Below are positions 1 to 64,000 of a stretch of DNA of 64,000 nt, piece by piece. The stretch comes from Capnocytophaga periodontitidis. Lineage in GTDB: Bacteria; Bacteroidota; Bacteroidia; Flavobacteriales; Flavobacteriaceae. Below the pieces are notes generated by a model. The model did no database searches and had not been told where the DNA came from. It was given only the letters and a program-made list of their open reading frames with translations. The translations under genes were made by a program, and so were the position numbers. The stretch spans positions 786,716 to 850,715 of the forward strand of contig NZ_JAEFDB010000001.1 in NCBI RefSeq assembly GCF_016126015.1, read 5' to 3'. Within the stretch, counting starts at the first letter, position 1; the number at the start of each line of letters is the position of its first letter.

Positions 1-1150
1 GAGTTTCATCGGTAGTGAAAGGGACAACGATGCTTTTTTTGACGGTAGTACCTTCTTCATTTTTAGCATTGAATTTGGGAAATTTATCGACTACTACCCC
101 ATCGGCACGGGCGCTGGTAGGGGTAAAAGGTTCGAAATAGTAATAGCCAAACGAGAAGTTGTTATTAGGTTGGCGTTGAGGATACCACAAGTTTGCAGTT
201 ACGAGTGTTTCCTCACCGTTTGTGCGTTTGTTGTGTACAAAACGTGTATAGGGTGTAAAATAAGTTTCGGATATTTCGGAACTCACAGGCAAGAGCAACA
301 AATTGGCATTGATTCGTTCATTGGTGTAATAAATGGCAAACCTACCGAATACTTTTCCTCCTGTTTTCCTCGCATCGGTGAAGTCGCTCCAATTGCGCAA
401 GAGTCCTTCGGTAGTAGCATCGTTAGTGGAGAGCACTACATTGGCGGCATCTAAAGCTTTTTGCCATTGTTGGTAATACAAATAGAAGCGTGCCGCAAAA
501 GCATAAGCTGCTTTTTTGTTGAAGTGGTATTTAGGTGTTTGGTAATAACTATCATTAATGAGAGGTAGGCCTGTGGTGAGGTCGGCATCTATTTTGGCAT
601 AGACCTCGGCTACCGTACCTCTTGCGTATTTTCTATTGAGTTCGCTTTCAGGTTGTAGCATATAAGGAATACCCAAATCGGTACTGCTACTATTGGGATT
701 ATAAGGTTTAGAAAAGAGGTTCACCAGCACAAAGTGAGCATAGGCGCGCGCTACTAAGGCTTCTCCTTTACAAGCGTTGAGTTCTGCTGAAGCGCTCATT
801 TTTTCAATGGCTTCGAGCACGGTATTAGCCGTATTAATTGCTTGGTAATGAGCTGTCCAAACATTCTGTAGTCCGTCGCTATTATTATATTCGCGTATTA
901 CCTGCCAATAGCTAGCTTCATTGCTCAAGTAGTTAGCGCCTGATATGATAGTACCGTTATCGTCAATATTATCGGAGGAGAGTTCGCTTATGACAATTTC
1001 GCTTGTTTTAGGATAAGCGTTTGTGAGCAATCGGCGTGCTTTTTCGGGGGTATCGATGCGCACTTGGTTGTCAGGCAACTCATCGAGTAACTGGTTGCAG
1101 GCGGTCAAGCTGCATACGGCTATACCTATAAGTATATATATCTTTTTCAT
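1..1150 (-). CDS. SusD/RagB-family outer-membrane glycan-binding lipoprotein, 3' part outside window
   Basis: Partial gene of 383 codons; its C-terminus lies beyond the left edge. The protein starts MKKIYILIGIAVCSLTACNQ, a lipoprotein signal with lipobox LTAC, so it should be anchored at the outer membrane. The body has the helix-rich TPR-like pattern of SusD (for example ACKGEALVARAYAHFVLVNLF, and WQKALDAANVVL near residue 230). SusD proteins cap the paired SusC channel and bind oligosaccharide or peptide ligands. It begins 20 bp after the SusC stop codon, so the two are co-transcribed. The ligand cannot be read from the sequence. Confidence 0.9.
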   Translation of the reverse strand, partial: MKKIYILIGIAVCSLTACNQLLDELPDNQVRIDTPEKARRLLTNAYPKTSEIVISELSSDNIDDNGTIISGANYLSNEASYWQVIREYNNSDGLQNVWTAHYQAINTANTVLEAIEKMSASAELNACKGEALVARAYAHFVLVNLFSKPYNPNSSSTDLGIPYMLQPESELNRKYARGTVAEVYAKIDADLTTGLPLINDSYYQTPKYHFNKKAAYAFAARFYLYYQQWQKALDAANVVLSTNDATTEGLLRNWSDFTDARKTGGKVFGRFAIYYTNERINANLLLLPVSSEISETYFTPYTRFVHNKRTNGEETLVTANLWYPQRQPNNNFSFGYYYFEPFTPTSARADGVVVDKFPKFNAKNEEGTTVKKSIVVPFTTDET

Positions 1151-1170
1151 CGTTTTTCTGTTTTTTAAGA

Positions 1171-4089
1171 TTAAAGACCTACTCTTAAAGTAAATATAAG
1201 GCGTTTTGGCTGGATAGGAGTTCCATTAGCCAGATAATCGGGGTCGTCGCCGTTGAGTCGTTTATCGGCATATAGCAAGGCGAGATTGGTTCCTTGGAGT
1301 TTCATACTCAGCTGGCGGATATGGTTTCTTTTCAAGAATTCTTTATCAAAAGTATAACCTATAGAGATTTCTTTTAATCGAATGTTATCACCTTTGGCTA
1401 TGCGAATATCGGAATAATCATAGGTGTAGTACGCTTGTATTACATTGGCTCTTTGGTATTGTTCAAACATATAAGAGGTAAAAAGCGTAGGCATTGTAGT
1501 GTTTTTCTCATCGCCTTCTCTCAACCAGCGATTGTTGAGTTCTTTAGGGGCGGTACTATAATCGGTTGCATAAGCATTGGTGATTTTACGCAAGCGCACC
1601 ACATTGCCGTAAGAATAGGTAAAGACAACGCCGAGCGAAAGTCCTTTGTAAGTAAATGAGTTGCTGAAACTTCCTTTATCGGTAGGGATAAGTGTACCCG
1701 AATATTTCAAGAAATCAACATTGCGGTTATCAAATCGAATACCACTGACTGTGGTGTTGCCATTGGCGTCCAAGAAAGTGGGTAGCCCCTTGTCATTCAG
1801 TCCGTTGAAAGGAATAGAGAATATAGATTTGAGGGGGTAGCCTTCTTTGGCGAAACCAGCGGGCGAGCTACTGGTGGTAGAGTAGCCTATCATATCTCTA
1901 ATGGTAGGGGCGGTAAGCAGTTTGGTTACCTCGTTGGTAGCGCGGGAATAGACGAAAGAAGTTTTCCAAGAGAAATCGGTTGTTTTTATATTGGTTGTTT
2001 CCAAGCCAAGTTCTACGCCTCGTATGCGCATTTCTGCCATATTTCCTTTTTTGGTAATCGTTCCTCCTACGCCTTGGGTTACAATATCGCCAATGAGGTC
2101 ATAACTCTTTCGGTTGAACCATTCTGCTGATATGTTGATGCGATTGTTGAATAAGCCTAACTGAGTACCGAGGTTGAGTTCTTGGTTTTTTTCATAGGTA
2201 AGGTCGTGGTTGGCAGCATTTTTTATGTGTAAGCCTATCTCACGCTCAGTTGAGTTTCGCCAAGGCATATCAGTATAAATTTGAGAAAGCGAATTGCTCA
2301 CAGAAGGGGAAATGGCTGTTATTCCAAAAGAGGCTTTAAACGATAAGAGCGAGAGCGGTTTGAGTTTGCTGAAGAATTTTTCTTCGGTTACGTTCCACTT
2401 TACTCCTGTGTTCCAAGTAGGCATCCATCGTATGTAACGCGATTCGCCGAACTTGTTAGAGGCATCATATCGAAGAGTTCCATCAAAGGTATAACGTTTC
2501 TTAAATGTATAGCTCACATTTCCGTAGAAGGCTTGGTTGTTGTTCACGGTGTTGTTGATGCTGTAATAGTTTTTGTTTTCTTCTTGTCGTTTTTTAAAGA
2601 GGAGATAGCTGTAATAGCTATAATATCCTGAGTTATAGAGGACGCCGTAATTGTCGTTAGAGTCGGTATTGCGCTGTGTATTATCCATTTCAAAACCGCC
2701 AAACAGCGATATGAGGTGCAAACCGTTTTTAAAGCTGTCGTTATAACTTATTGTAGCGCGGAAGTTGTTGCTACGGGTGGTCATTTCTCGTTTAGAGCGC
2801 AAGCCACCTTCGGGCAATACGATGCTGGGGAGAGCAAAAGGGTCGTTAGGGTCTTTATAGAGATTATTATTGCTATCACGGATGAAGGAGTTTGACATCT
2901 CGCGGTAAGACATTGCCTCGTTTGATTTTTCGGTGCGGTCGGTATTTCGGATATAAGACTGGTATCGTATAGCGCCCATTAGAGAGGCTTCGACTTTAGG
3001 GGTAATTTTCCAAGAGAGTTGTGCCTGCAAACGCAAATTGGCGGTATAGCTCTTTTGATAGGCATTATCTATTTCGTTGAAGATATTGTAAGGAGTGTAT
3101 TTTTGGGTGTAGTAGTCCTTAGGGTCTAAGGCACGGGAGTTGTTAAGGGCGTAAGAATATAAATCTTGATAAGGAGAAAGTTGTTCTCTATAGGACAAGT
3201 CGTTGATAACATTCAGGCGTACTTTTCGAGAGAGGTTGTAGTTAGCATTCAGGTTTCCAGAGTATTGATTTAAGTAGCTTCCTTTCGTCCAACCTGGGTC
3301 GCTGAGCACACTCAAAGCGGCGTAATAAGTAGATTTTTCATTTCCAGAGGAGAAAGATAGGGTGTGGTTTTGCATTATACTTGTTTGAAAGAGCTCGTTG
3401 AACCAATTAGTGTTCCTAAGTCCGGCAGCTCTGAGGTAAGCAGCGCGCCCTGCTTCGGTATTAGGTACCATAGGGTTGCCATTGGCATCCAATATTTTAT
3501 ACAGTTGGTACATTCGCGAGAGCACGCCCGTTTGAGCGTAGATATCATCGACTTTGAAGTGTCCAGCTTGTAAAAACTCTTTGTATAGTGCGACTTGGTC
3601 TTGCGAGTTCATTATATTATACTCGGCATAGGTAGGGATAAAACGAAAGGTAGATTCATTGGTATAGGTGATGTTGCTACTTCCTACATTTCCTTTTTTA
3701 GTGGTAATAGCGACAACCCCCCCGATGGCTCGCTGGCCATAGATAGCGGTAGCTGAAGCGTCTTTAAGCACTTTAAAACCTTCTATACTTTCGGCGGTAA
3801 GGCCAGGTATAGCCGCGGCGATGAGCATTTTAGCGTCGTCGGAGACTAAATCTTCAGGTTTTAAATCTATATCGTCTTCCAATATTACCCCATTGAGCAC
3901 CCATAGGGGTTTGGTATTCCCTGAAATAGAAGTTTCCCCGCGCGTAATGGTGTTCATAGGAGTTTGTGCTGTAGTGGTTTTAGAGGTAGTAGCAGTAGTA
4001 GTTACTGTTTGCGTTTGGGCGGTAGTCCATTGGGTTAGCCATACAAAAACGCACAGTAGTGAGAGAGTTTTAAATTTTAGTACCTTCAT
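1171..4089 (-). CDS. SusC/RagA-family TonB-dependent outer-membrane transporter
   Basis: A 972-residue outer-membrane beta-barrel that imports the ligand captured by SusD, using TonB energy. A signal peptide (MKVLKFKTLSLLCVFVWLTQ) is followed by a Thr-rich linker, a plug domain containing ESIEGFKVLKDASATAIYG and GGVVAITTKKG (residues about 105-135), and a long barrel ending in the aromatic-rich strand typical of the family. The usual N-terminal carboxypeptidase-regulatory-like domain before the plug is absent. An upstream ATG at 4116 is in frame but lies on the -7 promoter element (4114-4121), so I place the start at 4089. Paired with the SusD gene downstream and divergent from the hybrid regulator at 4478. 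Confidence 0.92.
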   Translation of the reverse strand: MKVLKFKTLSLLCVFVWLTQWTTAQTQTVTTTATTSKTTTAQTPMNTITRGETSISGNTKPLWVLNGVILEDDIDLKPEDLVSDDAKMLIAAAIPGLTAESIEGFKVLKDASATAIYGQRAIGGVVAITTKKGNVGSSNITYTNESTFRFIPTYAEYNIMNSQDQVALYKEFLQAGHFKVDDIYAQTGVLSRMYQLYKILDANGNPMVPNTEAGRAAYLRAAGLRNTNWFNELFQTSIMQNHTLSFSSGNEKSTYYAALSVLSDPGWTKGSYLNQYSGNLNANYNLSRKVRLNVINDLSYREQLSPYQDLYSYALNNSRALDPKDYYTQKYTPYNIFNEIDNAYQKSYTANLRLQAQLSWKITPKVEASLMGAIRYQSYIRNTDRTEKSNEAMSYREMSNSFIRDSNNNLYKDPNDPFALPSIVLPEGGLRSKREMTTRSNNFRATISYNDSFKNGLHLISLFGGFEMDNTQRNTDSNDNYGVLYNSGYYSYYSYLLFKKRQEENKNYYSINNTVNNNQAFYGNVSYTFKKRYTFDGTLRYDASNKFGESRYIRWMPTWNTGVKWNVTEEKFFSKLKPLSLLSFKASFGITAISPSVSNSLSQIYTDMPWRNSTEREIGLHIKNAANHDLTYEKNQELNLGTQLGLFNNRINISAEWFNRKSYDLIGDIVTQGVGGTITKKGNMAEMRIRGVELGLETTNIKTTDFSWKTSFVYSRATNEVTKLLTAPTIRDMIGYSTTSSSPAGFAKEGYPLKSIFSIPFNGLNDKGLPTFLDANGNTTVSGIRFDNRNVDFLKYSGTLIPTDKGSFSNSFTYKGLSLGVVFTYSYGNVVRLRKITNAYATDYSTAPKELNNRWLREGDEKNTTMPTLFTSYMFEQYQRANVIQAYYTYDYSDIRIAKGDNIRLKEISIGYTFDKEFLKRNHIRQLSMKLQGTNLALLYADKRLNGDDPDYLANGTPIQPKRLIFTLRVGL

Positions 4090-4113
4090 ATTATTTTTTG
4101 TGGTATGAGGTCG

Positions 4114-4144
4114 CAAATATACGACATTAAACGAAACGATACAA
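4114..4144 (-). promoter_or_regulatory. Bacteroidota-type promoter of the susC-susD pair
   Basis: On the minus strand: TTG (4144-4142), 20 nt, then TATATTTG (4121-4114), matching the flavobacterial TTG/TAnnTTTG pattern. Predicted transcription start near 4107, which leaves a short leader before the ATG at 4089. Confidence 0.6.
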
Positions 4145-4362
4145 ATATTTTGTTAAAAAAATTGGGGGAATGTATTTTAATTAGATTGTGAATAAATAAT
4201 AATCGGAAGTGGAGGAGTGGGATTATTAGACAGTGCGGACGAGTTGGGCGAGGCAGATGGTGATATTAATAGACTTTTTAGTTAGAGAGAGGCTTGAGAA
4301 TCTCGGAAAATTGTAAGGAGAGTTATTTTTGATAGTTTTTGTGATATTGTTTTTAGGGAAAC

Positions 4363-4421
4363 TTCGTTGTGTGTTCGTTGTGTGTTCGTTGTGTGTTCGT
4401 TGTGTGTTCGTTGTGTGTTCG
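4363..4421 (+). repeat. 11-bp tandem repeat, five copies plus a partial
   Basis: Unit TTCGTTGTGTG at 4363, 4374, 4385, 4396 and 4407, then TTCG. It lies in the 388-bp gap between susC and the hybrid regulator, ending 14 bp before the regulator's -33 element. The gap (4090-4477) otherwise holds only the two divergent promoters. The perfect copies suggest recent slippage; it could also bind a regulator. Confidence 0.9.
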
Positions 4422-4434
4422 ACTCTGCATTAAA

Positions 4435-4465
4435 TTGGTATATTGACAAATTATTATTATCTTTG
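4435..4465 (+). promoter_or_regulatory. Bacteroidota-type promoter of the hybrid two-component regulator
   Basis: TTG at 4435-4437, 20-nt spacer, TATCTTTG at 4458-4465. Transcription would start near 4472, leaving almost no leader before the ATG at 4478; ATGs at 4484 and 4490 are alternatives. Confidence 0.6.
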
Positions 4466-4477
4466 CACTCCAAATAA

Positions 4478-7400
4478 ATGAGGATGAGAATGAGAATACT
4501 ACCAGCTTTTATATTTATCATATTAAGTTGCTTCCTTTCATTAGTAGGATATAGCCAAAGTTCCACTACTGAATACTATTTTAAACGCATTTCTATAGAA
4601 CACGGTTTGTCGCAATCGGGGGTTACTACTATGGTTCGCGACCATAAAGGGCTTTTGTGGATAGGCACTCGGCAAGGAATCAATAGAGTGGATAGGAATC
4701 ACCTTAAGAAGTATATTGACGATTATGTTTACCAGCTCTTGGAAGATGCTCAACAAAACCTTTGGGCTATCACCCCCAAAGGTGTATTACGCTACAATTC
4801 AGACCAAGATACTTTTCTTCCTATTATCAACCAGCAGTTATTTTCTATCTGTACTACCCAAAAAGGTGTGTACTTTGGAGGTTATGCTGCTATCTATCAG
4901 TATGATTACGCTACTAAGAAGATTGAGCGTTTACCTCTGCGCAAAGACCCTCTCTCTAAAGATAAAGAATGTCTCATCACACATTTATTTCCTATAGATA
5001 GCGATACACTTTTAGCAGGTACAGAAAGTGATGGTTTGTATCTTTATTCTTTTAAAAATGAATTGCTAAAGGCTTTTATCACTGAAAATGCCAGTCCGTT
5101 GAGCAGTCTTTATTACGATGCTAATCGCAAAGAAGTATTGTTTTCAGTTTTTCAAAAAGGGCTTTTTCGCTATAGTCTTTCAGGAGCATTTATAGGGCAT
5201 TACCACACTCAAAACAGTTCCTTACCTAATGATATTATTTTAGATATCAAGCCTTATAAAAATAGAATATGGCTTGCCACTGATGGCGGAGGGGTATCAG
5301 TATTCAATCCTGCTGATCAGCGTTTCTTCAACATACAACACAGTGCGGGTAATGTGCACTCCATCCCTGTAAACTCTATCACTGTACTTTACGAAGACCC
5401 TAATCACAATATGTGGGCGGGTACTGTGCGCGATGGTGTTTTTCTCTTTAAAGAAACCTATATCAAAACCTATACTGATAGTGCCTTGGGTAGTAATAAT
5501 GGACTTTCGGAACGCGCAGTCATCAGCCTTTATGAAGCTCCTAATGGCATACTATGGATAGGTACTGATGGTGGAGGTATCAATGCTTTTAACCCTCAAA
5601 CAGAACATTTTACACATCATTTAAACACTTATACCGACAAGGTATCGTCTATCACCTACTTTTCACCTAATGAGCTTTTAGTATCTCTCTATAGTAAAGG
5701 GCTTTTTATATACAACACTAATGCTCGTAAGTACACTCCTTTTCTACTTCGTGATGAAACGACTAACCAGCAAGAATGTCACACTGGGTTTACTCCTTTT
5801 GTATACCGAATTAACAATGATTTAATACTCATTACTGCTAAAAATACTTATCTCTATCAACTAAGTAACAAACAGTTTACTAAAATATCTTTTGCCCCAA
5901 ATATTGCCCCTAAAATAGCTTTACAACTAAAGGCAGAAGTAGGCAATACTCTCTACCTCAGCAAAGGTAACTCTCTTTACCAAATGAATGTACAACAGCC
6001 TGAACTAAAACCCTTTCTTAGTTTAGAGAATGAGTGTAACATCAGTGCTGTGTGTTATGATCACACTCATAACAGCTTTTGGATCGCAACAGATAAGGGG
6101 CTTTTTAGTTATTCCTTATCCAATAAAAAACTTGAGAATGTAGCTACCGAGAACCTTTTTAGACAAATCAGTTATATGCAATTAGATGATGCACAACGCC
6201 TATGGATAAACGCTAGCAATGTACTCTTTTCTTACCACATCCCCGACAAAAAAATAATGATATGGGATGATAATGATGGTTTTCTACCTAACGATGTGCT
6301 TACAGGTTATGTACAGACTAAAGCTTCTCCTTACATCTATATGGCAGGAGTGGGAGGATTAGCAAAAATCAACAAAGCGATACGCTCAAGTGAGAAAACC
6401 TCTCCCTTACTCTTCTTGCAAAACATTGAACTAAATGGCAAAATATACAGTGCTCACAATTTTCCTAAAGAAATACCTCCTTATTTTAACTCATTGAAAA
6501 TAAATGTAGGACTTAATGAAAAGGATATGTTCCGCCGTTTGCTTTTCCGTTTCAAAATTAAGAATAAAGAACAGACTTCTGTGATTGAAACTTACGACAA
6601 TCGCCTTGATATCTCTCTTCTATCAGTAGGCAAATATCAAGTTGCAGTAGCTTGTATGACTCAAAATGGATCGTGGACTCCCGATACACCTTTGCTTTCT
6701 TTTGAAGTATTACCTGTATGGTATCAACGGACTTGGTTTTTTGTAAGCGTGGGTTTATTGCTGTTAGCTATCACAGCAGGAGTAATATGGGGCTATCTGC
6801 GCCGCAAAAAGCAACAACTGAAATGGCAAATTGCTCTTCATCAGCAAGAACTGAACGAAGATAAGATTCAGTTTCTCACGAATGTAAGCCACGAACTACG
6901 CACACCTCTGACACTTATCTATGCTCCCTTGAAACGACTGTTAAGTGATAGCAATACCTCCACTCTTCCTCCTGCCCAAAAAACACAATTAGAAGGAGCT
7001 TTTAGACAAGCCAATACAATGAAAAACATCATCAATTGGATATTAGACTACAATCGCTCTACCTCATTAGAAAATACACTTTCTAAAACCTATACAGACC
7101 TCAATCATCTTATCACTGATTGTAGTAAGGATTTTGAACAAGAATTTGAAAGCAAACATATACAATTTGACCTACAATTAGACAAAAACTTACCGCCTAT
7201 AGCTATTGACACAGCTAAAATACGCGTAGTGCTCTCTAATTTACTTATGAATGCCGTAAAATTTAGCAATGAAGGAGCCACTATAAGACTACGCAGTACT
7301 CATACTTCCGAAATAGTACGTTTTCAAGTAGAAAATACAGGTATCGGACTTCAAAATATAGATCCCAACAAACTCTTTAGTCGATTTCAGCAAGGAAAAC

Positions 7401-8365
7401 ACCAGCAAGGTGGCAGTGGTATAGGTCTTGCTTATTGCAAAGAATTAGTAGAAAAACACGATGGCAAAATAGGAGCTTATGACGAAGGAGCACAAACTAT
7501 TTTTTATGTGGAATTGCCTTACAATAATAGTAATGTATTAGAGAAATTTGATAACGAAGAAACAGATACCCAAGTACCCGAAAAAACTGCTGTGAGTGAT
7601 ATGAGTCAATACAGTATACTTTTAGTAGATGACAACACTGATTTCCTCAACTATCTTTATAGTGAAGTACGTCCGTTGTTTAAGAATGTACTTAAAGCGG
7701 TGAATGGAGAAGAAGCTCTATTGCTTTTAAAAACTCACCAACCCGACCTTATCGTAAGCGATGTGATGATGCCTATAATGAATGGATATCAGTTGTGTAA
7801 AGAGGTAAAAGAACAGCTCAACATCAGTCATATACCAATAATATTGCTCACCGCTAAGAGTGATGGTGAGAGTCAGAAAATAGGTTATAAATTAGGTGCT
7901 GATGCTTATCTTTCTAAGCCTTTTGACATTGACTTATTGCTATCAGTGATAGGTAATTTGCTCAAACAGAAAGAGCTCATCAAGCAACGATACCAAAAAG
8001 AAGTGCTTCTCCCCTCGCCTGCCCTCACTACCATTAGTAATGCTGACGAACAATTTATGATGAAACTCAACCAGCTCATCAAAAAACGCTACAACGAAAT
8101 TGACCTTGATGCTAATAATATAGCTGAAGCAATGGCGATGAGTCGTGCTAGTTTATACAACAAGATGAAGCAAATCACAGGTTTAGGTATTGCCGAGTAC
8201 CTAAATAAGTACCGTATAGAAGTAGCTTGTCAACTCCTCAAAACTACCGACCTTCCTATCAACGATATCGCTACCGACATAGGCTTCAACTCATCTAAAT
8301 ATTTCAGTACTGCTTTTAAGCAAGCTATGGGAGTAAGTCCACGAGAGTATAGAAACGGCAAATAA
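4478..8365 (+). CDS. Hybrid two-component system sensor kinase/AraC-type regulator (HTCS)
   Basis: A 1295-residue one-protein signalling system that senses a periplasmic glycan and switches on a neighbouring uptake locus. Order of parts: signal peptide (1-26), two seven-bladed-propeller regions of Reg_prop repeats (LLWIGTRQGINRVD, ILWIGTDGGGINAF) and a Y_Y_Y-like domain to about 745, one membrane helix (about 750-773), HisKA with the phospho-acceptor His about 805 in NVSHELRTPLTL, an ATPase domain (NLLMNAVKF, GSGIGLAYC), a receiver (ILLVDDNTDF, with Asp about 1095 in IVSDVMMPIMNG) and a C-terminal AraC helix-turn-helix (about 1200-1294). All catalytic residues are present. It is divergent from susC-susD, its likely target. 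Three in-frame ATGs (4478, 4484, 4490) leave the exact start open. Confidence 0.93.
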   Translation: MRMRMRILPAFIFIILSCFLSLVGYSQSSTTEYYFKRISIEHGLSQSGVTTMVRDHKGLLWIGTRQGINRVDRNHLKKYIDDYVYQLLEDAQQNLWAITPKGVLRYNSDQDTFLPIINQQLFSICTTQKGVYFGGYAAIYQYDYATKKIERLPLRKDPLSKDKECLITHLFPIDSDTLLAGTESDGLYLYSFKNELLKAFITENASPLSSLYYDANRKEVLFSVFQKGLFRYSLSGAFIGHYHTQNSSLPNDIILDIKPYKNRIWLATDGGGVSVFNPADQRFFNIQHSAGNVHSIPVNSITVLYEDPNHNMWAGTVRDGVFLFKETYIKTYTDSALGSNNGLSERAVISLYEAPNGILWIGTDGGGINAFNPQTEHFTHHLNTYTDKVSSITYFSPNELLVSLYSKGLFIYNTNARKYTPFLLRDETTNQQECHTGFTPFVYRINNDLILITAKNTYLYQLSNKQFTKISFAPNIAPKIALQLKAEVGNTLYLSKGNSLYQMNVQQPELKPFLSLENECNISAVCYDHTHNSFWIATDKGLFSYSLSNKKLENVATENLFRQISYMQLDDAQRLWINASNVLFSYHIPDKKIMIWDDNDGFLPNDVLTGYVQTKASPYIYMAGVGGLAKINKAIRSSEKTSPLLFLQNIELNGKIYSAHNFPKEIPPYFNSLKINVGLNEKDMFRRLLFRFKIKNKEQTSVIETYDNRLDISLLSVGKYQVAVACMTQNGSWTPDTPLLSFEVLPVWYQRTWFFVSVGLLLLAITAGVIWGYLRRKKQQLKWQIALHQQELNEDKIQFLTNVSHELRTPLTLIYAPLKRLLSDSNTSTLPPAQKTQLEGAFRQANTMKNIINWILDYNRSTSLENTLSKTYTDLNHLITDCSKDFEQEFESKHIQFDLQLDKNLPPIAIDTAKIRVVLSNLLMNAVKFSNEGATIRLRSTHTSEIVRFQVENTGIGLQNIDPNKLFSRFQQGKHQQGGSGIGLAYCKELVEKHDGKIGAYDEGAQTIFYVELPYNNSNVLEKFDNEETDTQVPEKTAVSDMSQYSILLVDDNTDFLNYLYSEVRPLFKNVLKAVNGEEALLLLKTHQPDLIVSDVMMPIMNGYQLCKEVKEQLNISHIPIILLTAKSDGESQKIGYKLGADAYLSKPFDIDLLLSVIGNLLKQKELIKQRYQKEVLLPSPALTTISNADEQFMMKLNQLIKKRYNEIDLDANNIAEAMAMSRASLYNKMKQITGLGIAEYLNKYRIEVACQLLKTTDLPINDIATDIGFNSSKYFSTAFKQAMGVSPREYRNGK

Positions 8366-8441
8366 AAAGAAACACTCTGGCACATTTTTTGATGCTAACC
8401 TTTGATTTATATTTTAACATTTATTAGTAATTTAGCATTTT

Positions 8442-10121
8442 ATGAAAAAGATTGTTTTTTTAGCAATGTTTGTAGGTCTTAGTCTTGTCTCTGTGCAATG
8501 TACTAAAATCGTAGAAGAACGCATTGTAGAGCGCGAGCGTACTAATACTATTCTCTCGGGATCTACAGCCCCTACCGCTACTATAGGTAACGTAGGCGAT
8601 TATTATATAGATCTTACCTCTGTAAACCTATATGGGCCTAAAACTGCCGAAGGTTGGGGAAACCCTGTAAGCCTTAGAGGACTACAAGGACAAAACGGTA
8701 CTGATGGGCAAAACGGTCAAGATGCTCCTATACCTCACATCGGAGATGATGGCTATTGGTATATAGGCAATACTAAAACTGCTGTAAAAGCACAAGGGAA
8801 TAACGGCGCTGACGGTCAAAATGGCGTTACCCCTACTATCTCTGAGGACGGCTATTGGATTGTTAACGGACAAAAAACTAATGTAAAAGCCAAAGGAGAA
8901 AAAGGGGCTGACGGTCAAAATGGCACCAATGGACAAAACGGCATTACACCTACTATTTCTATTGACAACAACGGCTATTGGGTAATCAATGGCGTAAAAA
9001 CTGACATCAAAGCCAAAGGTGAAAAAGGGGAAAAAGGGGAGGACGGTCAAAACGGTACTACACCCTCTATTTCTATCGACAACGACGGCTATTGGGTAAT
9101 CAATGGCGTAAAAACCAATACCAAAGCCAAAGGTGAAAAAGGAGAAAAAGGTCAAAATGGAACCACCCCTACTATTACAATTGATAACGATGGTTATTGG
9201 GTAATAAATGGCATAAAATCAAACACTAAAGCCAAAGGTGAAAAAGGAGAAAAAGGTAATGACGGTCAAAATGGAGCCGATGCTCCTAAACCCAATATCA
9301 AAGATGGCTATTGGTATATCGGTAATGTAAATACCAACATCAAAGCTCAAGGCGAAAGAGGACTCCCTGGTAAAGACGGATCTAAAATATACGCAGGTCA
9401 AGGGAAACCTAATACACAAGGTGTAGAAGGCGATTACTACATTGATACTGAGGACAAAATATTCTACGGACCTAAAACCAATACTGGCTGGCCTTCTACT
9501 GGTATATCTCTCTCTGCACAACAAATAATCACTACCGATTATGAGCTTAGTTCTGACGGCAAAACACTTCTGAAATGGAAAAACCCTAACACCCGTTTTA
9601 TCGATATGAACGCCGACCCTAAACTAAAAGACGTAGAATTTATAGCTGAATTAGCTTTTAATGGAGAGCAAGTGTCATACGAATTAAGAACTTTTGTCAT
9701 TGGAAATAAAGTGAAAAGTATAGGTGCTAAGGCTTTCAATGGATGTTTTAGATTAACAACTGTAGAAGCAGATGAAAATAAAACTACACAGATTACAGAA
9801 ATAAAAGAACAAACTTTTGCTAATTGTAATCATCTGCAAAATATAGACATTCCTTCAAATGTTACTACTATTGGTAAAAGGGCTTTTATAGGTTGTTATA
9901 AACTTACAACTATTATACTCCCTGAAAAAGTAAACAAAATAGAAGATCAAGCCTTTATGCAATGTAAGAATTTGCACACTCTAATTACACATAACCCTAC
10001 TGCTTTTAATATAAACAAAAAGGCATTTATTCAAACACACTTACGTAATATTTATGTACCCTCTCAAAAAGCAGACAGTTATAAAGCACTAAATGCAGAT
10101 TACAAAGATATTATCAAATAA
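8442..10121 (+). CDS. Collagen-like and BspA-like leucine-rich-repeat surface lipoprotein
   Basis: 559 residues. The signal ends in a lipobox (VSVQC, Cys20), so it should be a surface or periplasmic lipoprotein. Residues about 48-75 and 325-350 carry related motifs (DYYIDLTSVNLYGPKT and DYYIDTEDKIFYGPKT) flanking a Gly-X-Y collagen-like stretch in which six degenerate units of the type GYWVINGVKTxxKAKGEKG alternate with (D/N)GQNG triplets. The C-terminus (about 410-555) has BspA-type LRR_5 repeats (IGAKAFNGC, ITEIKEQTFANC, IGKRAFIGC). BspA-type repeats commonly mediate adhesion in oral Bacteroidota; that role here is inference. It lies 76 bp after the regulator and ends at a strong terminator. 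Confidence 0.8.
   Translation: MKKIVFLAMFVGLSLVSVQCTKIVEERIVERERTNTILSGSTAPTATIGNVGDYYIDLTSVNLYGPKTAEGWGNPVSLRGLQGQNGTDGQNGQDAPIPHIGDDGYWYIGNTKTAVKAQGNNGADGQNGVTPTISEDGYWIVNGQKTNVKAKGEKGADGQNGTNGQNGITPTISIDNNGYWVINGVKTDIKAKGEKGEKGEDGQNGTTPSISIDNDGYWVINGVKTNTKAKGEKGEKGQNGTTPTITIDNDGYWVINGIKSNTKAKGEKGEKGNDGQNGADAPKPNIKDGYWYIGNVNTNIKAQGERGLPGKDGSKIYAGQGKPNTQGVEGDYYIDTEDKIFYGPKTNTGWPSTGISLSAQQIITTDYELSSDGKTLLKWKNPNTRFIDMNADPKLKDVEFIAELAFNGEQVSYELRTFVIGNKVKSIGAKAFNGCFRLTTVEADENKTTQITEIKEQTFANCNHLQNIDIPSNVTTIGKRAFIGCYKLTTIILPEKVNKIEDQAFMQCKNLHTLITHNPTAFNINKKAFIQTHLRNIYVPSQKADSYKALNADYKDIIK
8724..9380 (+). repeat. Intragenic collagen-like repeat block
   Basis: Six degenerate units of about 87-130 bp encoding GYW-(I/V)-NG-(V/I)KT-xx-KA(K/Q)GE(K/R)G followed by Gly-X-Y triplets. 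The third to fifth units are the most alike, which points to recent expansion. Confidence 0.85.
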
Positions 10122-10131
10122 AATTAAAAAT

Positions 10132-10161
10132 AAAAAAAGCTACCAAATGGTAGCTTTTTTT
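10132..10161 (+). terminator. Intrinsic terminator, bidirectional
   Basis: Stem AGCTACCA/TGGTAGCT (10138-10145 and 10148-10155), flanked by A7 and T7. It ends the collagen-like gene on the plus strand and can serve the ABC ATPase gene on the minus strand. Confidence 0.85.
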
Positions 10162-10185
10162 GTTACTTTTTATTCACATACCCAG

Positions 10186-10935
10186 CTATGAACTCTCACT
10201 GGCTTTACTTGTTACCTGAATAAATACTTCTTCTAAATTGAAAGCTTGTACCTCTTTAATAAGATTTTTAGGAGTATCTTCTTTTATCAATTGCCCCTCA
10301 CTCAATATCCCTATGCGGTCGCAAAAATCCTGCGCCTCCTGCAAATGGTGTGAAGTATACAATACCGACATTCCTCTTACGTTCAACTCTTTTAAATAAT
10401 CAATGATTATATTTTTAGATTGTACATCTACCCCTACAGTAGGTTCGTCCAAAAAAAGAACTTCGGGTGTATGTAATATCCCCGCTACTAAGTTGATACG
10501 GCGTTTCATTCCTCCTGAAAAATGAGCAATTTTCTTATCAGCTACAGTTGATAAAGCAACACGCTCAAGAGCTTCATCTGTTTTTGCTTTTAGCTCCTTC
10601 CCTTTGAGTCCATATAGGCTCCCAAAGTAATGTAAATTCTCTCTCGCGGTAAGTGTGGGATACAAAGCGTATTCTTGTGGTACAATGCCTATTTTATATC
10701 TCAGTAAAGTATCTTTATAGGTAAGCCCTGCAATAGTAAAACTCCCCATTGTAGGCTTAATACTTCCAAAAAGTATTGACATCAGGGTCGTTTTCCCTGC
10801 TCCATTAGGTCCTAAAATACCATAAACTTCTCCTTTCCTCACCTCAAATGACACATCATTCAAGGCAAGAACTGTAGTTTCTTTATATTGTTTGCTGAGG
10901 TGTCGTACCTCAATCGCATTTGGGGTTGTATTCAT
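10186..10935 (-). CDS. ABC transporter ATP-binding protein (ABC-2 exporter type)
   Basis: 249 residues, one complete nucleotide-binding domain: Walker A GPNGAGKTT (about 42-50), Q-loop (IVPQEYALYPTLTARENL), signature FSGGMKRRI (about 139), Walker B VLFLDEPTVG and the switch His in TSHHLQEA. The C-terminus (DTPKNLIKEV) resembles ATPases that work with ABC-2-type membrane proteins. No permease gene adjoins it, so its partner must be elsewhere. It resembles GldA and drug-exporter ATPases in general, but nothing here ties it to gliding. The convergent gene before it ends at a shared terminator. Confidence 0.88.
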   Translation of the reverse strand: MNTTPNAIEVRHLSKQYKETTVLALNDVSFEVRKGEVYGILGPNGAGKTTLMSILFGSIKPTMGSFTIAGLTYKDTLLRYKIGIVPQEYALYPTLTARENLHYFGSLYGLKGKELKAKTDEALERVALSTVADKKIAHFSGGMKRRINLVAGILHTPEVLFLDEPTVGVDVQSKNIIIDYLKELNVRGMSVLYTSHHLQEAQDFCDRIGILSEGQLIKEDTPKNLIKEVQAFNLEEVFIQVTSKASESS

Positions 10936-10974
10936 AACATAAAAAACTTAAAAGCGGGGCAAGTTAGCGAAAAT

Positions 10975-11005
10975 TTGTCAATGAGCAAAGTTTTTTCTAT
11001 TTTTG
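10975..11005 (+). promoter_or_regulatory. Bacteroidota-type promoter of the 11049-14647 gene run
   Basis: TTG 10975-10977, 20-nt spacer, TATTTTTG 10998-11005. It drives the GNAT gene and, given the overlaps that follow, probably all five genes down to 14647. Confidence 0.6.
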
Positions 11006-11048
11006 CCCTCTGTTACCTGCCTTTTGTCACCTGATTATCTAATTGAAT

Positions 11049-11558
11049 ATGACTCAAAAAATACAACTCAAAGTAGCAACTCCAGCCGATGCTTCTGCCA
11101 TTTGGACAATCTTATCCGCTGCTATCCAGCGTCGCAAAACCGAAGGTAGCAATCAGTGGCAAGATGGTTATCCTAATGAACAAGTAATAGCGAATGATAT
11201 TGCCAAAGGCTATGGCTATGTACTTGTAGAAGACGACGAAATAGTAGGTTATTGTGCCTTGCTTATCAATGATGAACCCGAATATGCTCGTATCAAAGGC
11301 AAATGGCTCACCTCTGGCGATTTTGTAGTCTTTCATAGGGTAGCAATTGCACCTAATCATTTAGGGAGAGGCTTAGCAAAAATACTATTGCAACAAATAG
11401 AACAATTCACTTGCGATAATGGTTTTCACTCTCTGCACGCTGATACCAATTTTGACAATACCCCTATGTTGCACCTCTTTGAAAAATTAGGTTATCAGTA
11501 TTGTGGCGAAGTCTCTTTCAGGGGAAGTCCCCGTAAAGCTTTTGAAAAAATATTATGA
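11049..11558 (+). CDS. GNAT-family N-acetyltransferase
   Basis: 169 residues starting at ATG 11049 (MTQKIQLKVATPADA); a TTG two codons earlier is possible but less likely. The acetyl-CoA-binding motif A is clear: VFHRVAIAPNHLGRGLAKIL (about 96-115), with the R/Q-x-x-G-x-G/A loop. The C-terminal HLFEKLGYQYCGEV is the usual GNAT end. It transfers an acetyl group to an amine, but the substrate is unknown. It is first of a five-gene run in which the following start overlaps its stop by 4 bp. Confidence 0.85.
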   Translation: MTQKIQLKVATPADASAIWTILSAAIQRRKTEGSNQWQDGYPNEQVIANDIAKGYGYVLVEDDEIVGYCALLINDEPEYARIKGKWLTSGDFVVFHRVAIAPNHLGRGLAKILLQQIEQFTCDNGFHSLHADTNFDNTPMLHLFEKLGYQYCGEVSFRGSPRKAFEKIL

Positions 11559-12217
11559 ACAAAAAAATACTTTCTTACTTAGAACGATTTATTACTGAAG
11601 AGCGCAAAGAGCGTTTTTTAGAGATTATAGCACAGCGTACCAATCACTTTACGGTAGCGATGGAAGATGTATTCCAAATGCACAACACTAGTGCCGTTGT
11701 GCGTACCTGTGAAGTATTTGGCGTGCAACAAGCGCATAGCATTGAAGGGCGCTTCGGCAAACGCCTTGATGCCAAAATAGCAATGGGAGCTCAGAAATGG
11801 GTAGACGTATTTCGTTATAACGACACTCAAAGTTGCATTGATACGCTTCGTGCGCAAGGTTACCAAATTGTTGCCACTACTCCACATAAAGATGCCTATT
11901 TTCTCAATGACTTTGATATTACTAAAAAAAGTGCTTTTTTCTTTGGCACTGAAAAAGAAGGACTATCAACACAAGTACTTTCACAAGCCGATACTTTCTT
12001 AAAAATACCAATGGTGGGATTTACCGAAAGTTTAAACATCTCGGTAGCTGTGGCTATTGTCTTACAACAACTCACTGATAAACTTCGGCGCAGCGAGATA
12101 GCTTGGCAACTCAGCGATGAAGAACGACTTAATACGCTTATTCACTGGACAAAACAATCAATTCGCAATGTGAATGATGTCCTTACACGATATGAAGAAA
12201 TAAAAGATACCTTATGA
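11555..12217 (+). CDS. trmH: tRNA (guanosine-18-2'-O)-methyltransferase, TrmH/SpoU family
   Basis: 220 residues with the three SPOUT-class motifs: NTSAVVRTCEVFGV (motif 1, about 44-57, with the catalytic Arg), FFFGTEKEGLS (motif 2, about 128-138) and IPMVGFTESLNISVAVAI (motif 3, about 151-168). Both the family N-terminus (ERFITEERKERFLEI) and the C-terminal extension are present, as in TrmH, which 2'-O-methylates G18 in tRNA. Its start overlaps the GNAT stop by 4 bp and its stop overlaps the next start by 4 bp, suggesting translational coupling. A related rRNA methyltransferase of the same family cannot be excluded. Confidence 0.85.
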   Translation: MNKKILSYLERFITEERKERFLEIIAQRTNHFTVAMEDVFQMHNTSAVVRTCEVFGVQQAHSIEGRFGKRLDAKIAMGAQKWVDVFRYNDTQSCIDTLRAQGYQIVATTPHKDAYFLNDFDITKKSAFFFGTEKEGLSTQVLSQADTFLKIPMVGFTESLNISVAVAIVLQQLTDKLRRSEIAWQLSDEERLNTLIHWTKQSIRNVNDVLTRYEEIKDTL

Positions 12218-12762
12218 AAAAAACACTTCTAATTTACTTTATTTTATTCGCTTTGCTACCTCTGTGGTCACAGCATAAGGCAACACTCATTCACGCCGAT
12301 GCTAATTTGTACAAAGTGGACAGTTTGCTCTACAGAAGCGAACAATTAGTAGCTGAGGATAAGGCTATTATTAAGAATATTCCTATCAAATCAATTGTAA
12401 ATCTACGCTATTTCACCCGTTCAGGCGATAAGAAGATTTTTAACGCTTCCGATAATATCAAGCTCATCAATCATCCTTTGCTCACTTGGCGTATCAAAGC
12501 CCCTGAAATAGCACAAACACTGAAAATTATACGCGAACACCAAAAACAAGGAGCCGTACTAATTCACTGTTATCACGGTGCCGATCGTACAGGTATAATG
12601 GTGGCAATGTATCGTATTATTTATCACAATTGGACGATAGAACAAGCTAAAAAAGAAATGCTTAATGGTCCTTATGGCTACCATAGTGTATGGAAAAACT
12701 TAGAAGCATTATTCACTGAAAGCACTGTAAAAGAAGTGCATAAACATTTAGGAATGCAATGA
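12214..12762 (+). CDS. Exported dual-specificity/tyrosine-protein phosphatase-like protein
   Basis: 182 residues. The N-terminus MKKTLLIYFILFALLPLWSQ is a Sec signal, so it should act in the periplasm or outside. The catalytic P-loop is HCYHGADRTG (about 110-119), fitting C-x5-R of cysteine phosphatases, preceded by the IVNLRYF strand where DSPs usually place the general-acid loop. Substrates might be phosphotyrosine proteins of the envelope or phospholipids; neither can be read here. It overlaps both neighbours by 4 bp within the 11049-14647 run. Confidence 0.78.
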   Translation: MKKTLLIYFILFALLPLWSQHKATLIHADANLYKVDSLLYRSEQLVAEDKAIIKNIPIKSIVNLRYFTRSGDKKIFNASDNIKLINHPLLTWRIKAPEIAQTLKIIREHQKQGAVLIHCYHGADRTGIMVAMYRIIYHNWTIEQAKKEMLNGPYGYHSVWKNLEALFTESTVKEVHKHLGMQ

Positions 12763-13856
12763 AAATAACAGACATTATTCAAGAATTAGAAAAACTTGCC
12801 CCTCTGCAATATGCTGAAGGGTTTGACAATGTTGGTTTATTAGTAGGTGATGCCAATGCTGAAGTAAAAGGAGTGCTCATTACCTTAGATACTCTCGAAG
12901 CTGTTGTAGATGAGGCTATTGCCAAAAAATGCAACCTTATTGTGAGTTTTCACCCTATTATCTTTAGCGGACTCAAATCTCTCACAGGAAAAAACTATGT
13001 AGAACGTGTGGTGATGAAAGCCATTCAGCATCAAATTGCGATCTATAGTATGCACACGGCTCTCGATAATCAGTTCTTAGGAGTAAATGCATCTATCTGC
13101 AATCGTTTAGAATTGCAAAACAGACGTATTCTCATTCCTCAACCTCATACCATTCAAAAACTCATCACCTATGTACCAAAATCCGATGCCGAAAACCTTC
13201 GCAAGGCTCTTTTTGCAGCCGGTGCAGGCAATATAGGCAACTATGCTGAGTGTAGTTTTAATCTTGAAGGTAAAGGCACTTATAAAGGAAATGAGGAATC
13301 TCACCCTACCATTGGCGAACCTAATGTGTTCCATACTGAAGATGAAACCCAAATAGGAGTGATTTTCCCTAAACACTTACAACGACAAATATTGCAGGCT
13401 CTTCGTCAAAATCACCCTTATGAAGAAGTAGCTTTTGAGATATATACACTCGAAAATGAACACCAACATATCGGGATGGGAATGATAGGTGAACTTAATA
13501 AAGCTATGCCCGAAAAAGATTTTTTAGCTTACCTCAAAGAACGTATGCAAGTGAGTGTAGTGCGTCACTCGGCATTGCTTAGTAAAGATGTGAAAAAAGT
13601 AGCAGTTTTAGGTGGAAGTGGCGCTTTTGCTATAGAAAATGCCAAACGTGCAAAAGCTGATGTTTATATAACAGCCGACCTCAAATACCACGAATTTTTC
13701 AAGGCTGAAGGACAAATTCTCCTTGCCGATATAGGTCATTTTGAAAGTGAACAATACATAAAATCACTTTTATTTGACTATCTTTCAAAAATTTTTCCTA
13801 CCTTTGCCCTCTCAATATCAAATGTGGATACCAATCCTATCAAATATTATTCGTAA
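12759..13856 (+). CDS. Nif3-like dinuclear metal-centre protein (YqfO type)
   Basis: 365 residues. The N-terminal half has the Nif3 pattern YAEGFDNVGLLVGD and the metal region VSFHPIIF and YSMHTALDN; the C-terminal half has the second metal site (TADLKYHEFF, DIGHFESEQ). Between them, residues about 130-240 form the PII/CutA-like insert seen in YqfO-type members (TYVPKSDAENLRKALFAAG). The family is hexameric and binds two metals; it is often annotated as GTP cyclohydrolase I type 2, with weak biochemical support. It overlaps the phosphatase stop by 4 bp and is followed after 2 bp by the coiled-coil gene, a pairing often seen in Bacteroidota. Confidence 0.88.
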   Translation: MKITDIIQELEKLAPLQYAEGFDNVGLLVGDANAEVKGVLITLDTLEAVVDEAIAKKCNLIVSFHPIIFSGLKSLTGKNYVERVVMKAIQHQIAIYSMHTALDNQFLGVNASICNRLELQNRRILIPQPHTIQKLITYVPKSDAENLRKALFAAGAGNIGNYAECSFNLEGKGTYKGNEESHPTIGEPNVFHTEDETQIGVIFPKHLQRQILQALRQNHPYEEVAFEIYTLENEHQHIGMGMIGELNKAMPEKDFLAYLKERMQVSVVRHSALLSKDVKKVAVLGGSGAFAIENAKRAKADVYITADLKYHEFFKAEGQILLADIGHFESEQYIKSLLFDYLSKIFPTFALSISNVDTNPIKYYS

Positions 13857-13858
13857 AT

Positions 13859-14647
13859 ATGGCACAAAAAGTGGATATTACTGTAGAAGAAAAACTAAGA
13901 GCTCTGTACGATTTACAGCTAATTGACTCAAAAATTGACGAGTTGCAATACACTCGTGGCGAACTACCTTTAGAGGTATCTGACCTTGAAGATGAGGTAG
14001 AAGGACTCAAAAAACGTCACGCTAAATTTAAAGAAGAATTAGATGCTTTACAAGCGGGTATCGCTGAGAAAAAAGCAACAATTGAAGAGGCTAAAGCCCT
14101 CATCAAAAAGTACACTACCCAGCAAAAAAATGTTCGCAACAACCGCGAGTACACTTCTTTGTCTAAAGAAATTGAATTCCAAGAATTGGAAGTACAGTTG
14201 GCTGAAAAACGCATCAAAGAAGGTAAAGCTCAAGTTGACCAAAAGAAAGAGGCTATCAAACAAGTAGACGAACGCAAAGCTCAACGCGATGCCCACCTCA
14301 AACACAAAAAAGCAGAACTCAACTCGGTATTAGCCGAAACTGAGAAAGAAGAGGCTTTTCTTAAAGAAAAAGCTGAAGAATATGCTGCTAAAATAGAGGA
14401 TCGTTTGCTAAAGGCTTACCAACGCATCCGCAGTAGTGTAATGAATAAATTGGCTGTGGTGCCTATCCAGCGTGGTGCTTCTGGAGGATCTTTTTTCACT
14501 ATTCCTCCACAAGTGCAAGTGGAAATCGCTTCTCGTAAAAAAATTATCACTGATGAACATAGCGGACGCATTTTGGTTGATGCCGCTTTAGCCGAAGAAG
14601 AAAAAGAAAAAATGGAAGCTCTCTTCAAAAGTTTCAAAGCTTCTTAA
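13859..14647 (+). CDS. CT398-like coiled-coil protein with a cysteine-free zinc-ribbon region
   Basis: 262 residues. Residues about 20-185 form a long antiparallel coiled coil rich in Lys/Glu/Ala (EVEGLKKRHAKFKEELDALQ). The C-terminus has the layout of the C4 zinc ribbon of this family (GASGGSFFTIPPQ, then EHSGRILVD), but every position where Cys is expected holds Ala, Ser or Gly, and the protein has no cysteine. It therefore should not bind zinc there. The family is a putative nucleic-acid or secretion adaptor (CT398 in Chlamydia). It follows Nif3 by 2 bp and ends the run at a terminator. Confidence 0.8.
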   Translation: MAQKVDITVEEKLRALYDLQLIDSKIDELQYTRGELPLEVSDLEDEVEGLKKRHAKFKEELDALQAGIAEKKATIEEAKALIKKYTTQQKNVRNNREYTSLSKEIEFQELEVQLAEKRIKEGKAQVDQKKEAIKQVDERKAQRDAHLKHKKAELNSVLAETEKEEAFLKEKAEEYAAKIEDRLLKAYQRIRSSVMNKLAVVPIQRGASGGSFFTIPPQVQVEIASRKKIITDEHSGRILVDAALAEEEKEKMEALFKSFKAS

Positions 14648-14680
14648 TAAAGAAATATAAAAATCAAAAATCACAAAATC

Positions 14681-14712
14681 AGCTGTTTAGTACAACACTA
14701 AACAGCTTTTTT
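14681..14712 (+). terminator. Intrinsic terminator
   Basis: Perfect stem AGCTGTTTAG/CTAAACAGCT (14681-14690 and 14698-14707) with a 7-nt loop and a T-rich tail. It closes the run that began at 11049. Confidence 0.85.
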
Positions 14713-14756
14713 CACTTCTTATCTCCTATCTTTTACTTCCTATCTATTAAAATCTT

Positions 14757-14787
14757 TTGCTTTTGTGAAAGGAAAGTATTATCTTTG
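14757..14787 (+). promoter_or_regulatory. Bacteroidota-type promoter of rsfS-ftsH
   Basis: TTG 14757-14759, 20-nt spacer, TATCTTTG 14780-14787, about 45 bp before the RsfS start. Confidence 0.6.
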
Positions 14788-14838
14788 CGCGCTTTCAAGA
14801 AGCACTTATAAATTTAAACTGTAAAAACAATAAAAACA

Positions 14839-15210
14839 TTGAATAAAGAAATATCATCAAACCAGCTTATTAGCAATATTATTGCTGGTATAGAAAAAGT
14901 AAAAGGCACTGATATCACCATTATGGATTTACGCGAGGTTGAAAATACCGTATGCGATTATTTTATCTTGTGTAATGGTTCTTCTAACACCCAAGTATCG
15001 GCTATTTCAGGAGCTATTCAAAAAATCGTTAGCCAAGCCGATGGACATCAACACCCTTGGCACATTGAAGGCGAAGCCAACGCCGAATGGATTCTCATCG
15101 ACTATGTGGATGTAGTCGTTCATATCTTCCAAACAAAAGTACGTGAGCATTACGACCTCGAAGGTCTTTGGGGTGATGCCAAATTTATCAATTTAGAAAC
15201 TAACTATTAA
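14839..15210 (+). CDS. rsfS: Ribosome silencing factor RsfS
   Basis: 123 residues. The core DLREVENTVCDYFILCNGSSNTQV (about 32-55), the HIEGEANAEWILIDYVDVVVHIF block and the final HYDLEGLWGDAK are diagnostic of RsfS, which binds L14 and blocks subunit joining when nutrients are scarce. The start is TTG at 14839: there is no ATG between it and the in-frame stop at 14815. It lies 4 bp before ftsH, an arrangement common in flavobacteria, and both should be read from the promoter at 14757. Confidence 0.92.
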   Translation: MNKEISSNQLISNIIAGIEKVKGTDITIMDLREVENTVCDYFILCNGSSNTQVSAISGAIQKIVSQADGHQHPWHIEGEANAEWILIDYVDVVVHIFQTKVREHYDLEGLWGDAKFINLETNY

Positions 15211-15214
15211 ATAT

Positions 15215-17182
15215 ATGTCGGATAACAAAAGTAACGGAAATCGCTTTTCAGCCTACTGGCTATACGGCGTATTACTGCTCATTCTCATAGGCTTCAATTA
15301 TTATTCAGGAGCGAGCTTTTGGTCTCAACCTAAAGAAATTCCTCAATCTAAATTTGAGGAATACCTCAGCAATGGTGATGTAGCTAAAATCATCATCTTA
15401 AACCGCAAAGAGGCTAATGTATACCTCACCGAGGATGCCCTTAAAAAAGAAGAACACAAAGAGGTAAAACCTACGGGCAATTCTCTTATGCAGGGGGCTA
15501 ATGCGGGCGAAGTACCTCAATATCGCTTTGAATTAGGCGACTTGAGCAATTTCGAAAATCGCTTCGACCAAATTGTAAAAGATAACAACCTTAGCACTAC
15601 TCGTGAAAACAAAACCCAACAAAATGTAATTGGCGATTTGCTGTTCACTCTCTTGCCTTTCGTCGTTATTATTGGTTTGTGGATATTTGTAATGCGTCGT
15701 ATGGCAGGTGCTGGTGGACCTGGTGGTATTTTCAGTATAGGCAAGTCTAAAGCGCGGGTGTTTGACGAAAAGAAAGAAACCCGCGTAACTTTCCAAGATG
15801 TAGCAGGCTTAGAAGGTGCTAAAGAAGAGGTACAAGAGATTGTAGACTTCCTCAAAAACCCCGATAAATATACCTCATTAGGAGGTAAAATACCTCGCGG
15901 AGCTCTGCTTGTAGGTCCTCCAGGTACAGGTAAAACACTCCTTGCCAAAGCGGTAGCTGGTGAGGCTCAAGTACCTTTCTTCTCTCTGTCTGGTTCTGAT
16001 TTTGTAGAGATGTTCGTAGGGGTGGGAGCTTCTCGTGTGCGCGATCTCTTCAAACAAGCTAAAGAAAAATCTCCATCTATTATCTTTATCGACGAGATTG
16101 ATGCTATAGGTCGTGCTCGTGGTAAAAATGCAATGACTGGTGCTAACGATGAGCGTGAGAATACTCTCAATCAATTGCTTACTGAAATGGATGGCTTTGG
16201 CTCTCACACCAATGTAATTGTGCTTGCTGCTACTAACCGCGCCGATATTTTGGATAAAGCCCTAATGCGTGCTGGGCGTTTCGACCGTCAAATTTATGTG
16301 GAACTTCCAAACTTGAACGAACGCAAACAGATATTCCAAGTACACTTGCGCCCTATAAAAACTGCTGAAACCTTAGATATCGATTTCTTAGCAAAACAAA
16401 CTCCTGGTTTCTCAGGTGCTGATATTGCCAACGTTTGTAACGAAGCAGCCCTTATTGCAGCACGTAAAGGTAAAACAGCTGTGAGCAAACAAGAATTCCT
16501 TGATGCAGTAGATAGAATTGTAGGTGGTTTGGAAAAGAAAACTAAAATCCTTACCCCTGAAGAGCGTGAAGCTATTGCTTTCCACGAAGCAGGTCACGCT
16601 ACTGTAAGTTGGTTGTTAGAACACGCCGCTCCATTGGTAAAAGTAACTATTGTGCCACGCGGACAGTCACTCGGTGCAGCTTGGTATCTACCCGAAGAGC
16701 GACAAATCGTACGCACCGAACAAATACTCGATGAGATGTGTGCTGCCCTTGGCGGTAGAGCTGCAGAAAAAGTAGTATTCAATAAAATATCTACAGGTGC
16801 TCTCAGCGACCTCGAAAAAGTAACCAAACAAGCCCGCGCAATGGTAACTATTTATGGGCTCAACGAGAAAATCGGTAATCTTACCTACTACGATTCTGCC
16901 CAGTCCGATTATAGTTTTACCAAACCATATAGTGAGAAAACAGCTCACCTCATCGATGAAGAAATTTCTAAAATCATAGAAGAGCAATACCAACGTGCTA
17001 TTGATATCCTCACCGAGAATAAAGATAAACTCACCACTTTGGCTAACTTGCTCTTAGATCGTGAAGTTATCTTCCGAGATGACCTTGAGAATATTTTTGG
17101 AAAACGCAAGTTTAAAGACCCTCACAATAGTAATGAAGAGGATACTCCTTTAAAAACTGAAAATACTTCTCCAACAGAATAG
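15215..17182 (+). CDS. ftsH: ATP-dependent zinc metalloprotease FtsH
   Basis: 655 residues, full family length. Two membrane helices (about 14-30 and 139-158) bracket a periplasmic domain. The AAA module has Walker A GPPGTGKT (about 234), Walker [10 protein letters not shown], and SRH arginines in [13 protein letters not shown]. The protease site is HEAGH (about 457), with the third zinc ligand Asp in the [13 protein letters not shown] region. It degrades membrane and some cytosolic proteins. It follows rsfS by 4 bp and is followed by a hairpin terminator. Confidence 0.97.
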
Positions 17183-17190
17183 AGTTTTAA

Positions 17191-17221
17191 AGGCTTCCTT
17201 TTGCAAAAGGAAGCCTTATTT
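17191..17221 (+). terminator. Intrinsic terminator after ftsH
   Basis: Perfect stem AGGCTTCCTTTT/AAAAGGAAGCCT around a GC loop (17191-17216) followed by TTATTT. Confidence 0.8.
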
Positions 17222-17233
17222 ATATAAAACAAA

Positions 17234-18217
17234 ATGAAAATAACAGCTCAAATAAAAGAACCTATACACGAAGAGATGGAACTTTTTGAACAGAAGTTCC
17301 GCAATTCAATGTCGTCCAAAGTAGCCTTGCTGAATCGCATCACCTATTATATAGTAAATCGCAAAGGCAAGCAAATGCGACCTATGTTTGTTTTCTTAGT
17401 AGCCAAAATGCTTTCTGATGATAGTAAAGTAAGTGAACGTACCTATAGGGGTGCTTCAGTTATAGAACTCATTCACACTGCTACTTTGGTGCACGACGAT
17501 GTGGTAGACGATAGTAACAAACGCCGTGGTTTCTTTTCTATCAATGCACTTTGGAAAAACAAAATAGCCGTATTAGTAGGTGATTATCTGCTGTCTAAAG
17601 GCTTGCTCCTCTCTATAGACAATGGTGATTTCGACCTATTACGCATTATCTCAGTTGCTGTACGTGAAATGAGTGAAGGTGAGCTTTTACAAATAGAAAA
17701 AGCGCGTCGGTTAGACATCGTAGAGGACGTTTACTACGAAATTATCCGTCAAAAAACAGCAACCCTTATTGCGGCTTGTTGTGCAATGGGCGCTTGTTCA
17801 GTACAGCCTGAACAACCTGAACTCATAGAAAAAATGCGTCTCTTTGGCGAGTATATAGGAATGGCTTTTCAAATAAAAGATGACCTCTTCGATTATACCG
17901 AAGATGCAATCGGAAAACCTACTGGTATAGACATCAAAGAGCAAAAAATGACCCTCCCTCTTATTTATGTACTCAATACTTGTACAGAAAAAGAAAAGCA
18001 ATGGCTCATCAATTCGGTAAAGAAATACAACAAGGATAAAAAGCGTGTAAAAGAAGTAATTGCCTTTGTAAAAACTCACAACGGATTAGAATATGCTACT
18101 GCCAAAATGAAAGAGTTTCAACAAAAAGCACTCAATATTCTCAACAATTTCCCTGCTTCCCCTTATAAAGAAGCTCTTACCTTAATGGTAAATTACGTAA
18201 TCGACAGAAAAATTTAG
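17234..18217 (+). CDS. Polyprenyl (octaprenyl-type) diphosphate synthase
   Basis: 327 residues of the trans-isoprenyl diphosphate synthase family. First aspartate-rich motif HDDVVDDS (about 88-95), substrate-binding GKQMRPMFVFL (about 45), second aspartate motif KDDLFDY (about 215). Small residues before the first motif (ATLVHDDVVDD) suggest a long-chain product, probably the C35-C40 tail of menaquinone. Second of two such enzymes in the window (the other at 46625); this one resembles IspB-type enzymes. It starts 13 bp after the ftsH terminator with no obvious promoter of its own. Confidence 0.88.
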   Translation: MKITAQIKEPIHEEMELFEQKFRNSMSSKVALLNRITYYIVNRKGKQMRPMFVFLVAKMLSDDSKVSERTYRGASVIELIHTATLVHDDVVDDSNKRRGFFSINALWKNKIAVLVGDYLLSKGLLLSIDNGDFDLLRIISVAVREMSEGELLQIEKARRLDIVEDVYYEIIRQKTATLIAACCAMGACSVQPEQPELIEKMRLFGEYIGMAFQIKDDLFDYTEDAIGKPTGIDIKEQKMTLPLIYVLNTCTEKEKQWLINSVKKYNKDKKRVKEVIAFVKTHNGLEYATAKMKEFQQKALNILNNFPASPYKEALTLMVNYVIDRKI

Positions 18218-18347
18218 ACTCTGTATTACATAATTAAATACAGCGGTATTCGCTTTTAAAATAGTAGGCTTATATTTTTAAATAAACTCTAGAATAGTAG
18301 AAAATATTAAATGTTTTCTCATTAAAAAAGTCACTTTTGTGAATTGC

Positions 18348-18369
18348 CTCCTTCCCTTTCGGGAGGGAG
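18348..18369 (+). repeat. G/C-rich hairpin in intergenic space
   Basis: CTCCTTCCC/GGGAGGGAG with a TTTC loop and one mismatch, standing out in the 258-bp AT-rich gap 18218-18475. It resembles dispersed hairpin elements of flavobacterial genomes, but only one copy is in this window. Confidence 0.5.
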
Positions 18370-18420
18370 AGCGAGGGTAGGTTTTTAAATTCAAATGAGC
18401 AAATTTACTCATTACCAAAT

Positions 18421-18450
18421 TTGCTAATTTACAAATTATTTGTACCTTTG
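18421..18450 (+). promoter_or_regulatory. Bacteroidota-type promoter of the DUF2892/ybeY pair
   Basis: TTG 18421-18423, 19-nt spacer, TACCTTTG 18443-18450. It overlaps the longest reading frame of the next gene and so supports the ATG at 18476. Confidence 0.6.
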
Positions 18451-18475
18451 TCCTCAAAATTTAAATAAAAGTGAT

Positions 18476-18688
18476 ATGAAAAGAAATATTAGCACTTTAG
18501 ACAAGAATATCCGCTTACTTATTATCGTGATTACGGCAATTTTAGGGTATTTCAACGAGTTTTCTATAACCATTGCATCGGTGTTATCAGGCGTTTCTAT
18601 CTTGCTATTGGTAACCATTCTTATCAATTTCTCTCCTATTTATGCGCTATTAGGTATCAACACCTATAAGTCTAAAGAAAAAAAATAG
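18476..18688 (+). CDS. DUF2892 (YgaP transmembrane-like) small inner-membrane protein
   Basis: 70 residues with two membrane helices (about 13-33 and 35-52) and the diagnostic end FSPIYALLGINTYKSKEK; most relatives have CPLYxLLGxxTC, so two cysteines are replaced here (Ser and Tyr). DUF2892 is fused to rhodanese in YgaP, but here stands alone; function unknown. The start at 18476 is chosen because the promoter at 18443-18450 lies inside the longer frame. It is 7 bp upstream of ybeY. Confidence 0.82.
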   Translation: MKRNISTLDKNIRLLIIVITAILGYFNEFSITIASVLSGVSILLLVTILINFSPIYALLGINTYKSKEKK

Positions 18689-18695
18689 TTAGATT

Positions 18696-19115
18696 ATGAC
18701 TTCTTTTTTTAACGAAACTCCTTTTGTCTTCCCTTATAATAAGAATTCGGTAAAACGCTGGGTGAAAAGTGTTGCTAAGTGTGAAGGTAAAGAGGCTGGC
18801 AATATCAACTATATTTTTTGTGATGATGACTATTTGCATAAAATAAATGTAGAGTACTTGCAACACGATACACTTACCGATATCATCACCTTTGATTATA
18901 CTGAGGGAAAAGTACTCCATTCAGATATTTATATTTCGGTAGAACGCGTAAAGGAAAACGCCGAAATCTTTAAAGTGCCTTTCCAAAGAGAATTGTTGCG
19001 AGTATTGGCACACGGGTTGTTGCACCTCTGTGGGTATAAAGATAAAACCCCAAAAGACAGTGCGCTAATGCGACAAAAAGAGGAAGAAATGATGTTGCTG
19101 TTTGATCAACTTTAA
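18696..19115 (+). CDS. ybeY: Endoribonuclease YbeY
   Basis: 139 residues, usual for the family. Zinc site LAHGLLHLCGYKDKTP (about 108-123) has the H-G-x-x-H-L-x-G-Y-x-D pattern, though the third metal ligand, usually His after D, is not obvious because the sequence reads KDKTP. TLTDIITFDY is the conserved strand. YbeY acts in 16S rRNA 3'-end maturation and rRNA quality control. Read with the DUF2892 gene; convergent with the flippase gene, 12 bp away. Confidence 0.92.
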   Translation: MTSFFNETPFVFPYNKNSVKRWVKSVAKCEGKEAGNINYIFCDDDYLHKINVEYLQHDTLTDIITFDYTEGKVLHSDIYISVERVKENAEIFKVPFQRELLRVLAHGLLHLCGYKDKTPKDSALMRQKEEEMMLLFDQL

Positions 19116-19127
19116 CTGCCTATCGTA

Positions 19128-20543
19128 TTATGCTTTTGACCGAAGTGATTTTTGCTTGATTACAAAGCTCGCTAAATAACCATAGATAAGCAGAAACAAA
19201 ACACCTATATAAATGCTATTGCCAAAGGCATAGAAATTTATAAAAGAGAAGAGTACACTCATACCAAGGAAGATTTTTATCTTCCTTTTTTTGTAGGGTA
19301 TCGGGTAGTATTTTTGTCCGTAGTAATACGAGATACTCATCATTGCAGCATAGGTGATGAGAGTAGCCAGCGCAGCTCCTCTATAGCTAAGCCAAGGAAT
19401 AAGTGCAAAGTTGAACACTACCGTGATAGCCATTCCTATTAAGGATACAATCGCGCCAAAGCTCGTGCGATCGGTTACTTTGTACCATACCGAAAGACTG
19501 TGATAAATACCCAAACAAAGGTTAGCTAACAAGATAATAGGTACAATCCAGAGGGCATCCCAGTAGGCTTTATTAGGTATCAAAATAAGTTTAAAAACAT
19601 CGGTGAATACGGTAATAAAGAGCAAGATAAAGCCTCCGCACACAATGAAGTATTCAGTGATACGTGCGTAAGTTTTAGGTGCATTCTTATCTTGAGCACT
19701 ACTGAAAAAGAAAGGTTCTATACCAAGTTTATAGGCAGTCACAAAAAGATTCATAAATACCCCCATTTTGTAGCAAGCTGAGTAGATACCAATCGTTTCA
19801 TCAGCTGTATCAGCAGGAAGGAGCATTCGCAAAAACACACGGTCAAAACCTTCGTTCACAGCAAAAGCGATGCCCGCCAAAAGTACGGGAAAAGCGTAGA
19901 TCATCATCTCTTTCCAAAGAGGATAGTAGAATTTGAAACGTATTTTGAGGTAGATAGGTAGCAGCACAATAAATGTCGCTAAACTAGCAATCACATTGGC
20001 TAAAAAAATGTAGTATACACCACCGTTTGTTGCGAGATTTTCAGGAGACAAATAATTTAGATAGTAGATATTAAGCGCTAAATTTAAGGCTGTATTCCCT
20101 ATCTTTACCATTGCGTAGAGTTTGGCTTTGCCTTTATTTCTGAGCCAAGCAAACGGAATGACCACTAAGGCATCGAGCACCAATATATAAATGGCAAAGA
20201 CAATATATTGCACATCGTAGTTCAGCCAAGAAGCAATAAAGTGTCGCAATAAGTAGGCAATCAGCAGAAAAAACAAAGAGCTGATTGTAAGAGAAGTAAG
20301 CGCAGTAGATTGCACCTTTTTCTTCTGTTCGCCTTTATTCATAAAGCGGAAGAAAGCGGTTTCCATACCATAAGATAGCAGTACATTCCCCAAGATAAGG
20401 TAGACAAACAACCCTGAATAGATACCAAAATCGGCAGTATCAAGTTTATTCACGTACAGCCTTGTGAGCAATAGGGTTAACACACGAGGAAGTACAGTAG
20501 CAATGCCGTAAATAATAGTATCTTTAAAGAGTTTTCTCAACAT
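19128..20543 (-). CDS. Polysaccharide flippase (MATE/Wzx-like, MOP superfamily)
   Basis: 471 residues with about 12-14 predicted membrane helices spread along the whole length and the family N-terminus MLRKLFKDTIIYGIATVLPRVLTLLL. Such proteins move lipid-linked oligosaccharides across the inner membrane for capsule, LPS O-chain or glycan synthesis. It is last of the six-gene minus-strand run from 26519. RfbA, five genes upstream in the same run, makes dTDP-glucose for rhamnose-type sugars, which fits a role in surface glycan export. A lipid II flippase role is less likely. Confidence 0.85.
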   Translation of the reverse strand: MLRKLFKDTIIYGIATVLPRVLTLLLTRLYVNKLDTADFGIYSGLFVYLILGNVLLSYGMETAFFRFMNKGEQKKKVQSTALTSLTISSLFFLLIAYLLRHFIASWLNYDVQYIVFAIYILVLDALVVIPFAWLRNKGKAKLYAMVKIGNTALNLALNIYYLNYLSPENLATNGGVYYIFLANVIASLATFIVLLPIYLKIRFKFYYPLWKEMMIYAFPVLLAGIAFAVNEGFDRVFLRMLLPADTADETIGIYSACYKMGVFMNLFVTAYKLGIEPFFFSSAQDKNAPKTYARITEYFIVCGGFILLFITVFTDVFKLILIPNKAYWDALWIVPIILLANLCLGIYHSLSVWYKVTDRTSFGAIVSLIGMAITVVFNFALIPWLSYRGAALATLITYAAMMSISYYYGQKYYPIPYKKRKIKIFLGMSVLFSFINFYAFGNSIYIGVLFLLIYGYLASFVIKQKSLRSKA

Positions 20544-20555
20544 AAGGCGTTCTTC

Positions 20556-21920
20556 TTATCCAAATAATTCTTGTATCGCATCTTCTATTTTAGCGACCGT
20601 TATAACTTTTATCTTCGTATTTTTGAGAGCTATTTTGTTGTATTTAGAAACAAAAATGGTATTAAATCCTAATTTTTCAGCTTCAGTAATGCGTTGCTCT
20701 ACACGTTGTATAGGGCGTATCTCGCCACCTAAACCTACTTCACCAGCAAAACACACATCCTTCTGAATGGCTATATCTTCATTGGACGATAGGATAGCCA
20801 TTGCCACCCCTAAATCGGTTGCAGGGTCGTCGATAGTAATGCCTCCGGTAATATTAAGGAAGACGTCCTTAGCACCTAAGCGGAATCCTGCGCGTTTCTC
20901 AAGCACCGCCAAAAGCATATTGAGGCGTTTGGCATTGAAGCCCGTAGTACTGCGTTGTGGTGTACCATAGACCGCTGTACTCACGAGGGCTTGTATTTCA
21001 ATCATCAGCGGACGCATACCTTCTAAGGTGGCAGCTATAGAAGTACCGCTAATGGTCTCATCAGTTTTGGAAATGAGAATCTCCGAAGGATTATTTACCT
21101 CGCGCAATCCATTACTAAGCATTTCATAAATACCTAATTCGGAAGTAGAACCAAAGCGGTTTTTTAATGAACGCAAGATACGGTACACGTGGTTGCGATC
21201 GCCTTCAAACTGCAGAACGGTATCCACCATATGCTCTAATATTTTAGGTCCTGCTATTTGTCCGTCTTTAGTGATATGTCCAATAAGTATTACAGGGGTA
21301 TGAGTAGTTTTAGCAAACTTAATCAATTCGGAAGTACATTCTCTAATTTGAGAAATACTCCCTGCTGATGCCTCTATATAATCGGATTGAAGGGTTTGGA
21401 TAGAGTCGATAATCACGATTTCAGGCAAGAGTTCTTTTATCTGTTGGAAGATATTTTGCGTCTTAGTTTCAGTGAGAATAAAACAGTTATCAAGTCGGTG
21501 TGGAATGCGGTCGGCGCGCATTTTTATCTGTTTTTCACTTTCCTCTCCCGATACGTAGAGCGTACGATAGGGCAAGTTAAGAGCTATTTGCAATAATAGT
21601 GTACTCTTGCCTATCCCTGGTTCACCTCCTAAAAGAGTAACCGACCCTGGCACTATGCCCCCACCTAGCACATTGTTCAGTTCGTGATTGTTGCTGTTGA
21701 GGCGTGGCTCTTGCTGGGTATCGATTTGGGAAATAGGGATGTACTTAGGTGCCTTGTTTTTAATAGGTGATTCTTTTTCTTGCCAAGCAGGAGCCGTGTC
21801 TTTTTGTACTACTTCTTCTACAATGGTATTCCACTGCTTGCAAGTGTAACACTGTCCTTGCCATTTGCTATATTGCGCACCGCAATTCTGACAGAAATAT
21901 GCTGTTTTTAGTTTTGCCAT
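20556..21920 (-). CDS. radA: DNA repair protein RadA
   Basis: 454 residues. N-terminal C4 zinc finger (CQNCG and CYTCK, about 9-29), RecA-like ATPase with Walker A GGEPGIGKST (about 97) and Walker B EIVIIDSIQTL, the RadA-specific KNRFG motif (about 254), and a C-terminal Lon-like domain (GGITIDDPATDLGVAMAILSS). RadA is a branch-migration helicase in recombination. It sits 12 bp upstream of the flippase and 9 bp downstream of the DKNYY-type gene; nothing suggests a functional link beyond shared transcription. Confidence 0.96.
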   Translation of the reverse strand: MAKLKTAYFCQNCGAQYSKWQGQCYTCKQWNTIVEEVVQKDTAPAWQEKESPIKNKAPKYIPISQIDTQQEPRLNSNNHELNNVLGGGIVPGSVTLLGGEPGIGKSTLLLQIALNLPYRTLYVSGEESEKQIKMRADRIPHRLDNCFILTETKTQNIFQQIKELLPEIVIIDSIQTLQSDYIEASAGSISQIRECTSELIKFAKTTHTPVILIGHITKDGQIAGPKILEHMVDTVLQFEGDRNHVYRILRSLKNRFGSTSELGIYEMLSNGLREVNNPSEILISKTDETISGTSIAATLEGMRPLMIEIQALVSTAVYGTPQRSTTGFNAKRLNMLLAVLEKRAGFRLGAKDVFLNITGGITIDDPATDLGVAMAILSSNEDIAIQKDVCFAGEVGLGGEIRPIQRVEQRITEAEKLGFNTIFVSKYNKIALKNTKIKVITVAKIEDAIQELFG

Positions 21921-21929
21921 TTTTAGATG

Positions 21930-23387
21930 TTAGGATTTTAGTTTTAATTCAGCCATTTTCATCTCAGTGAAAGTTTTAGGATTGTAAGAAAGTTTTTTCA
22001 TTTTCTTTCCTTTAGTATGATAGAGATAGACCCCGTTTTTATCTTTAAAATAGTAATCATGTCCCAGATAATCATTTATAAATATTGTACCTACAAATTC
22101 CATTGTATCAAAATCACAAATATTCTTGATTAACTTATTTTCTAACCATAAATAGTCTTTAGTTGCAAAACATATTTTCAAATCTTTCAGTTCTGAGGTA
22201 AGAGGGAGTTCTTTTTTAATTCTCAAGTTACTAATTTTATTAGGTTCAAGAAATTTTATAGCGTTATAACTCTGATTTAAATACACTATCTTATTATTCC
22301 ACAACACAAAAGAGTCCCAATAATATTTATTGAAGTTATTCTCGTATTTCTTTGATTTTAGAATTTCTTTTACAGACTCGTTAAGAGCAATCGGAGTAAA
22401 TTCATTTCTATAATAGTCAATTATATAAAAATCATTCTCATCACAATACAAATTATAATCTCTCAAGTACTTTAATTTATTGATATTCTTAACTTTTGCA
22501 ATACTCATTCCATTTTTATATTCTTTATAAACATCCTTAAAATTACAAAAATACTGATTATTTCTCATCGCCAAGTTTAAATCAGAACGAAAAGTAATAT
22601 TTTGATAGGGATAAAAATAGGTTAGTGTTCGATCATTGATATCAAAAGCAAAAACACCTTTTGTAAAATCAACTTTTTCTACTCCTAATGGTGTATTTTT
22701 TTCAGTAAGATCTCCTATTACTTCAAAATCAAGATCAGTAAGGTAAAAAGTATCCTCATCATACAGACTATGAGCATCATATTCGCTAAGAGCTGGTTGA
22801 AAATGTACTGTTTTAGGGTCTAAATTAGAAATAACTTTTAAAATACTTGTTATTTCATTATAAGAATAGACTGCTTTATCATCTTTCAGTAAATAACTCT
22901 CTCTATCTTTAAATTTGTATATAATTTCAGGATGATTAGGGAAGCCTTTAAGTTCTTTTTTAAACAATTCTTCTCTTCCTAATATAAAATCAATCCAATA
23001 CCATATCCCATCAATACAATAGGTTTGTTCGCCAAATGTTGCTGTAAGACTTTTAGTAGGGAAAACCTTATGAAAGTCATAGGTATTATCCTTATCGATA
23101 TAAATAAAAGCATTCTTGTAATAACAATAATCATCATTGGCGACCATAACATACGCATTAAAACCACCTCCATAAGCAATCACTCGAGGATTCTTGTTTT
23201 CTATAGGCAGTTCTATTTTTCTATATAAATTAATACTTATACCATCGTAATTTCTACCTATTTGTACCAAGTATACTTTCCCATTTTCAACTTCTATGTA
23301 GTATTCACTTTTTACATAAATATGATCTCCTGCCTGCAAAAAGAAAGTAGTAAAGAGGGTTAAGATAAGTATTATATAATTCTTCAT
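21930..23387 (-). CDS. Exported DKNYY-type repeat protein, paralogue 2
   Basis: 485 residues. Signal peptide MKNYIILILTLFTTFFLQAG, then beta-rich repeats in which short DxxxYYY/DKNGVYLYH units recur (YYFKDKNGVYLYHTKGKK near residue 455), the pattern of the DKNYY family of unknown function. It shares the signal-peptide core and a block LTSELKDLKICFATKDYLW...ICDFDTMEFVGT with the gene immediately upstream, so the two arose by tandem duplication. Its ATG overlaps the upstream stop by 4 bp. Likely a secreted or periplasmic propeller-like protein; function not recognised. Confidence 0.65.
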   Translation of the reverse strand: MKNYIILILTLFTTFFLQAGDHIYVKSEYYIEVENGKVYLVQIGRNYDGISINLYRKIELPIENKNPRVIAYGGGFNAYVMVANDDYCYYKNAFIYIDKDNTYDFHKVFPTKSLTATFGEQTYCIDGIWYWIDFILGREELFKKELKGFPNHPEIIYKFKDRESYLLKDDKAVYSYNEITSILKVISNLDPKTVHFQPALSEYDAHSLYDEDTFYLTDLDFEVIGDLTEKNTPLGVEKVDFTKGVFAFDINDRTLTYFYPYQNITFRSDLNLAMRNNQYFCNFKDVYKEYKNGMSIAKVKNINKLKYLRDYNLYCDENDFYIIDYYRNEFTPIALNESVKEILKSKKYENNFNKYYWDSFVLWNNKIVYLNQSYNAIKFLEPNKISNLRIKKELPLTSELKDLKICFATKDYLWLENKLIKNICDFDTMEFVGTIFINDYLGHDYYFKDKNGVYLYHTKGKKMKKLSYNPKTFTEMKMAELKLKS

Positions 23388-24436
23388 TTTCTATTGAGTA
23401 ATATGGTATACAAATTCTCTTCACTAAAGTTTTGAGGATCGTATGAAAGTTTTTGTAGTAGTTCTTTACCTGTGTGATAGAGATAGACTCCGTTTTTATC
23501 TTTGAAATAGTAGTTGTATTCTACCTCTGCCCAATCGCCACTGGGATTTATAACATCTACTACAGAGCCCACAAAGGTCATAGTATCGAAATCGCAAATA
23601 TTTTCTATAACTTTATCTTCTATCAGCAATTTATCCTTTGAGGCAAAACACAATTGTAAATCTTTTATTTCAGAAGTAAGGGGTATACGTCTTACAAGTC
23701 TCGCTTTGAACACATTTCGCCTATTATCTATTTCATAATATCGTATTTCATTATTCACCAGAACAAAGGGCTGTAATTGATGTTGATAAGACTCTCTACC
23801 TTTATTGGTATATTTCTTATGAGTTATCAATGTTATATAGTTTTTGTTCTTGAGACGATGCCATTTATTACTATAAAACTCATCTTCCTTATAATAGTTT
23901 TTCCCATCATAGTACCAATCTTTTTGGAATAGGCTTGACTTTTCTTTTTGCGGAGAGGAAAGTTGCTCAACAGGATTATTGATAGGTTCTTTTTTGATAG
24001 GTTGCTCCCTATCATAAGGGTTATAACTGACTCTGTACCAAACTCCATCGATAAGAAAATTCTGGCTACCCAAAAACTTAGTAACACTTGCTACTGTAAA
24101 AACTTTTTCAGGAGTGATTTTTTCCCTCCTGTTATAAAAAATATGACTGTTCACAAAGTAATACCAAGTATCATCAGCAATAAGCAAATGATTGGTATCT
24201 CTACCTTCAGTTACTGATACAAAATAAGCATTTTTCCCAATGTTATTAGGCAATAACACTTTTTTATATTCAGCAATACTAATACCATTAGGGTCTCTTG
24301 CTATTTTCACTAAAAACAACCTCCCCTTCTCATTCTTCACTTGATACTCCTGAGTAGTATGCCAGTTATAACTATCACTCGCCTGCAAAAAGAAAGTAGT
24401 AAAGAGGGTTAAGATAAGTGTTACAAAAGGTTTCAT
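23384..24436 (-). CDS. Exported DKNYY-type repeat protein, paralogue 1
   Basis: 350 residues from the ATG at 24436, where a signal peptide begins (MKPFVTLILTLFTTFFLQAS); a longer frame to 24571 would run into rfbA and give a non-signal extension. The C-terminal part (LTSEIKDLQLCFASKDKLLI, ICDFDTMTFVGSV, YYFKDKNGVYLYHTGKELL) matches the next gene closely, while the middle is about 130 residues shorter, so the copies differ by loss or gain of internal repeats. Spaced 11 bp after rfbA and overlapping the next gene by 4 bp. Function unknown. Confidence 0.65.
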   Translation of the reverse strand: MKPFVTLILTLFTTFFLQASDSYNWHTTQEYQVKNEKGRLFLVKIARDPNGISIAEYKKVLLPNNIGKNAYFVSVTEGRDTNHLLIADDTWYYFVNSHIFYNRREKITPEKVFTVASVTKFLGSQNFLIDGVWYRVSYNPYDREQPIKKEPINNPVEQLSSPQKEKSSLFQKDWYYDGKNYYKEDEFYSNKWHRLKNKNYITLITHKKYTNKGRESYQHQLQPFVLVNNEIRYYEIDNRRNVFKARLVRRIPLTSEIKDLQLCFASKDKLLIEDKVIENICDFDTMTFVGSVVDVINPSGDWAEVEYNYYFKDKNGVYLYHTGKELLQKLSYDPQNFSEENLYTILLNRK

Positions 24437-24447
24437 TTTGTTAATTA

Positions 24448-25326
24448 TCAATTGTTCTTTGTTAACTGCAAAAGGTATTGCCCATATTGGTTTTTGAGCA
24501 TTGGCTTGGCGAGTTCTTGCAGTTTTTCGGCGGTAATCCACCCCTTGCGATAGGCTATTTCTTCCAAACAAGAAATTTTGAGTCCTTGGCGTTTTTCTAA
24601 GGTCTCCACAAAGTTAGATGCTTCGCTAAGTGAATCGTGAGTACCCGTATCAAGCCACGCAAAACCACGTCCTAAAAGTTGTACTTTTAGTTCACCGTCA
24701 TTTAGGAACACTTGATTCACAGTAGTAATCTCTAATTCACCTCGTGCTGAAGGTTTGATATTTTTAGCTACTTTCACTACCTTATTAGGATAGAAATAAA
24801 GCCCCACTACTGCATAGTTAGATTTGGGTTGTGCTGGTTTTTCCTCAATGCTAAGTACATTACCTGCATTGTCAAACTCGGCTACTCCATAGCGTTCAGG
24901 GTCTTTTACGTAATAACCAAAAACAGTAGCTTTACGTTCTTTCGTTACATTTTCTACCGCTTGAAAAAGCATTTTTGAAAAACTCTGTCCGTAGAAAATA
25001 TTGTCGCCTAATACCAAACACACATCATCATCTCCTATAAACTCTTCTCCTATGATAAACGCTTGAGCTAAGCCATCGGGACTGGGTTGTTCTGCATAAC
25101 TAAGGCGAACGCCAAAATCAGAGCCATCACCTAATAGACGCTCAAAACCTAGTAAGTCTTGAGGGGTAGAAATTACCAATATCTCACGGATACCTGAGAG
25201 CATCAACACCGATAGTGGATAGTAAATCATTGGTTTATCATAAATAGGGAGTAATTGTTTAGAAACTCCCTTTGTAATGGGGTAAAGGCGTGTACCTGAA
25301 CCTCCTGCTAATATAATTCCTTTCAT
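24448..25326 (-). CDS. rfbA: Glucose-1-phosphate thymidylyltransferase
   Basis: 292 residues, the RmlA length. Nucleotide-binding signature [18 protein letters not shown] (about 3-20), then [20 protein letters not shown], sugar-site [10 protein letters not shown] and [19 protein letters not shown]. It makes dTDP-glucose from dTTP and glucose-1-phosphate, the first step to dTDP-rhamnose and other deoxysugars. The other rml genes are not in this window. Second in the six-gene minus-strand run, 20 bp after the phosphoesterase. Confidence 0.95.
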
Positions 25327-25346
25327 TAGTTATTAATGTTTAGTTG

Positions 25347-26519
25347 TTAATCATCATCTTCAGGGATTTCAGCATTCTCAATAATAACTGATTTTTCTCC
25401 CTTGTTATTTACTTTATATTCTTTGCCATTCTCTATCAGCAAACCTTGTACTACTCCTTTGGCGTGAGCTACATCAAGGTCGATAACACGTTTGTTCATC
25501 AGGTAAGTTACCTCGCTGTGAAGAGTGTGTCCTATAACAAACTTACCTACTTGCCAACGTTCTAAAATAGTTTCGGCTTCGGTTGTATCAATAGTTTGTT
25601 TGCCCCAACCTCTGTACCACGTAGGACTTATACCAAACTGATAGAGAATACTATATAAGCTATCTTTGCATTTTCGTGCTTTTAGATTATCAAAATAGTA
25701 GTCACGAGCTTTGTTATTTAGTTCTTGTACAGTGAGTCCTAAATTGGCAATTTCTATAGAAATACCAGCGTGTACAAATACATAATCACCTATTTTTTCA
25801 ACGATATTTTTGGTAGCCAACCAGCGCCCTAATTCTGTATCAGGCTTGTAGAAGTGTAGGTATTCATCTTGTAATAGAGAAGCATTCTGGAAGTATTTTT
25901 TGCGCACATAGCGGAAGTCGTTATTCATATTCATCAAGTCGTGGTTGCCAAGTATAAAATGTACTTTACCCCCTGCTTTTTCAGCTTGTTGTTCTAAATG
26001 ATAGATAAGCCAAAGTGTTTGTGTAACCCAAAGTCCGCGATCAAAAAAATCACCTACCGTCACTAAATGCCCCTTACCATATTTCCATTGGTATTTAGCA
26101 TTCATCACCCCATTAACTATCAAAAACTGCTTAAAAGCCTCAAATTCACCTTCGATGTCCGAAATAGCAATGAGTTTTTCAGGCATATTATACACTGCTG
26201 TTTCATTCTTTAATTCTTTTTTAATTCTAAAACTAAAAGATTCTTTATCACTGAGTTGTGCTGTGAATTTTTTACCTTTGATATCCTTAGTAAATGTTTG
26301 AATAAACGGTAATGCTACACCTTTCTTCTCAGTAATTTGCTTTACAACAATTCCTTTATCAGTATAAAAAATATAAGGTCCATCAAAGCCTGCTTTAGAG
26401 TTATCTTTGTGCAGACGAGCCTGACTGAGAATAGGCATTAACCCTTGTGCTTGTAACCTATTATTGCCTAAAACAAAACAGCATAAAAACGCTAAAAAAG
26501 TAATATATGTTTTTTTCAT
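25347..26519 (-). CDS. Exported calcineurin-type metallophosphoesterase (Shewanella-like phosphatase type)
   Basis: 390 residues from ATG 26519 (MKKTYITFLAFLCCFVLGNN, a signal peptide); the longer frame to 26546 crosses the promoter. The metal-binding motifs are complete: ISDIEGEFEAF (GD-x-H equivalent with Glu instead of His), VTVGDFFDRG, FILGNHDLM, and later VFVHAG and GHT. The order and spacing resemble PPP-type Ser/Thr phosphatases of the Shewanella-like group. Exported, so the substrate is probably extracytoplasmic. First gene of the six-gene run. Confidence 0.8.
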   Translation of the reverse strand: MKKTYITFLAFLCCFVLGNNRLQAQGLMPILSQARLHKDNSKAGFDGPYIFYTDKGIVVKQITEKKGVALPFIQTFTKDIKGKKFTAQLSDKESFSFRIKKELKNETAVYNMPEKLIAISDIEGEFEAFKQFLIVNGVMNAKYQWKYGKGHLVTVGDFFDRGLWVTQTLWLIYHLEQQAEKAGGKVHFILGNHDLMNMNNDFRYVRKKYFQNASLLQDEYLHFYKPDTELGRWLATKNIVEKIGDYVFVHAGISIEIANLGLTVQELNNKARDYYFDNLKARKCKDSLYSILYQFGISPTWYRGWGKQTIDTTEAETILERWQVGKFVIGHTLHSEVTYLMNKRVIDLDVAHAKGVVQGLLIENGKEYKVNNKGEKSVIIENAEIPEDDD

Positions 26520-26543
26520 TAGATAAAAAGTGAAAAACTTTGG

Positions 26544-26574
26544 CAAAGGTATAGTATTTATTTGAAAATAACAA
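26544..26574 (-). promoter_or_regulatory. Bacteroidota-type promoter of the 26519-19128 run
   Basis: Minus strand: TTG (26574-26572), 20 nt, TACCTTTG (26551-26544). Back-to-back with the promoter of the GH6 gene. Confidence 0.6.
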
Positions 26575-26592
26575 ATTTACAGATTAGTAAAT

Positions 26593-26623
26593 TTGCAAAA
26601 TCAAAAATAAAGCACTACCTTTG
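26593..26623 (+). promoter_or_regulatory. Bacteroidota-type promoter of the GH6 gene
   Basis: TTG 26593-26595, 20-nt spacer, TACCTTTG 26616-26623, 28 bp before the chosen ATG at 26652. Confidence 0.6.
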
Positions 26624-26651
26624 TAGCCTTAAAACATTTAAAAAGAAAATT

Positions 26652-27725
26652 ATGAATAAATTAGTATCCTTAGTGACTTTGTTATTACTAACAATCGCTT
26701 GTGAAAAATCAGGGGAAGACAACACCCCCTCTACACAGACTTCTACTACACAAATACCTTATGATTGGGATTTCTATTTGGAACCTTCTCGCTTAAATGC
26801 AGTGAAAAAGGAGCCTAATATAGAACTGAAAAAGCTGTATTACCAAGTGTATGGTACGCCCTGCGGAGGTTGGTATGACGGCGGTGTTAGTCCTGGTAGT
26901 GGTGGTAAAGAGAAAAATGACCGTTGGCTTAAAAACTTCGTTGAAGGAGCTGAACGTGCCCGCAAAACGCCTATTGTGGTGCTTTACGGTATTCCCAATC
27001 GCGATTGTGGGTCGTTTTCAAAAGGAGGGCACCCTAATGCTGCTTCTTACAAAGAGTGGATAGACCGCGTAAGTGCCATTATTGGACAACGCCGTGCGGT
27101 GGTTATTATTGAGCCTGATGCCATTAACTACTGCGGTCACCCAAGAGGCTCAGCTAAATACAATGAGCGTGCTGAACTGCTTAGTTACGTCGCTGAAAAA
27201 CTAAATAAGAACAACCCTAAAGTAATGAGTTATATTCATGCTGGGAATTCTGTTTTGGTTACCCAACATCCTGAAACTGTTGCAAATGCTATTATAGATG
27301 GAGGCTTAAAATATATGCGTGGTTTTGCACTGAATGTTTCGGGAGTGGGAGGTACTGCTGAAGAACAAGCTGGAGCTGAGAAGTTTGTAGCTTATTTAGC
27401 TACTAAAGGTTTCAAAAATACACATTATGTTATTGACACAGGGCGCAGTGGTATAAATCGTCCTAAACACCAAAATGCTAATGCTCCTTATAACTCTTGT
27501 AACAACTTCAATGCAGCTTTAGGTCCGCGTAGCACTACCAAAACCACTGGGGCACACGCCGATGCTTATTTGTGGATTAACGGAGGAGGTGGCTCTGACG
27601 GTGAATGTAAAATGGGAGCCCCTGCAGCGGGAGAACCTTATCCTGAATATACTCGTGCTTTAGTTAACAACGCAATCAGAGTTAAAAGCATACAAATTTT
27701 AGAACTTCCTAACAATCTCAAATAA
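26652..27725 (+). CDS. Glycoside hydrolase family 6 (cellulase-family) lipoprotein
   Basis: 357 residues from ATG 26652. Lipoprotein signal with lipobox LTIAC (Cys17), then a single GH6 domain: GIPNRDCGSFSKGG with the proton-donor Asp (about 118), VVIIEPDAI (Asp about 156), HAGNSVL, FALNVSGVGGT, YVIDTGRSGINRP and DAYLWINGGGGSDGEC. GH6 enzymes are inverting endo- or exo-beta-1,4-glucanases. The family's W-x-K before the last Asp reads WIN here, so substrate binding may differ. No carbohydrate-binding module. The longer frame to 26562 covers the promoter and is rejected. Confidence 0.85.
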   Translation: MNKLVSLVTLLLLTIACEKSGEDNTPSTQTSTTQIPYDWDFYLEPSRLNAVKKEPNIELKKLYYQVYGTPCGGWYDGGVSPGSGGKEKNDRWLKNFVEGAERARKTPIVVLYGIPNRDCGSFSKGGHPNAASYKEWIDRVSAIIGQRRAVVIIEPDAINYCGHPRGSAKYNERAELLSYVAEKLNKNNPKVMSYIHAGNSVLVTQHPETVANAIIDGGLKYMRGFALNVSGVGGTAEEQAGAEKFVAYLATKGFKNTHYVIDTGRSGINRPKHQNANAPYNSCNNFNAALGPRSTTKTTGAHADAYLWINGGGGSDGECKMGAPAAGEPYPEYTRALVNNAIRVKSIQILELPNNLK

Positions 27726-27741
27726 CTACCATTATTCGTAA

Positions 27742-28335
27742 TTATTCACATTGCCATTGAAAGTTTTCTACTTTGGATTGCATTTCAGGGCGGTATTCGT
27801 AATGCCACCATTCCGAATAAATAGATTTGAAGTTGTATTTATTGAGTATATCTTTCAGCAACTTGCGATTTTTAAGTACTTTTTTAGAAAGAGTGGTACA
27901 AGTATGATGGGCTTTCTCACCAAAAAAATCAAAAGGAGTGCCCATATCCAATTCTTTACCATCCTTATCTACTAAAGTGAGATCGACTGCTGCTCCACGA
28001 TTGTGTTTAGAACCTTTGGCAGGATTGGCTACATAATGAGTACCTGGAAGTATTTCCCACATCTTTTTTTGTACTTCAAGAGGTCTATAGCAATCAAATA
28101 GTTTAATGCGATATCCCAAAGTTTTAAACTCCTCATTAGCTTTTACCAAGGCTTCCGCTGTTCTTTTGCGCAGATAGCATTCTCCACACTCATAAACAGC
28201 TTGTTTAAGGAAGTTATCAGGAGTTGCATATTTCATATCAAATACAAAATCGGAAGAAAGACTTTTGAGGAGCACAAAATCAGTTTGTTGTGCCGTAGCA
28301 ATAAAAGTGACAAAAAATGCAAAAATATATTTCAT
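27742..28335 (-). CDS. D-alanyl-D-alanine dipeptidase, VanX/DdpX type (M15D)
   Basis: 197 residues with a signal peptide (MKYIFAFFVTFIATAQQ), so periplasmic. Zinc and catalytic motifs are complete: DCYRPLEVQ (transition-state Arg), KGSKHNRGAAVDLTLV (His and Asp ligands) and EWWHYEY (catalytic Glu and third zinc His). It hydrolyses D-Ala-D-Ala for peptidoglycan recycling. Without VanH/VanA neighbours it does not indicate glycopeptide resistance. It is convergent with the GH6 gene, 16 bp away. Confidence 0.9.
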   Translation of the reverse strand: MKYIFAFFVTFIATAQQTDFVLLKSLSSDFVFDMKYATPDNFLKQAVYECGECYLRKRTAEALVKANEEFKTLGYRIKLFDCYRPLEVQKKMWEILPGTHYVANPAKGSKHNRGAAVDLTLVDKDGKELDMGTPFDFFGEKAHHTCTTLSKKVLKNRKLLKDILNKYNFKSIYSEWWHYEYRPEMQSKVENFQWQCE

Positions 28336-28411
28336 AAATAAAAGAATTTTTAATAGTTATAAGTATCTTTACGAATTACCCCCTTCGGTGAACGGAAACA
28401 CCAAATAAAAT

Positions 28412-28444
28412 AAAAGCGACTTTTTTCGGAAAAGTCGCTTTTAT
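28412..28444 (-). terminator. Intrinsic terminator of mdh
   Basis: Stem AAAAGCGACTTTT/AAAAGTCGCTTTT (28412-28424 and 28430-28442) with a 5-nt loop; T-run on either strand. Lies just past the mdh stop. Confidence 0.85.
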
Positions 28445-28469
28445 TCTAATTTTAAAGTCTTAAGGCAGA

Positions 28470-29402
28470 CTATAACACACTTGCTAAAGCTTTATTTACT
28501 TCACGTACGGCTTCAGTACTTTCTGCAAATTTAGCTTTTTCAGCATCGTTGAGTTTTACCTCTACAATTTTTTCAACTCCATCTCTACCGATAATTACAG
28601 GAACCCCTACGCACACATCTTTTTGTCCGTATTCACCTTCGAGTAACACTGAGCAAGGGAAAAGTTTCTTTTGGTCGCAAGCGATTGCCTGTACTAAAGC
28701 TGATACAGCAGCTCCTGGAGCATACCAAGCTGAAGTTCCTAAAAGTTTAGTAAGGGTAGCACCACCTACTTTAGTATCTTCGGCTACTTGGTTAAGACGG
28801 TCAGCACTCAAAAACTCAGTTACAGGCACACCGCGATAGCTTGCCAAACGTGTAAGAGGTAACATACCACTATCACTGTGAGCAGCAATTACCATACCAT
28901 CTACATCTGAAATCGGACTGTTAAGCGCTTCTGCCAAGCGGTATTTAAAGCGTGCGCTATCAAGTGCTCCACCCATACCGATGATGTGGTTTTTAGGTAA
29001 TTTAGTAGCTTTGTGTACCAAATAAGCCATAGTGTCCATAGGGTTGCTCACTACAATTACAATCACATTAGGTGAATATTTCACCAATTGTTCAACAACT
29101 GATTTCACAATGTTTGCATTGGTACCGATAAGCTCTTCACGAGTCATACCTGGTTTACGAGGAATACCAGAGGTAATCACAGCTACATCACTGCCTGCAG
29201 TTTTTGAATAATCATTGGTTACCCCTGTAATACGAGTATCAAACCCATTGAGGGAAGCGGTTTGCATCAAATCCATAGCTTTACCTTCTGCAAAACCTTC
29301 TTTGATGTCAATTAATACTACTTCAGACGCGAAGTCTTTAATAGCAATGTACTCTGCGCAACTTGCTCCTACGGCACCTGCGCCTACTACTGTAACTTTC
29401 AT
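28470..29402 (-). CDS. mdh: Malate dehydrogenase (LDH-like type)
   Basis: 310 residues. NAD site VVGAGAVGASCAEYIA (about 4-19) followed by the acidic VVLIDIKEG; substrate arginines in GIPRKPGMTREEL (about 79-91) and DSARFKYRLA; catalytic His in MVIAAHSDSGM, where most relatives have GHGD. It interconverts malate and oxaloacetate in the TCA cycle. Single-gene unit between its own promoter and a strong terminator, divergent from bioD. Confidence 0.95.
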   Translation of the reverse strand: MKVTVVGAGAVGASCAEYIAIKDFASEVVLIDIKEGFAEGKAMDLMQTASLNGFDTRITGVTNDYSKTAGSDVAVITSGIPRKPGMTREELIGTNANIVKSVVEQLVKYSPNVIVIVVSNPMDTMAYLVHKATKLPKNHIIGMGGALDSARFKYRLAEALNSPISDVDGMVIAAHSDSGMLPLTRLASYRGVPVTEFLSADRLNQVAEDTKVGGATLTKLLGTSAWYAPGAAVSALVQAIACDQKKLFPCSVLLEGEYGQKDVCVGVPVIIGRDGVEKIVEVKLNDAEKAKFAESTEAVREVNKALASVL

Positions 29403-29464
29403 ATAATCTATTATTTAAAAATGATGAGTTATAAAAAACTCAATCAATGGTTATTTTCAAGCCA

Positions 29465-29495
29465 CAAAAGTAGAAAGTTTTTAATAATTGTGCAA
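29465..29495 (-). promoter_or_regulatory. Bacteroidota-type promoter of mdh
   Basis: Minus strand: TTG (29495-29493), 20 nt, TACTTTTG (29472-29465); leader of about 55 nt. Confidence 0.6.
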
Positions 29496-29548
29496 ATATT
29501 TTTAAGAAAATTTTTGGATTTTAAAAACTAAAAACTAATCGCTATTTT

Positions 29549-29579
29549 TTGCTCATTTGCCAATTACTTTGTACTTTTG
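29549..29579 (+). promoter_or_regulatory. Bacteroidota-type promoter of bioD-argS
   Basis: TTG 29549-29551, 20-nt spacer, TACTTTTG 29572-29579. It overlaps the longest frame of bioD (29577), supporting the start at 29604. Confidence 0.6.
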
Positions 29580-29603
29580 CACTCTCAAAACAAACCATTC
29601 AAA

Positions 29604-30215
29604 ATGAAAGACACTTATTTTGTGGTGGGCATTTCCACCGAAGTTGGCAAAACCATCGTTTCAGCAATTCTTACAGAGGCTTTTCAAGCTGATTATTGGA
29701 AACCTATACAATCAGGAGACTTAGAGAACTCAGATACTGACAAAGTAAAACGACTTATCAGCAATACACGCACTGTATTTCACCCTAATAGCTATGGATT
29801 ACACACTCCTGCAAGTCCACATCTTTCAGCTCAATTAGACGGTGTGCGAATTGAGCTTTCTAAAATTGTACGCCCTGAAACCAATAATACACTTGTTATA
29901 GAAGCAGCAGGCGGATTGTACGTTCCTCTCAATGAAAAAGATATGATGCTTGACCTAATTTATCCTACGGATAAAGTCATTTTAGTTTCTCGTCATTATT
30001 TGGGTAGTATCAACCATACGTTACTCACTTACGAAACACTAAAAAACAGAGGGTTAAACATTCATAGTATAGTATTTAGCGGCTCCCCTACCCCATCTAC
30101 TGAAGAAGTGATTTTACACCATACTAACTTGCCTGTATTACTACATATTGATGAAGAACCTTATTTCGACAAACGAGTTATTTCTGAATACGCTATAAAA
30201 ATTAACACCCCTTGA
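29604..30215 (+). CDS. bioD: Dethiobiotin synthetase
   Basis: 203 residues from ATG 29604. P-loop GISTEVGKTIVSAIL (about 9-23; the family norm is GTDTxVGKT), substrate region WKPIQSGD (about 35), EAAGGLYVPL (about 104) and VILVSRHYLGSINHTLLTYE are all BioD hallmarks. It closes the ureido ring of biotin using ATP and CO2. No other bio genes are nearby. argS starts 16 bp downstream and probably shares the transcript. Confidence 0.9.
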   Translation: MKDTYFVVGISTEVGKTIVSAILTEAFQADYWKPIQSGDLENSDTDKVKRLISNTRTVFHPNSYGLHTPASPHLSAQLDGVRIELSKIVRPETNNTLVIEAAGGLYVPLNEKDMMLDLIYPTDKVILVSRHYLGSINHTLLTYETLKNRGLNIHSIVFSGSPTPSTEEVILHHTNLPVLLHIDEEPYFDKRVISEYAIKINTP

Positions 30216-30231
30216 GATTGATAATTAATAT

Positions 30232-32025
30232 ATGCAAAATTTAAATGACATCCTAAAACAACATATACTACAAGCCGTACAAGAACTGTACAACGTAAGT
30301 TTAGAAAATGTAGAATTGCAACAAACTAAAAAAGAGTTTGTAGGCGATGTGACCCTCGTAGTCTTCTCACTTTTGCGCCACATCAAAGGCAATCCTGTGC
30401 AGATAGGCGAACAAATAGGAACTTACCTCAAAGAAAAAGTAGGTAATTTAGTAACCGATTTCAATGTGATTAAAGGCTTTCTAAACCTTGTTATCGCTGA
30501 TACTTATTACCTCAACTTTTTAACAGAAATAAAAGACAATCCTCAGTTTGGATTAGCAACACCTAATAGTAAAGAGGCTATTTTAGTAGAATATTCATCT
30601 CCTAACACTAATAAGCCTTTGCACTTAGGACATATCCGTAACAATCTCTTAGGTTATTCAGTAGCCGAAATCTTAAAAGCTGCCGGACATAAAGTGTATA
30701 AAACCCAAATTATCAACGATAGAGGAATACACATTTGCAAATCTATGGTAGCTTGGCAACGTTTTGGCAATGGAGAAACTCCTGAAAACACAGGATTAAA
30801 AGGAGATAAACTAGTAGGAAACTACTATGTAGCATTCGATAAAGCGTATAAAGAAGAAATCCAAGAACTAATAGCTCAAGGAAAATCTAAAGAGGAAGCT
30901 GAGAAACAAGCACCTATATTTGTAGCAGCTCAAGAGATGCTTCGCCAATGGGAAGCAGGCGCCCCTGAAGTAATGAAACTTTGGAAACAAATGAACGGAT
31001 GGGTATACGATGGTTTTGCTGTTACTTATAAGAATTTAGGAGTAGATTTCGACTCGTACTACTACGAAAGCAATACCTATTTATTAGGAAAAGACATCGT
31101 AGAACAAGGTCTACAAAAAGGGGTATTCTTCAAAAAAGAAGATGGCTCTGTTTGGTGCGATCTCTCCGCCGATGGTTTAGATGAGAAGTTGGTACTCCGC
31201 GCCGATGGTACTTCAGTATATATAACCCAAGATATGGGTACTGCCATTCAACGTGTGAAGGACTATCCCGATGTGAAAGGAATGGTCTATACTGTGGGTA
31301 ACGAACAAGACTACCACTTCAAAGTACTTTTTCTCATTTTAAAAAAATTGGGGTACGATTGGGCTTCACACTTGTACCACCTCAGCTATGGTATGGTAGA
31401 TTTGCCTAGTGGAAAGATGAAAAGCCGTGAAGGAACCGTTGTAGATGCCGATGACTTAATTGCTGAAATGGAACAGACTGCTAAAGTAATTTCACAGGAA
31501 CTCGGCAAACTCGATGGCTATACCCAAGCACAAAAAGAAGCTTTATATCACACTATTGGCTTAGGAGCCTTAAAATACTATATATTAAAGGTAGATCCTA
31601 AAAAACGTATTTTATTTGACCCTAAAGAATCTATCGATTTTCAAGGAAATACAGGACCGTTTATCCAATACACCTATGCTCGTATCCAATCTATTTTACG
31701 CAAATACGCTGAAACGAATAATAACAAAGAAATAACTGCTATACAACCTGATGCTCTACAAGAAAAAGAAAAAAACTTACTGAAAAGTATCACCCTTTTC
31801 CCTTTTATTGTACAAGATGCCGCGGATAATTATAGCCCTGCTGTGGTCGCTAATTACGTATACGATTTGGTAAAAGACTTCAATTCATTCTACCAAAACG
31901 TTTCCATTTTAGGTGAAGAAGACACTAACAAACGCTATTTTAGAGTAGCTTTAAGCAAAAAAATAGGTGAAATCATCGCAGAATCTTTTAAAATGTTAGG
32001 AATACAAGTGCCTGAAAGAATGTAG
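30232..32025 (+). CDS. argS: Arginyl-tRNA synthetase
   Basis: 597 residues. N-terminal Arg-tRNA-specific domain (about 1-100), HIGH-type motif SPNTNKPLHLGHIRNNLLG (about 124-142), KMSKS-type motif GKMKSREGTVV (about 388), and a DALR-type anticodon-binding domain (FDPKESIDFQGNTGPFIQYTYARI onward). It charges tRNA-Arg. It follows bioD by 16 bp; the tRNA pair downstream has its own promoter. Confidence 0.97.
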   Translation: MQNLNDILKQHILQAVQELYNVSLENVELQQTKKEFVGDVTLVVFSLLRHIKGNPVQIGEQIGTYLKEKVGNLVTDFNVIKGFLNLVIADTYYLNFLTEIKDNPQFGLATPNSKEAILVEYSSPNTNKPLHLGHIRNNLLGYSVAEILKAAGHKVYKTQIINDRGIHICKSMVAWQRFGNGETPENTGLKGDKLVGNYYVAFDKAYKEEIQELIAQGKSKEEAEKQAPIFVAAQEMLRQWEAGAPEVMKLWKQMNGWVYDGFAVTYKNLGVDFDSYYYESNTYLLGKDIVEQGLQKGVFFKKEDGSVWCDLSADGLDEKLVLRADGTSVYITQDMGTAIQRVKDYPDVKGMVYTVGNEQDYHFKVLFLILKKLGYDWASHLYHLSYGMVDLPSGKMKSREGTVVDADDLIAEMEQTAKVISQELGKLDGYTQAQKEALYHTIGLGALKYYILKVDPKKRILFDPKESIDFQGNTGPFIQYTYARIQSILRKYAETNNNKEITAIQPDALQEKEKNLLKSITLFPFIVQDAADNYSPAVVANYVYDLVKDFNSFYQNVSILGEEDTNKRYFRVALSKKIGEIIAESFKMLGIQVPERM

Positions 32026-32071
32026 GTTATAAAAAATATGTAAAAAAGTTAAAAAAAAGTTGCTCAAAAAT

Positions 32072-32101
32072 TTGCAGGAATGAATATTTGTCGTACCTTT
32101 G
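32072..32101 (+). promoter_or_regulatory. Bacteroidota-type promoter of the tRNA pair
   Basis: TTG 32072-32074, 19-nt spacer, TACCTTTG 32094-32101, about 60 bp before tRNA-Gly. Confidence 0.6.
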
Positions 32102-32160
32102 CACCGCAAATGAGAAACAAAGTAACTCTTCAGATGCAAGTTTATTGAAACAATTTATAT

Positions 32161-32233
32161 GCGAAAATAGCTCAGTTGGTAGAGCGCAACCTTGCCAAGG
32201 TTGAGGTCGCGGGTTCGAACCCCGTTTTTCGCT
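32161..32233 (+). tRNA. tRNA-Gly (anticodon GCC)
   Basis: 73 nt, complete cloverleaf: acceptor GCGAAAA/TTTTCGC, D arm GCTCAGTTGGTAGAGC, anticodon stem CAACC/GGTTG with loop TTGCCAA, T loop TTCGAAC. CCA is not encoded. Confidence 0.96.
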
Positions 32234-32256
32234 CTTTTTTTATGTCTATCATAAAG

Positions 32257-32342
32257 GCTCGGATGGTGGAATCGGTAGACACGCTGGACTTAAAATCCAG
32301 TGGGCAGTAATGCCTGTGCGGGTTCAAGTCCCGCTCCGAGTA
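32257..32342 (+). tRNA. tRNA-Leu (anticodon TAA); integration site of the element
   Basis: 86 nt, class II with a long variable arm. Acceptor GCTCGGA/TCCGAGT, anticodon stem CTGGA/TCCAG with loop CTTAAAA. Its last 16 nt belong to the 23-bp repeat bounding the integrated element, so the 3' end seen here is the junction copy and the tRNA stays intact. Confidence 0.96.
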
Positions 32343-32349
32343 CAACCCT
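32327..32349 (+). repeat. attL, left 23-bp direct repeat
   Basis: Begins AGTCCCGCTCC and ends TACAACCCT; identical to 42364-42386. It covers the last 16 nt of tRNA-Leu plus 7 nt beyond. Confidence 0.93.
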
Positions 32350-32356
32350 CAACTAT

Positions 32357-32389
32357 AACCCTTTGAAATTCAAAGGGTTTTATTTTTTT
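32357..32389 (+). terminator. Element-borne terminator directly behind tRNA-Leu
   Basis: Perfect stem AACCCTTTGAA/TTCAAAGGGTT (32357-32367 and 32369-32379) then TTATTTTTTT. It lies inside the element and replaces the chromosomal tRNA terminator now found at 42388. Confidence 0.8.
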
Positions 32390-32399
32390 AAGGGCTGAT

Positions 32400-32421
32400 T
32401 TAGCCGACATTTAGCCGAAAA
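32400..32421 (+). repeat. Left pair of 11-bp integrase-arm-like repeats
   Basis: TTAGCCGACAT (32400-32410) followed directly by TTAGCCGAAAA (32411-32421). The second is identical to the three tandem copies near attR. Confidence 0.75.
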
Positions 32422-33091
32422 CTTTCAAAAAACCATTTTTCAGGGGTGTTTTTTTACCTCCTGAATGTAACTATAAAAAAATAAAATCACCGCCTCGTTA
32501 TAGGTAGTGATTTTTTCTTTTTTATAAGGCGTAAAAATTCCACTGTTTTATGATTGCCTCCTGACTTTATACAAGTGTACGTTTTTTAACACTTGTTCTT
32601 TTTATCTCCCACACTTAACACGTAACTTCTACGTGTTTAAAAATACTGCCATTTACTGCATACCTACTGACAAAAGAGAATAAACATACACGGGGCGGGG
32701 TATTTTGAAAAATATTGAATGATGATCACCTCCAACTATATTAAAAACTATAAAAAGCACCTTTTGCGTAGCCCTGCTGTTAGTTAGTTCTGTTTGGATG
32801 TTAGGTTGCAACTTACAACCTTTTGCCCTGATAGGTTGCAACCTTTTAAGGTATGCTCAATTTTGAGCAGTGCTGATTATTTAGCAGTCTTCCTCAGTTC
32901 TGAGTGTGCTTTTTTATAAAGGCGACAAAAATCAAAAAAAAGCATTTGCTTTTATAAAGAGGCAAAAATTTACAATCGCTTCAAAAACGAAAAAATATTT
33001 GTTCCTGATTTGCCTTTTTTATAAGGCGCATAAAATACCCTAATCGCTTGAAAAACGAAAAGAATAACAAGTGATTTTTAACTGTAAATCT
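32422..33091. other. Gene-free, repeat-rich end of the element; candidate origin or attachment accessory region
   Basis: No credible gene is seen here. It holds: a perfect hairpin AACACGTA/TACGTGTT (32617-32637); ACAAGTG/CACTTGT (about 32570-32595); two AGGTTGCAA boxes (about 32800-32850), one within the palindrome GGTTGCAACC; four TTTTATAARGCG-like boxes (about 32516, 32910, 32950 and 33014); and two copies of ATCGCTTSAAAAACGAAAA (32975 and 33042) that with their flanks form a degenerate repeat of about 66 bp. Such iteron-like structure downstream of a replication gene suits an origin, but this is inference. Confidence 0.5.
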
Positions 33092-33125
33092 AAAAAAATA
33101 CCCCTGCTCAAATATAAGCAAGGGT
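33092..33125 (-). terminator. Terminator of the early (replication) operon
   Basis: Minus strand: ACCCTTGCTT/AAGCAGGGGT-type imperfect stem followed by T7. It lies downstream of the 69-residue gene and closes the operon that starts at 36417. Confidence 0.65.
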
Positions 33126-33258
33126 AAAAATATAATAACATAAAAACACAATAAAAAAAACAAGTCAATTTTTCATTATTTCGTTCTTTGTGATATGGTG
33201 TATTACTATACGGGTGATAATCAAAAATTAAGCCGTTTCCGTGCGTTTCTGAATAGTG

Positions 33259-33468
33259 CTACACGTTTTTCAAGTTCTGACTTTTTGCCGTGTAGTTAGC
33301 AAACTTAATCTTATTTATCAATTCAGTTGCCTCGTCCGTGTCTAATATCGCACGGACTTTTGTAGGTTCGCCCTCTTTGGGGGTAACCTCAATTTCTAAT
33401 GATACAAACCAAAAACACGCCTCTTTGTGTACTTTTGTCGTAATTCTAACTTTTGCTTTGTTTTCCAT
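33259..33468 (-). CDS. Small unknown protein of the element
   Basis: 69 residues (MENKAKVRITTKVHKEACFW). It looks like a small mixed alpha/beta domain with strands VRITTKV, FWFVSLEIEV and VRAILDTDEATELINKI, and no recognised motif. Last gene of the early operon, 22 bp after the replication initiator, so possibly a replication accessory or single-strand-binding factor; that is a guess from position only. Confidence 0.55.
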   Translation of the reverse strand: MENKAKVRITTKVHKEACFWFVSLEIEVTPKEGEPTKVRAILDTDEATELINKIKFANYTAKSQNLKNV

Positions 33469-33490
33469 AAATCGTTTTTTTTTTGAATTT

Positions 33491-35023
33491 TTATAAATCT
33501 AATGATAATTGATTTTTTAAATCACTCCCCTGCATTATAGCCCTTGTGCCTTCTGATTTGTTATAATAACGATTGCGCACTTGCTTCGCCAACTGGTTTA
33601 TGATAGTTTTCTCAAAAACTGGTTTAACCCCCGTGTGTGGTAATAACAAACTACAAAGCAATGAATATAAATGCTCGTCTGTCTCTTTTACGTGCATTAT
33701 AGTATTCGTACGAATATAACGCGCATTCTCTTTTTCTAACTCTAAACTTATGCCCGTTATAACACACTTACGCGGGTAGTCTTTTGATAACGGTTTAAGG
33801 TCTGTTTTTTGAGGTGTTTTTTTATCCAAATTTGCCACCCCGTTTTTAACCTCTTTTTGAGGTGTTTTTTTGGTGTCTTTTGAGTCTGATTTTTTACCCT
33901 CTTTTTTTAACCCCTCTGGGAACGTTCTTACACTATACTTAAACGGTAAGTTTATACCCTCTTTTTGGTTTTTAGGGGTGTCCTGATAGGTCGGTAAGTT
34001 TATACCCTCTTTTTGGTTTTTAGGGGTCGGTAAGATTGTGATACTTTTTTCATTTTGTAGGTCGTTTTTTACCTCCTGATTTGCCTCCGTTGGTTGCGGT
34101 GTTGCTGGTAGTGTATAATCACCTGCTTTGCCCTCAATCGTGGCGTTATACCCCGCTATCATTTGCCGTTGTATTTGCCCCTTATAGTTATCCGAATACT
34201 TCTCAATTAGGGTGTTTAATCGGTCTCTTTCTTTATATCGTTGCTTATAGGTTAGCCCCTCCCAAAATGTTCTATTTTGGTACTCTAACACTTTGCGCTT
34301 CTTTGCCTCTGTTAGTCCCTCCGTTTTTAGGCTATAATCGTAATAAATCACCTCGTTAAACTCGCTATAAAGCAAATCAAACGCCTGCTTTAAAGTCGTT
34401 TCGTTAATATCTGCAAGGGTGCTAATGTTTATACCCGCCTCGATTAGTTTTTGCATTTTCATTACTTTAATTTCCACCCTTATCACCTCGTTAGGTAGTT
34501 CGTATTGCCTACCCTTGTTATAAAGTTTAATGTAATATTGTGCGTGCTCAAACTGAATATAATTACCCCCGTGCTTTATGGTAGGGCTGTAATCGTTGCG
34601 GTGATATAGTACCCCTTTGAGAAAATCAAAGGGCGCAAAGGTAACCACGTTATTAACGCCTATCTCAATATTTTGCAAGGTGCAAACGTGCGGGCTAATA
34701 TCAAGCACCCCGCAAAGGTGCGTAATTGTGTCCGTAATATCCTGCAAGGTGAATAGATCACCATTGTAGCCCTTATATTTATCTATTTGCGCACTGGTGG
34801 CAATATCTTTGATAATACTACGATACTTATGCAAACTACCTGCAAGCACAAAGCCCGTGCCCGTTGGGGTGATATTCATATTTTTGTACAAATACGCCTC
34901 TTTTACCTCGCCCGTGTCTGTATCGGTAGTCTCAACCGCAACGGCAAAAATACCCGCCTCTTTGAGTTCCTGAAAGCGGGTATCGTTGCGGTAATTGATA
35001 AATGCCTTAAAATAGTCAATCAT
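33491..35023 (-). CDS. Phage/plasmid-type replication initiator protein
   Basis: 510 residues. The middle part (LQNIEIGVNNV about 119-129, YYIKLYNKGRQYELPNEVIRVEIKV about 165-190, FNEVIYYDY about 220) has the layout of Bacteroidota replication proteins related to filamentous-phage gene II/X and Rep_trans initiators; the C-terminus (PRKCVITGISLELEKENARYI) resembles the Cys-containing tail of the same group. In between lies a low-complexity Lys/Pro-rich linker with internal repeats (TPKNQKEGINLP twice). It probably nicks or melts an origin for rolling-circle-type replication of the excised element. Start overlaps the previous stop by 4 bp. Assignment is by remembered family pattern, not a search. 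Confidence 0.65.
   Translation of the reverse strand: MIDYFKAFINYRNDTRFQELKEAGIFAVAVETTDTDTGEVKEAYLYKNMNITPTGTGFVLAGSLHKYRSIIKDIATSAQIDKYKGYNGDLFTLQDITDTITHLCGVLDISPHVCTLQNIEIGVNNVVTFAPFDFLKGVLYHRNDYSPTIKHGGNYIQFEHAQYYIKLYNKGRQYELPNEVIRVEIKVMKMQKLIEAGINISTLADINETTLKQAFDLLYSEFNEVIYYDYSLKTEGLTEAKKRKVLEYQNRTFWEGLTYKQRYKERDRLNTLIEKYSDNYKGQIQRQMIAGYNATIEGKAGDYTLPATPQPTEANQEVKNDLQNEKSITILPTPKNQKEGINLPTYQDTPKNQKEGINLPFKYSVRTFPEGLKKEGKKSDSKDTKKTPQKEVKNGVANLDKKTPQKTDLKPLSKDYPRKCVITGISLELEKENARYIRTNTIMHVKETDEHLYSLLCSLLLPHTGVKPVFEKTIINQLAKQVRNRYYNKSEGTRAIMQGSDLKNQLSLDL
33944..34027 (-). repeat. Tandem duplication of period 48 bp in the replication gene linker
   Basis: A 36-bp block at 33944-33979 recurs at 33992-34027. 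It encodes two TPKNQKEGINLP units in the linker between the initiator core and the C-terminal region. Confidence 0.85.
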
Positions 35024-35478
35024 AGCCCTAAAGTCTTTTTTATGTGCCCTATTTGGCTACTAATGAACGCTCCTACCTCGTTGGCAGGCGGGTAATAATT
35101 GGGGTATTCAAAAATTACCATTCTGCTGTTATCGTATTTAAACACGAAAAACAAAAACGACACTTTGCGCGTGTAGCCGTTCGCCTGCTTTTCTGATATA
35201 TCACCAAAATAAATTAAGTTGTGGTTTGTAGCAAATAGCCCCGTAATTGGGTCGCTCCATTTGCCACGCTTGCCGTTATTCATTGAAGCGTTTTTATACC
35301 AAAAATAAACGCTTTGTGACTTGTTAAAGTGCCTTTGTAGTGATATGTTTGCAAAGTCTTTAATGCGTGTCTTTGCTTCGTTACCACTTATCCAAAAACG
35401 CTCGAAATGCTTCACCTCCTTAAACTTGTTGGAGGTCTCTAACTTGTTAAATGAATGTATTATAATTTCGTGTCCCAT
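35020..35478 (-). CDS. Unknown protein of the element's early operon (152 aa)
   Basis: 152 residues starting MGHEIIIHSFNKLETSNKF. A mixed alpha/beta protein with aromatic-rich strands (SVYFWYKN, VSFLFFVFKYDNSRMVIFEYPNYYP). No catalytic motif is recognised. Its stop overlaps the replication initiator's start by 4 bp, which suggests coupled translation and a role in replication. It starts 4 bp after the stop of the 174-residue gene. Confidence 0.6.
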   Translation of the reverse strand: MGHEIIIHSFNKLETSNKFKEVKHFERFWISGNEAKTRIKDFANISLQRHFNKSQSVYFWYKNASMNNGKRGKWSDPITGLFATNHNLIYFGDISEKQANGYTRKVSFLFFVFKYDNSRMVIFEYPNYYPPANEVGAFISSQIGHIKKTLGL

Positions 35479-35482
35479 TGCT

Positions 35483-36007
35483 TTATTTGTTTTTAAGGTT
35501 ATCGCACTCTCTGAAAAAAGTATCTATATTTATACCCCCGTCAAAGAATGCACAAATTAAACTACTGAACGCTTCAGAGGTTACCACCGTACCGTTTGAC
35601 TCGTCTCCGTTGGTGAGTCCCATTACATAACCGATAAGGGTGTAATGCGGTACTATATCCAACGATGCTAAAACGTTGTGTAATTTATCCTGCCAGTCCC
35701 AAAGATTGGACACTAACGTTAAAAACTCCACAACCTCGCTTTGTTGTAACGCTACCCCCTGCATTGCCATTTTCATTACTTTGTAATAAGGCGATAAGTT
35801 TAATTTAGGGAGGTTCGCCTCCTCAAAAAAAGTATTAAGGCGGTGTCCACTATGTAGCCCCTCGATAATGTACAAGGGTATGTTAAACTCTGTACCAGTA
35901 CTGTCGTGAAAATCTAAAATATCACCTACCACGTACGCATTTTCTGTAGCCTCTGATACTAATTCAAAGGCAATGTTTTTAAAAAGATTGCTGTTTAAAA
36001 TTCTCAT
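35483..36007 (-). CDS. Unknown protein of the element's early operon (174 aa)
   Basis: 174 residues (MRILNSNLFKNIAFELVSEA), acidic and mostly helical in its second half (VVEFLTLVSNLWDWQDKLHNVLASLD). No signal peptide, membrane segment or catalytic motif recognised. It lies 23 bp after the 128-residue gene and 4 bp before the 152-residue gene, inside one transcription unit. Confidence 0.55.
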   Translation of the reverse strand: MRILNSNLFKNIAFELVSEATENAYVVGDILDFHDSTGTEFNIPLYIIEGLHSGHRLNTFFEEANLPKLNLSPYYKVMKMAMQGVALQQSEVVEFLTLVSNLWDWQDKLHNVLASLDIVPHYTLIGYVMGLTNGDESNGTVVTSEAFSSLICAFFDGGINIDTFFRECDNLKNK

Positions 36008-36030
36008 TTTCTTATTATGTTTAAAGGTTA

Positions 36031-36417
36031 TTATACTAAGTTAAAATATTGTGCTTGTGCTGGTGTGCAAAGGGCTATTACTTTGTTAAGGCTTCGCTTG
36101 TGTAGGCTGCTCAATATGGTATGCAGTTTATTATCTAAATCATTCCAAAAGCCCCAAGTATAGCCCGCTGTATTACCCCCGTCTATGTACTGATAACAAG
36201 TATTAAATGCGTTAATGTTACGGGCTATTTGCTCGATACGTTCAGGCGTTGCGGTTACCTTTTTGCTCTTTTTAGGGTGTCTTAATCGGTAACTTTGCCA
36301 AGCAGCCTTTAAAGCACTTGCAAAGGTGCGATACACGGGGCGCAACTCGTTATAAAGGCGGTGCGCTTCTTTAAATACCTTGCTTCTAAAATCGTTATTT
36401 GTTACTTGCTTTTTCAT
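36031..36417 (-). CDS. First gene of the element's early operon, small basic protein
   Basis: 128 residues from ATG 36417 (MKKQVTNNDFRSKVFKEAHRLYNEL). The N-terminal segment with ASALKAAWQSYRLRHPKKSKK is basic and resembles short DNA-associated proteins common on Bacteroidota phages and mobile elements. The longer frame to 36492 runs through the promoter (36451-36481) and operator and is rejected. First gene under repressor control; could be an activator or antirepressor, by position only. Confidence 0.6.
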   Translation of the reverse strand: MKKQVTNNDFRSKVFKEAHRLYNELRPVYRTFASALKAAWQSYRLRHPKKSKKVTATPERIEQIARNINAFNTCYQYIDGGNTAGYTWGFWNDLDNKLHTILSSLHKRSLNKVIALCTPAQAQYFNLV

Positions 36418-36450
36418 AGTGTTTAAAATTATTGTTTTACTTTTACGATG

Positions 36451-36481
36451 CAAAGATAAAACTATAATTTTATATATACAA
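36451..36481 (-). promoter_or_regulatory. Early promoter of the element, leftward
   Basis: Minus strand: TTG (36481-36479), 20 nt, TATCTTTG (36458-36451). The operator-like site 36457-36475 fills most of the spacer, so a bound repressor would block it. Confidence 0.65.
36457..36475 (+). promoter_or_regulatory. Operator-like site O1
   Basis: TAAAACTATAATTTTATAT, itself partly palindromic. Matches the reverse complement of 36518-36536 at 18 of 19 positions. Sits in the spacer of the leftward promoter. Confidence 0.65.
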
Positions 36482-36517
36482 GTTTTTTGCAAATTATTTT
36501 TTTATTTTTTTTGATTA

Positions 36518-36536
36518 ATATAAAAGTATAGTTTTA
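36518..36536 (-). promoter_or_regulatory. Operator-like site O2
   Basis: Reverse complement reads TAAAACTATACTTTTATAT, one mismatch to O1. Lies just upstream of the repressor's -7 element, placing it to control the repressor's own promoter. Confidence 0.65.
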
Positions 36537-36542
36537 TTTTAC

Positions 36543-36550
36543 TATCTTTG
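36543..36550 (+). promoter_or_regulatory. -7 element of the repressor promoter
   Basis: TATCTTTG, 28 bp before the repressor ATG. No TTG at the right spacing; the operator O2 occupies that position, suggesting a weak, self-controlled promoter. Confidence 0.5.
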
Positions 36551-36577
36551 CGCCCTAATAACTAATATTTAAATGCT

Positions 36578-36874
36578 ATGTTACGAATAAAAGAGATTGC
36601 AAAAGAAAAGGGTATTGCTTTAAACGATTTGGCTAATATGTTAGGTATAACCTACCAAGCATTAAACGCTCGCATTACTGGTAATCCTTCATTAAAGGTG
36701 CTTATTGAGTTGGCAAACGTTCTTGATGTAGATGTAAGGGACTTAATAGAGCCTACGAAAAGCACTTTTAAACGCCCCTTATTTATCAAAGACGATAACG
36801 GGGTATTATTAGAGGTCGGTACACTCAATTTCCAAAAGTCCCAAAGCACCCCGCCTGAAAGCATTCAGGAGTAG
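36578..36874 (+). CDS. Xre-family helix-turn-helix repressor of the element
   Basis: 98 residues; the only plus-strand gene of the element. Residues 3-61 form a Cro/C1-type helix-turn-helix (IKEIAKEKGIALNDLANMLGITYQALNARITGN, quoted here as helices 1-3 and split by the turn at NMLG). The short C-terminal tail (FIKDDNGVLLEVGTLNF) has no peptidase, so release from DNA is not by RecA-type self-cleavage and may need an antirepressor. It faces the early operon across two inverted operator-like sites and should hold the element dormant. Followed by a repeat region and terminator. Confidence 0.85.
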   Translation: MLRIKEIAKEKGIALNDLANMLGITYQALNARITGNPSLKVLIELANVLDVDVRDLIEPTKSTFKRPLFIKDDNGVLLEVGTLNFQKSQSTPPESIQE

Positions 36875-36888
36875 GTTGCCAGGGATAT

Positions 36889-36941
36889 GCACCGCAACGG
36901 CTACTATTGTCCAATTTTGGACAGTAGCACGGCAACGGCTA
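36889..36941 (+). repeat. Paired 15-bp direct repeats around a hairpin
   Basis: GCACCGCAACGGCTA (36889-36903) and GCACGGCAACGGCTA (36927-36941) differ at one base. Between them, GTCCAATTTTGGAC-type inverted sequence (36903-36926) can form a hairpin. G+C-rich against its surroundings. It lies between the repressor stop and its terminator, so it would be in the repressor transcript. Confidence 0.6.
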
Positions 36942-36958
36942 ACCTTTTGAGCCTATTA

Positions 36959-36994
36959 ACACCCCTCCCCAGATACGGGGAGGGTGTTTTTTTT
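36959..36994 (+). terminator. Terminator of the repressor gene
   Basis: ACACCCCTCCCC/GGGGAGGGTGT (one bulged C) with loop AGATAC, then T8. T-run only on the plus strand. Confidence 0.85.
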
Positions 36995-38018
36995 AATTGA
37001 TTTTAATCATTTCCACTTCAGCCACCGCGCCCGCCTTGTACTTTATTTTGTTAAGCAAAAAGTAGCCCCCAAGTTGTTCAACGTATATACGTGAAAAAAA
37101 AGAAAATTCGTATATATCTATTTCGTTTAAAGCAAATTCAACGGTAACAATGTAAGGGTGTTCCAATAAGCGGGGCAAATCTTTGTAATAAGTGTTAAGT
37201 AAATTTTGCCACTTAAAGAAACTAAAACTCGCAAACTTGTATCCCTCACTATATTCGCTTTCTATTTTTGACTTTAATTTTAGTAAAACACTTGCATTTG
37301 ATGAGTAGTAATTAAGAATATGCCAGCGCGCTGTTTTTTCTTTATATTCGGCTGTTATGTTACCGTCTTTATCTTTCTTTAGTTCTTTTACAAAGAATTC
37401 CATATTCTCTATACCTACATTTTGCCCCTTTAATAAAGTATAATCATTAAAAGGACTATAAAACTTACTTTGAAAGTCTTTGCGTTCAGGCAAATAATTG
37501 TCATTAAAAAACAAAAAAGAGTCATTGCGTTCCTGCTTGTACGCATTTTCGTCATCATATTTTTTATAAACGAAATTGTTTTTTTGTCCGTAACTTAAAT
37601 TGTGATACATACCCTCCTTAACTCTTACAAACTTATCGCTCCATTGTAATTCAGGCGCATTTACTAATTCGTTCAGTGTGTAGAAATGATAATCACCAGT
37701 TTTTCTGTCTCTTATTGGAGTAATAGAAAATATCCTAAAAACCTCCTTAAAAAGGTCTGTTAATGCAAAATCGGTTAATAGAATATCTATATCATCATTA
37801 CGCTTTACCTTTTCAATTTTTAAGGTAATACCGTCATTATATAGAATGCTCGGTGTAGGATATTCCCCTATATTTTTTGAGTAGTAAAAGAATAAAACAG
37901 TCTCACCCTTTGAAAGTGGTACTATAAATTCCCTATTATATTGAGGAATGCTACTATCCCCCTTAACTACTACCTTTTTAGTGTCTTTTCTCTCTGTACC
38001 TAATAAACTGAAAAGCAT
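36993..38018 (-). CDS. Phage structural-type protein, C-terminal part after an in-frame stop
   Basis: 341 codons from the first ATG (MLFSLLGTERKD). The 20 codons between the TAG at 38082 and this ATG are open in the same frame and read as sensible protein (YKITITINNLNTTG), so this is the downstream half of a 639-residue gene, not an independent one. It contains YHNLSYGQKNNFVYKKYDDE and a beta-rich C-terminus (LNEIDIYEFSFFSRIYVEQLGGYFLLNKIKY) like hub or baseplate-type proteins of Bacteroidota tailed phages. No ribosome-binding site is seen at the internal ATG. Family assignment is by general pattern only. Confidence 0.55.
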   Translation of the reverse strand: MLFSLLGTERKDTKKVVVKGDSSIPQYNREFIVPLSKGETVLFFYYSKNIGEYPTPSILYNDGITLKIEKVKRNDDIDILLTDFALTDLFKEVFRIFSITPIRDRKTGDYHFYTLNELVNAPELQWSDKFVRVKEGMYHNLSYGQKNNFVYKKYDDENAYKQERNDSFLFFNDNYLPERKDFQSKFYSPFNDYTLLKGQNVGIENMEFFVKELKKDKDGNITAEYKEKTARWHILNYYSSNASVLLKLKSKIESEYSEGYKFASFSFFKWQNLLNTYYKDLPRLLEHPYIVTVEFALNEIDIYEFSFFSRIYVEQLGGYFLLNKIKYKAGAVAEVEMIKIN

Positions 38019-38081
38019 ACCTATTTCGGCTTCTATATTCCCAGTAGTATTTAGATTATTGATAGTGATAGTAATTTTATA

Positions 38082-38084
38082 CTA
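38082..38084 (-). other. Single in-frame amber codon (TAG) splitting the structural-type gene
   Basis: 36993-38912 is exactly 640 codons with one internal TAG here (plus-strand CTA). Flanking codons (IVKERG before, YKITIT after) stay in frame. No other stop or frameshift is seen in the gene, so this is one nonsense change, or a read-through site. Confidence 0.85.
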
Positions 38085-38912
38085 TCCTCTTTCTTTTACT
38101 ATGTAGGGGGCGCTAAGCCTTAACCACCTTAATTTAAAGGTTTTATTTTCTTCCTTAAATCCCCACTTACCACCATTTTGATAAGACATTCCCTCGTCAA
38201 TTCCTCCTCCCTCATAGGTGGCATTAAAAGAGTCTCCCTCAATGTTATCATTATATTTAATGTTTGAAGATGCTATAAATGTATTTTTCCATTCACCAGT
38301 TTTAAAAATATCACCCTCGAATGTAATACCACTCATACTTTGAACGATTCTGAATATCCTATCCAATCTTATAGATAAGGGAGTGTTGTCAAAATCATAT
38401 TCAATTAGATTTTCTCCTTTGCTGTCAGTTATTGCAGCATCGTCCCCATAGTTGCCAATTAAATACAATAAATCAGATTCATCATTGTAGTAATCGTGCT
38501 GATCTTTAATATTAGATATTGTCCTTTTAGCGTTATCATCTAACAAACCAACTAATCCTTTAATATCTCTATTTCGCAAGAATTGGTATAGTTGTAATGC
38601 CCTATCCTTAAACTCGAATATGTAGTAATTATCACGTTCGCCAATTAGGTAGCCGATAGCATTCTGTACTATTGGAATACCATTAACATAATAATCGACC
38701 TTGTGAGTCTTGTATGCTTCGACCTTGTCACTAAGAGGTTCGTTTGCAAATCCGAAAATAATATTATTGGTAGGGGTAGTAGGTAGGTATATAGTTTCTG
38801 AATACGACACTTCACGAGTGTCGAAATTAAACATATCATTTACCTGCAAAGTGTAGGTAAACGGCTTTTGTTTTACATCTGACTTTTGTCCGTTTATATA
38901 CAACTCTATCAT
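38082..38912 (-). CDS. Phage structural-type protein, N-terminal part ending at an in-frame amber
   Basis: 276 residues beginning MIELYINGQKSDVKQKPFTY. This start, followed by a motif of the type VSYSETIYLPTTPTNNIIFG (about 39-58), is typical of a Bacteroidota tailed-phage structural protein, probably tail-tip or baseplate related, normally about twice this length. The frame stops at TAG (38082-38084) and continues open for 362 further codons. Together with the next part it encodes one 639-residue protein. It follows the helix-turn-helix gene by 109 bp. Without suppression only the first 276 residues are made. Confidence 0.6.
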   Translation of the reverse strand: MIELYINGQKSDVKQKPFTYTLQVNDMFNFDTREVSYSETIYLPTTPTNNIIFGFANEPLSDKVEAYKTHKVDYYVNGIPIVQNAIGYLIGERDNYYIFEFKDRALQLYQFLRNRDIKGLVGLLDDNAKRTISNIKDQHDYYNDESDLLYLIGNYGDDAAITDSKGENLIEYDFDNTPLSIRLDRIFRIVQSMSGITFEGDIFKTGEWKNTFIASSNIKYNDNIEGDSFNATYEGGGIDEGMSYQNGGKWGFKEENKTFKLRWLRLSAPYIVKERG

Positions 38913-39021
38913 AATTATTTTTTTTTATTAAAAAAGATTCATACCTTTGCCACGTGTGAATTTGCACACCCACAATTTTTAAAAACGCATACAAAGGGGC
39001 TACGTGCCTCTTTGTTTGTTT

Positions 39022-39303
39022 TTACCCCTCTTTTAGCCGTATTAGGGCACTATCTACCTCGTGCCGTTTGTAGTATATACGCGCACCTATACCGTACGCT
39101 TTTAACTTCCCTTGCTTCGTCCAATGGTGCAAAGTACTCATATTGATATTAAGCATTTTTTGCACCTCCTTACGTGTTAGGTACTCCGTTGGTTCTTTTG
39201 GCTGAAAATCTTTTTTTAGTTCTTTAAGTTCAGCACGCACCCCCTCCAAAATCATTGCTTGTAATTGCGCGGGGGTAGTTTGAATAAATTGTACTGTTTC
39301 CAT
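39022..39303 (-). CDS. Helix-turn-helix (MerR/excisionase-like) DNA-binding protein
   Basis: 93 residues from ATG 39303 (METVQFIQTTPAQLQAMI); 12 extra codons upstream are possible but lack support. The C-terminal half has a winged-helix HTH_17 motif: YLTRKEVQKMLNINMSTLHH, then WTKQGKLKAYGIGARIYYKR, as in excisionase-like proteins of Bacteroidota elements. It could act as the recombination directionality factor with the integrase, or regulate the downstream gene. Its transcription is separated from the integrase operon by a terminator at 39399. Confidence 0.78.
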   Translation of the reverse strand: METVQFIQTTPAQLQAMILEGVRAELKELKKDFQPKEPTEYLTRKEVQKMLNINMSTLHHWTKQGKLKAYGIGARIYYKRHEVDSALIRLKEG

Positions 39304-39398
39304 TTTTCTAATGATTGTTTTTATTTGTTTGCGGTGCAAAGGAATATTAGGTAAAAATTAAGTAGTACTTAAAAAGAATGAATGAATAATAATAAAAA

Positions 39399-39433
39399 CG
39401 AAAAAGGCTCTAAGGAATAACCTTAAAGCCTTT
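39399..39433 (-). terminator. Terminator of the integrase-terS-270 aa operon
   Basis: Minus strand: AAAGGCTTTAAGG/CCTTAGAGCCTTT with a 5-nt loop and TTTTTC tail, 23 bp past the 270-residue gene's stop. Confidence 0.75.
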
Positions 39434-39455
39434 GTATATAAGCAATTAGAATGTT

Positions 39456-40268
39456 TTATAACTTCTTAGCGACATAGCCTAACTTCTGTAATATTTGCCG
39501 TGCTTTCTCTTTATGTATCTTTTTGGGTGCATTTCGTTGGTCTGTATCGGGGCTAATAATCGGGTTTATATAAGTTTGTAAAGTCTTTGCTTCACCCCCT
39601 ATAATAGCGCTCAATAAAGAGGCTATTTTATTAGCGTTGTTAATCGGATATGCTGTTTTTATTAGGTAATCAAAAATACCCAACTCCTGCAATATAGCAA
39701 GTCTCGTTTTTGTATCCATATCCTCTGAAAAGTCTATCAATTCAGGTTCAGGAGGTGGAGGCGTTGCGGTGCTTTCCTGCTGTAATATAGTAGTATTTAT
39801 TTCGTTACCTAACTCTACAAGTTCATTTTTCAATTTCACACACGATTTGCCTTCATCTAACATTTTCCCTACTTCAGGCATTGATAGTATTCCTTTGCCC
39901 CTTTCCTCATAACGTGCGCTAAAAACCTCTTCTACTAACCAAATAACACCATTGAGAGTTTTTACCCATTGTTGTATTTGTTCAGACAACCTTTTTAACA
40001 TAGATATATTATAGTTGTCTGTACACTTTTTTATAAGTTGTTCTTTTTTGAGCGTTTCACCATTATAACCGTGTTTGATAATCTTTTTAATATTATCACG
40101 GTCTGTATTTTTAGACTCTCTAACAACTAAAATATAATCAATTGTAAATTTTTCAGCATTATCTTTTATCTTATCATCTTTATCAAAAACATTTTGATAT
40201 AAATAATCTGTAAAAGATTCTTTTTTAATATTTTCTTCTGTTTCTAATATATCTTCTAATATATTCAT
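39456..40268 (-). CDS. Unknown element protein (270 aa) with a conserved C-terminal helical domain
   Basis: 270 residues, no signal peptide. The N-terminal half is helical and charged. A Pro/Glu-rich linker (TATPPPPEPELIDF, about 168-181) leads to a C-terminal domain, LAILQELGIFDYLIKTAYPI then KIASLLSAIIGGEAKTLQTYINPII, that resembles the end domain of many uncharacterised proteins from Bacteroidota mobile elements. Third in the integrase operon, 33 bp after the terminase-like gene. Function not known; a regulator or packaging accessory is possible. Confidence 0.6.
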   Translation of the reverse strand: MNILEDILETEENIKKESFTDYLYQNVFDKDDKIKDNAEKFTIDYILVVRESKNTDRDNIKKIIKHGYNGETLKKEQLIKKCTDNYNISMLKRLSEQIQQWVKTLNGVIWLVEEVFSARYEERGKGILSMPEVGKMLDEGKSCVKLKNELVELGNEINTTILQQESTATPPPPEPELIDFSEDMDTKTRLAILQELGIFDYLIKTAYPINNANKIASLLSAIIGGEAKTLQTYINPIISPDTDQRNAPKKIHKEKARQILQKLGYVAKKL

Positions 40269-40301
40269 TTTACCACAATTTTTTAAAAACGTTATTCAAT
40301 A

Positions 40302-40757
40302 TTATTGAGGTTCACCCTCCCATACTACCTTAATACCAGTAACCTCAAAATCACCCTTAAACTCCTGCTTTGTGGGGGCGTTCCACCCCTCCATTTTTGC
40401 AAGTTGTTCAATTGCTCGCAACTGGTCTCTAAATGTAGGGTATACTTTGCCCTCGTCTGTATCGTACGGCTCGCCCCTTGCTATATCTGAAAGATATTGC
40501 AACACCTCCAAACGTGTCAGCGAATACGTTTTTTCCTCTTCTACACCCTTTGCCACTTCCTTTGCAATTAGGGTGTCCATTACCTTGCTATTCCACGCCT
40601 TTAACTTTTTTTGAGCCTCTTTCCAATCGCGTACAAAAGTCCTTTCAGACTTTCCAAAAGTCGCTATATACATTGTTAGAAAGTCTCTATAACCATTCAT
40701 AGGGTATTTTCTAAGTTCATTAAATAACCACTTTTGTCGTATTTCTGTTTTTGTCAT
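40302..40757 (-). CDS. Phage terminase small subunit-like protein
   Basis: 151 residues. An N-terminal helix-turn-helix-like part (MNGYRDFLTMYIATFGKSERTF) is followed by a central helical region with RLEVLQYLSDIARGEPYD and TFRDQLRAIEQLAKMEGWNAP (about 83-130), the layout of small terminase subunits, where Arg/Leu-rich helices precede a KMEGW-type segment and a short C-terminal strand (GIKVVWEGEP). These proteins select DNA for packaging. No large terminase subunit is present in the element. Between the integrase (19 bp) and the 270-residue gene. Assignment is moderate; it could be another phage HTH protein. Confidence 0.6.
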   Translation of the reverse strand: MTKTEIRQKWLFNELRKYPMNGYRDFLTMYIATFGKSERTFVRDWKEAQKKLKAWNSKVMDTLIAKEVAKGVEEEKTYSLTRLEVLQYLSDIARGEPYDTDEGKVYPTFRDQLRAIEQLAKMEGWNAPTKQEFKGDFEVTGIKVVWEGEPQ

Positions 40758-40776
40758 ATCTTTACGAATTTTTTTA

Positions 40777-42141
40777 TTATCCTATTTTCGTCCTCAAAGG
40801 TTTTAATGTAGGTACGTTTACCGCCTCCAACTCTTGCAGCCTATTAGCCGTTTGCAGTAGGTAGTCCGTTGCGGTTTTGCCTATGTACGCTAAAAACGTG
40901 CTTTCCTTTGTGTGTCCTGTCATTTGCATAATAAAAGCCGTCTCCAATTTGCCATATAGGTTTGTCGCAAATGAACGCCTACACGTGTGAGAGCCTACCA
41001 ATTGCCACTTCTCAAACACGCCCTTAACCGTTCTTTTCACTCCCTTACTGGCGTAGTTACCCTTATCGTCCTGCTCTATAATATTACCCTTATCGTCCAC
41101 CATACACACTTTGGAATGCTCGATAAGTTCGTTAATACCCGCCAATTTGCATACCTGCTTTATATACTGGTCAAACTTCTGTACCGATATTTTGTAAGGG
41201 AGTCCGTTATTCCTGATAGTGTTTATTTCCTGCAATGCTCCAACAATCGGAATGCGTGCTATTTTGCCCGTCTTTTGTTGTTTAAGTTCTACATACTCCA
41301 CCCCGTCAATATGCTGTACAAAATTGCTTTCTGTAAGGTCTAACAAGTCGCCCCCGCGTTGTCCTAACAAGCACCCCAATAATAACCATTTGCGGGCGTT
41401 ATCCAAACTTTTATTTTCAATCACACAACCACGCACCCTTTCCAAGTCCAACGCATTAAGATACACGGGCGTTTCTTTGTCAGGCGTTCCCTTTCCTACT
41501 TTTGTCAGTTGCGGGCTGGTTTCCATTCCCAACGCTTGCGCCTCGTTACATACTGCTTTCAGGTTATCAATAATTTTTAAAGCATAACTATCTTTATACC
41601 CTCTTTCATTCATTAGCCAGCCCAAAAACACTTTTTCAAAGGGAGTGTTTATATCCTTTGCCTTGTATCGTTTGCGGGTGTACGCCTGATAGTCTATAAA
41701 AATGCTTTTGAGGGTGTGATAGGCTTTTACTCGGCTAACAGATATACCGAGCGTTCCTCGTCCGTTTTTACGTGTCGAGTGGTTTTGAATGATATGGTCT
41801 ATTAGTTCAGTAATTAGGTCGCTTTGCTTTGTTGCGGTATCTGTTATTCGTTTAAAGTGTATATCCACTTTGTCTTTTAACCATTGTGTATTAATCACCT
41901 CGCCCCGTTGGTCTGATAGGTTTACACACTTTTCAATGAATTGCCGCAAGGCGTTCAGGTCTATTGCTGTATTTTTATGCTCTATTGCAGTAGTCTTTGG
42001 CAGTTGCTTTGCCACGCTCCACGCTTTAGGGTCTATAAATAGCCCCGTTTTACATTTGTAGTCTTTATCTCTACTAATGATTAAACGCACGTATATAGGA
42101 GCGTTATCACTTTTGCTTTGAAGAATGAATTTTATAACCAT
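40777..42141 (-). CDS. Tyrosine recombinase/integrase of the element
   Basis: 454 residues. N-terminal Arm-DNA-binding domain (MVIKFILQSKSDNAPIYVRL, GLFIDPKAW) and SAM-like core-binding domain (about 100-215), then the catalytic domain: first Arg in LLGCLLGQRGGDLLDL (about 274), Lys in ELKQQKTGK, HTCRRSFATNL (His-x-x-Arg, about 390), GHTKESTFLAYIGK (His and nucleophile Tyr, about 415-425). The catalytic set is complete. It lies 220 bp inside attR, transcribed inward, and should catalyse integration into tRNA-Leu. Confidence 0.93.
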   Translation of the reverse strand: MVIKFILQSKSDNAPIYVRLIISRDKDYKCKTGLFIDPKAWSVAKQLPKTTAIEHKNTAIDLNALRQFIEKCVNLSDQRGEVINTQWLKDKVDIHFKRITDTATKQSDLITELIDHIIQNHSTRKNGRGTLGISVSRVKAYHTLKSIFIDYQAYTRKRYKAKDINTPFEKVFLGWLMNERGYKDSYALKIIDNLKAVCNEAQALGMETSPQLTKVGKGTPDKETPVYLNALDLERVRGCVIENKSLDNARKWLLLGCLLGQRGGDLLDLTESNFVQHIDGVEYVELKQQKTGKIARIPIVGALQEINTIRNNGLPYKISVQKFDQYIKQVCKLAGINELIEHSKVCMVDDKGNIIEQDDKGNYASKGVKRTVKGVFEKWQLVGSHTCRRSFATNLYGKLETAFIMQMTGHTKESTFLAYIGKTATDYLLQTANRLQELEAVNVPTLKPLRTKIG

Positions 42142-42204
42142 ATTACAACCACTATTTTTAAAAACACCGCAAAGATAAAAATAAAAAAATACACCTCCAA
42201 AAAG

Positions 42205-42237
42205 TTAGCCGAAAATTAGCCGAAAATTAGCCGAAAA
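42205..42237 (+). repeat. Right triple of 11-bp integrase-arm-like repeats
   Basis: Three exact tandem copies of TTAGCCGAAAA (42205, 42216, 42227), in the same orientation as the left pair at 32400. They lie between the integrase start and attR. The remaining 126 bp up to attR are AT-rich with no other feature. Confidence 0.85.
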
Positions 42238-42363
42238 TATGCAATTTTATACAATATCATACAATCACCGCACACTACTAAAACACTCTTTAAATATCTG
42301 TTTTTCATATAATTACATACTAAAAATTAAGCACTTACAAAAGCCTTGTAAATACGTGGTTAC

Positions 42364-42386
42364 AGTCCCGCTCCGAGTACAACCCT
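42364..42386 (+). repeat. attR, right 23-bp direct repeat
   Basis: Identical to 32327-32349. Upstream flank differs from tRNA-Leu (GTGGTTAC against CGGGTTCA), so only the 3' end of the tRNA is duplicated. Confidence 0.93.
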
Positions 42387-42387
42387 T

Positions 42388-42417
42388 AATCACTACTTAT
42401 AAGTAGTGATTTTTTTG
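42388..42417 (+). terminator. Original chromosomal terminator of the tRNA operon, displaced by the element
   Basis: Perfect 24-bp palindrome AATCACTACTTA/TAAGTAGTGATT (42388-42411) followed by T5. It directly follows attR, where the tRNA-Leu 3' flank continued before integration. Confidence 0.8.
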
Positions 42418-42447
42418 CTTTTACGTAACCCTTAAAAATATTTGACT

Positions 42448-42690
42448 ATGGAAACAGCTGTAACATTCGCTACCTCTGATGTAGGTAAATTAAATTCAAT
42501 AAAAGATTTTATAAGGTCTTTAAATGTCTCTATCATTCAAGAAGAGGACATACCTCAGCCTATTGAAATGACGCCAAGATTAGTAGCTTTTCTTGATAAA
42601 ATAGAAGCTCGTAATACTCCTTTCGAGGAATGTGATGATTTTGATGTTATGATTAATGATGTTGCTTCTGAATATGGAATTACCTTATAA
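42448..42690 (+). CDS. Small antitoxin-like protein, orphan
   Basis: 80 residues from ATG 42448 (METAVTFATSDVGKLNSIKD). It looks like a helical, acidic antitoxin of a ParDE/RelBE-type pair: a short N-terminal strand, then helices SIKDFIRSLNVSI and FEECDDFDVMINDVASEYGI. Immediately downstream (20 bp) lies a degenerate piece of a ParE/RelE-type toxin, which supports the reading. It lies just outside the element, 30 bp after the tRNA terminator. No family is certain. Confidence 0.55.
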   Translation: METAVTFATSDVGKLNSIKDFIRSLNVSIIQEEDIPQPIEMTPRLVAFLDKIEARNTPFEECDDFDVMINDVASEYGITL

Positions 42691-42710
42691 AATAAAGTAG
42701 TACCTAAACT

Positions 42711-42816
42711 ATGAAGAGATACCCTTATTTTGTGACCTATGTAGTAGATAAGATAGAAGGAGATTATTAAAGGTATTTTTAATATCTATCAAGATACCAG
42801 CAAATATCCCGAATAA
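42711..42816 (+). pseudogene. Remnant of a ParE/RelE-type toxin gene
   Basis: The frame reads MKRYPYFVTYVVDKIEGD and then stops; dropping one T near 42766 restores IKGIFNIYQDTSKYPE and a stop at 42814. This is the typical C-terminal half of ParE/RelE toxins (F-P-Y-x-V-x-Y ... I-x-x-I/V-F). The N-terminal half is missing and the frame is broken, so no active toxin is expected. Confidence 0.55.
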
Positions 42817-42997
42817 AAGAACAAAAAGCTTTCTAAAATTTAGATAGATCTTCCTTTTTATCATCAAACACACAAAAAAAACTGATTATCAATGTAATAA
42901 ATTTATTAAAGCACTAAACTTTGATAAATCACTCTTTCTAAAAACAACTCTAAAATCTTCTCTATTTTTCTTTTTTATGGAAAAACGAAATTAAAAT

Positions 42998-43028
42998 TTG
43001 CACAATCAAAATAAAAATATTACTTTTG
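42998..43028 (+). promoter_or_regulatory. Bacteroidota-type promoter of the proline dehydrogenase gene
   Basis: TTG 42998-43000, 20-nt spacer, TACTTTTG 43021-43028. It covers the longest frame's start, supporting ATG 43058. Confidence 0.6.
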
Positions 43029-43057
43029 CCTCATCAACCGTTAATTGTAAAATTGTT

Positions 43058-44239
43058 ATGAGTACACGTTTCTCCGACACTCAAACGGCTTTTGCTCTTA
43101 AAAGCCAATCTGAACTCAATTGGGCTTACCGCCTCTTTAAACTCATAGGTAGTAACACTCTTACTCGTTTAGGCACCGCCCTCACCAACTTCTCTTTAAA
43201 ACTGCGTTTGCCTATAGAAGGTCTTATCAAGCGCACAGTTTTCAAACAATTCTGTGGTGGCATCTCCGAACAAGACTGTCTACCTGTAATCAAAAAAATG
43301 CACCAAAAAGGTGTTGGCTCTGTACTTGATTACTCAGTAGAAGGAAAAGATGAAGAAACTTCTATCGAAGCTACTTTTGAAAAGACGATGGAAACCATTG
43401 ATTTTGGCAACCTCCACCGCGATGAAGGCATTCCTATTGTAGTGTTTAAACCTACAGGTTTTGGCCGTTTTGCTATCTTCCAAAAAATTACTGAGAAAAA
43501 AGCTCTTACCGATGCGGAAACAAATGAATGGGAACGCATCAAAGCGCGTTTTGATGCTGCTTGTAAACGTGCTTATAACTACAAAATTCCTATCTTAGTA
43601 GATGCTGAAGAAAGCTGGATGCAAACCGCTGCCGATGACCTCGTAGAAGAAATGATGGAAAAGTACAACAAAGAAGAAGCTATTGTGTACAACACCTTGC
43701 AAATGTATCGTCACGATCGTTTACCTTATCTAAAAGGACTCTATGAACGCGCCGTAAACAAAGGATTTTATATAGGTGTAAAAATCGTACGAGGCGCCTA
43801 TATGGAAAAAGAAAATGAACGCGCTGCCGAACAAGGATACCCTACCCCTATCTGCCCTAACAAGCAAGCTACTGATGATAATTACAATGCTGTTGTACGA
43901 TATATTATTGAACATATCGACCGAATTGCACTCTTTGCAGGTACTCACAACGAAGAAAGTGCAGCTTTGATAATGGACTTAATGAAAGAAAAAGGACTAC
44001 AACCTAACGACAAACGCGTGTGGATAGCTCAACTATACGGAATGAGTGACCATATCAGTTTCAATGCTTCTAAAGAAGGCTATAATATCGCTAAATATTT
44101 GCCTTTTGGCCCCGTACGCGAAGTAATGCCTTACTTAATACGCCGTGCTGAAGAAAACACCTCAGTAGCTGGACAAACAGGACGCGAGCTTTCTCTTTTA
44201 AAAGCTGAGAAAAAACGCCGTAGCCAAGAAAAAAAATAA
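43058..44239 (+). CDS. Proline dehydrogenase
   Basis: 393 residues from ATG 43058 (MSTRFSDTQTAFALKSQSEL). FAD-binding TIM-barrel of the PRODH family: GVGSVLDYSVEGKDEE, PILVDAEESWMQ, VKIVRGAYMEKENERA (about 245-260) and the substrate-binding C-terminal helix YLIRRAEENTS (about 365). It oxidises proline to pyrroline-5-carboxylate and passes electrons to quinone. A monofunctional enzyme; the P5C dehydrogenase is not adjacent. Single-gene unit with its own promoter. Confidence 0.92.
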   Translation: MSTRFSDTQTAFALKSQSELNWAYRLFKLIGSNTLTRLGTALTNFSLKLRLPIEGLIKRTVFKQFCGGISEQDCLPVIKKMHQKGVGSVLDYSVEGKDEETSIEATFEKTMETIDFGNLHRDEGIPIVVFKPTGFGRFAIFQKITEKKALTDAETNEWERIKARFDAACKRAYNYKIPILVDAEESWMQTAADDLVEEMMEKYNKEEAIVYNTLQMYRHDRLPYLKGLYERAVNKGFYIGVKIVRGAYMEKENERAAEQGYPTPICPNKQATDDNYNAVVRYIIEHIDRIALFAGTHNEESAALIMDLMKEKGLQPNDKRVWIAQLYGMSDHISFNASKEGYNIAKYLPFGPVREVMPYLIRRAEENTSVAGQTGRELSLLKAEKKRRSQEKK

Positions 44240-44266
44240 TAAACAGAATATTTTTTAGGGTTATAG

Positions 44267-44296
44267 TTGCTATTATCATTAATATTTGTAATTTTG
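44267..44296 (+). promoter_or_regulatory. Bacteroidota-type promoter of prs-rplY
   Basis: TTG 44267-44269, 19-nt spacer, TAATTTTG 44289-44296, about 48 bp before the prs start. Confidence 0.55.
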
Positions 44297-44344
44297 CGCC
44301 CTGAAAAATTAGAAGTTTTTATACCTTAATGCTTACTGATAAAA

Positions 44345-45289
44345 ATGTTTAGTGAAACCATCCCTAATTCAAAAATCTTCGCTTGTTCTAAAAGCATAGA
44401 ACTCGCTGAGAAAATTGCAGAAAAATACGGCACTCAGCTCGGTGAAGTTAAACTATCTTATTATAGTGATGGCGAGTTTCAGCCCTCTTTTGAGGAATCA
44501 ATTAGAGGAGCACGCGTTTTCTTAATATGCTCTACTTTCCCTAATTCGGATAATTTAATGGAGCTTTTACTAATGATAGACGCTGCCAAACGCGCTTCAG
44601 CACGCCATATCACTGCGGTAATGCCTTACTTCGGTTGGGCTCGCCAAGATAGAAAAGATAAACCTAGAGTGCCCATTGGAGCAAAATTGGTTGCTAACCT
44701 TTTACAAGCGGCAGGTGCTACTCGTATTATGACAATGGACTTGCACGCCGACCAAATTCAAGGTTTCTTTGAACGCCCCGTAGATCACCTTTTTGCTTCA
44801 AGTATTTTTTTGCCTTATTTGCAAAGTTTGAATTTAAATAACTTGTGTATCGCTTCACCTGATATGGGTGGTTCTAAAAGAGCCTATGCGTATTCTAAGT
44901 TTTTAAAATGTGATGTAGTAATTTGCTACAAACAGCGCAAACAAGCCAATGTGATTGAAACAATGGAACTTATTGGGGATGTAGAAGGTAAAAATGTAGT
45001 ATTAGTCGATGATATGGTTGATACTGCTGGCACCTTAGTAAAAGCTGCCCAACTAATGAAAGATAGAGGTGCTGTAAGTGTAAGAGCTGTTGCTACTCAC
45101 CCTATCCTCAGTGGCAATGCTCACGAACGTATAGAAAATTCAGCTTTAGAAGAATTAATCGTAACTGATTCAATACCTCTAAAACAACCTTCAAGCAAAA
45201 TAAAAGTATTGAGTTGTGCTGAACTATTCGCCGACGTAATGCACAAAGTACACCACAATGAACCTATCAGTTCTAAATTTATAATGTAA
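44345..45289 (+). CDS. prs: Ribose-phosphate pyrophosphokinase
   Basis: 314 residues, normal length. ATP-binding flexible-loop region YFGWARQDRKDKPRVPIGAK (about 95-115), IMTMDLHADQIQGFF with metal-binding His, and PRPP loop NVVLVDDMVDTAGTLVKAA (about 218-236) are all present. It makes PRPP from ribose-5-phosphate and ATP for nucleotide, His and Trp synthesis. rplY follows after 50 bp, an order common in flavobacteria. Confidence 0.96.
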   Translation: MFSETIPNSKIFACSKSIELAEKIAEKYGTQLGEVKLSYYSDGEFQPSFEESIRGARVFLICSTFPNSDNLMELLLMIDAAKRASARHITAVMPYFGWARQDRKDKPRVPIGAKLVANLLQAAGATRIMTMDLHADQIQGFFERPVDHLFASSIFLPYLQSLNLNNLCIASPDMGGSKRAYAYSKFLKCDVVICYKQRKQANVIETMELIGDVEGKNVVLVDDMVDTAGTLVKAAQLMKDRGAVSVRAVATHPILSGNAHERIENSALEELIVTDSIPLKQPSSKIKVLSCAELFADVMHKVHHNEPISSKFIM

Positions 45290-45339
45290 AAATTAGGGAT
45301 TAATTAAAAATAAGTAACTTAATAACTATATATAAATAA

Positions 45340-45939
45340 ATGAAATCAATTACAATCAAAGGATCTCAAAGAGAAAGCGTAGGCAAAGCAGCTAGCAAAG
45401 CCTTACGTAATGCTGGACAGGTTCCTTGCGTACTATACGGAGGAGACAATGTTCTGCATTTTTCAGCACCTGAATTAGCATTCAAAAACATCGTGTACAC
45501 TCCTAATGTATACACCGCTGCGATTGAATTAAATGGTAAAACTTACGATGCCATTCTGCAAGACATTCAGTTTGACCCTGTAACTGATAAAATCATCCAC
45601 ATCGATTTCTATCAGTTAAACAAGAACAAAGAAATCACTATTGAAGTGCCTATCCAAATCGAAGGAACTTCTCCTGGTATTATGGCTGGTGGTACTTTGC
45701 GTATTGTTAACCGCAAACTCAAAGTAAAAGCACTTCCTGATAACTTGCCTGACTTCGTTCCTGTAAACATTTCAGGTTTGGAAATGGGTAACAAATTATA
45801 TGTTACTAAATTAGCTCAAGAAAACTACAAAATTATGCACCCAGATAACACTGTAGTTTGCCAGATAAGAGTATCTCGTGCCGCAATGAAAGCTGCTCAA
45901 GACGCTGCTAAAGCTGAAAAAGCTGCTAAAAAGAAATAA
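45340..45939 (+). CDS. rplY: 50S ribosomal protein L25 (CTC-type)
   Basis: 199 residues, the long form with two domains. The N-terminal 5S-rRNA-binding L25 domain ([53 protein letters not shown]) is followed by the CTC beta domain ([20 protein letters not shown]) and a Lys/Ala-rich tail. It binds 5S rRNA in the large subunit. Co-transcribed with prs and ended by a long hairpin. Confidence 0.95.
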
Positions 45940-45966
45940 TATTTAGTAAATAGATTTTCTTACAAA

Positions 45967-46016
45967 AAGAGGCTGTCTAAAAAGTTTAGTTTTAACTTTT
46001 TTAGACAGTCTCTTTC
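45967..46016 (+). terminator. Long hairpin terminator after rplY
   Basis: Long inverted repeat: AGAGGCTGTCTAAAAAAGTT-type left arm and its complement, loop TTAGTTTT, ending in TCTCTTTC. At about 20 bp per arm it is longer than the other terminators in the window and could be a small inverted-repeat insertion. Confidence 0.65.
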
Positions 46017-46106
46017 ATATTAATTCAACTAAAAAAGAATTTTTATACTGAGTATAATACTTTTTTCACTATATTTGTCGCCTGATTTTATACATTACTA
46101 TTTTTT

Positions 46107-46628
46107 ATGGAAAGTATTTTTAAACATTGTCCTAATTGTACTTCTACTCATATAGAGTTCCCTAACAACGTACGCTTTCTCTGCCACAATTGTGGTTTTA
46201 CCTATTTTCATAATATTGCTGCTGCTGTAGCTGTAGTGTTTCGTCACCAAGATAAAATACTCTTTACAGTGCGCAATATGGATCCCGACAAAGGCAAACT
46301 AGACCTCCCAGGAGGATTTATCGACCCCGAGGAAACTGCTCAAGAAGCTGCTTGCCGTGAAGTAAAAGAGGAAATGGGAATGATTATAAAGCCTGAACAA
46401 TTGCGATTTATCACTACCTTTCCCAACAACTATCTGTACAAAAACGTACCTTACCGCACTATGGATATTTTCTTCGAGTGCAAATTAGCTGAAGAACAAG
46501 TACACATAGTTGCTCCCGACGAAATCAAAGCCTTAGAATGGTTCAAACTACAAGAAATCCCTGAAGAAAAAATAGGTTTTGTATCGGTGAGAACGGTAAT
46601 CCAACAACTAAAAAAATCCGCCCTATGA
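46107..46628 (+). CDS. Nudix hydrolase with N-terminal zinc ribbon
   Basis: 173 residues. N-terminal zinc ribbon CPNC...CHNC (residues about 8-33), then Nudix box GGFIDPEETAQEA followed by CREVKEEMGM (about 68-91), complete including both catalytic Glu. This layout resembles NADH pyrophosphatase NudC and related ADP-ribose or nucleotide hydrolases, though NudC's SQPWPFPxS motif is not seen, so substrate is uncertain. Stop overlaps the next start by 4 bp. Confidence 0.87.
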   Translation: MESIFKHCPNCTSTHIEFPNNVRFLCHNCGFTYFHNIAAAVAVVFRHQDKILFTVRNMDPDKGKLDLPGGFIDPEETAQEAACREVKEEMGMIIKPEQLRFITTFPNNYLYKNVPYRTMDIFFECKLAEEQVHIVAPDEIKALEWFKLQEIPEEKIGFVSVRTVIQQLKKSAL

Positions 46629-47593
46629 AAACAGTAGAACAATACAGAGAAGCCTTCTTAGATCATCTCAACTCTAAACTTTTCGTAAAAGAACCCCGCA
46701 ATTTGTATGAACCTATGCGTTACATTTTGCAATTGGGAGGCAAACGATTGCGCCCTATCCTCACTCTCATAGCAACTGATCTTTTTGATGTCGATTACCA
46801 CAAAGCTCTCAATGCAGCTATGGCTATAGAAATATTCCATAATTTTTCCCTCGTTCACGATGATATTATGGACAAGGCTTCTTTACGACGTGGAGAGACT
46901 ACTGTACACAAAAAATGGAACACCAATATTGCTATCCTATCTGGCGATGCAATGCTGGTTAAAGCCTATCAATTATTAGACGACTATCCTACTGAGGTTT
47001 TTTCTCTTCTTACTAAAATACTTTCACGTACTGCTTTACAAGTATGTGAAGGACAACAATGGGATATGGATTTTGAAACTCAAACCGAAGTAAGTATCCC
47101 CGATTATTTACAGATGATACGCTACAAAACAGCTGTACTCATAGGGGCTGCTTTACAAATGGGGGTTATCATAGCTAATGCTTCTCCTGAAAACCAAATG
47201 CCAATCTATACTTTTGGTGAAGAATTAGGTTTAGCATTCCAACTGCAAGATGATTATTTAGACACTTTTGGCGATGAGTCTTTTGGCAAACGTATAGGTG
47301 GTGATATCATTGAAAATAAAAAGACAATTCTTTATCTAACTGCCTTAAAATTAGCCGATGAACAACAGCGAAAAACACTGTTACAACACTACGCTACTAC
47401 TGAAGATAGTCAGCAGAAAATCAACTCAGTAAAAGCATTATTCGAAGCCACTGGAGCAACTACAGCTGTACGTCAAGAAATAGAGCACACTACCCGTAGA
47501 GCCCTTAGTGCACTCACCGAGCTCACCATCAGCGATGAAAAACGCCATTATCTAAAAGAATTTGCCCTAAAGCTAATGAATAGAAAGGTCTAA
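46625..47593 (+). CDS. Polyprenyl/geranylgeranyl diphosphate synthase
   Basis: 322 residues. First aspartate motif HDDIMDKASLRRG (about 77-89), GGKRLRPILTLIATDLF (about 37-53), second motif QLQDDYLDTFGD (about 208-219). Aromatic residues before the first motif (EIFHNFSLVHDD) suggest a shorter product, for example farnesyl or geranylgeranyl diphosphate, unlike the enzyme at 17234. Overlaps the Nudix gene by 4 bp, indicating coupling. Confidence 0.88.
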   Translation: MKTVEQYREAFLDHLNSKLFVKEPRNLYEPMRYILQLGGKRLRPILTLIATDLFDVDYHKALNAAMAIEIFHNFSLVHDDIMDKASLRRGETTVHKKWNTNIAILSGDAMLVKAYQLLDDYPTEVFSLLTKILSRTALQVCEGQQWDMDFETQTEVSIPDYLQMIRYKTAVLIGAALQMGVIIANASPENQMPIYTFGEELGLAFQLQDDYLDTFGDESFGKRIGGDIIENKKTILYLTALKLADEQQRKTLLQHYATTEDSQQKINSVKALFEATGATTAVRQEIEHTTRRALSALTELTISDEKRHYLKEFALKLMNRKV

Positions 47594-47600
47594 CTTAAAT

Positions 47601-47630
47601 TTGCTAATTGGCAAATTATTCTTATTTTTG
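47601..47630 (+). promoter_or_regulatory. Bacteroidota-type promoter of the RND/MMPL gene
   Basis: TTG 47601-47603, 19-nt spacer, TATTTTTG 47623-47630. It covers the longest frame's start, supporting ATG 47658. Confidence 0.55.
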
Positions 47631-47657
47631 CGCGCTAATTTAAAGAAGAGACCCAAA

Positions 47658-50063
47658 ATGTTTAAATGGATAAAAGCCAGTTTTTGGAGTACCATAGCTG
47701 GCTTAATATTGCGCAACCGAATTGCTTTTCTACTACTCATAATTGCTATCACTGGAGGCTTAGCTTCTCAGTGGAAGAACGTTCGCTTTACCTTCACTGA
47801 AGCGAATATGCTCCCCGATGATCACCCTGTGAATATGGAGTACAAACACTTCCTCAATAAGTTTGGTGAAGAAGGTAACTTGATATTAATGGCGTTAGAC
47901 GATGAAAAAATCTATACGCCCAAGGTGCTCAACAAATGGATTGCCCTCAGTAACGAACTGAAGCAATTTAAACAAATAGACGCAGTTATCTCTATTAATA
48001 ACCTCCCTATCTTGGTAAAGGACACTGCTCAGCAGCGCTTTGTTACTCATAAATTCATTGAAGGAGAAGTAAAAACTCAAGCTCAAGCTGATAGTCTCCA
48101 GCAAATACTCTCCGAAAAATTGCCTTTCTACGAAGGTCTGATCTACAACAAGAAAAATAACACCTTACAAACAGCTGTGTATATGAACAAGAAGATTGTC
48201 AATACACAAGCTCGCAAGGATTTTATCCTCAACGATTTTATTCCCATTGTAGAAAAATTTGAACAGCAAACTGGACTCAAAGTGCATACTTCGGGTATGC
48301 CTTATATTCGTACCCTTAGCGCTCAAAATATAATGGATGAGATAGGGCTATTTATCTTGGCTGCCTTACTTTCTACCTCAGCCATTTTCTTTTTCTTCTT
48401 CCGTTCATTCAGGGCAATGTTCATCTCTATGGGCGTTGTATCTATTGCGGTAATGTGGGTTTTTGGATTTTTGGGACTTTTCGGCTACGAAATTACTATT
48501 CTCACAGGACTTATTCCACCGTTAGTGATTGTAATTGGTATCCCTAACTGTGTGTTTCTAATTAATAAATATCAGCAAGAAATTAGTAAGCACGGCAACC
48601 AAGCCAAGTCGCTTATTAGAGTTATCCGCAACGTGGGCAATGTAACCCTGCTCACCAATCTTACCACGGCTATCGGTTTTGCTACCTTCATTTTTACTGA
48701 AAGTACTTTGCTCAAACAATTTGGTGTGATTGCTTCTATCAATGTAGTGTCTATTTTCTTCATCTCTCTATTGGTTATCCCCATTATTTATAGCTATATG
48801 AGTATTCCTAAGGAAAAACACCTTAGGCATTTGCACCGCAACTGGATTGGTGGACTCATCAAATTCATTGAAAATACAGTTAAACACCATCGCATTGCGG
48901 TATTTATAACAGCTATTGCATTGCTCATTTTGAGTATCATAGGTATTTACAAAATTAAAATTTCAGGGAGTCTCATTGAAGATATGCCTAAATCAGCTGC
49001 TTTCTTTGATGATATTGGCTTCTTTGAGAAAAATTATGGAGGAATTATGCCTTTGGAAATCACCATTAATACTAAACAAAAAAATGGCGTTACTAAATTA
49101 GCTAACCTCAAACGCATTGATGAACTCTGCACTCATATTGAGGAAATCCCTGAAATATCAAAACCTCTTTCATTAGTAAACTTAGTAAAATACGCCAAAC
49201 AAGCCTATTACAACGGCAACCCTAAATATTATAGTTTACCTACTGCTCAAGAGCAAAATTTCATTCTTTCGTATGTAAAGAACTCTAAAGGCAATGCCAA
49301 TATGCTTTCTGCTTATGTAGATTCTTTAGGACAAACAGCACGTATCACTACCTTTATGAAGGATATTGGTACTGAAAAGATGCAACAAATAGAGGAAAAC
49401 ATCTACACCAAAGCCCAAAAGCTCTTCCCTAGCGATCGTTTTGATGTAAAAATAACAGGAAAAGCCTATTTATTTACCAAAGGAACAAACTATTTAGCTA
49501 CCAACCTTATTTGGTCGTTAGCTTTAGCCATTTTGCTCATCGCTCTCATTATGGCATATATGTTCCGCTCGTTCAAAATGATAGTTATCTCGCTTATCCC
49601 TAACCTCTTACCTCTTCTTATCACTGCAGGGTTGATGGGCTATTTTGGCATTCCGCTCAAGCCTTCTACTATCCTTGTGTTCAGTATTGCCTTTGGTATT
49701 TCGGTAGACGATACCATTCACTTCTTGGCTAAATACCGCTTGGAATTGGTAGCGCGCAATTGGAAGATTAGCAAATCAGTATATGCTGCTTTACGCGAAA
49801 CAGGAGTAAGTATGTTCTATACCTCTATTGTACTGCTCTGCGGTTTCTCGGTATTCTTACTCTCAAGTTTTGGAGGTACCAAAGCCCTCGGCGGACTCAT
49901 ATCGGCTACTTTGCTCTTCGCAATGATGACCAACTTATTGCTCTTACCAAGTTTGCTTTTGTCGTTAGAACGCAGCTTGTCTAACAAAGAAACTATCAAA
50001 GAGCCTAAGATTGAGATTTTCCCAAAAGAAGAAGAGGAGGAAAACAACGAAAATGAAAAATAG
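47658..50063 (+). CDS. RND/MMPL-superfamily inner-membrane transporter
   Basis: 801 residues from ATG 47658 (MFKWIKASFWSTIAGLILRN). Two repeated halves, each with one membrane helix, a periplasmic domain (about 45-215 and 440-600) and a five-helix bundle: about 230-395 and 620-780. GISVDDTIHFLAKYR in the second half and the paired GIPNCVFLINKYQ in the first are the proton-relay/MMPL segments. The family exports lipids or hydrophobic molecules such as hopanoids. Acidic C-terminal tail (EEEEENNENEK). No adaptor or outer-membrane partner adjacent. Confidence 0.88.
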   Translation: MFKWIKASFWSTIAGLILRNRIAFLLLIIAITGGLASQWKNVRFTFTEANMLPDDHPVNMEYKHFLNKFGEEGNLILMALDDEKIYTPKVLNKWIALSNELKQFKQIDAVISINNLPILVKDTAQQRFVTHKFIEGEVKTQAQADSLQQILSEKLPFYEGLIYNKKNNTLQTAVYMNKKIVNTQARKDFILNDFIPIVEKFEQQTGLKVHTSGMPYIRTLSAQNIMDEIGLFILAALLSTSAIFFFFFRSFRAMFISMGVVSIAVMWVFGFLGLFGYEITILTGLIPPLVIVIGIPNCVFLINKYQQEISKHGNQAKSLIRVIRNVGNVTLLTNLTTAIGFATFIFTESTLLKQFGVIASINVVSIFFISLLVIPIIYSYMSIPKEKHLRHLHRNWIGGLIKFIENTVKHHRIAVFITAIALLILSIIGIYKIKISGSLIEDMPKSAAFFDDIGFFEKNYGGIMPLEITINTKQKNGVTKLANLKRIDELCTHIEEIPEISKPLSLVNLVKYAKQAYYNGNPKYYSLPTAQEQNFILSYVKNSKGNANMLSAYVDSLGQTARITTFMKDIGTEKMQQIEENIYTKAQKLFPSDRFDVKITGKAYLFTKGTNYLATNLIWSLALAILLIALIMAYMFRSFKMIVISLIPNLLPLLITAGLMGYFGIPLKPSTILVFSIAFGISVDDTIHFLAKYRLELVARNWKISKSVYAALRETGVSMFYTSIVLLCGFSVFLLSSFGGTKALGGLISATLLFAMMTNLLLLPSLLLSLERSLSNKETIKEPKIEIFPKEEEEENNENEK

Positions 50064-50138
50064 TTTATAATTTTAATAATAAAGATAATAAAAACAATAA
50101 TTAGTCATTATCAAATCGGCTAATTAACAATAATTATT

Positions 50139-51413
50139 ATGGAAAACAAAAAACATATCGTAATTGTAGGCGGTGGCTTTGCTGGCTTAGAGTTAGTAAA
50201 AGTGTTGAACCGTTCTGGAAAATATAAAATTACCTTGGTGGATATGAATAACTACAACTTCTTTCCACCTTTATTATACCAATTGGCAGCAGGATTTATG
50301 GAGCCGTCATCTATCTCCTACCCTTTCCGTCGCCTATTCCGAAAGTATAAAAATGCACGTTTTAGGATGGCTACCTTACAAGAAGTTGTTCCTTCAGAAA
50401 ACAAAATTATTTTGAGCAATGGAGAACTGCATTATGATGTATTGGTAATGGCTACGGGAGCTGAATCAAACTTCTTTGGTAACAAAGATGTAGAAGAAAA
50501 AGCAATGCCTATGAAAACTGTAGGCGACGCCCTTATGCTTCGCAACTTAGTATACACCCGTTTGGAGCGCGCTACCCGTACTGAGGATAAAGAATTGCGC
50601 CGTAAGCTACTCTCTTTTGCTATTGCAGGAGCAGGTCCTACTGGGGTAGAGTTATCAGGCATCTTTGCTGAAATGAAACAGAACATTATGCGCAAGGATT
50701 ACCCTGAGCTTACTTATGACGATTTAGGTGATATTTATCTCATCGACGGACAAAACACCGTACTTGCTCCTATGAGCAAAAAAGCCCAAGCATATACCGA
50801 AAAAATCTTGCTTAAAAAAGGTGTAAAACTCAAATTAGGAGTACAGGTAACCGATTTTCTGAATGACGAAGTATACCTTTCGGACGGTACAGTGCTTGAT
50901 GCTCGTAACCTAATATGGGCAGCGGGGATTTCGGCTAAAACCTTCAAAGGTATTGACGACAAGCAACACTTGGGTCGTGGGCGACGTATGAAAACTGATG
51001 CTTATAACAAAATGGAGGGCTTTGATAACATCTATGCAGTAGGCGACTCAAGCATTATGACTGCCGACCCGAACTTCCCTGAAGGTCACCCTCAGCTTGC
51101 GCAAGTAGCCATACAACAAGCAAACAACTTAGGAAAGAACTTCAATAAAGATTTTATAAATCCTACCCCTTTTAGTTATGTAGATAAAGGTTCAATGGCA
51201 ATCATTGGTCGTAACCAAGCCGTCGCCGATTTGCCTAAGAATATCTTCCTCAAAGGCTTTATCGCGTGGGCTATATGGGCGTTTATACACATTATGTCAC
51301 TGGTAAACTTCCGTAACAAAATGAGAGCTTTATACAACTGGGTAGGTTATTATATCAGTAAAGACCAATCTTATCGTATGGTATTGCGCCCTAACGAAAA
51401 AGCAAAAGGATAG
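50139..51413 (+). CDS. ndh: Type II NADH:quinone oxidoreductase (NDH-2)
   Basis: 424 residues. FAD site VIVGGGFAGLELVKVL (about 7-22), second dinucleotide site FAIAGAGPTGVELSGI (about 162-177) for NADH, conserved NLIWAAGISAK and NIYAVGDSS (about 288 and 300). A C-terminal amphipathic stretch (FIAWAIWAFIHIMSLVNFRN) should anchor it to the inner membrane. It feeds electrons from NADH to menaquinone without pumping protons. Followed after 39 bp by the mutase-like gene. Confidence 0.92.
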   Translation: MENKKHIVIVGGGFAGLELVKVLNRSGKYKITLVDMNNYNFFPPLLYQLAAGFMEPSSISYPFRRLFRKYKNARFRMATLQEVVPSENKIILSNGELHYDVLVMATGAESNFFGNKDVEEKAMPMKTVGDALMLRNLVYTRLERATRTEDKELRRKLLSFAIAGAGPTGVELSGIFAEMKQNIMRKDYPELTYDDLGDIYLIDGQNTVLAPMSKKAQAYTEKILLKKGVKLKLGVQVTDFLNDEVYLSDGTVLDARNLIWAAGISAKTFKGIDDKQHLGRGRRMKTDAYNKMEGFDNIYAVGDSSIMTADPNFPEGHPQLAQVAIQQANNLGKNFNKDFINPTPFSYVDKGSMAIIGRNQAVADLPKNIFLKGFIAWAIWAFIHIMSLVNFRNKMRALYNWVGYYISKDQSYRMVLRPNEKAKG

Positions 51414-51452
51414 AGCGAGAAACTATAGGTGTTAGGTAATAGATAAATAGGA

Positions 51453-52535
51453 ATGGATATCGTTGCAAAACAATGGAAACAACAATTGCAATATCTGCTG
51501 GAGGGAAGAGACTACGAGTCGCTTATATTCACTTCAGCAGAAGATATTCCTATTTTGCCTTTTTACACTGCTGAAAATATAAAAAGTCCTTATGCTATCA
51601 ACACTAAAACGCAAGTAGCTGTCTCTCTTTTCATATCTGATAAAGAAGCAACACTCAAGCGTATCGCTTTTTGGCAAGACCAATCGGTATCTTTCTTTTT
51701 GTTGGATATACATCCTAAACTTACTCAAAAAGATGTAGAAGAATGGCTACCTGCAAACTTGCAGTATTTATTTACTAACTCATTTGCTATTGATACTACA
51801 ATTTACCAAAAAGCAGGTGCCTCAATGGTGCAACAAATTGCCTTTGGGGTAGCCCAAATCAAAGAAAATCCTCACACTGCTGATGTACTCAATGTAAAAG
51901 TAGCAGTGGGAGGCACTTTTTTATTAGAAATAGCTAAATTGCGCGCTTTTCGTCGGTTACTAAGTGAGCAAGCCCCTACCCCACCCCTTTGCCTCATCGC
52001 TGAAGTATCAAGTAGAGGTTTATCGCTACTGAAATCATCGTACAATGAAAACTATGTACAATTAGCTTATGAAGCTGCCGTGTTAGGAGGTACTGATTAT
52101 CTACTGTCTAAAAATCCTCTTTTCTTTAAAAATAACAACCTAAACACTGAAAAAGCGAATGTAGTAACCATTCAAAACATCACAGCTACACGCAATGCAA
52201 CTCTTCTCAATGGGATGTATGCTATAGAAAGTCTCAGTTATGAAATGTACAAAAAAGCCCTTGTGATGTTAGAGCAGATTACAAAAAAAGGGGGACTTTC
52301 GGCTATCACAAAAAATTTTAGTTTGGTAAGGGAAATCAAGAACAAAGCACAACAAGAACAGGCTCATTTTAATAAACAATGTAGTTCCTTACCTCCTATA
52401 GATTTATACAGCCGTAAAGATTGGGATTTCTATCCTTTTAGTAAAAAAAAATCATCTGAAGTATTAGAGCTCAAACGCTTGTGGGAACCTTTTGAAAAAC
52501 GCTTAAAAAAAGAAGACTATGACAAAAACACATAA
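51453..52535 (+). CDS. Degenerate methylmalonyl-CoA mutase small-subunit-like protein
   Basis: 360 residues, shorter than usual MutA. Recognisable blocks are VKVAVGGTFLLEIAKLRAFR (about 150-169), LAYEAAVLGGTDYLL, MYAIESLSYEMYKKAL and REIKNKAQQEQAHFNKQ, in the order seen in MutA. The cobalamin-binding domain is absent, as in many small subunits. Several conserved segments are eroded (NATLLNGMYAIES where relatives have ...DPAGGSYYVE). Its 3' end overlaps the next frame by 17 bp. It may retain a structural role, or be decaying. Confidence 0.7.
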   Translation: MDIVAKQWKQQLQYLLEGRDYESLIFTSAEDIPILPFYTAENIKSPYAINTKTQVAVSLFISDKEATLKRIAFWQDQSVSFFLLDIHPKLTQKDVEEWLPANLQYLFTNSFAIDTTIYQKAGASMVQQIAFGVAQIKENPHTADVLNVKVAVGGTFLLEIAKLRAFRRLLSEQAPTPPLCLIAEVSSRGLSLLKSSYNENYVQLAYEAAVLGGTDYLLSKNPLFFKNNNLNTEKANVVTIQNITATRNATLLNGMYAIESLSYEMYKKALVMLEQITKKGGLSAITKNFSLVREIKNKAQQEQAHFNKQCSSLPPIDLYSRKDWDFYPFSKKKSSEVLELKRLWEPFEKRLKKEDYDKNT

Positions 52536-53007
52536 TGCCATAGCTGGCGTACCACCTTATGAACGCGGATTTCACGCAATGGGGTATTTAAAAGAAGTAC
52601 CCCCTTTGCGCATTATCACCGATGAACTAATGGTAGTTAGTACTTTAGAGGAATTACCTCAAGTACTTACTTGTGAAGAAACATACATTTATATTCCTGC
52701 TTCCCTTCTTTTAGAAAATAGTACTCAACAAGATTTTATCAGAGAGTTACCTTTTAACGACAAACTGCGCATTTTAGTAGATAGTCCTGCGAATAGTTTT
52801 GAAATGATTGCACTTCTCCGCCAATTGCGCGCTATTGCCAAAATACCAATCAGCTGCTGGGTGCATTCTATCACCGATTATCTCTATGCTCTCATAGCTC
52901 AAACCGATGATTTGATTACCAAAAATAAAGAGTTGGCTTTACCAGAAAACCAACTCTTGATAGCAAATAGTTTAGTTACAAAAACTATTGATCCTTTTTA
53001 TCTATAA
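52519..53007 (+). CDS. Short methylmalonyl-CoA mutase-like remnant
   Basis: 162 residues. The start, AGVPPYERGFHAMGY (about 8-22), resembles the N-terminal G-x-x-P-x-x-R-G-P-Y-x-T-M-Y segment of methylmalonyl-CoA mutases, and the end, ENQLLIANSLVTKTIDPF (about 143-160), resembles the N-Q-L-x-L-x-x-E-x-x-x-x-K-x-x-D-P segment near the middle of the same enzymes. The TIM-barrel strands between, and the B12 domain, are missing. I read it as an internally deleted second subunit. It overlaps the preceding gene by 17 bp and the convergent acyl-CoA synthetase by 6 bp. Confidence 0.5.
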   Translation: MTKTHNAIAGVPPYERGFHAMGYLKEVPPLRIITDELMVVSTLEELPQVLTCEETYIYIPASLLLENSTQQDFIRELPFNDKLRILVDSPANSFEMIALLRQLRAIAKIPISCWVHSITDYLYALIAQTDDLITKNKELALPENQLLIANSLVTKTIDPFYL

Positions 53008-54636
53008 TTCTTCTTCGGTATCTAAACCAAGTTCTCTTGCAGATATTTCACGCATTTCCACCTTGCGTATTTTACCCGAGATAGTCATTGGAAATTCGTC
53101 TACAAATTTCCAATAACGAGGTACTTTATAGTGGGCAATACGACCCTTACAAAAATCGTGAAGTTCTTGTTCGGTGAGGATAACTCCTTCTTTAGGTTTG
53201 ATCCAAGCCATTACCTCTTCACCGTATTTCTTGCTTGGTACCCCAATCACTTGAGCGTCCATTACGCCTACATACGTATAGAGGAAGTCCTCTATTTCTT
53301 TAGGAGAAATGTTCTCACCACCGCGAATGATCAAATCTTTGATACGACCTGAAATATGGATATAACCATCTTCATCCATCATTGCCAAATCACCTGAGTG
53401 CATCCAGCGTTGTTCATCTATCACCTGTTGTGTAGCCTGCGGACTATTCCAGTACTTCAACATCACCGAATAGCCACGCGTACAGAGTTCACCATTTTCT
53501 CCTCGTTTTACAATTGCTTTAGTCTCGGGGTTGATAATCTTAATTTCCAAATGGTCGTGGATAGTACCCACTGAGTGAATTTGTTTCTCAAAAGGCGCCC
53601 CTATCTTGGTTTGTGTAGATACGGGAGATGTTTCGGTCATACCATAACATATCGTGATTTCGTGCATATTCATTTGCTCTTTCACGCGTTTCATAATCTC
53701 GGGAGGACACAAAGCTCCTGCCATTACACCTGTACGCAAACTTGACAAATCGTAAGGATGTTTGTCTAATATATAAAGTTCAGAAATGAACATTGTTGGC
53801 ACTCCATAGAGCGATGTACACTTTTCTTTTTCTATTGCTTCGAGAGTTTTGGTAGCATCGAAACTATCATTAGGGATTACCATTGTAGCACCGTGCGTTG
53901 TGCAGGCAATATTGCCGATTACCATTCCGAAACAGTGGTAAAAAGGTACAGGAATACACACTCTATCTTTTTCAGTATAATTCATTCGGATACCTATAAA
54001 ATAACCGTTATTGAGGATATTGTGGTGAGAAAGTGTAACGCCTTTGGGGTTGCCCGTAGTTCCTGAAGTATATTGTATATTTACGGGGTCATCAAACTGC
54101 ACTTTCTCTTCAAAAGAAAGTAGTTTCTCGTCAGTGACTTTTTCACCGCGTACTAAGAAATGTTGCCAGCTCTCTCCCCAATACACTTCTTTACGCAAAG
54201 TTTCAGTGAACTCACGCGCATCGTCTATCATCTTTTTATAATTACTACTTTTAAACTGAGGGGCAGCAAAGATGTATGATATCCCTGATTGATTGATTAC
54301 ATAAATCAGTTCGCTGGTACGATAAGCAGGATTGATATTCACCATTATCGCTCCTATTTTGGCTGTGGCATACTGCAAGAGCGTCCACTCATAGCAATTA
54401 GGCGACCAAATACCTACCCTATCACCTGGCTTTACACCTAAAGCGATGAGCCCTTTGGCTACTGCTGTTACTTGCTCATAAAACTCGGTGTAAGTAACTC
54501 TATAGTTTTGATGTACAGAGATAAGCGCCTCTTTGTGAGGAAATTTTTCTACTGTTCGACGGAGGTTCTGGTCGATTGTTTCTCCTAAAAGAGATACATC
54601 TGAAGCTCCATAAGTGTAAGCTAAGTTTCTATTCAT
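53002..54636 (-). CDS. AMP-binding acyl-CoA synthetase
   Basis: 544 residues. AMP-binding P-loop IQYTSGTTGNPKGVTLSHHN (about 186-205), YGMTETSPVS (about 334), GELCTRGYSVMLKYW, HSGDLAMMDEDGYIHISGR (about 417-435), and the C-terminal catalytic Lys in MTISGKIRKVEMRE (about 520). It activates a fatty acid (probably medium or long chain) to acyl-CoA. Its 3' end overlaps the mutase remnant's 3' end by 6 bp; trmD lies 27 bp upstream on the same strand. Confidence 0.92.
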   Translation of the reverse strand: MNRNLAYTYGASDVSLLGETIDQNLRRTVEKFPHKEALISVHQNYRVTYTEFYEQVTAVAKGLIALGVKPGDRVGIWSPNCYEWTLLQYATAKIGAIMVNINPAYRTSELIYVINQSGISYIFAAPQFKSSNYKKMIDDAREFTETLRKEVYWGESWQHFLVRGEKVTDEKLLSFEEKVQFDDPVNIQYTSGTTGNPKGVTLSHHNILNNGYFIGIRMNYTEKDRVCIPVPFYHCFGMVIGNIACTTHGATMVIPNDSFDATKTLEAIEKEKCTSLYGVPTMFISELYILDKHPYDLSSLRTGVMAGALCPPEIMKRVKEQMNMHEITICYGMTETSPVSTQTKIGAPFEKQIHSVGTIHDHLEIKIINPETKAIVKRGENGELCTRGYSVMLKYWNSPQATQQVIDEQRWMHSGDLAMMDEDGYIHISGRIKDLIIRGGENISPKEIEDFLYTYVGVMDAQVIGVPSKKYGEEVMAWIKPKEGVILTEQELHDFCKGRIAHYKVPRYWKFVDEFPMTISGKIRKVEMREISARELGLDTEEEL

Positions 54637-54663
54637 AAGGATTATTTTTAAGTTATTCTTTTG

Positions 54664-55338
54664 TTATTTCAACAGATCAGGGCGTTTGGCTTTAGTGTGT
54701 TTATAAGCCATATCTTCCCGCCATTGTTCTATTTTAGGTATATTACCGCTAGTAAGGATTTCGGGTACTTCCCAACCTTTGTAGTTAGCAGGACGTGTAT
54801 AGACGGGGGGTGCTAACAGATTGTCCTGAAATGAATCGGTGAGAGCTGAAGTTTCGTCGGAGAGGACACCAGGTATGAGGCGAATAATTGCATCGCAGAG
54901 TACAGCAGCTCCTAATTCTCCCCCTGAAAGCACATAGTCTCCTATGGAGATTTCTTTAGTGATAAAATAGTCGCGCACACGCTGGTCTACCCCTTTGAAG
55001 TGCCCACATAATATGATAATATTTTCAGCTAACGAAAGCTGATTAGCCATCTTTTGCTGGAGTGTATCGCCATCGGGGGTGAGGAATATCACCTCGTCAT
55101 AATCTCTTTCGGCTTTTAAGGCTGAAATACACTTATCGATAGGTTCTATCATCAACACCATTCCTGCTCCTCCACCAAACTGATAATCATCTACTTGACG
55201 ATAAGCATTATTAGCATAGTCGTGTAGATTGTGGAAATGCACTTCCACTAATCGTTTATCAATAGCACGCTTCATAATAGAGTAGGCAAAGGGGCTCTCT
55301 ATTATTTCAGGGACTACCGATATAATATCAATACGCAT
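54664..55338 (-). CDS. trmD: tRNA (guanine-N1)-methyltransferase TrmD
   Basis: 224 residues. SPOUT-class knot residues: [17 protein letters not shown] at the start, [16 protein letters not shown] (about 52-67), [14 protein letters not shown], and [19 protein letters not shown] (about 131-149). It makes m1G37 in tRNAs reading CNN codons. The C-terminal domain ([16 protein letters not shown]) is intact. It overlaps nothing and lies 4 bp after the coiled-coil membrane protein gene. Confidence 0.96.
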
Positions 55339-55342
55339 TGGT

Positions 55343-55981
55343 TTAACGGTGTTTATTTATTTCGTCCTGCAACTGGCGACGCACTTTTTGCTCGCGTTCT
55401 ATAGCTGCTTTGCGATAGTTTTCGTACTCTTCTTGCAATTCGGCTAAGTCACTGATGGATTTTTTAGTAACTACATTTCCGTTAGCATATCTATAGATAT
55501 AGAAAACAAGCAATACTGTCAAAACAACCACAATTCCCCACATAATAGTATTGTAGAGCCCTTTAGAAAGCAAAGCTCCGAAGAAGTTCATACTATCTTT
55601 TTGGTTTTTAGTTTCATCAAGTGCTGTTTGTAGCTCTGTGATATTATTGTTGAGGGTTTTGATAGTATTTTCGTGTATTTTTACGGTTTGTTTTTCAGCT
55701 TCAAGTCGAGACTTCACACTGTTGATACTATCGTTCATACTGCGTTGAAAGGTTGCTAATTTAGTTTTGTCAATCAGTTTGAATCTCTCATAAGAGTTTG
55801 ATCTATCTACCATATACTGAAATTGTTCAGACAGAGTAGTAGGGATTTTTTCTTCTTGTACTGCTTCTACAGGAGTTACTTGAGTAGTAGTACGTGTAGT
55901 AGTACGCATAGAAGTTTCTTCTTGGGCAGTAGCTGAAAAGAAAGCAAAAGCTGCTATTGCAACAAACGTAAGTTTTTTCAT
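55343..55981 (-). CDS. Coiled-coil single-pass membrane protein, unknown function
   Basis: 212 residues. Signal peptide [20 protein letters not shown]; a Thr-rich stretch ([14 protein letters not shown]); a coiled coil (about 75-125, [20 protein letters not shown]); one membrane helix (about 143-165, [20 protein letters not shown]); and a second short coiled coil at the C-terminus ([20 protein letters not shown]). The topology suggests periplasmic coil and cytoplasmic tail. Similar proteins sit next to trmD in flavobacteria. Function not known. Confidence 0.7.
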
Positions 55982-55994
55982 ATTAAAATTATTA

Positions 55995-56597
55995 TTATAT
56001 AGTTTCTAAAATCTTTTTGAAATCATCTACAATGGTAGCACCTTTATCTTGGTTATACCATCTTTGTAGGTTTTCTTTGAACTCAGTAGAGAGTTTGCCA
56101 TTTTTAGCTTTTTCCTCTTCTACCATTTTGGTAGCGACCGATGGGCGAGATCCCCAATGTGCTAGTACCTTATCCTCTAAGTCTAAAAACACTACTATAG
56201 GAATTGCTTTGCCGCCATTGGTAAGAAAAAGGTTCATCAAAGCTTCGTTTTCATCTCTAAAAACGAGTTTCATAGTAATTTTAGGGTTGAGTTCAGCTAT
56301 TTTATGTACCACAGGTACAATTTGAGCTGCATCGGCACACCAACTTTCAGTAATCACTAACAAACAAACGCTTTTAGGATAATTTATAAAGAATTGTGCT
56401 TTTTCTTCGGGTATCTCTATAGTTTTATCCAAACGTTTGTAGCGTTTTTGGTTGAGAGCTGTGTAGTACACACGCTCTTCGGTCTGTTCTTCCCCACTTG
56501 ATTTACCTTCGGCTTCGTACTTATCTATTAGATTACGATAGGTTTCGTAGGAAACGGCTTTTAGTAGGCTATTGCGGATGATTTGTGTTTTTTCCAT
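55995..56597 (-). CDS. Thioredoxin-fold family protein with a single active-site cysteine
   Basis: 200 residues, no signal peptide. Thioredoxin-like fold with strand-turn VCLLVITESWCADAAQIVPV (about 77-96): the position of CGPC is C-A-D-A, so only the first Cys remains. Later GGKAIPIVVFLD carries the cis-Pro loop. This matches a Bacteroidota family of the WCGDA/WCADA type, which may act in thiol transfer without being a standard disulfide oxidoreductase. It lies between clpX and the coiled-coil gene, all in the same direction. Confidence 0.75.
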   Translation of the reverse strand: MEKTQIIRNSLLKAVSYETYRNLIDKYEAEGKSSGEEQTEERVYYTALNQKRYKRLDKTIEIPEEKAQFFINYPKSVCLLVITESWCADAAQIVPVVHKIAELNPKITMKLVFRDENEALMNLFLTNGGKAIPIVVFLDLEDKVLAHWGSRPSVATKMVEEEKAKNGKLSTEFKENLQRWYNQDKGATIVDDFKKILETI

Positions 56598-56621
56598 TGT
56601 TATTTAGGTAAGAGTTAAGAG

Positions 56622-57854
56622 TTAGGAAGCAATTTGCAAAGTTGATTTATTGAGTTTTTCTTCGGCATATTCTTCAGTAACTATCAATTCTTTAACTCCT
56701 GAATTAGGAAGTTCGAACATTGCGTCGGTGAGGATATTCTCACATAGTGAACGTAAGCCACGTGCACCGAGTTTGTACTCTAAGGCTTTTTCGACGATAA
56801 AATTGAGAGCTTCCTCAGTTATATCAAATTTAATACCATCCATTTCAAAGAGCTTTTTATACTGCTTGATAATAGCGTTCTTAGGTTCGGTGAGAATCAT
56901 ACGTAAGGCGTGCTTATCCAATGGATTCATATAGGTTAGCACAGGTAAACGACCTATAATTTCTGGGATTAAACCAAAATCTTTTAAGTCTTTCGGGATG
57001 ATATACTGTACCAAATTTTTCCTATCGACTTGTGTATTTTTAGACGAGTTGTAACCAACTGTTTGCATATTGAGACGTTTAGAAATCACGCGTTCGATGC
57101 CATCAAAAGCACCTCCAGCAATAAACAAAATATGTTCGGTATTTACCTCAATATATTTTTGGTCGGGATGCTTGCGCCCGCCTTTAGGCGGCACGTTCAC
57201 CACTGATCCTTCCAAGAGTTTGAGCAATGCTTGTTGCACCCCTTCACCCGATACATCACGAGTGATAGAAGGATTGTCGCTCTTGCGGGCAATTTTATCA
57301 ATTTCATCTATGAAAACGATACCACGTTCGGCTTTCTCTACATCGTAATCGGCAGCTTGTAAGAGGCGAGATAGAATACTTTCGACATCTTCGCCCACAT
57401 ATCCTGCTTCAGTAAGTACTGTAGCATCAACAATAGCAATGGGCACGTTGAGCATTTTGGCAATAGTACGGGCTACCAAGGTTTTACCCGTACCTGTTTC
57501 GCCAACCATAATGACGTTGCTTTTTTGGATTTCGACCTCATCATCTGCATCGGGTTGTTGTAGGCGTTTGTAGTGATTATAGACTGCCACAGAGAGGATT
57601 TTTTTAGTAAAATCCTGACCTATCACATATTGGTCGAGGAATTGTTTGATTTCTTGAGGTGTTTTGAGGGTCATATCACCTGATACTACAGGCTTACCTT
57701 TTTGAGCTTTACTACCAAATGCTTCTTCAATAATGATATTGGCTTGTTCAACGCAATAATTACATATATTACCAGCCATACCGCGAATGAGCATTTCGGT
57801 TTCAGATTCTGCACGACCGCAGAACGAACAATATTCTACTTGTTTTTTAGCCAT
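56622..57854 (-). CDS. clpX: ATP-dependent Clp protease ATP-binding subunit ClpX
   Basis: 410 residues. N-terminal C4 zinc domain (CSFCG ... CNYC, about 8-34), Walker A GETGTGKT (about 117-124), Walker [12 protein letters not shown] (about 180), RKHPDQ and the ClpP-binding loop near the family IGR/IGF tripeptide ([11 protein letters not shown], about 286). It unfolds substrates for ClpP. Its ATG shares one base with the clpP stop (TAATG), so they are translationally coupled. Confidence 0.96.
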
Positions 57855-58513
57855 TATTTTCTTTCTAATACTTCGTCGATCATACCATATTCTTTAGCTT
57901 CACGGGCTATCATCCAATAGTCGCGTTCAGAATCTTTATACACTTTAGCAAAAGGTTGCTTAGTGTGTTTGGCAATGATTTCGTAGAGTTCATTTTTGAG
58001 TTTCAACATTTCTTTGAGGTTAATTTCCATATCACTGGCTACTCCTTGTGCTCCTCCTGAGGGTTGATGAATCATTACACGAGAGTGTGGCAAAGCTGAG
58101 CGTTTACCTTCAGCTCCTGCACATAGTAATACAGCAGCCATTGAAGCAGCAATACCTGTACAGATAGTGGCTACATCGGGTTTGATAAACTGCATAGTGT
58201 CGTACATACCCAATCCTGCATATACGCTACCACCGGGAGAGTTGATATAGATTTGGATATCTTTGGCACTATCCACGCTTTCCAAGAAAAGCAATTGAGC
58301 GGTAACGATATTTGCTACTTGATCGTTCACATCAGTGCCAAGGAAGATGATTCTATCCATCATCAAGCGGGAAAAAACGTCCATTTGAGCTACGTTTAGC
58401 TGGCGTTCTTCCATAATATAAGGAGTCATACTACCCACTATTTTATCGTAGTAAAGGCTGTTTACTCCGTATTGTTTAATTGCGTATTTTTTAAATTCGT
58501 CTGCTAAATTCAT
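57854..58513 (-). CDS. clpP: ATP-dependent Clp protease proteolytic subunit ClpP
   Basis: 219 residues. Catalytic Ser in [16 protein letters not shown] (about 118) and His in [13 protein letters not shown] (about 143); Asp in the [23 protein letters not shown] region. The short N-terminus before the core ([16 protein letters not shown]) fits a processed propeptide. It forms the two-ring protease with ClpX. Followed directly by clpX with TAATG overlap. Confidence 0.95.
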
Positions 58514-58577
58514 TTGTTTAGTTATTAGTTGTTAGTCATTAAGTTTTTAGTGTTGTGGTGATTAGGTTATAATTTAT

Positions 58578-58679
58578 CTATATTTTTCTAAAATATTGAT
58601 GAGTTCTTCTATGGTTATCTTTAGTTTACTAATATCATCGCCAAGGGCTTGTAGTCGGTCGAGAATTTCTTGTTTCATC
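58578..58679 (-). CDS. Possible very small coiled-coil ORF, perhaps frameshifted
   Basis: 33 codons, MKQEILDRLQALGDDISKLK then a basic tail. Shifting frame at the AAAA run (about 58620) instead gives ITIEELINILEKYR, a better helical continuation. It lies in the 262-bp clpP-tig gap, just downstream of a 13-bp inverted repeat. It could be a small helical protein gene broken by a homopolymer indel. Weak. Confidence 0.25.
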
Positions 58680-58692
58680 TTTTAATAAATGT

Positions 58693-58750
58693 AGTCCAAA
58701 ATTGCCAAATAAGATACAACAATAGTATTTATCATTAGCAATTTTGGACT
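58693..58750. repeat. 13-bp perfect inverted repeat in the clpP-tig gap
   Basis: AGTCCAAAATTGC (58693-58705) and its exact complement GCAATTTTGGACT (58738-58750) with a 32-nt loop. No T-tract at the right place, so not a standard terminator. Confidence 0.8.
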
Positions 58751-58775
58751 GGTTTATAGTATTTTGCAAAAATTA

Positions 58776-60104
58776 CTATTCAGGGAAAGCTATTTTTACG
58801 AACTCATCAAATGTTACTTTTTTAACTTCTGTTTTAACATTTTCTTTGTAGAAGTCGATGAGTTTTTTGAATACTAATTGTTGCTGAATACGTTGTACTT
58901 CTTCACGGTTTTGCAATACGCGATCAACGATACCATCTACATAGCTATCGTCATTGGTAGGCATACCATATTGAGCTAATTGACCTTTGATATAATCACG
59001 TGCAAAATCTTTCAACTCTTCGAACTTAGGATGTAAGTTATTTTCATCCAACACTTTACCTTCGATAAGTTGGTAGCGCAAACCTTTTTCTGAACGGCTG
59101 TACTCTTCTTCAGCTTCTTGCTCGGTAAGTTCTTTTTCACCTGCTGTACGCAACCATTTTTTAAGGAAAGTTTCAGGGAGGTCAAACTTAGTATTATCTA
59201 CTAAATAATCGGTAACTGTGTTGAGGAAATGCTGGTCGGCTTGCTCGTTGTATTGGTGTTGAGCGCCTTCTTTTATTTTGTCGCGCAATTGTTGCTCAGT
59301 AGTTACACTTCCATCAGGGAAGAGTTTGTTGAACAACTCTTGATCTAAAGCAGCGCCTTGACGTTCGTTTACCTCTTCCAAAGTGAAAGTAACTTCCACC
59401 TCTAAGTGGTGAGCCTCGTCGTGAGATACTTTGAGGTAGTGCATTAGACTATGAGCATCTTTGAACAAACCTTTAGTTTGCAATTGGAATTGGTCGCCTA
59501 TTTTTTTACCGATGAACTCTTTGCGTGCAGCATCACTAAGTTCTTCTAAAGTGAAAGTAGCTTGAGAATCGATAGATTTTTCTTCGTTGAAGAAAGTACC
59601 TGTAATTTCAAGGCTATCATCGTTGATTACTTCACCTTTAGCAACGAGTTTACCAAATTGTTTTTGGATACGTTCTACTTGTTTATCGATTTGATCATCG
59701 GCTACTTCTATTTCATAGCGAACTATAGCTTTTTTAGGTTTTAAATTCACTTCGATAGTAGGAGCTAAGCCAATTTCGAACTCGAAAGTAAAATCGTCGG
59801 CATCTAAGTTGATATCTTGTTTTTCTTTAGGCAGTGGATTTCCTAAGATATTGAGTTTTTCGTCGTTTATATATTTGTACAACGAGTCTTGCAACACACG
59901 GTTGATCTCGTCAAATTTTACAGCTTTGCCGTACTGTCTTTTAATCATACCTGCAGGTACGTGACCTTTTCTAAATCCAGGGATAGAAGCGGTTTTTCTG
60001 TAATCGTTTAGTACTTTTTCTACTTTATCGGCGTAGTCGTTTTTTTCAATTGCTATCTTAATGATCGCATTTAAAGCATCTACTTGCTCTCTGTTGATAT
60101 TCAT
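58776..60104 (-). CDS. tig: Trigger factor
   Basis: 442 residues. Ribosome-binding signature in the N-terminal domain: SIPGFRKGHVPAGMIKRQYG (about 40-59). The middle PPIase-like domain is poorly conserved, as is usual in Bacteroidota, and the helical C-terminal chaperone domain follows (about 250-440). It folds nascent chains at the ribosome exit. Located upstream of clpP-clpX, the classical tig-clpP-clpX order; it has its own promoter at 60138-60168. Confidence 0.93.
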   Translation of the reverse strand: MNINREQVDALNAIIKIAIEKNDYADKVEKVLNDYRKTASIPGFRKGHVPAGMIKRQYGKAVKFDEINRVLQDSLYKYINDEKLNILGNPLPKEKQDINLDADDFTFEFEIGLAPTIEVNLKPKKAIVRYEIEVADDQIDKQVERIQKQFGKLVAKGEVINDDSLEITGTFFNEEKSIDSQATFTLEELSDAARKEFIGKKIGDQFQLQTKGLFKDAHSLMHYLKVSHDEAHHLEVEVTFTLEEVNERQGAALDQELFNKLFPDGSVTTEQQLRDKIKEGAQHQYNEQADQHFLNTVTDYLVDNTKFDLPETFLKKWLRTAGEKELTEQEAEEEYSRSEKGLRYQLIEGKVLDENNLHPKFEELKDFARDYIKGQLAQYGMPTNDDSYVDGIVDRVLQNREEVQRIQQQLVFKKLIDFYKENVKTEVKKVTFDEFVKIAFPE

Positions 60105-60137
60105 TTTTAAAAATATTTAATCTAAAATTTCAAATTG

Positions 60138-60168
60138 CAAAGATAGTACAAAATGTTTATATACACAA
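60138..60168 (-). promoter_or_regulatory. Bacteroidota-type promoter of tig
   Basis: Minus strand: TTG (60168-60166), 20 nt, TATCTTTG (60145-60138). Confidence 0.6.
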
Positions 60169-60187
60169 GGTTTTATGTGTTTTTTTT

Positions 60188-60208
60188 AGGAATTAGGAAT
60201 TAGGAATT
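60188..60208 (+). repeat. Three tandem copies of AGGAATT
   Basis: 60188, 60195 and 60202. They reach into the stop codon of the TRIC-type gene (60207-60209). Confidence 0.8.
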
Positions 60209-60836
60209 AGAATTTTGGCAGTTCCCAATGGTATTTTACCGATAGCAATCGCACAGCAATTACTACCATTATAGTGATGAATACAACTAAGTTGTGATTG
60301 ACAAAATCATCGATAAGAAAATAGACTGTACCTCCTGCAATACAAGCGGTTGCATAAATTTCTTTATGAAAGAGGGCGGGTAATTTGTTAGCTAATATAT
60401 CTCGTATCACTCCTCCAAAACTACCTGTCATTGTACCTAAAATAATAGCGATGGTAGGCGATAAGCCAAAACGCAGGGCTTTTTCTATACCAATGATAGT
60501 GAAGACCCCCAACCCAATGGTATCAAACAACATCAGCGATTTGCTCCAGTGCTCTGAAAACTGTTTTTTGAAGAGAATGGTAATCACTACACTAATGACA
60601 ATCATCAATATATAAGTGAGGTTATTCATCCAAAATACGGGTACACTGCCTATCATAATATCGCGGAGTGTTCCCCCTCCTACTCCTGTTACAAAGGCTA
60701 AGATGAGCATTCCAAAGATATCCATACGGCGTTCTAAGCCCAGCAATACGCCCGAAACACCAAAAACAGTCGTTCCGATTAAATCCCAGAGATAAATCTG
60801 GTCGATTTGTGATAAAAATTGAATCAAATCATCCAT
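60207..60836 (-). CDS. TRIC-type cation channel family protein (YadS/UPF0126)
   Basis: 209 residues with about seven membrane helices in an inverted repeat. The two conserved signature segments are FVTGVGGGTLRDIMIG (about 49-64) and TMTGSFGGVIRDILANK (about 135-151), typical of this family, whose bacterial members form trimeric K+ or small-solute channels, some glycine-related. It begins 1 bp before the unknown lipoprotein's stop codon region, with the lipoprotein gene immediately upstream. Physiological substrate unknown. Confidence 0.88.
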   Translation of the reverse strand: MDDLIQFLSQIDQIYLWDLIGTTVFGVSGVLLGLERRMDIFGMLILAFVTGVGGGTLRDIMIGSVPVFWMNNLTYILMIVISVVITILFKKQFSEHWSKSLMLFDTIGLGVFTIIGIEKALRFGLSPTIAIILGTMTGSFGGVIRDILANKLPALFHKEIYATACIAGGTVYFLIDDFVNHNLVVFITIMVVIAVRLLSVKYHWELPKF

Positions 60837-60837
60837 T

Positions 60838-61491
60838 TTAATGCCAAATTTGAGTAAGTTTCCAAGTGTTTCCTATAGGAATAAAGACGAGTGTTATTGA
60901 TTTTTCAGTGTTTTCACACAACACACTATCAGGATAATAACTAAAGTTATATGTTTGTAATTCGTTGAACTCATCGGTAAGGAGTTCTTCTTCGGTAAGA
61001 AGTACACTGCCGTCATTCTGCCTCAATAAGCGCAAGAGCGGTTCAGCTAAGTGCTGCTGCCTAAAAGCCATATCAGTAGTGAATTGCTTAAAAAAATCGG
61101 GGAATTGCTTTTGCTGAGTTTTTGTTTGCTCAGTTAGTTTTTTCATTTCGGCATAAGGTAATAGCATAGCTTTTTTTTGTTCCCAAAACACCTGTTTACA
61201 ATCATCTTTTGGCACTGCAAAAGTATAGAGATGTACATCGGTATACGACAATTTGTTGAGTAGTTGCAAACGATAATAGGTTTTATTATCTCTTTGCACA
61301 CTATCCTGCACCCAATAAGTGGGATTGTTCCCTGCAAGGGTTTCTAATTGCTTTATTTTAGCTTTTACTTCTGCTAATTCGGCAACTGTTTGCTTTGCAA
61401 TATCGGCATTGCAAGATTTTTTGAAGCCTATAACGGAGTTATCGCAGGAAAAAAGCAGTAGAGATAGGGTAATTGTTAAAAGGATTTTCAT
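60838..61491 (-). CDS. Unknown lipoprotein
   Basis: 217 residues. Lipobox LLFSC (Cys16) after a short signal. The mature part is mostly helical near the N-terminus (AKQTVAELAEVKAKIKQLETL) and mixed later, with paired cysteines (DDCKQVF and VLCENTEK). No recognised family. Its start overlaps the previous gene's stop by 4 bp, suggesting a linked pair with the 208-residue gene, and the TRIC-type gene follows after 1 bp. Confidence 0.6.
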   Translation of the reverse strand: MKILLTITLSLLLFSCDNSVIGFKKSCNADIAKQTVAELAEVKAKIKQLETLAGNNPTYWVQDSVQRDNKTYYRLQLLNKLSYTDVHLYTFAVPKDDCKQVFWEQKKAMLLPYAEMKKLTEQTKTQQKQFPDFFKQFTTDMAFRQQHLAEPLLRLLRQNDGSVLLTEEELLTDEFNELQTYNFSYYPDSVLCENTEKSITLVFIPIGNTWKLTQIWH

Positions 61492-62114
61492 CTTTCAGAT
61501 ATTACTTTTACTTTATAATCCAACTTATCTACATTTATGTTTTCAGGAATTATAGGCAAAGTATCCATCTTTTCAAAAAACAATTCATAGCCACACTTAC
61601 TCTCAAAAATATCAGGCTCATTTACATCTAAAAAGCCTAATACTTTTACCCCATAATTACCTGCTGGAATATCAAATCTATCTCCTGTATCTCTATTTAG
61701 TTCTCCTCCTTCTACATTAGGTTGAGGATTTAGACTTTTTTCTGTAGCAAAATCGGAATAATTACTTTCATAATCCCAATTCATTATCATAAAGATATCT
61801 TCCACAGCTAATCTTCCGCTTTTTACTTGTAGAGGTAATGAGACTTCTTTTTTAAAAACTACCCATTCGGTAGGAATTTCACTTTTGGTAGTTGTGTTTA
61901 TGAGTATTTCATAATCAAAAGGCTCTATATTATAGATAGGTAATAATATTCCTCGTTGGATACTTTCCTCACCTATAGTAGGATTATTGATGAAGTATTT
62001 CAGTAAATCGTCATCTTCTATTCCTTTTTCGAGTAGGAACTCTTGTAGTACTACTGGATCGAAGAGTACAAACCCAGGGAATTCTAACATTAATTCTGTT
62101 TTATAGTGTACCAT
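61488..62114 (-). CDS. Unknown soluble protein (208 aa)
   Basis: 208 residues, no signal peptide. Acidic, beta-rich (LMLEFPGFVLFDPVVLQEFL; FDIPAGNYGVKVLGFLD; CGYELFFEKMDTLP). The general layout is reminiscent of ComJ-type nuclease inhibitors or small immunity proteins, but I do not recognise the family with confidence. It overlaps the unknown lipoprotein gene by 4 bp and lies 35 bp after mtaB. Confidence 0.5.
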   Translation of the reverse strand: MVHYKTELMLEFPGFVLFDPVVLQEFLLEKGIEDDDLLKYFINNPTIGEESIQRGILLPIYNIEPFDYEILINTTTKSEIPTEWVVFKKEVSLPLQVKSGRLAVEDIFMIMNWDYESNYSDFATEKSLNPQPNVEGGELNRDTGDRFDIPAGNYGVKVLGFLDVNEPDIFESKCGYELFFEKMDTLPIIPENINVDKLDYKVKVISER

Positions 62115-62149
62115 TGTTGTTTTATTATTTCTAATTTTCTTTGTTCTAC

Positions 62150-63457
62150 TTATACAAACTCAAAGCGCACCATTCCGTCTACATCTATTTTGGTAAGTTT
62201 TACTTTGTGGAGGGTATTCACTAAAGCAGGATCCCAAGGAGCTTTTACTTTTACATAATTCTCGGTAAACCCGTGAATATATCCCTGCTTGTTGTCGCTC
62301 TCGAAAAGGACTGTTTTTTCTTTACCTAACTGACTCTCATAAAAAGCATTACGTTTCTTAGCTGACAATCCGCGTAACATTTTGCTGCGTTTAGCACGTA
62401 CTGCATCGGGGACTACACCATCCATAAGTACTGCTTCGGTATTGTCACGTTCGGAATAAGTAAATACGTGCAAGTAAGAAATATCTAATTCGTTTAGAAA
62501 ATGATAAGTTTCTAAGAAATGTTCATCTGTTTCGCCAGGGAAACCTACAATCACATCTACCCCGATGCAAGCATCAGGCATCACTTCACGTATTTTGGTT
62601 ACCCTACTTACATAGAGTTCGCGCAAATAGCGGCGCTTCATTTTTTTTAATATATCGTTACTACCACTTTGTAATGGAATGTGAAAGTGAGGTACAAAAC
62701 TTTTAGACTGTGCTATGAAGTCGATAGTTTCGTCTTTGATAAGATTGGGTTCAATAGAGGAAATGCGCAGGCGTTCGATACCTTCGACCTTATCAAGAGC
62801 CTGCACTAATTCTAAAAAGGTATGTTCGTGTTTTTTATTACCAAATTCTCCTTTGCCGTAATCGCCTATATTCACACCCGTAAGCACAATTTCTTTGATA
62901 CCTTTGTCGGATATTTTTTTAGCGTTGTTCAATATATTTTCGATGGTATCACTTCGCGAAATACCACGTGCCATTGGGATAGTGCAATAAGTGCACTTAT
63001 AATCGCAACCGTCCTGCACCTTCAAAAAAGCACGTGTACGGTCACCAATAGAATAACTTCCGACATAGAAATCAGTTTCGGAAATTTCGCAGGAGTGCAC
63101 GATGCCCTCGTTGTTTTTGGTGAGGTCATCAATATATTGAGTGATATTGAACTTTTCTTTGGCACCTAATACCAAATCAACTCCATCTACTGAAGCGAGT
63201 TCTTCTGGTTTTAATTGAGCATAACAACCTACTGCCGCCAAGAATGCCTTAGGGTTTGTTTTCAGTGCTTTGCGTACAATTTGTTTGAACTGTTTGTCGG
63301 CATTTTCGGTAACCGAGCAGGTGTTAATCACATATATATCAGCAGGGTCGTCGAAATCAACACGAATATAGCCATCTTCTTCAAAGCTACGTGCAATAGT
63401 AGAAGTTTCGGCAAAGTTGAGTTTGCAACCCAAAGTATAGAATGCTACTTTTTTCAT
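62150..63457 (-). CDS. mtaB: tRNA t6A37 methylthiotransferase MtaB
   Basis: 435 residues. N-terminal methylthiotransferase domain with three cysteines (YTLGCKLNFAETS, INTCSVTENAD, AAVGCYAQL), radical-SAM cluster motif QDGCDYKCTYCTIPMARG (about 149-166; C-x3-C-x2-C), and a C-terminal TRAM domain (about 370-434). It turns t6A into ms2t6A at position 37 of ANN-reading tRNAs. KLNFAET and the lack of MiaB features favour MtaB over MiaB or RimO. It lies 21 bp after the 120-residue gene. Confidence 0.93.
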   Translation of the reverse strand: MKKVAFYTLGCKLNFAETSTIARSFEEDGYIRVDFDDPADIYVINTCSVTENADKQFKQIVRKALKTNPKAFLAAVGCYAQLKPEELASVDGVDLVLGAKEKFNITQYIDDLTKNNEGIVHSCEISETDFYVGSYSIGDRTRAFLKVQDGCDYKCTYCTIPMARGISRSDTIENILNNAKKISDKGIKEIVLTGVNIGDYGKGEFGNKKHEHTFLELVQALDKVEGIERLRISSIEPNLIKDETIDFIAQSKSFVPHFHIPLQSGSNDILKKMKRRYLRELYVSRVTKIREVMPDACIGVDVIVGFPGETDEHFLETYHFLNELDISYLHVFTYSERDNTEAVLMDGVVPDAVRAKRSKMLRGLSAKKRNAFYESQLGKEKTVLFESDNKQGYIHGFTENYVKVKAPWDPALVNTLHKVKLTKIDVDGMVRFEFV

Positions 63458-63478
63458 TTAGTTGTTAGCGTTTAGTCA

Positions 63479-63841
63479 TTAGTCGTTAGAAAAAAAGTCT
63501 CTATCCAAAAAGTATTGGACAATGGCTTTTTTCATCAGTATGGTTTGTTCTCCAGGTTTGAGAGCGGGGAGCTCTTGTACTAAACTATAATGAGGCCAAC
63601 CATCAGGGTCAGTAAATTCATATTTATAATAACCAAAGGGTTCAAGGAGTTTACAAATAGCGATGTGCATTAGGTCTACTTTTTCATCTTTGGCGTAAGG
63701 GCGACCTATTTGTCCGAGTTCTTGTACTCCAATAAGATAGATGATACCATCGACATTCAGAGTTTCACCCTCTGTAAAAGTATCGGAGAGGCGTTGCACA
63801 ATTTCCTCCCAACGGGCTTTTAGCAGCTCGTGTTCCGTCAT
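63479..63841 (-). CDS. Conserved protein of unknown function (120 aa)
   Basis: 120 residues, no signal peptide, acidic. Characteristic stretches are VDGIIYLIGVQELGQI, DLMHIAICKLLEPFGYYKYE and DPDGWPHYSLVQELPAL. Short proteins of this kind are common in Bacteroidota, with no known function that I can name. It lies 21 bp upstream of mtaB and probably shares its transcript. A TACCTTTG element lies at 63863-63870 on the minus strand, without a well-placed TTG. Confidence 0.65.
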   Translation of the reverse strand: MTEHELLKARWEEIVQRLSDTFTEGETLNVDGIIYLIGVQELGQIGRPYAKDEKVDLMHIAICKLLEPFGYYKYEFTDPDGWPHYSLVQELPALKPGEQTILMKKAIVQYFLDRDFFSND

Positions 63842-63877
63842 AATAAAAAATCATTTTGGCGGCAAAGGTACAAAATA

Positions 63878-63944
63878 ATTACGAATTACGAATTACGAAA
63901 TACAAATTACGAAATACAAATTACGAAATACAAATTACGAAATA
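63878..63944 (+). repeat. Short tandem repeats, unit TACAAATTACGAAA
   Basis: Three exact 14-bp copies at 63901, 63915 and 63929, preceded by shorter ACGAATT copies. AT-rich, upstream of the 120-residue gene. Confidence 0.85.
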
Positions 63945-63950
63945 ATAACA

Positions 63951-63978
63951 AGAGAGCTACTCTGGTGAATAGCTCTCT
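63951..63978. terminator. Hairpin, probable terminator of a gene beyond the right edge
   Basis: AGAGAGCTA/TAGCTCTCT with a 10-nt loop. Weak T-rich tails on both strands, so the gene served is not certain. Confidence 0.55.
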
Positions 63979-64000
63979 CATTATTTTGTTAATTTGCTTT

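Follow-up and report, generated by a model that had tools for sequence, protein, structure and literature searches.

PICIs, as outlined in the part of PMC6092414 on which we draw, are att-flanked islands with a divergent repressor, a replication gene, sometimes a small terminase subunit (TerS), and no structural or lytic genes. A Vibrionaceae satellite, in the cited excerpt of PMC10803314, is likewise small, with reduced gene content and no capsid-remodeling gene. Among elements that move by conjugation, the MobT relaxases used by IMEs and ICEs in Firmicutes are members of Rep_trans (PMC5704250, cited section), and RteC activates the excision operon of Bacteroides conjugative transposons, most of which exceed 60 kb (PMC10865816, cited section). 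Little seems to have been written on the satellites of Bacteroidota phages, and among the best matches in the open-licence literature no title concerned them.

Here, we analyzed a 10,060-bp element inserted precisely in a tRNA-Leu gene of Capnocytophaga periodontitidis, within a window of 64,000 nucleotides (the whole stretch of DNA under study). An integrase, a replication initiator (Rep) and a TerS relative are present but recognized shell genes are not, which makes a phage parasite likely; on balance, we favor the reading that the element is a satellite of a tailed Capnocytophaga phage. Its features, in window coordinates, are as follows.

32257..32343, plus strand: tRNA-Leu(taa), the integration target (ARAGORN); attL covers its 3' end
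32327..32349, plus strand: attL, exact 23-bp repeat overlapping the 3' end of tRNA-Leu(taa)
32400..32420, plus strand: arm-type repeats, two copies of TTAGCCGA(C/A)A starting at 32400 and 32411
32638..33258, no strand: non-coding segment, part kept in C. bilenii; may hold an origin or a packaging signal
33259..33468, minus strand: 69-aa ORF (p69), no assigned function
33491..35023, minus strand: Rep, predicted rolling-circle initiator with a predicted pT181 fold
35020..35478, minus strand: p152, conserved, upstream of rep; 88% in C. bilenii
35483..36007, minus strand: p174, early operon, no assigned function; 40% in C. bilenii
36031..36492, minus strand: p153, first gene of the early operon, no assigned function; 55% in C. 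bilenii
36453..36540, no strand: divergent promoter region with a 23-nt inverted repeat (91%), candidate Xre operators
36578..36874, plus strand: Xre (Cro/C1-type) repressor; PF01381, E 1.3e-9; 76% in C. bilenii
36993..38018, minus strand: tail-type gene, downstream part, same frame as the upstream part; 67% to a G017 prophage protein
38082..38912, minus strand: tail-type gene, upstream part, ending at an in-frame TAG; 70% to the G017 prophage protein L048:9463-11370
39022..39339, minus strand: HTH_17 (excisionase/MerR-like) regulator; PF12728, E 7.2e-12; 93% in C. bilenii
39456..40268, minus strand: p270, RteC-like by position and C-terminal similarity (C-terminal 46% to a C. felis protein)
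40302..40757, minus strand: TerS, phage small-terminase homologue; 57% in C. bilenii, same slot
40777..42141, minus strand: tyrosine integrase with arm-binding and SAM-like domains; phrog_1, E 7.1e-18; Pfam
42205..42236, plus strand: arm-type repeats, three copies of TTAGCCGAAA starting at 42205, 42216 and 42227
42364..42386, plus strand: attR, exact 23-bp repeat identical to attL

A preceding sequence-only reading had proposed an element in tRNA-Leu with exact 23-bp repeats, and both ARAGORN and shuffling bear this out (two matches; mean 0.00 in 100 shuffles). Its arm-type repeats at both ends also stand, with two copies on the left and three on the right: the motif TTAGCCGAMA occurs seven times across the whole window against a chance mean of 0.22, with two of the seven copies outside the element, at 14330 and 50929. 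A 22-bp stretch at the left arm repeats recurs identically in the C. bilenii element, close to its integrase end, and the blocks 32639-32952 and 33090-33316 share 75-76% identity with that species (L044). The tRNA-Gly/tRNA-Leu pair is also the target of related elements in L044, L045 and L046. Among the element-free tRNA-Leu sites listed, the genes that lie to the right of the element in the window follow the tRNA in three of ten (G004, G013, G014), and the other seven run on into other genes.

The integrase, the Xre gene facing a divergent operon, Rep, the TerS-like gene and the tail-type gene all lie where they had been placed. For the integrase, PF13102 scored above its cut-off, and PF00589 (E 9.4e-6) and PF17293 just below theirs. 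The reported absence of large terminase (TerL), portal, capsid, lysis and conjugation genes was reproduced with Pfam on 12 element proteins and with PHROGs on 10 of them, leaving an element without its own capsid, portal, tail or lysis set and with an interrupted tail-type gene only.

In these respects the element resembles PICIs such as SaPIs: it is of similar size, att-flanked, equipped with a divergent repressor, its own replication gene and TerS, and devoid of recognized structural or lytic genes. By gene content, however, it is not a PICI, since it carries a pT181-fold Rep (as predicted) instead of PICI replication genes, an RteC-like and an HTH_17 gene, and TerS beside the integrase. The Pfam scan found no AlpA or primase family corresponding to the PICI markers alpA/stl and pri-rep; the regulators are HTH_17 and Xre. 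Unlike PICIs, the element is not known to be induced, to interfere or to have a helper. It shares small size, reduced gene content and the lack of a capsid-remodeling gene with the Vibrionaceae satellite (PMC10803314, cited excerpt), but differs in its Bacteroidota host, its TerS and its predicted pT181-fold Rep. The idea of a flavobacterial phage satellite stands as to a discrete tRNA-Leu island with integrase, repressor, rep and TerS, but not as to the PICI type or a tail-gene link within the same genome.

The regulatory genes invite a different comparison. As in CTnDOT-type Bacteroides elements, the tyrosine integrase and an HTH_17 gene, the latter presumably Xis-like, have an RteC-like protein close by. 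In contrast to those elements, ours has no conjugation genes, has its own rolling-circle-type Rep, and is several times smaller (most conjugative transposons exceed 60 kb in the cited section of PMC10865816). The p270 protein itself had no RteC match in Pfam; its positional counterpart in C. cynodegmi matched PF09357 at E 2.7e-5, just below the cut-off. Upstream of rep, p152 is 49-50% identical to proteins in C. cynodegmi and C. felis and has weak relatives preceding rep in Cytophagales loci.

Rep itself is predicted to adopt the pT181/Rep_trans fold, and Y168, which lies in a K-x-Y-x-K motif and is invariant across 38 Rep sequences, is its candidate nucleophile. Pfam Rep_trans matched none of the 38 family members at E 0.01; five Pfam and three NCBIfam families each matched one of the 38 and look like chance. 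Sequence searches of the PDB with Rep and TerS returned no credible match; against named phages, Rep gave a single weak match, in an unannotated fecal contig, and against plasmids none. Rep was present in 52 of the 395 genomes searched in Flavobacteriales, the order of Capnocytophaga.

This fold raises the alternative of a non-canonical integrative mobilisable element in which Rep doubles as relaxase and the conjugation pore is borrowed, with terS and the tail gene as passengers. The Rep_trans membership of the MobT relaxases of integrated IMEs and ICEs (PMC5704250, cited section) speaks for it, as do the regulators that recall Bacteroides conjugative transposons and the smallest delimited member, L071, whose 5.2 kb hold little besides int, HTH17 and Rep. 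Unlike MobT elements, however, ours has a Bacteroidota host and a Rep outside the Pfam Rep_trans model; its 12 proteins include no canonical relaxase or coupling protein family, and phage packaging genes lie inside the element in three of the six Capnocytophaga genomes with Rep. We regard this alternative as unlikely, albeit the best of those weighed against the satellite reading.

The proposed TerS-like protein turned out to be a genuine TerS relative with terL-adjacent homologues, although the original family scores were weak (Pfam E 0.005, below cut-off; phrog_51 E 6e-6). It aligned with the TerS of viral contig L065 at 33% identity (E 5.6e-12; hhalign probability 98.3%), an ORF ending 3 nt ahead of terL; L065 and L064 both have the TerS relative directly upstream of terL, and G004 encodes TerL fused to a TerS domain. 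In Foldseek, SPP1-like TerS occupied ranks 1-4 (E 0.02-0.05), and a search of named phages gave no match. Of the 24 relatives found, 20 measure at least 139 aa, and the gene is kept relative to its C. bilenii counterpart (dN/dS 0.42), in a sister element that carries the same TerS. In one of 30 loci (L173), a TerS profile also matched the rep ORF, which we set aside as chance or coiled-coil. Given its terL-linked relatives, TerS is predicted to be a gene for packaging; on sequence comparison, it is an accessory gene of the element family, its slot beside the integrase holding a Fic-type gene in C. cynodegmi, C. felis and the MAG L067.

That alternation suggests another explanation, namely that TerS is an anti-phage decoy poisoning the packaging of invaders, in a slot for interchangeable defense genes such as Fic. 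TerS also changes more rapidly than do int, HTH17, p152 and Rep, and the cargo genes of the wider family matched models for type IIG and type I restriction-modification as well as Fic. This cargo set comprises 124 predicted ORFs that do not overlap and are at least about 60 aa long, from 20 elements with guessed bounds, excluding int, HTH, rep and p152; its families are the most frequent 25 of 68 (Pfam), 250 (PADLOC) and 93 (PHROGs), such that single terminase or relaxase matches may fall outside. Against a decoy, an alignment of 14 TerS sequences has 38 invariant columns, of which 22 fall within residues 79-151. A third Capnocytophaga genome, G011, also speaks against it: the order there is int, a 255-aa gene, HTH17 and Rep, directly followed by a TerS-position gene and TerL as a packaging pair and then by AAA, HNH, AAA and SIR2 genes. 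The G011 TerL scored above the PF04466 cut-off and its Rep fits the Rep family (E 1.8e-37). We consider the decoy improbable.

Under the satellite reading, the integrase would cut the element out of the chromosome, with Xre holding the early operon off until induction and HTH_17 and the RteC-like protein possibly driving excision. Rep would copy the element by rolling circle, perhaps from an origin in the non-coding 32.6-33.3 kb, and TerS would direct the large terminase and capsid of a helper phage, the presumed packager, onto element DNA. The helper TerL may be of the G017-prophage type, given that the TerLs encoded beside members of this TerS family are related to it (E 5e-122 and 1e-83). 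In two of seven TerS proteins tested, P0023 and P0024, which are near-identical in their tails, 19 of 23 end residues equal those of the G017 prophage TerS (0 of 1000 shuffles). The resident prophage (G000:C1, about 472-516 kb) was rejected as helper, having a different gene before terL and no tail-gene relative.

The tail gene of the island also recurs in the G017 prophage (67-70%), as does HTH_17 (76% copy). The single tail-type gene noted earlier is indeed present, but is interrupted by the TAG into two ORFs and is a cargo gene, probably captured from a G017-type tailed phage and probably not functional in its present copy. A general recoding of TAG as a sense codon is unlikely because xre and p69 of the same element end in TAG. 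The halves are 97% (upstream) and 98% (downstream) identical to P0029, and the downstream part is 29% identical to Elizabethkingia phage TCUEAP1. The expected same-genome prophage sharing the gene did not materialize: no other place matches its upstream half.

In Bacteroidota, the core int-HTH17-Rep occurred in order in 27 of 37 Rep loci, and HTH17 lay upstream of Rep in 36 of 37; four of these loci are duplicates (L066, L068, L069 and L090, equal to G002, G008, G009 and G072). With queries from Capnocytophaga prophages and two viral contigs, three profiles detected no TerL gene in the 37 loci and phmmer no portal, protease or tape-measure relative; a fused TerS-TerL profile matched only the C. 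bilenii TerS, and one weak blastp tape-measure match, in L097, was set aside as chance or coiled-coil. Single-sequence queries of IMG/VR with int and p152 found no relative. The search of Bacteroidota genomes that had been proposed thus shows the core recurring without recognized structural genes. We offer, as a tentative and rather doubtful extension, a phylum-wide Bacteroidota satellite class with an unnamed rolling-circle Rep, repeated terminase-gene gain, swappable anti-phage cargo and plasmid-like copying unlike the PICI type. If the satellite reading is right, HTH_17 followed by Rep plus a tRNA target would be a simple signature for islands with this Rep, with a testable example in a cultured genus.

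We disfavor, as very improbable, the view that the element arose from a full prophage by deletion. A broken tail gene does accompany integrase, repressor and TerS, and the G017 prophage has the tail gene and an HTH_17 copy; but Rep had no match in G017 and, in the source genome (G000), matched the island only and not the resident prophage region. The expectation that homologues always sit inside full prophages fails because the core, with att-like repeats at tRNA genes, recurs in other genomes across Bacteroidota without recognized capsid genes or the queried portal, protease, tape-measure and TerL relatives. An integrated filamentous phage (inovirus) or its satellite, copied by rolling circle and extruded, would fit a rolling-circle-type Rep, Xre and integrase within about 10 kb, but is highly unlikely given TerS, a tailed-phage protein, and the absence of Zot-like ATPase or coat families on the scanned proteins.

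Two minor observations concern the early promoter and the att core. The island early promoter aligned with the resident prophage at 72% over 143 bp (0 of 500 shuffles); we did not count this as a regulatory link because, by eye, the alignment is a promoter plus leader that also precedes HTH_17. Among the traits of PICIs is an att site that prophages never occupy; in C. bilenii, a 26-kb element with a different integrase, possibly a prophage, lies in tandem at the identical 23-bp core.

The 10-kb island in tRNA-Leu(taa), which the sequence-only reading had proposed as a phage satellite, is indeed satellite-like, and likely combines rolling-circle copying by Rep (a predicted initiator with a pT181 fold) with packaging by a helper. 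Judged against PMC6092414, it resembles phage-inducible chromosomal islands in strategy, but by gene content it is not one of them. The chief rival explanation, which draws on PMC5704250, is that Rep plays a MobT-like role in moving elements, many members of its family being without the small-terminase homologue TerS. The features concerned are:

32327-42386: the island (10,060 bp), flanked by exact 23-bp repeats, the left one within the 3' end of tRNA-Leu(taa), with arm-type repeats just inside both ends (two copies and three copies)
38082-38912 and 36993-38018, minus strand: two ORFs of a tail-type gene, a single frame split by TAG
33944-33979 and 33992-34027: two identical 36-bp copies of a direct repeat, lying within rep where it encodes the low-confidence middle part of Rep
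42442: the gene right of attR
42998: a proline-dehydrogenase-like gene, next after 42442

Read from the right, the minus strand carries the integrase, TerS, p270, HTH_17 and the two-part tail-type gene, after which Xre lies on the plus strand; the early operon, p153-p174-p152-Rep-p69, is on the minus strand. Judging from its position and C-terminal similarity, p270 appears RteC-like, and the 23-nt inverted repeat (91%) spanning the divergent promoters would supply candidate Xre operators. The Capnocytophaga host assembly comprises 3.23 Mb in 55 contigs. The site downstream of tRNA-Leu was compared in 13 of 20 loci. Three held an element (the window, C. cynodegmi and C. felis) and ten did not; G004 and G013 run on into the gene at 42442 and the element-free G014 into that at 42998, and therefore empty sites exist.

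Searching genome contigs with a Rep alignment yielded 37 loci, all from Bacteroidota, and Rep was present in 52 of 395 genomes of the order Flavobacteriales. Of the 37 loci, 36 had HTH_17 upstream of Rep, and 27 had integrase, HTH_17 and Rep arranged one after the other over no more than 6 kb of a single strand; among the 30 loci listed from the Flavobacteriales genomes, HTH_17 was within 1.5 kb of Rep in 29, the 30th being the window itself. No gene for TerL (large terminase) was picked up in the 37 loci by three profiles, the fused TerS-TerL profile matching the C. bilenii TerS (L066). Repeats of at least 17 bp overlapped a tRNA gene in 15 of 45 sequences (13 without two duplicates); the 45 comprise the window, seven fetched regions, 36 of the 37 loci and the viral contig L103. 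Element size ranged from about 5.2 to 13.5 kb (20 elements, guessed bounds), and the commonest cargo families, among the matches listed, included HTH regulators, restriction-modification and Fic.

Six of 20 Capnocytophaga genomes carry Rep, four of them with the element at tRNA-Leu (the window, C. bilenii, C. cynodegmi and C. felis); the other two are G007 and G011. The position next to int is occupied by TerS in the first two and by Fic in the others. In G011 (L151:16362 to L152:14370), the gene order begins with int, a gene for a 255-aa protein, HTH_17 and Rep; immediately after Rep come a gene in the TerS position and TerL (PF04466, 42.5 bits; cut-off, 23.2 bits), with AAA, HNH, AAA and SIR2 genes downstream. 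Ten of the 18 ORFs in G011 were scanned; among the others are five of unknown kind (250, 99, 240, 401 and 397 aa). Because their places differ between elements, packaging genes probably joined this int-HTH_17-Rep core at least twice. By eye, a gene resembling mnmE precedes the G011 core; att repeats were looked for at this element and not found. The 3.6-kb G007 locus (G007:C16:1542-5117), with HTH_17 upstream of Rep, gave no terminase-profile match. A KilA-N-like cargo gene is one ORF in C. cynodegmi and apparently two in C. felis (L069:8677-9375).

Both tail-gene halves (38082-38912 and 36993-38018) align to one 635-aa G017 prophage protein (70% and 67% identity, respectively), which sits directly before the tape-measure gene; in an Elizabethkingia phage a relative lies between the terminase genes and the tape-measure gene. 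The low dN/dS of both halves (0.165 and 0.145) and an intact protein 97-98% identical to them (P0029) point to a probably recent interruption. Matches to the upstream half came from 4 of 149 genomes, and lay within an island of the Rep family only in the window; the tail-type gene is therefore cargo.

As to the helper, the resident prophage has portal, protease and tape-measure genes, and its gene before terL and its tail gene are of a different sort. A G017-type prophage would be the better candidate, because the island's TerS family goes with TerL proteins like that of G017, and because the G017 prophage also shares the tail gene and HTH_17 (a copy at 76%) with the island. Two of 20 Capnocytophaga genomes gave a match to the G017 TerL: G017, its source, and G011, where the match (31%) is the TerL of the element. 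Elsewhere, the C-terminal domain of TerS occurs in short ORFs at several places in G001 and G013 (L010, L012, L013, L014 and L018), and in G004 (L060:7106-8728) the TerS domain is fused to the TerL N-terminus (540 aa). In C. bilenii, a second element of 26 kb, whose integrase is of another kind (G002:C19:118059-144381; L149, L150), stands in tandem with the satellite-like island and shares its tRNA-Leu att core; by eye this second element encodes numerous small proteins and has a peptidase-like gene, and is perhaps a tailless phage.
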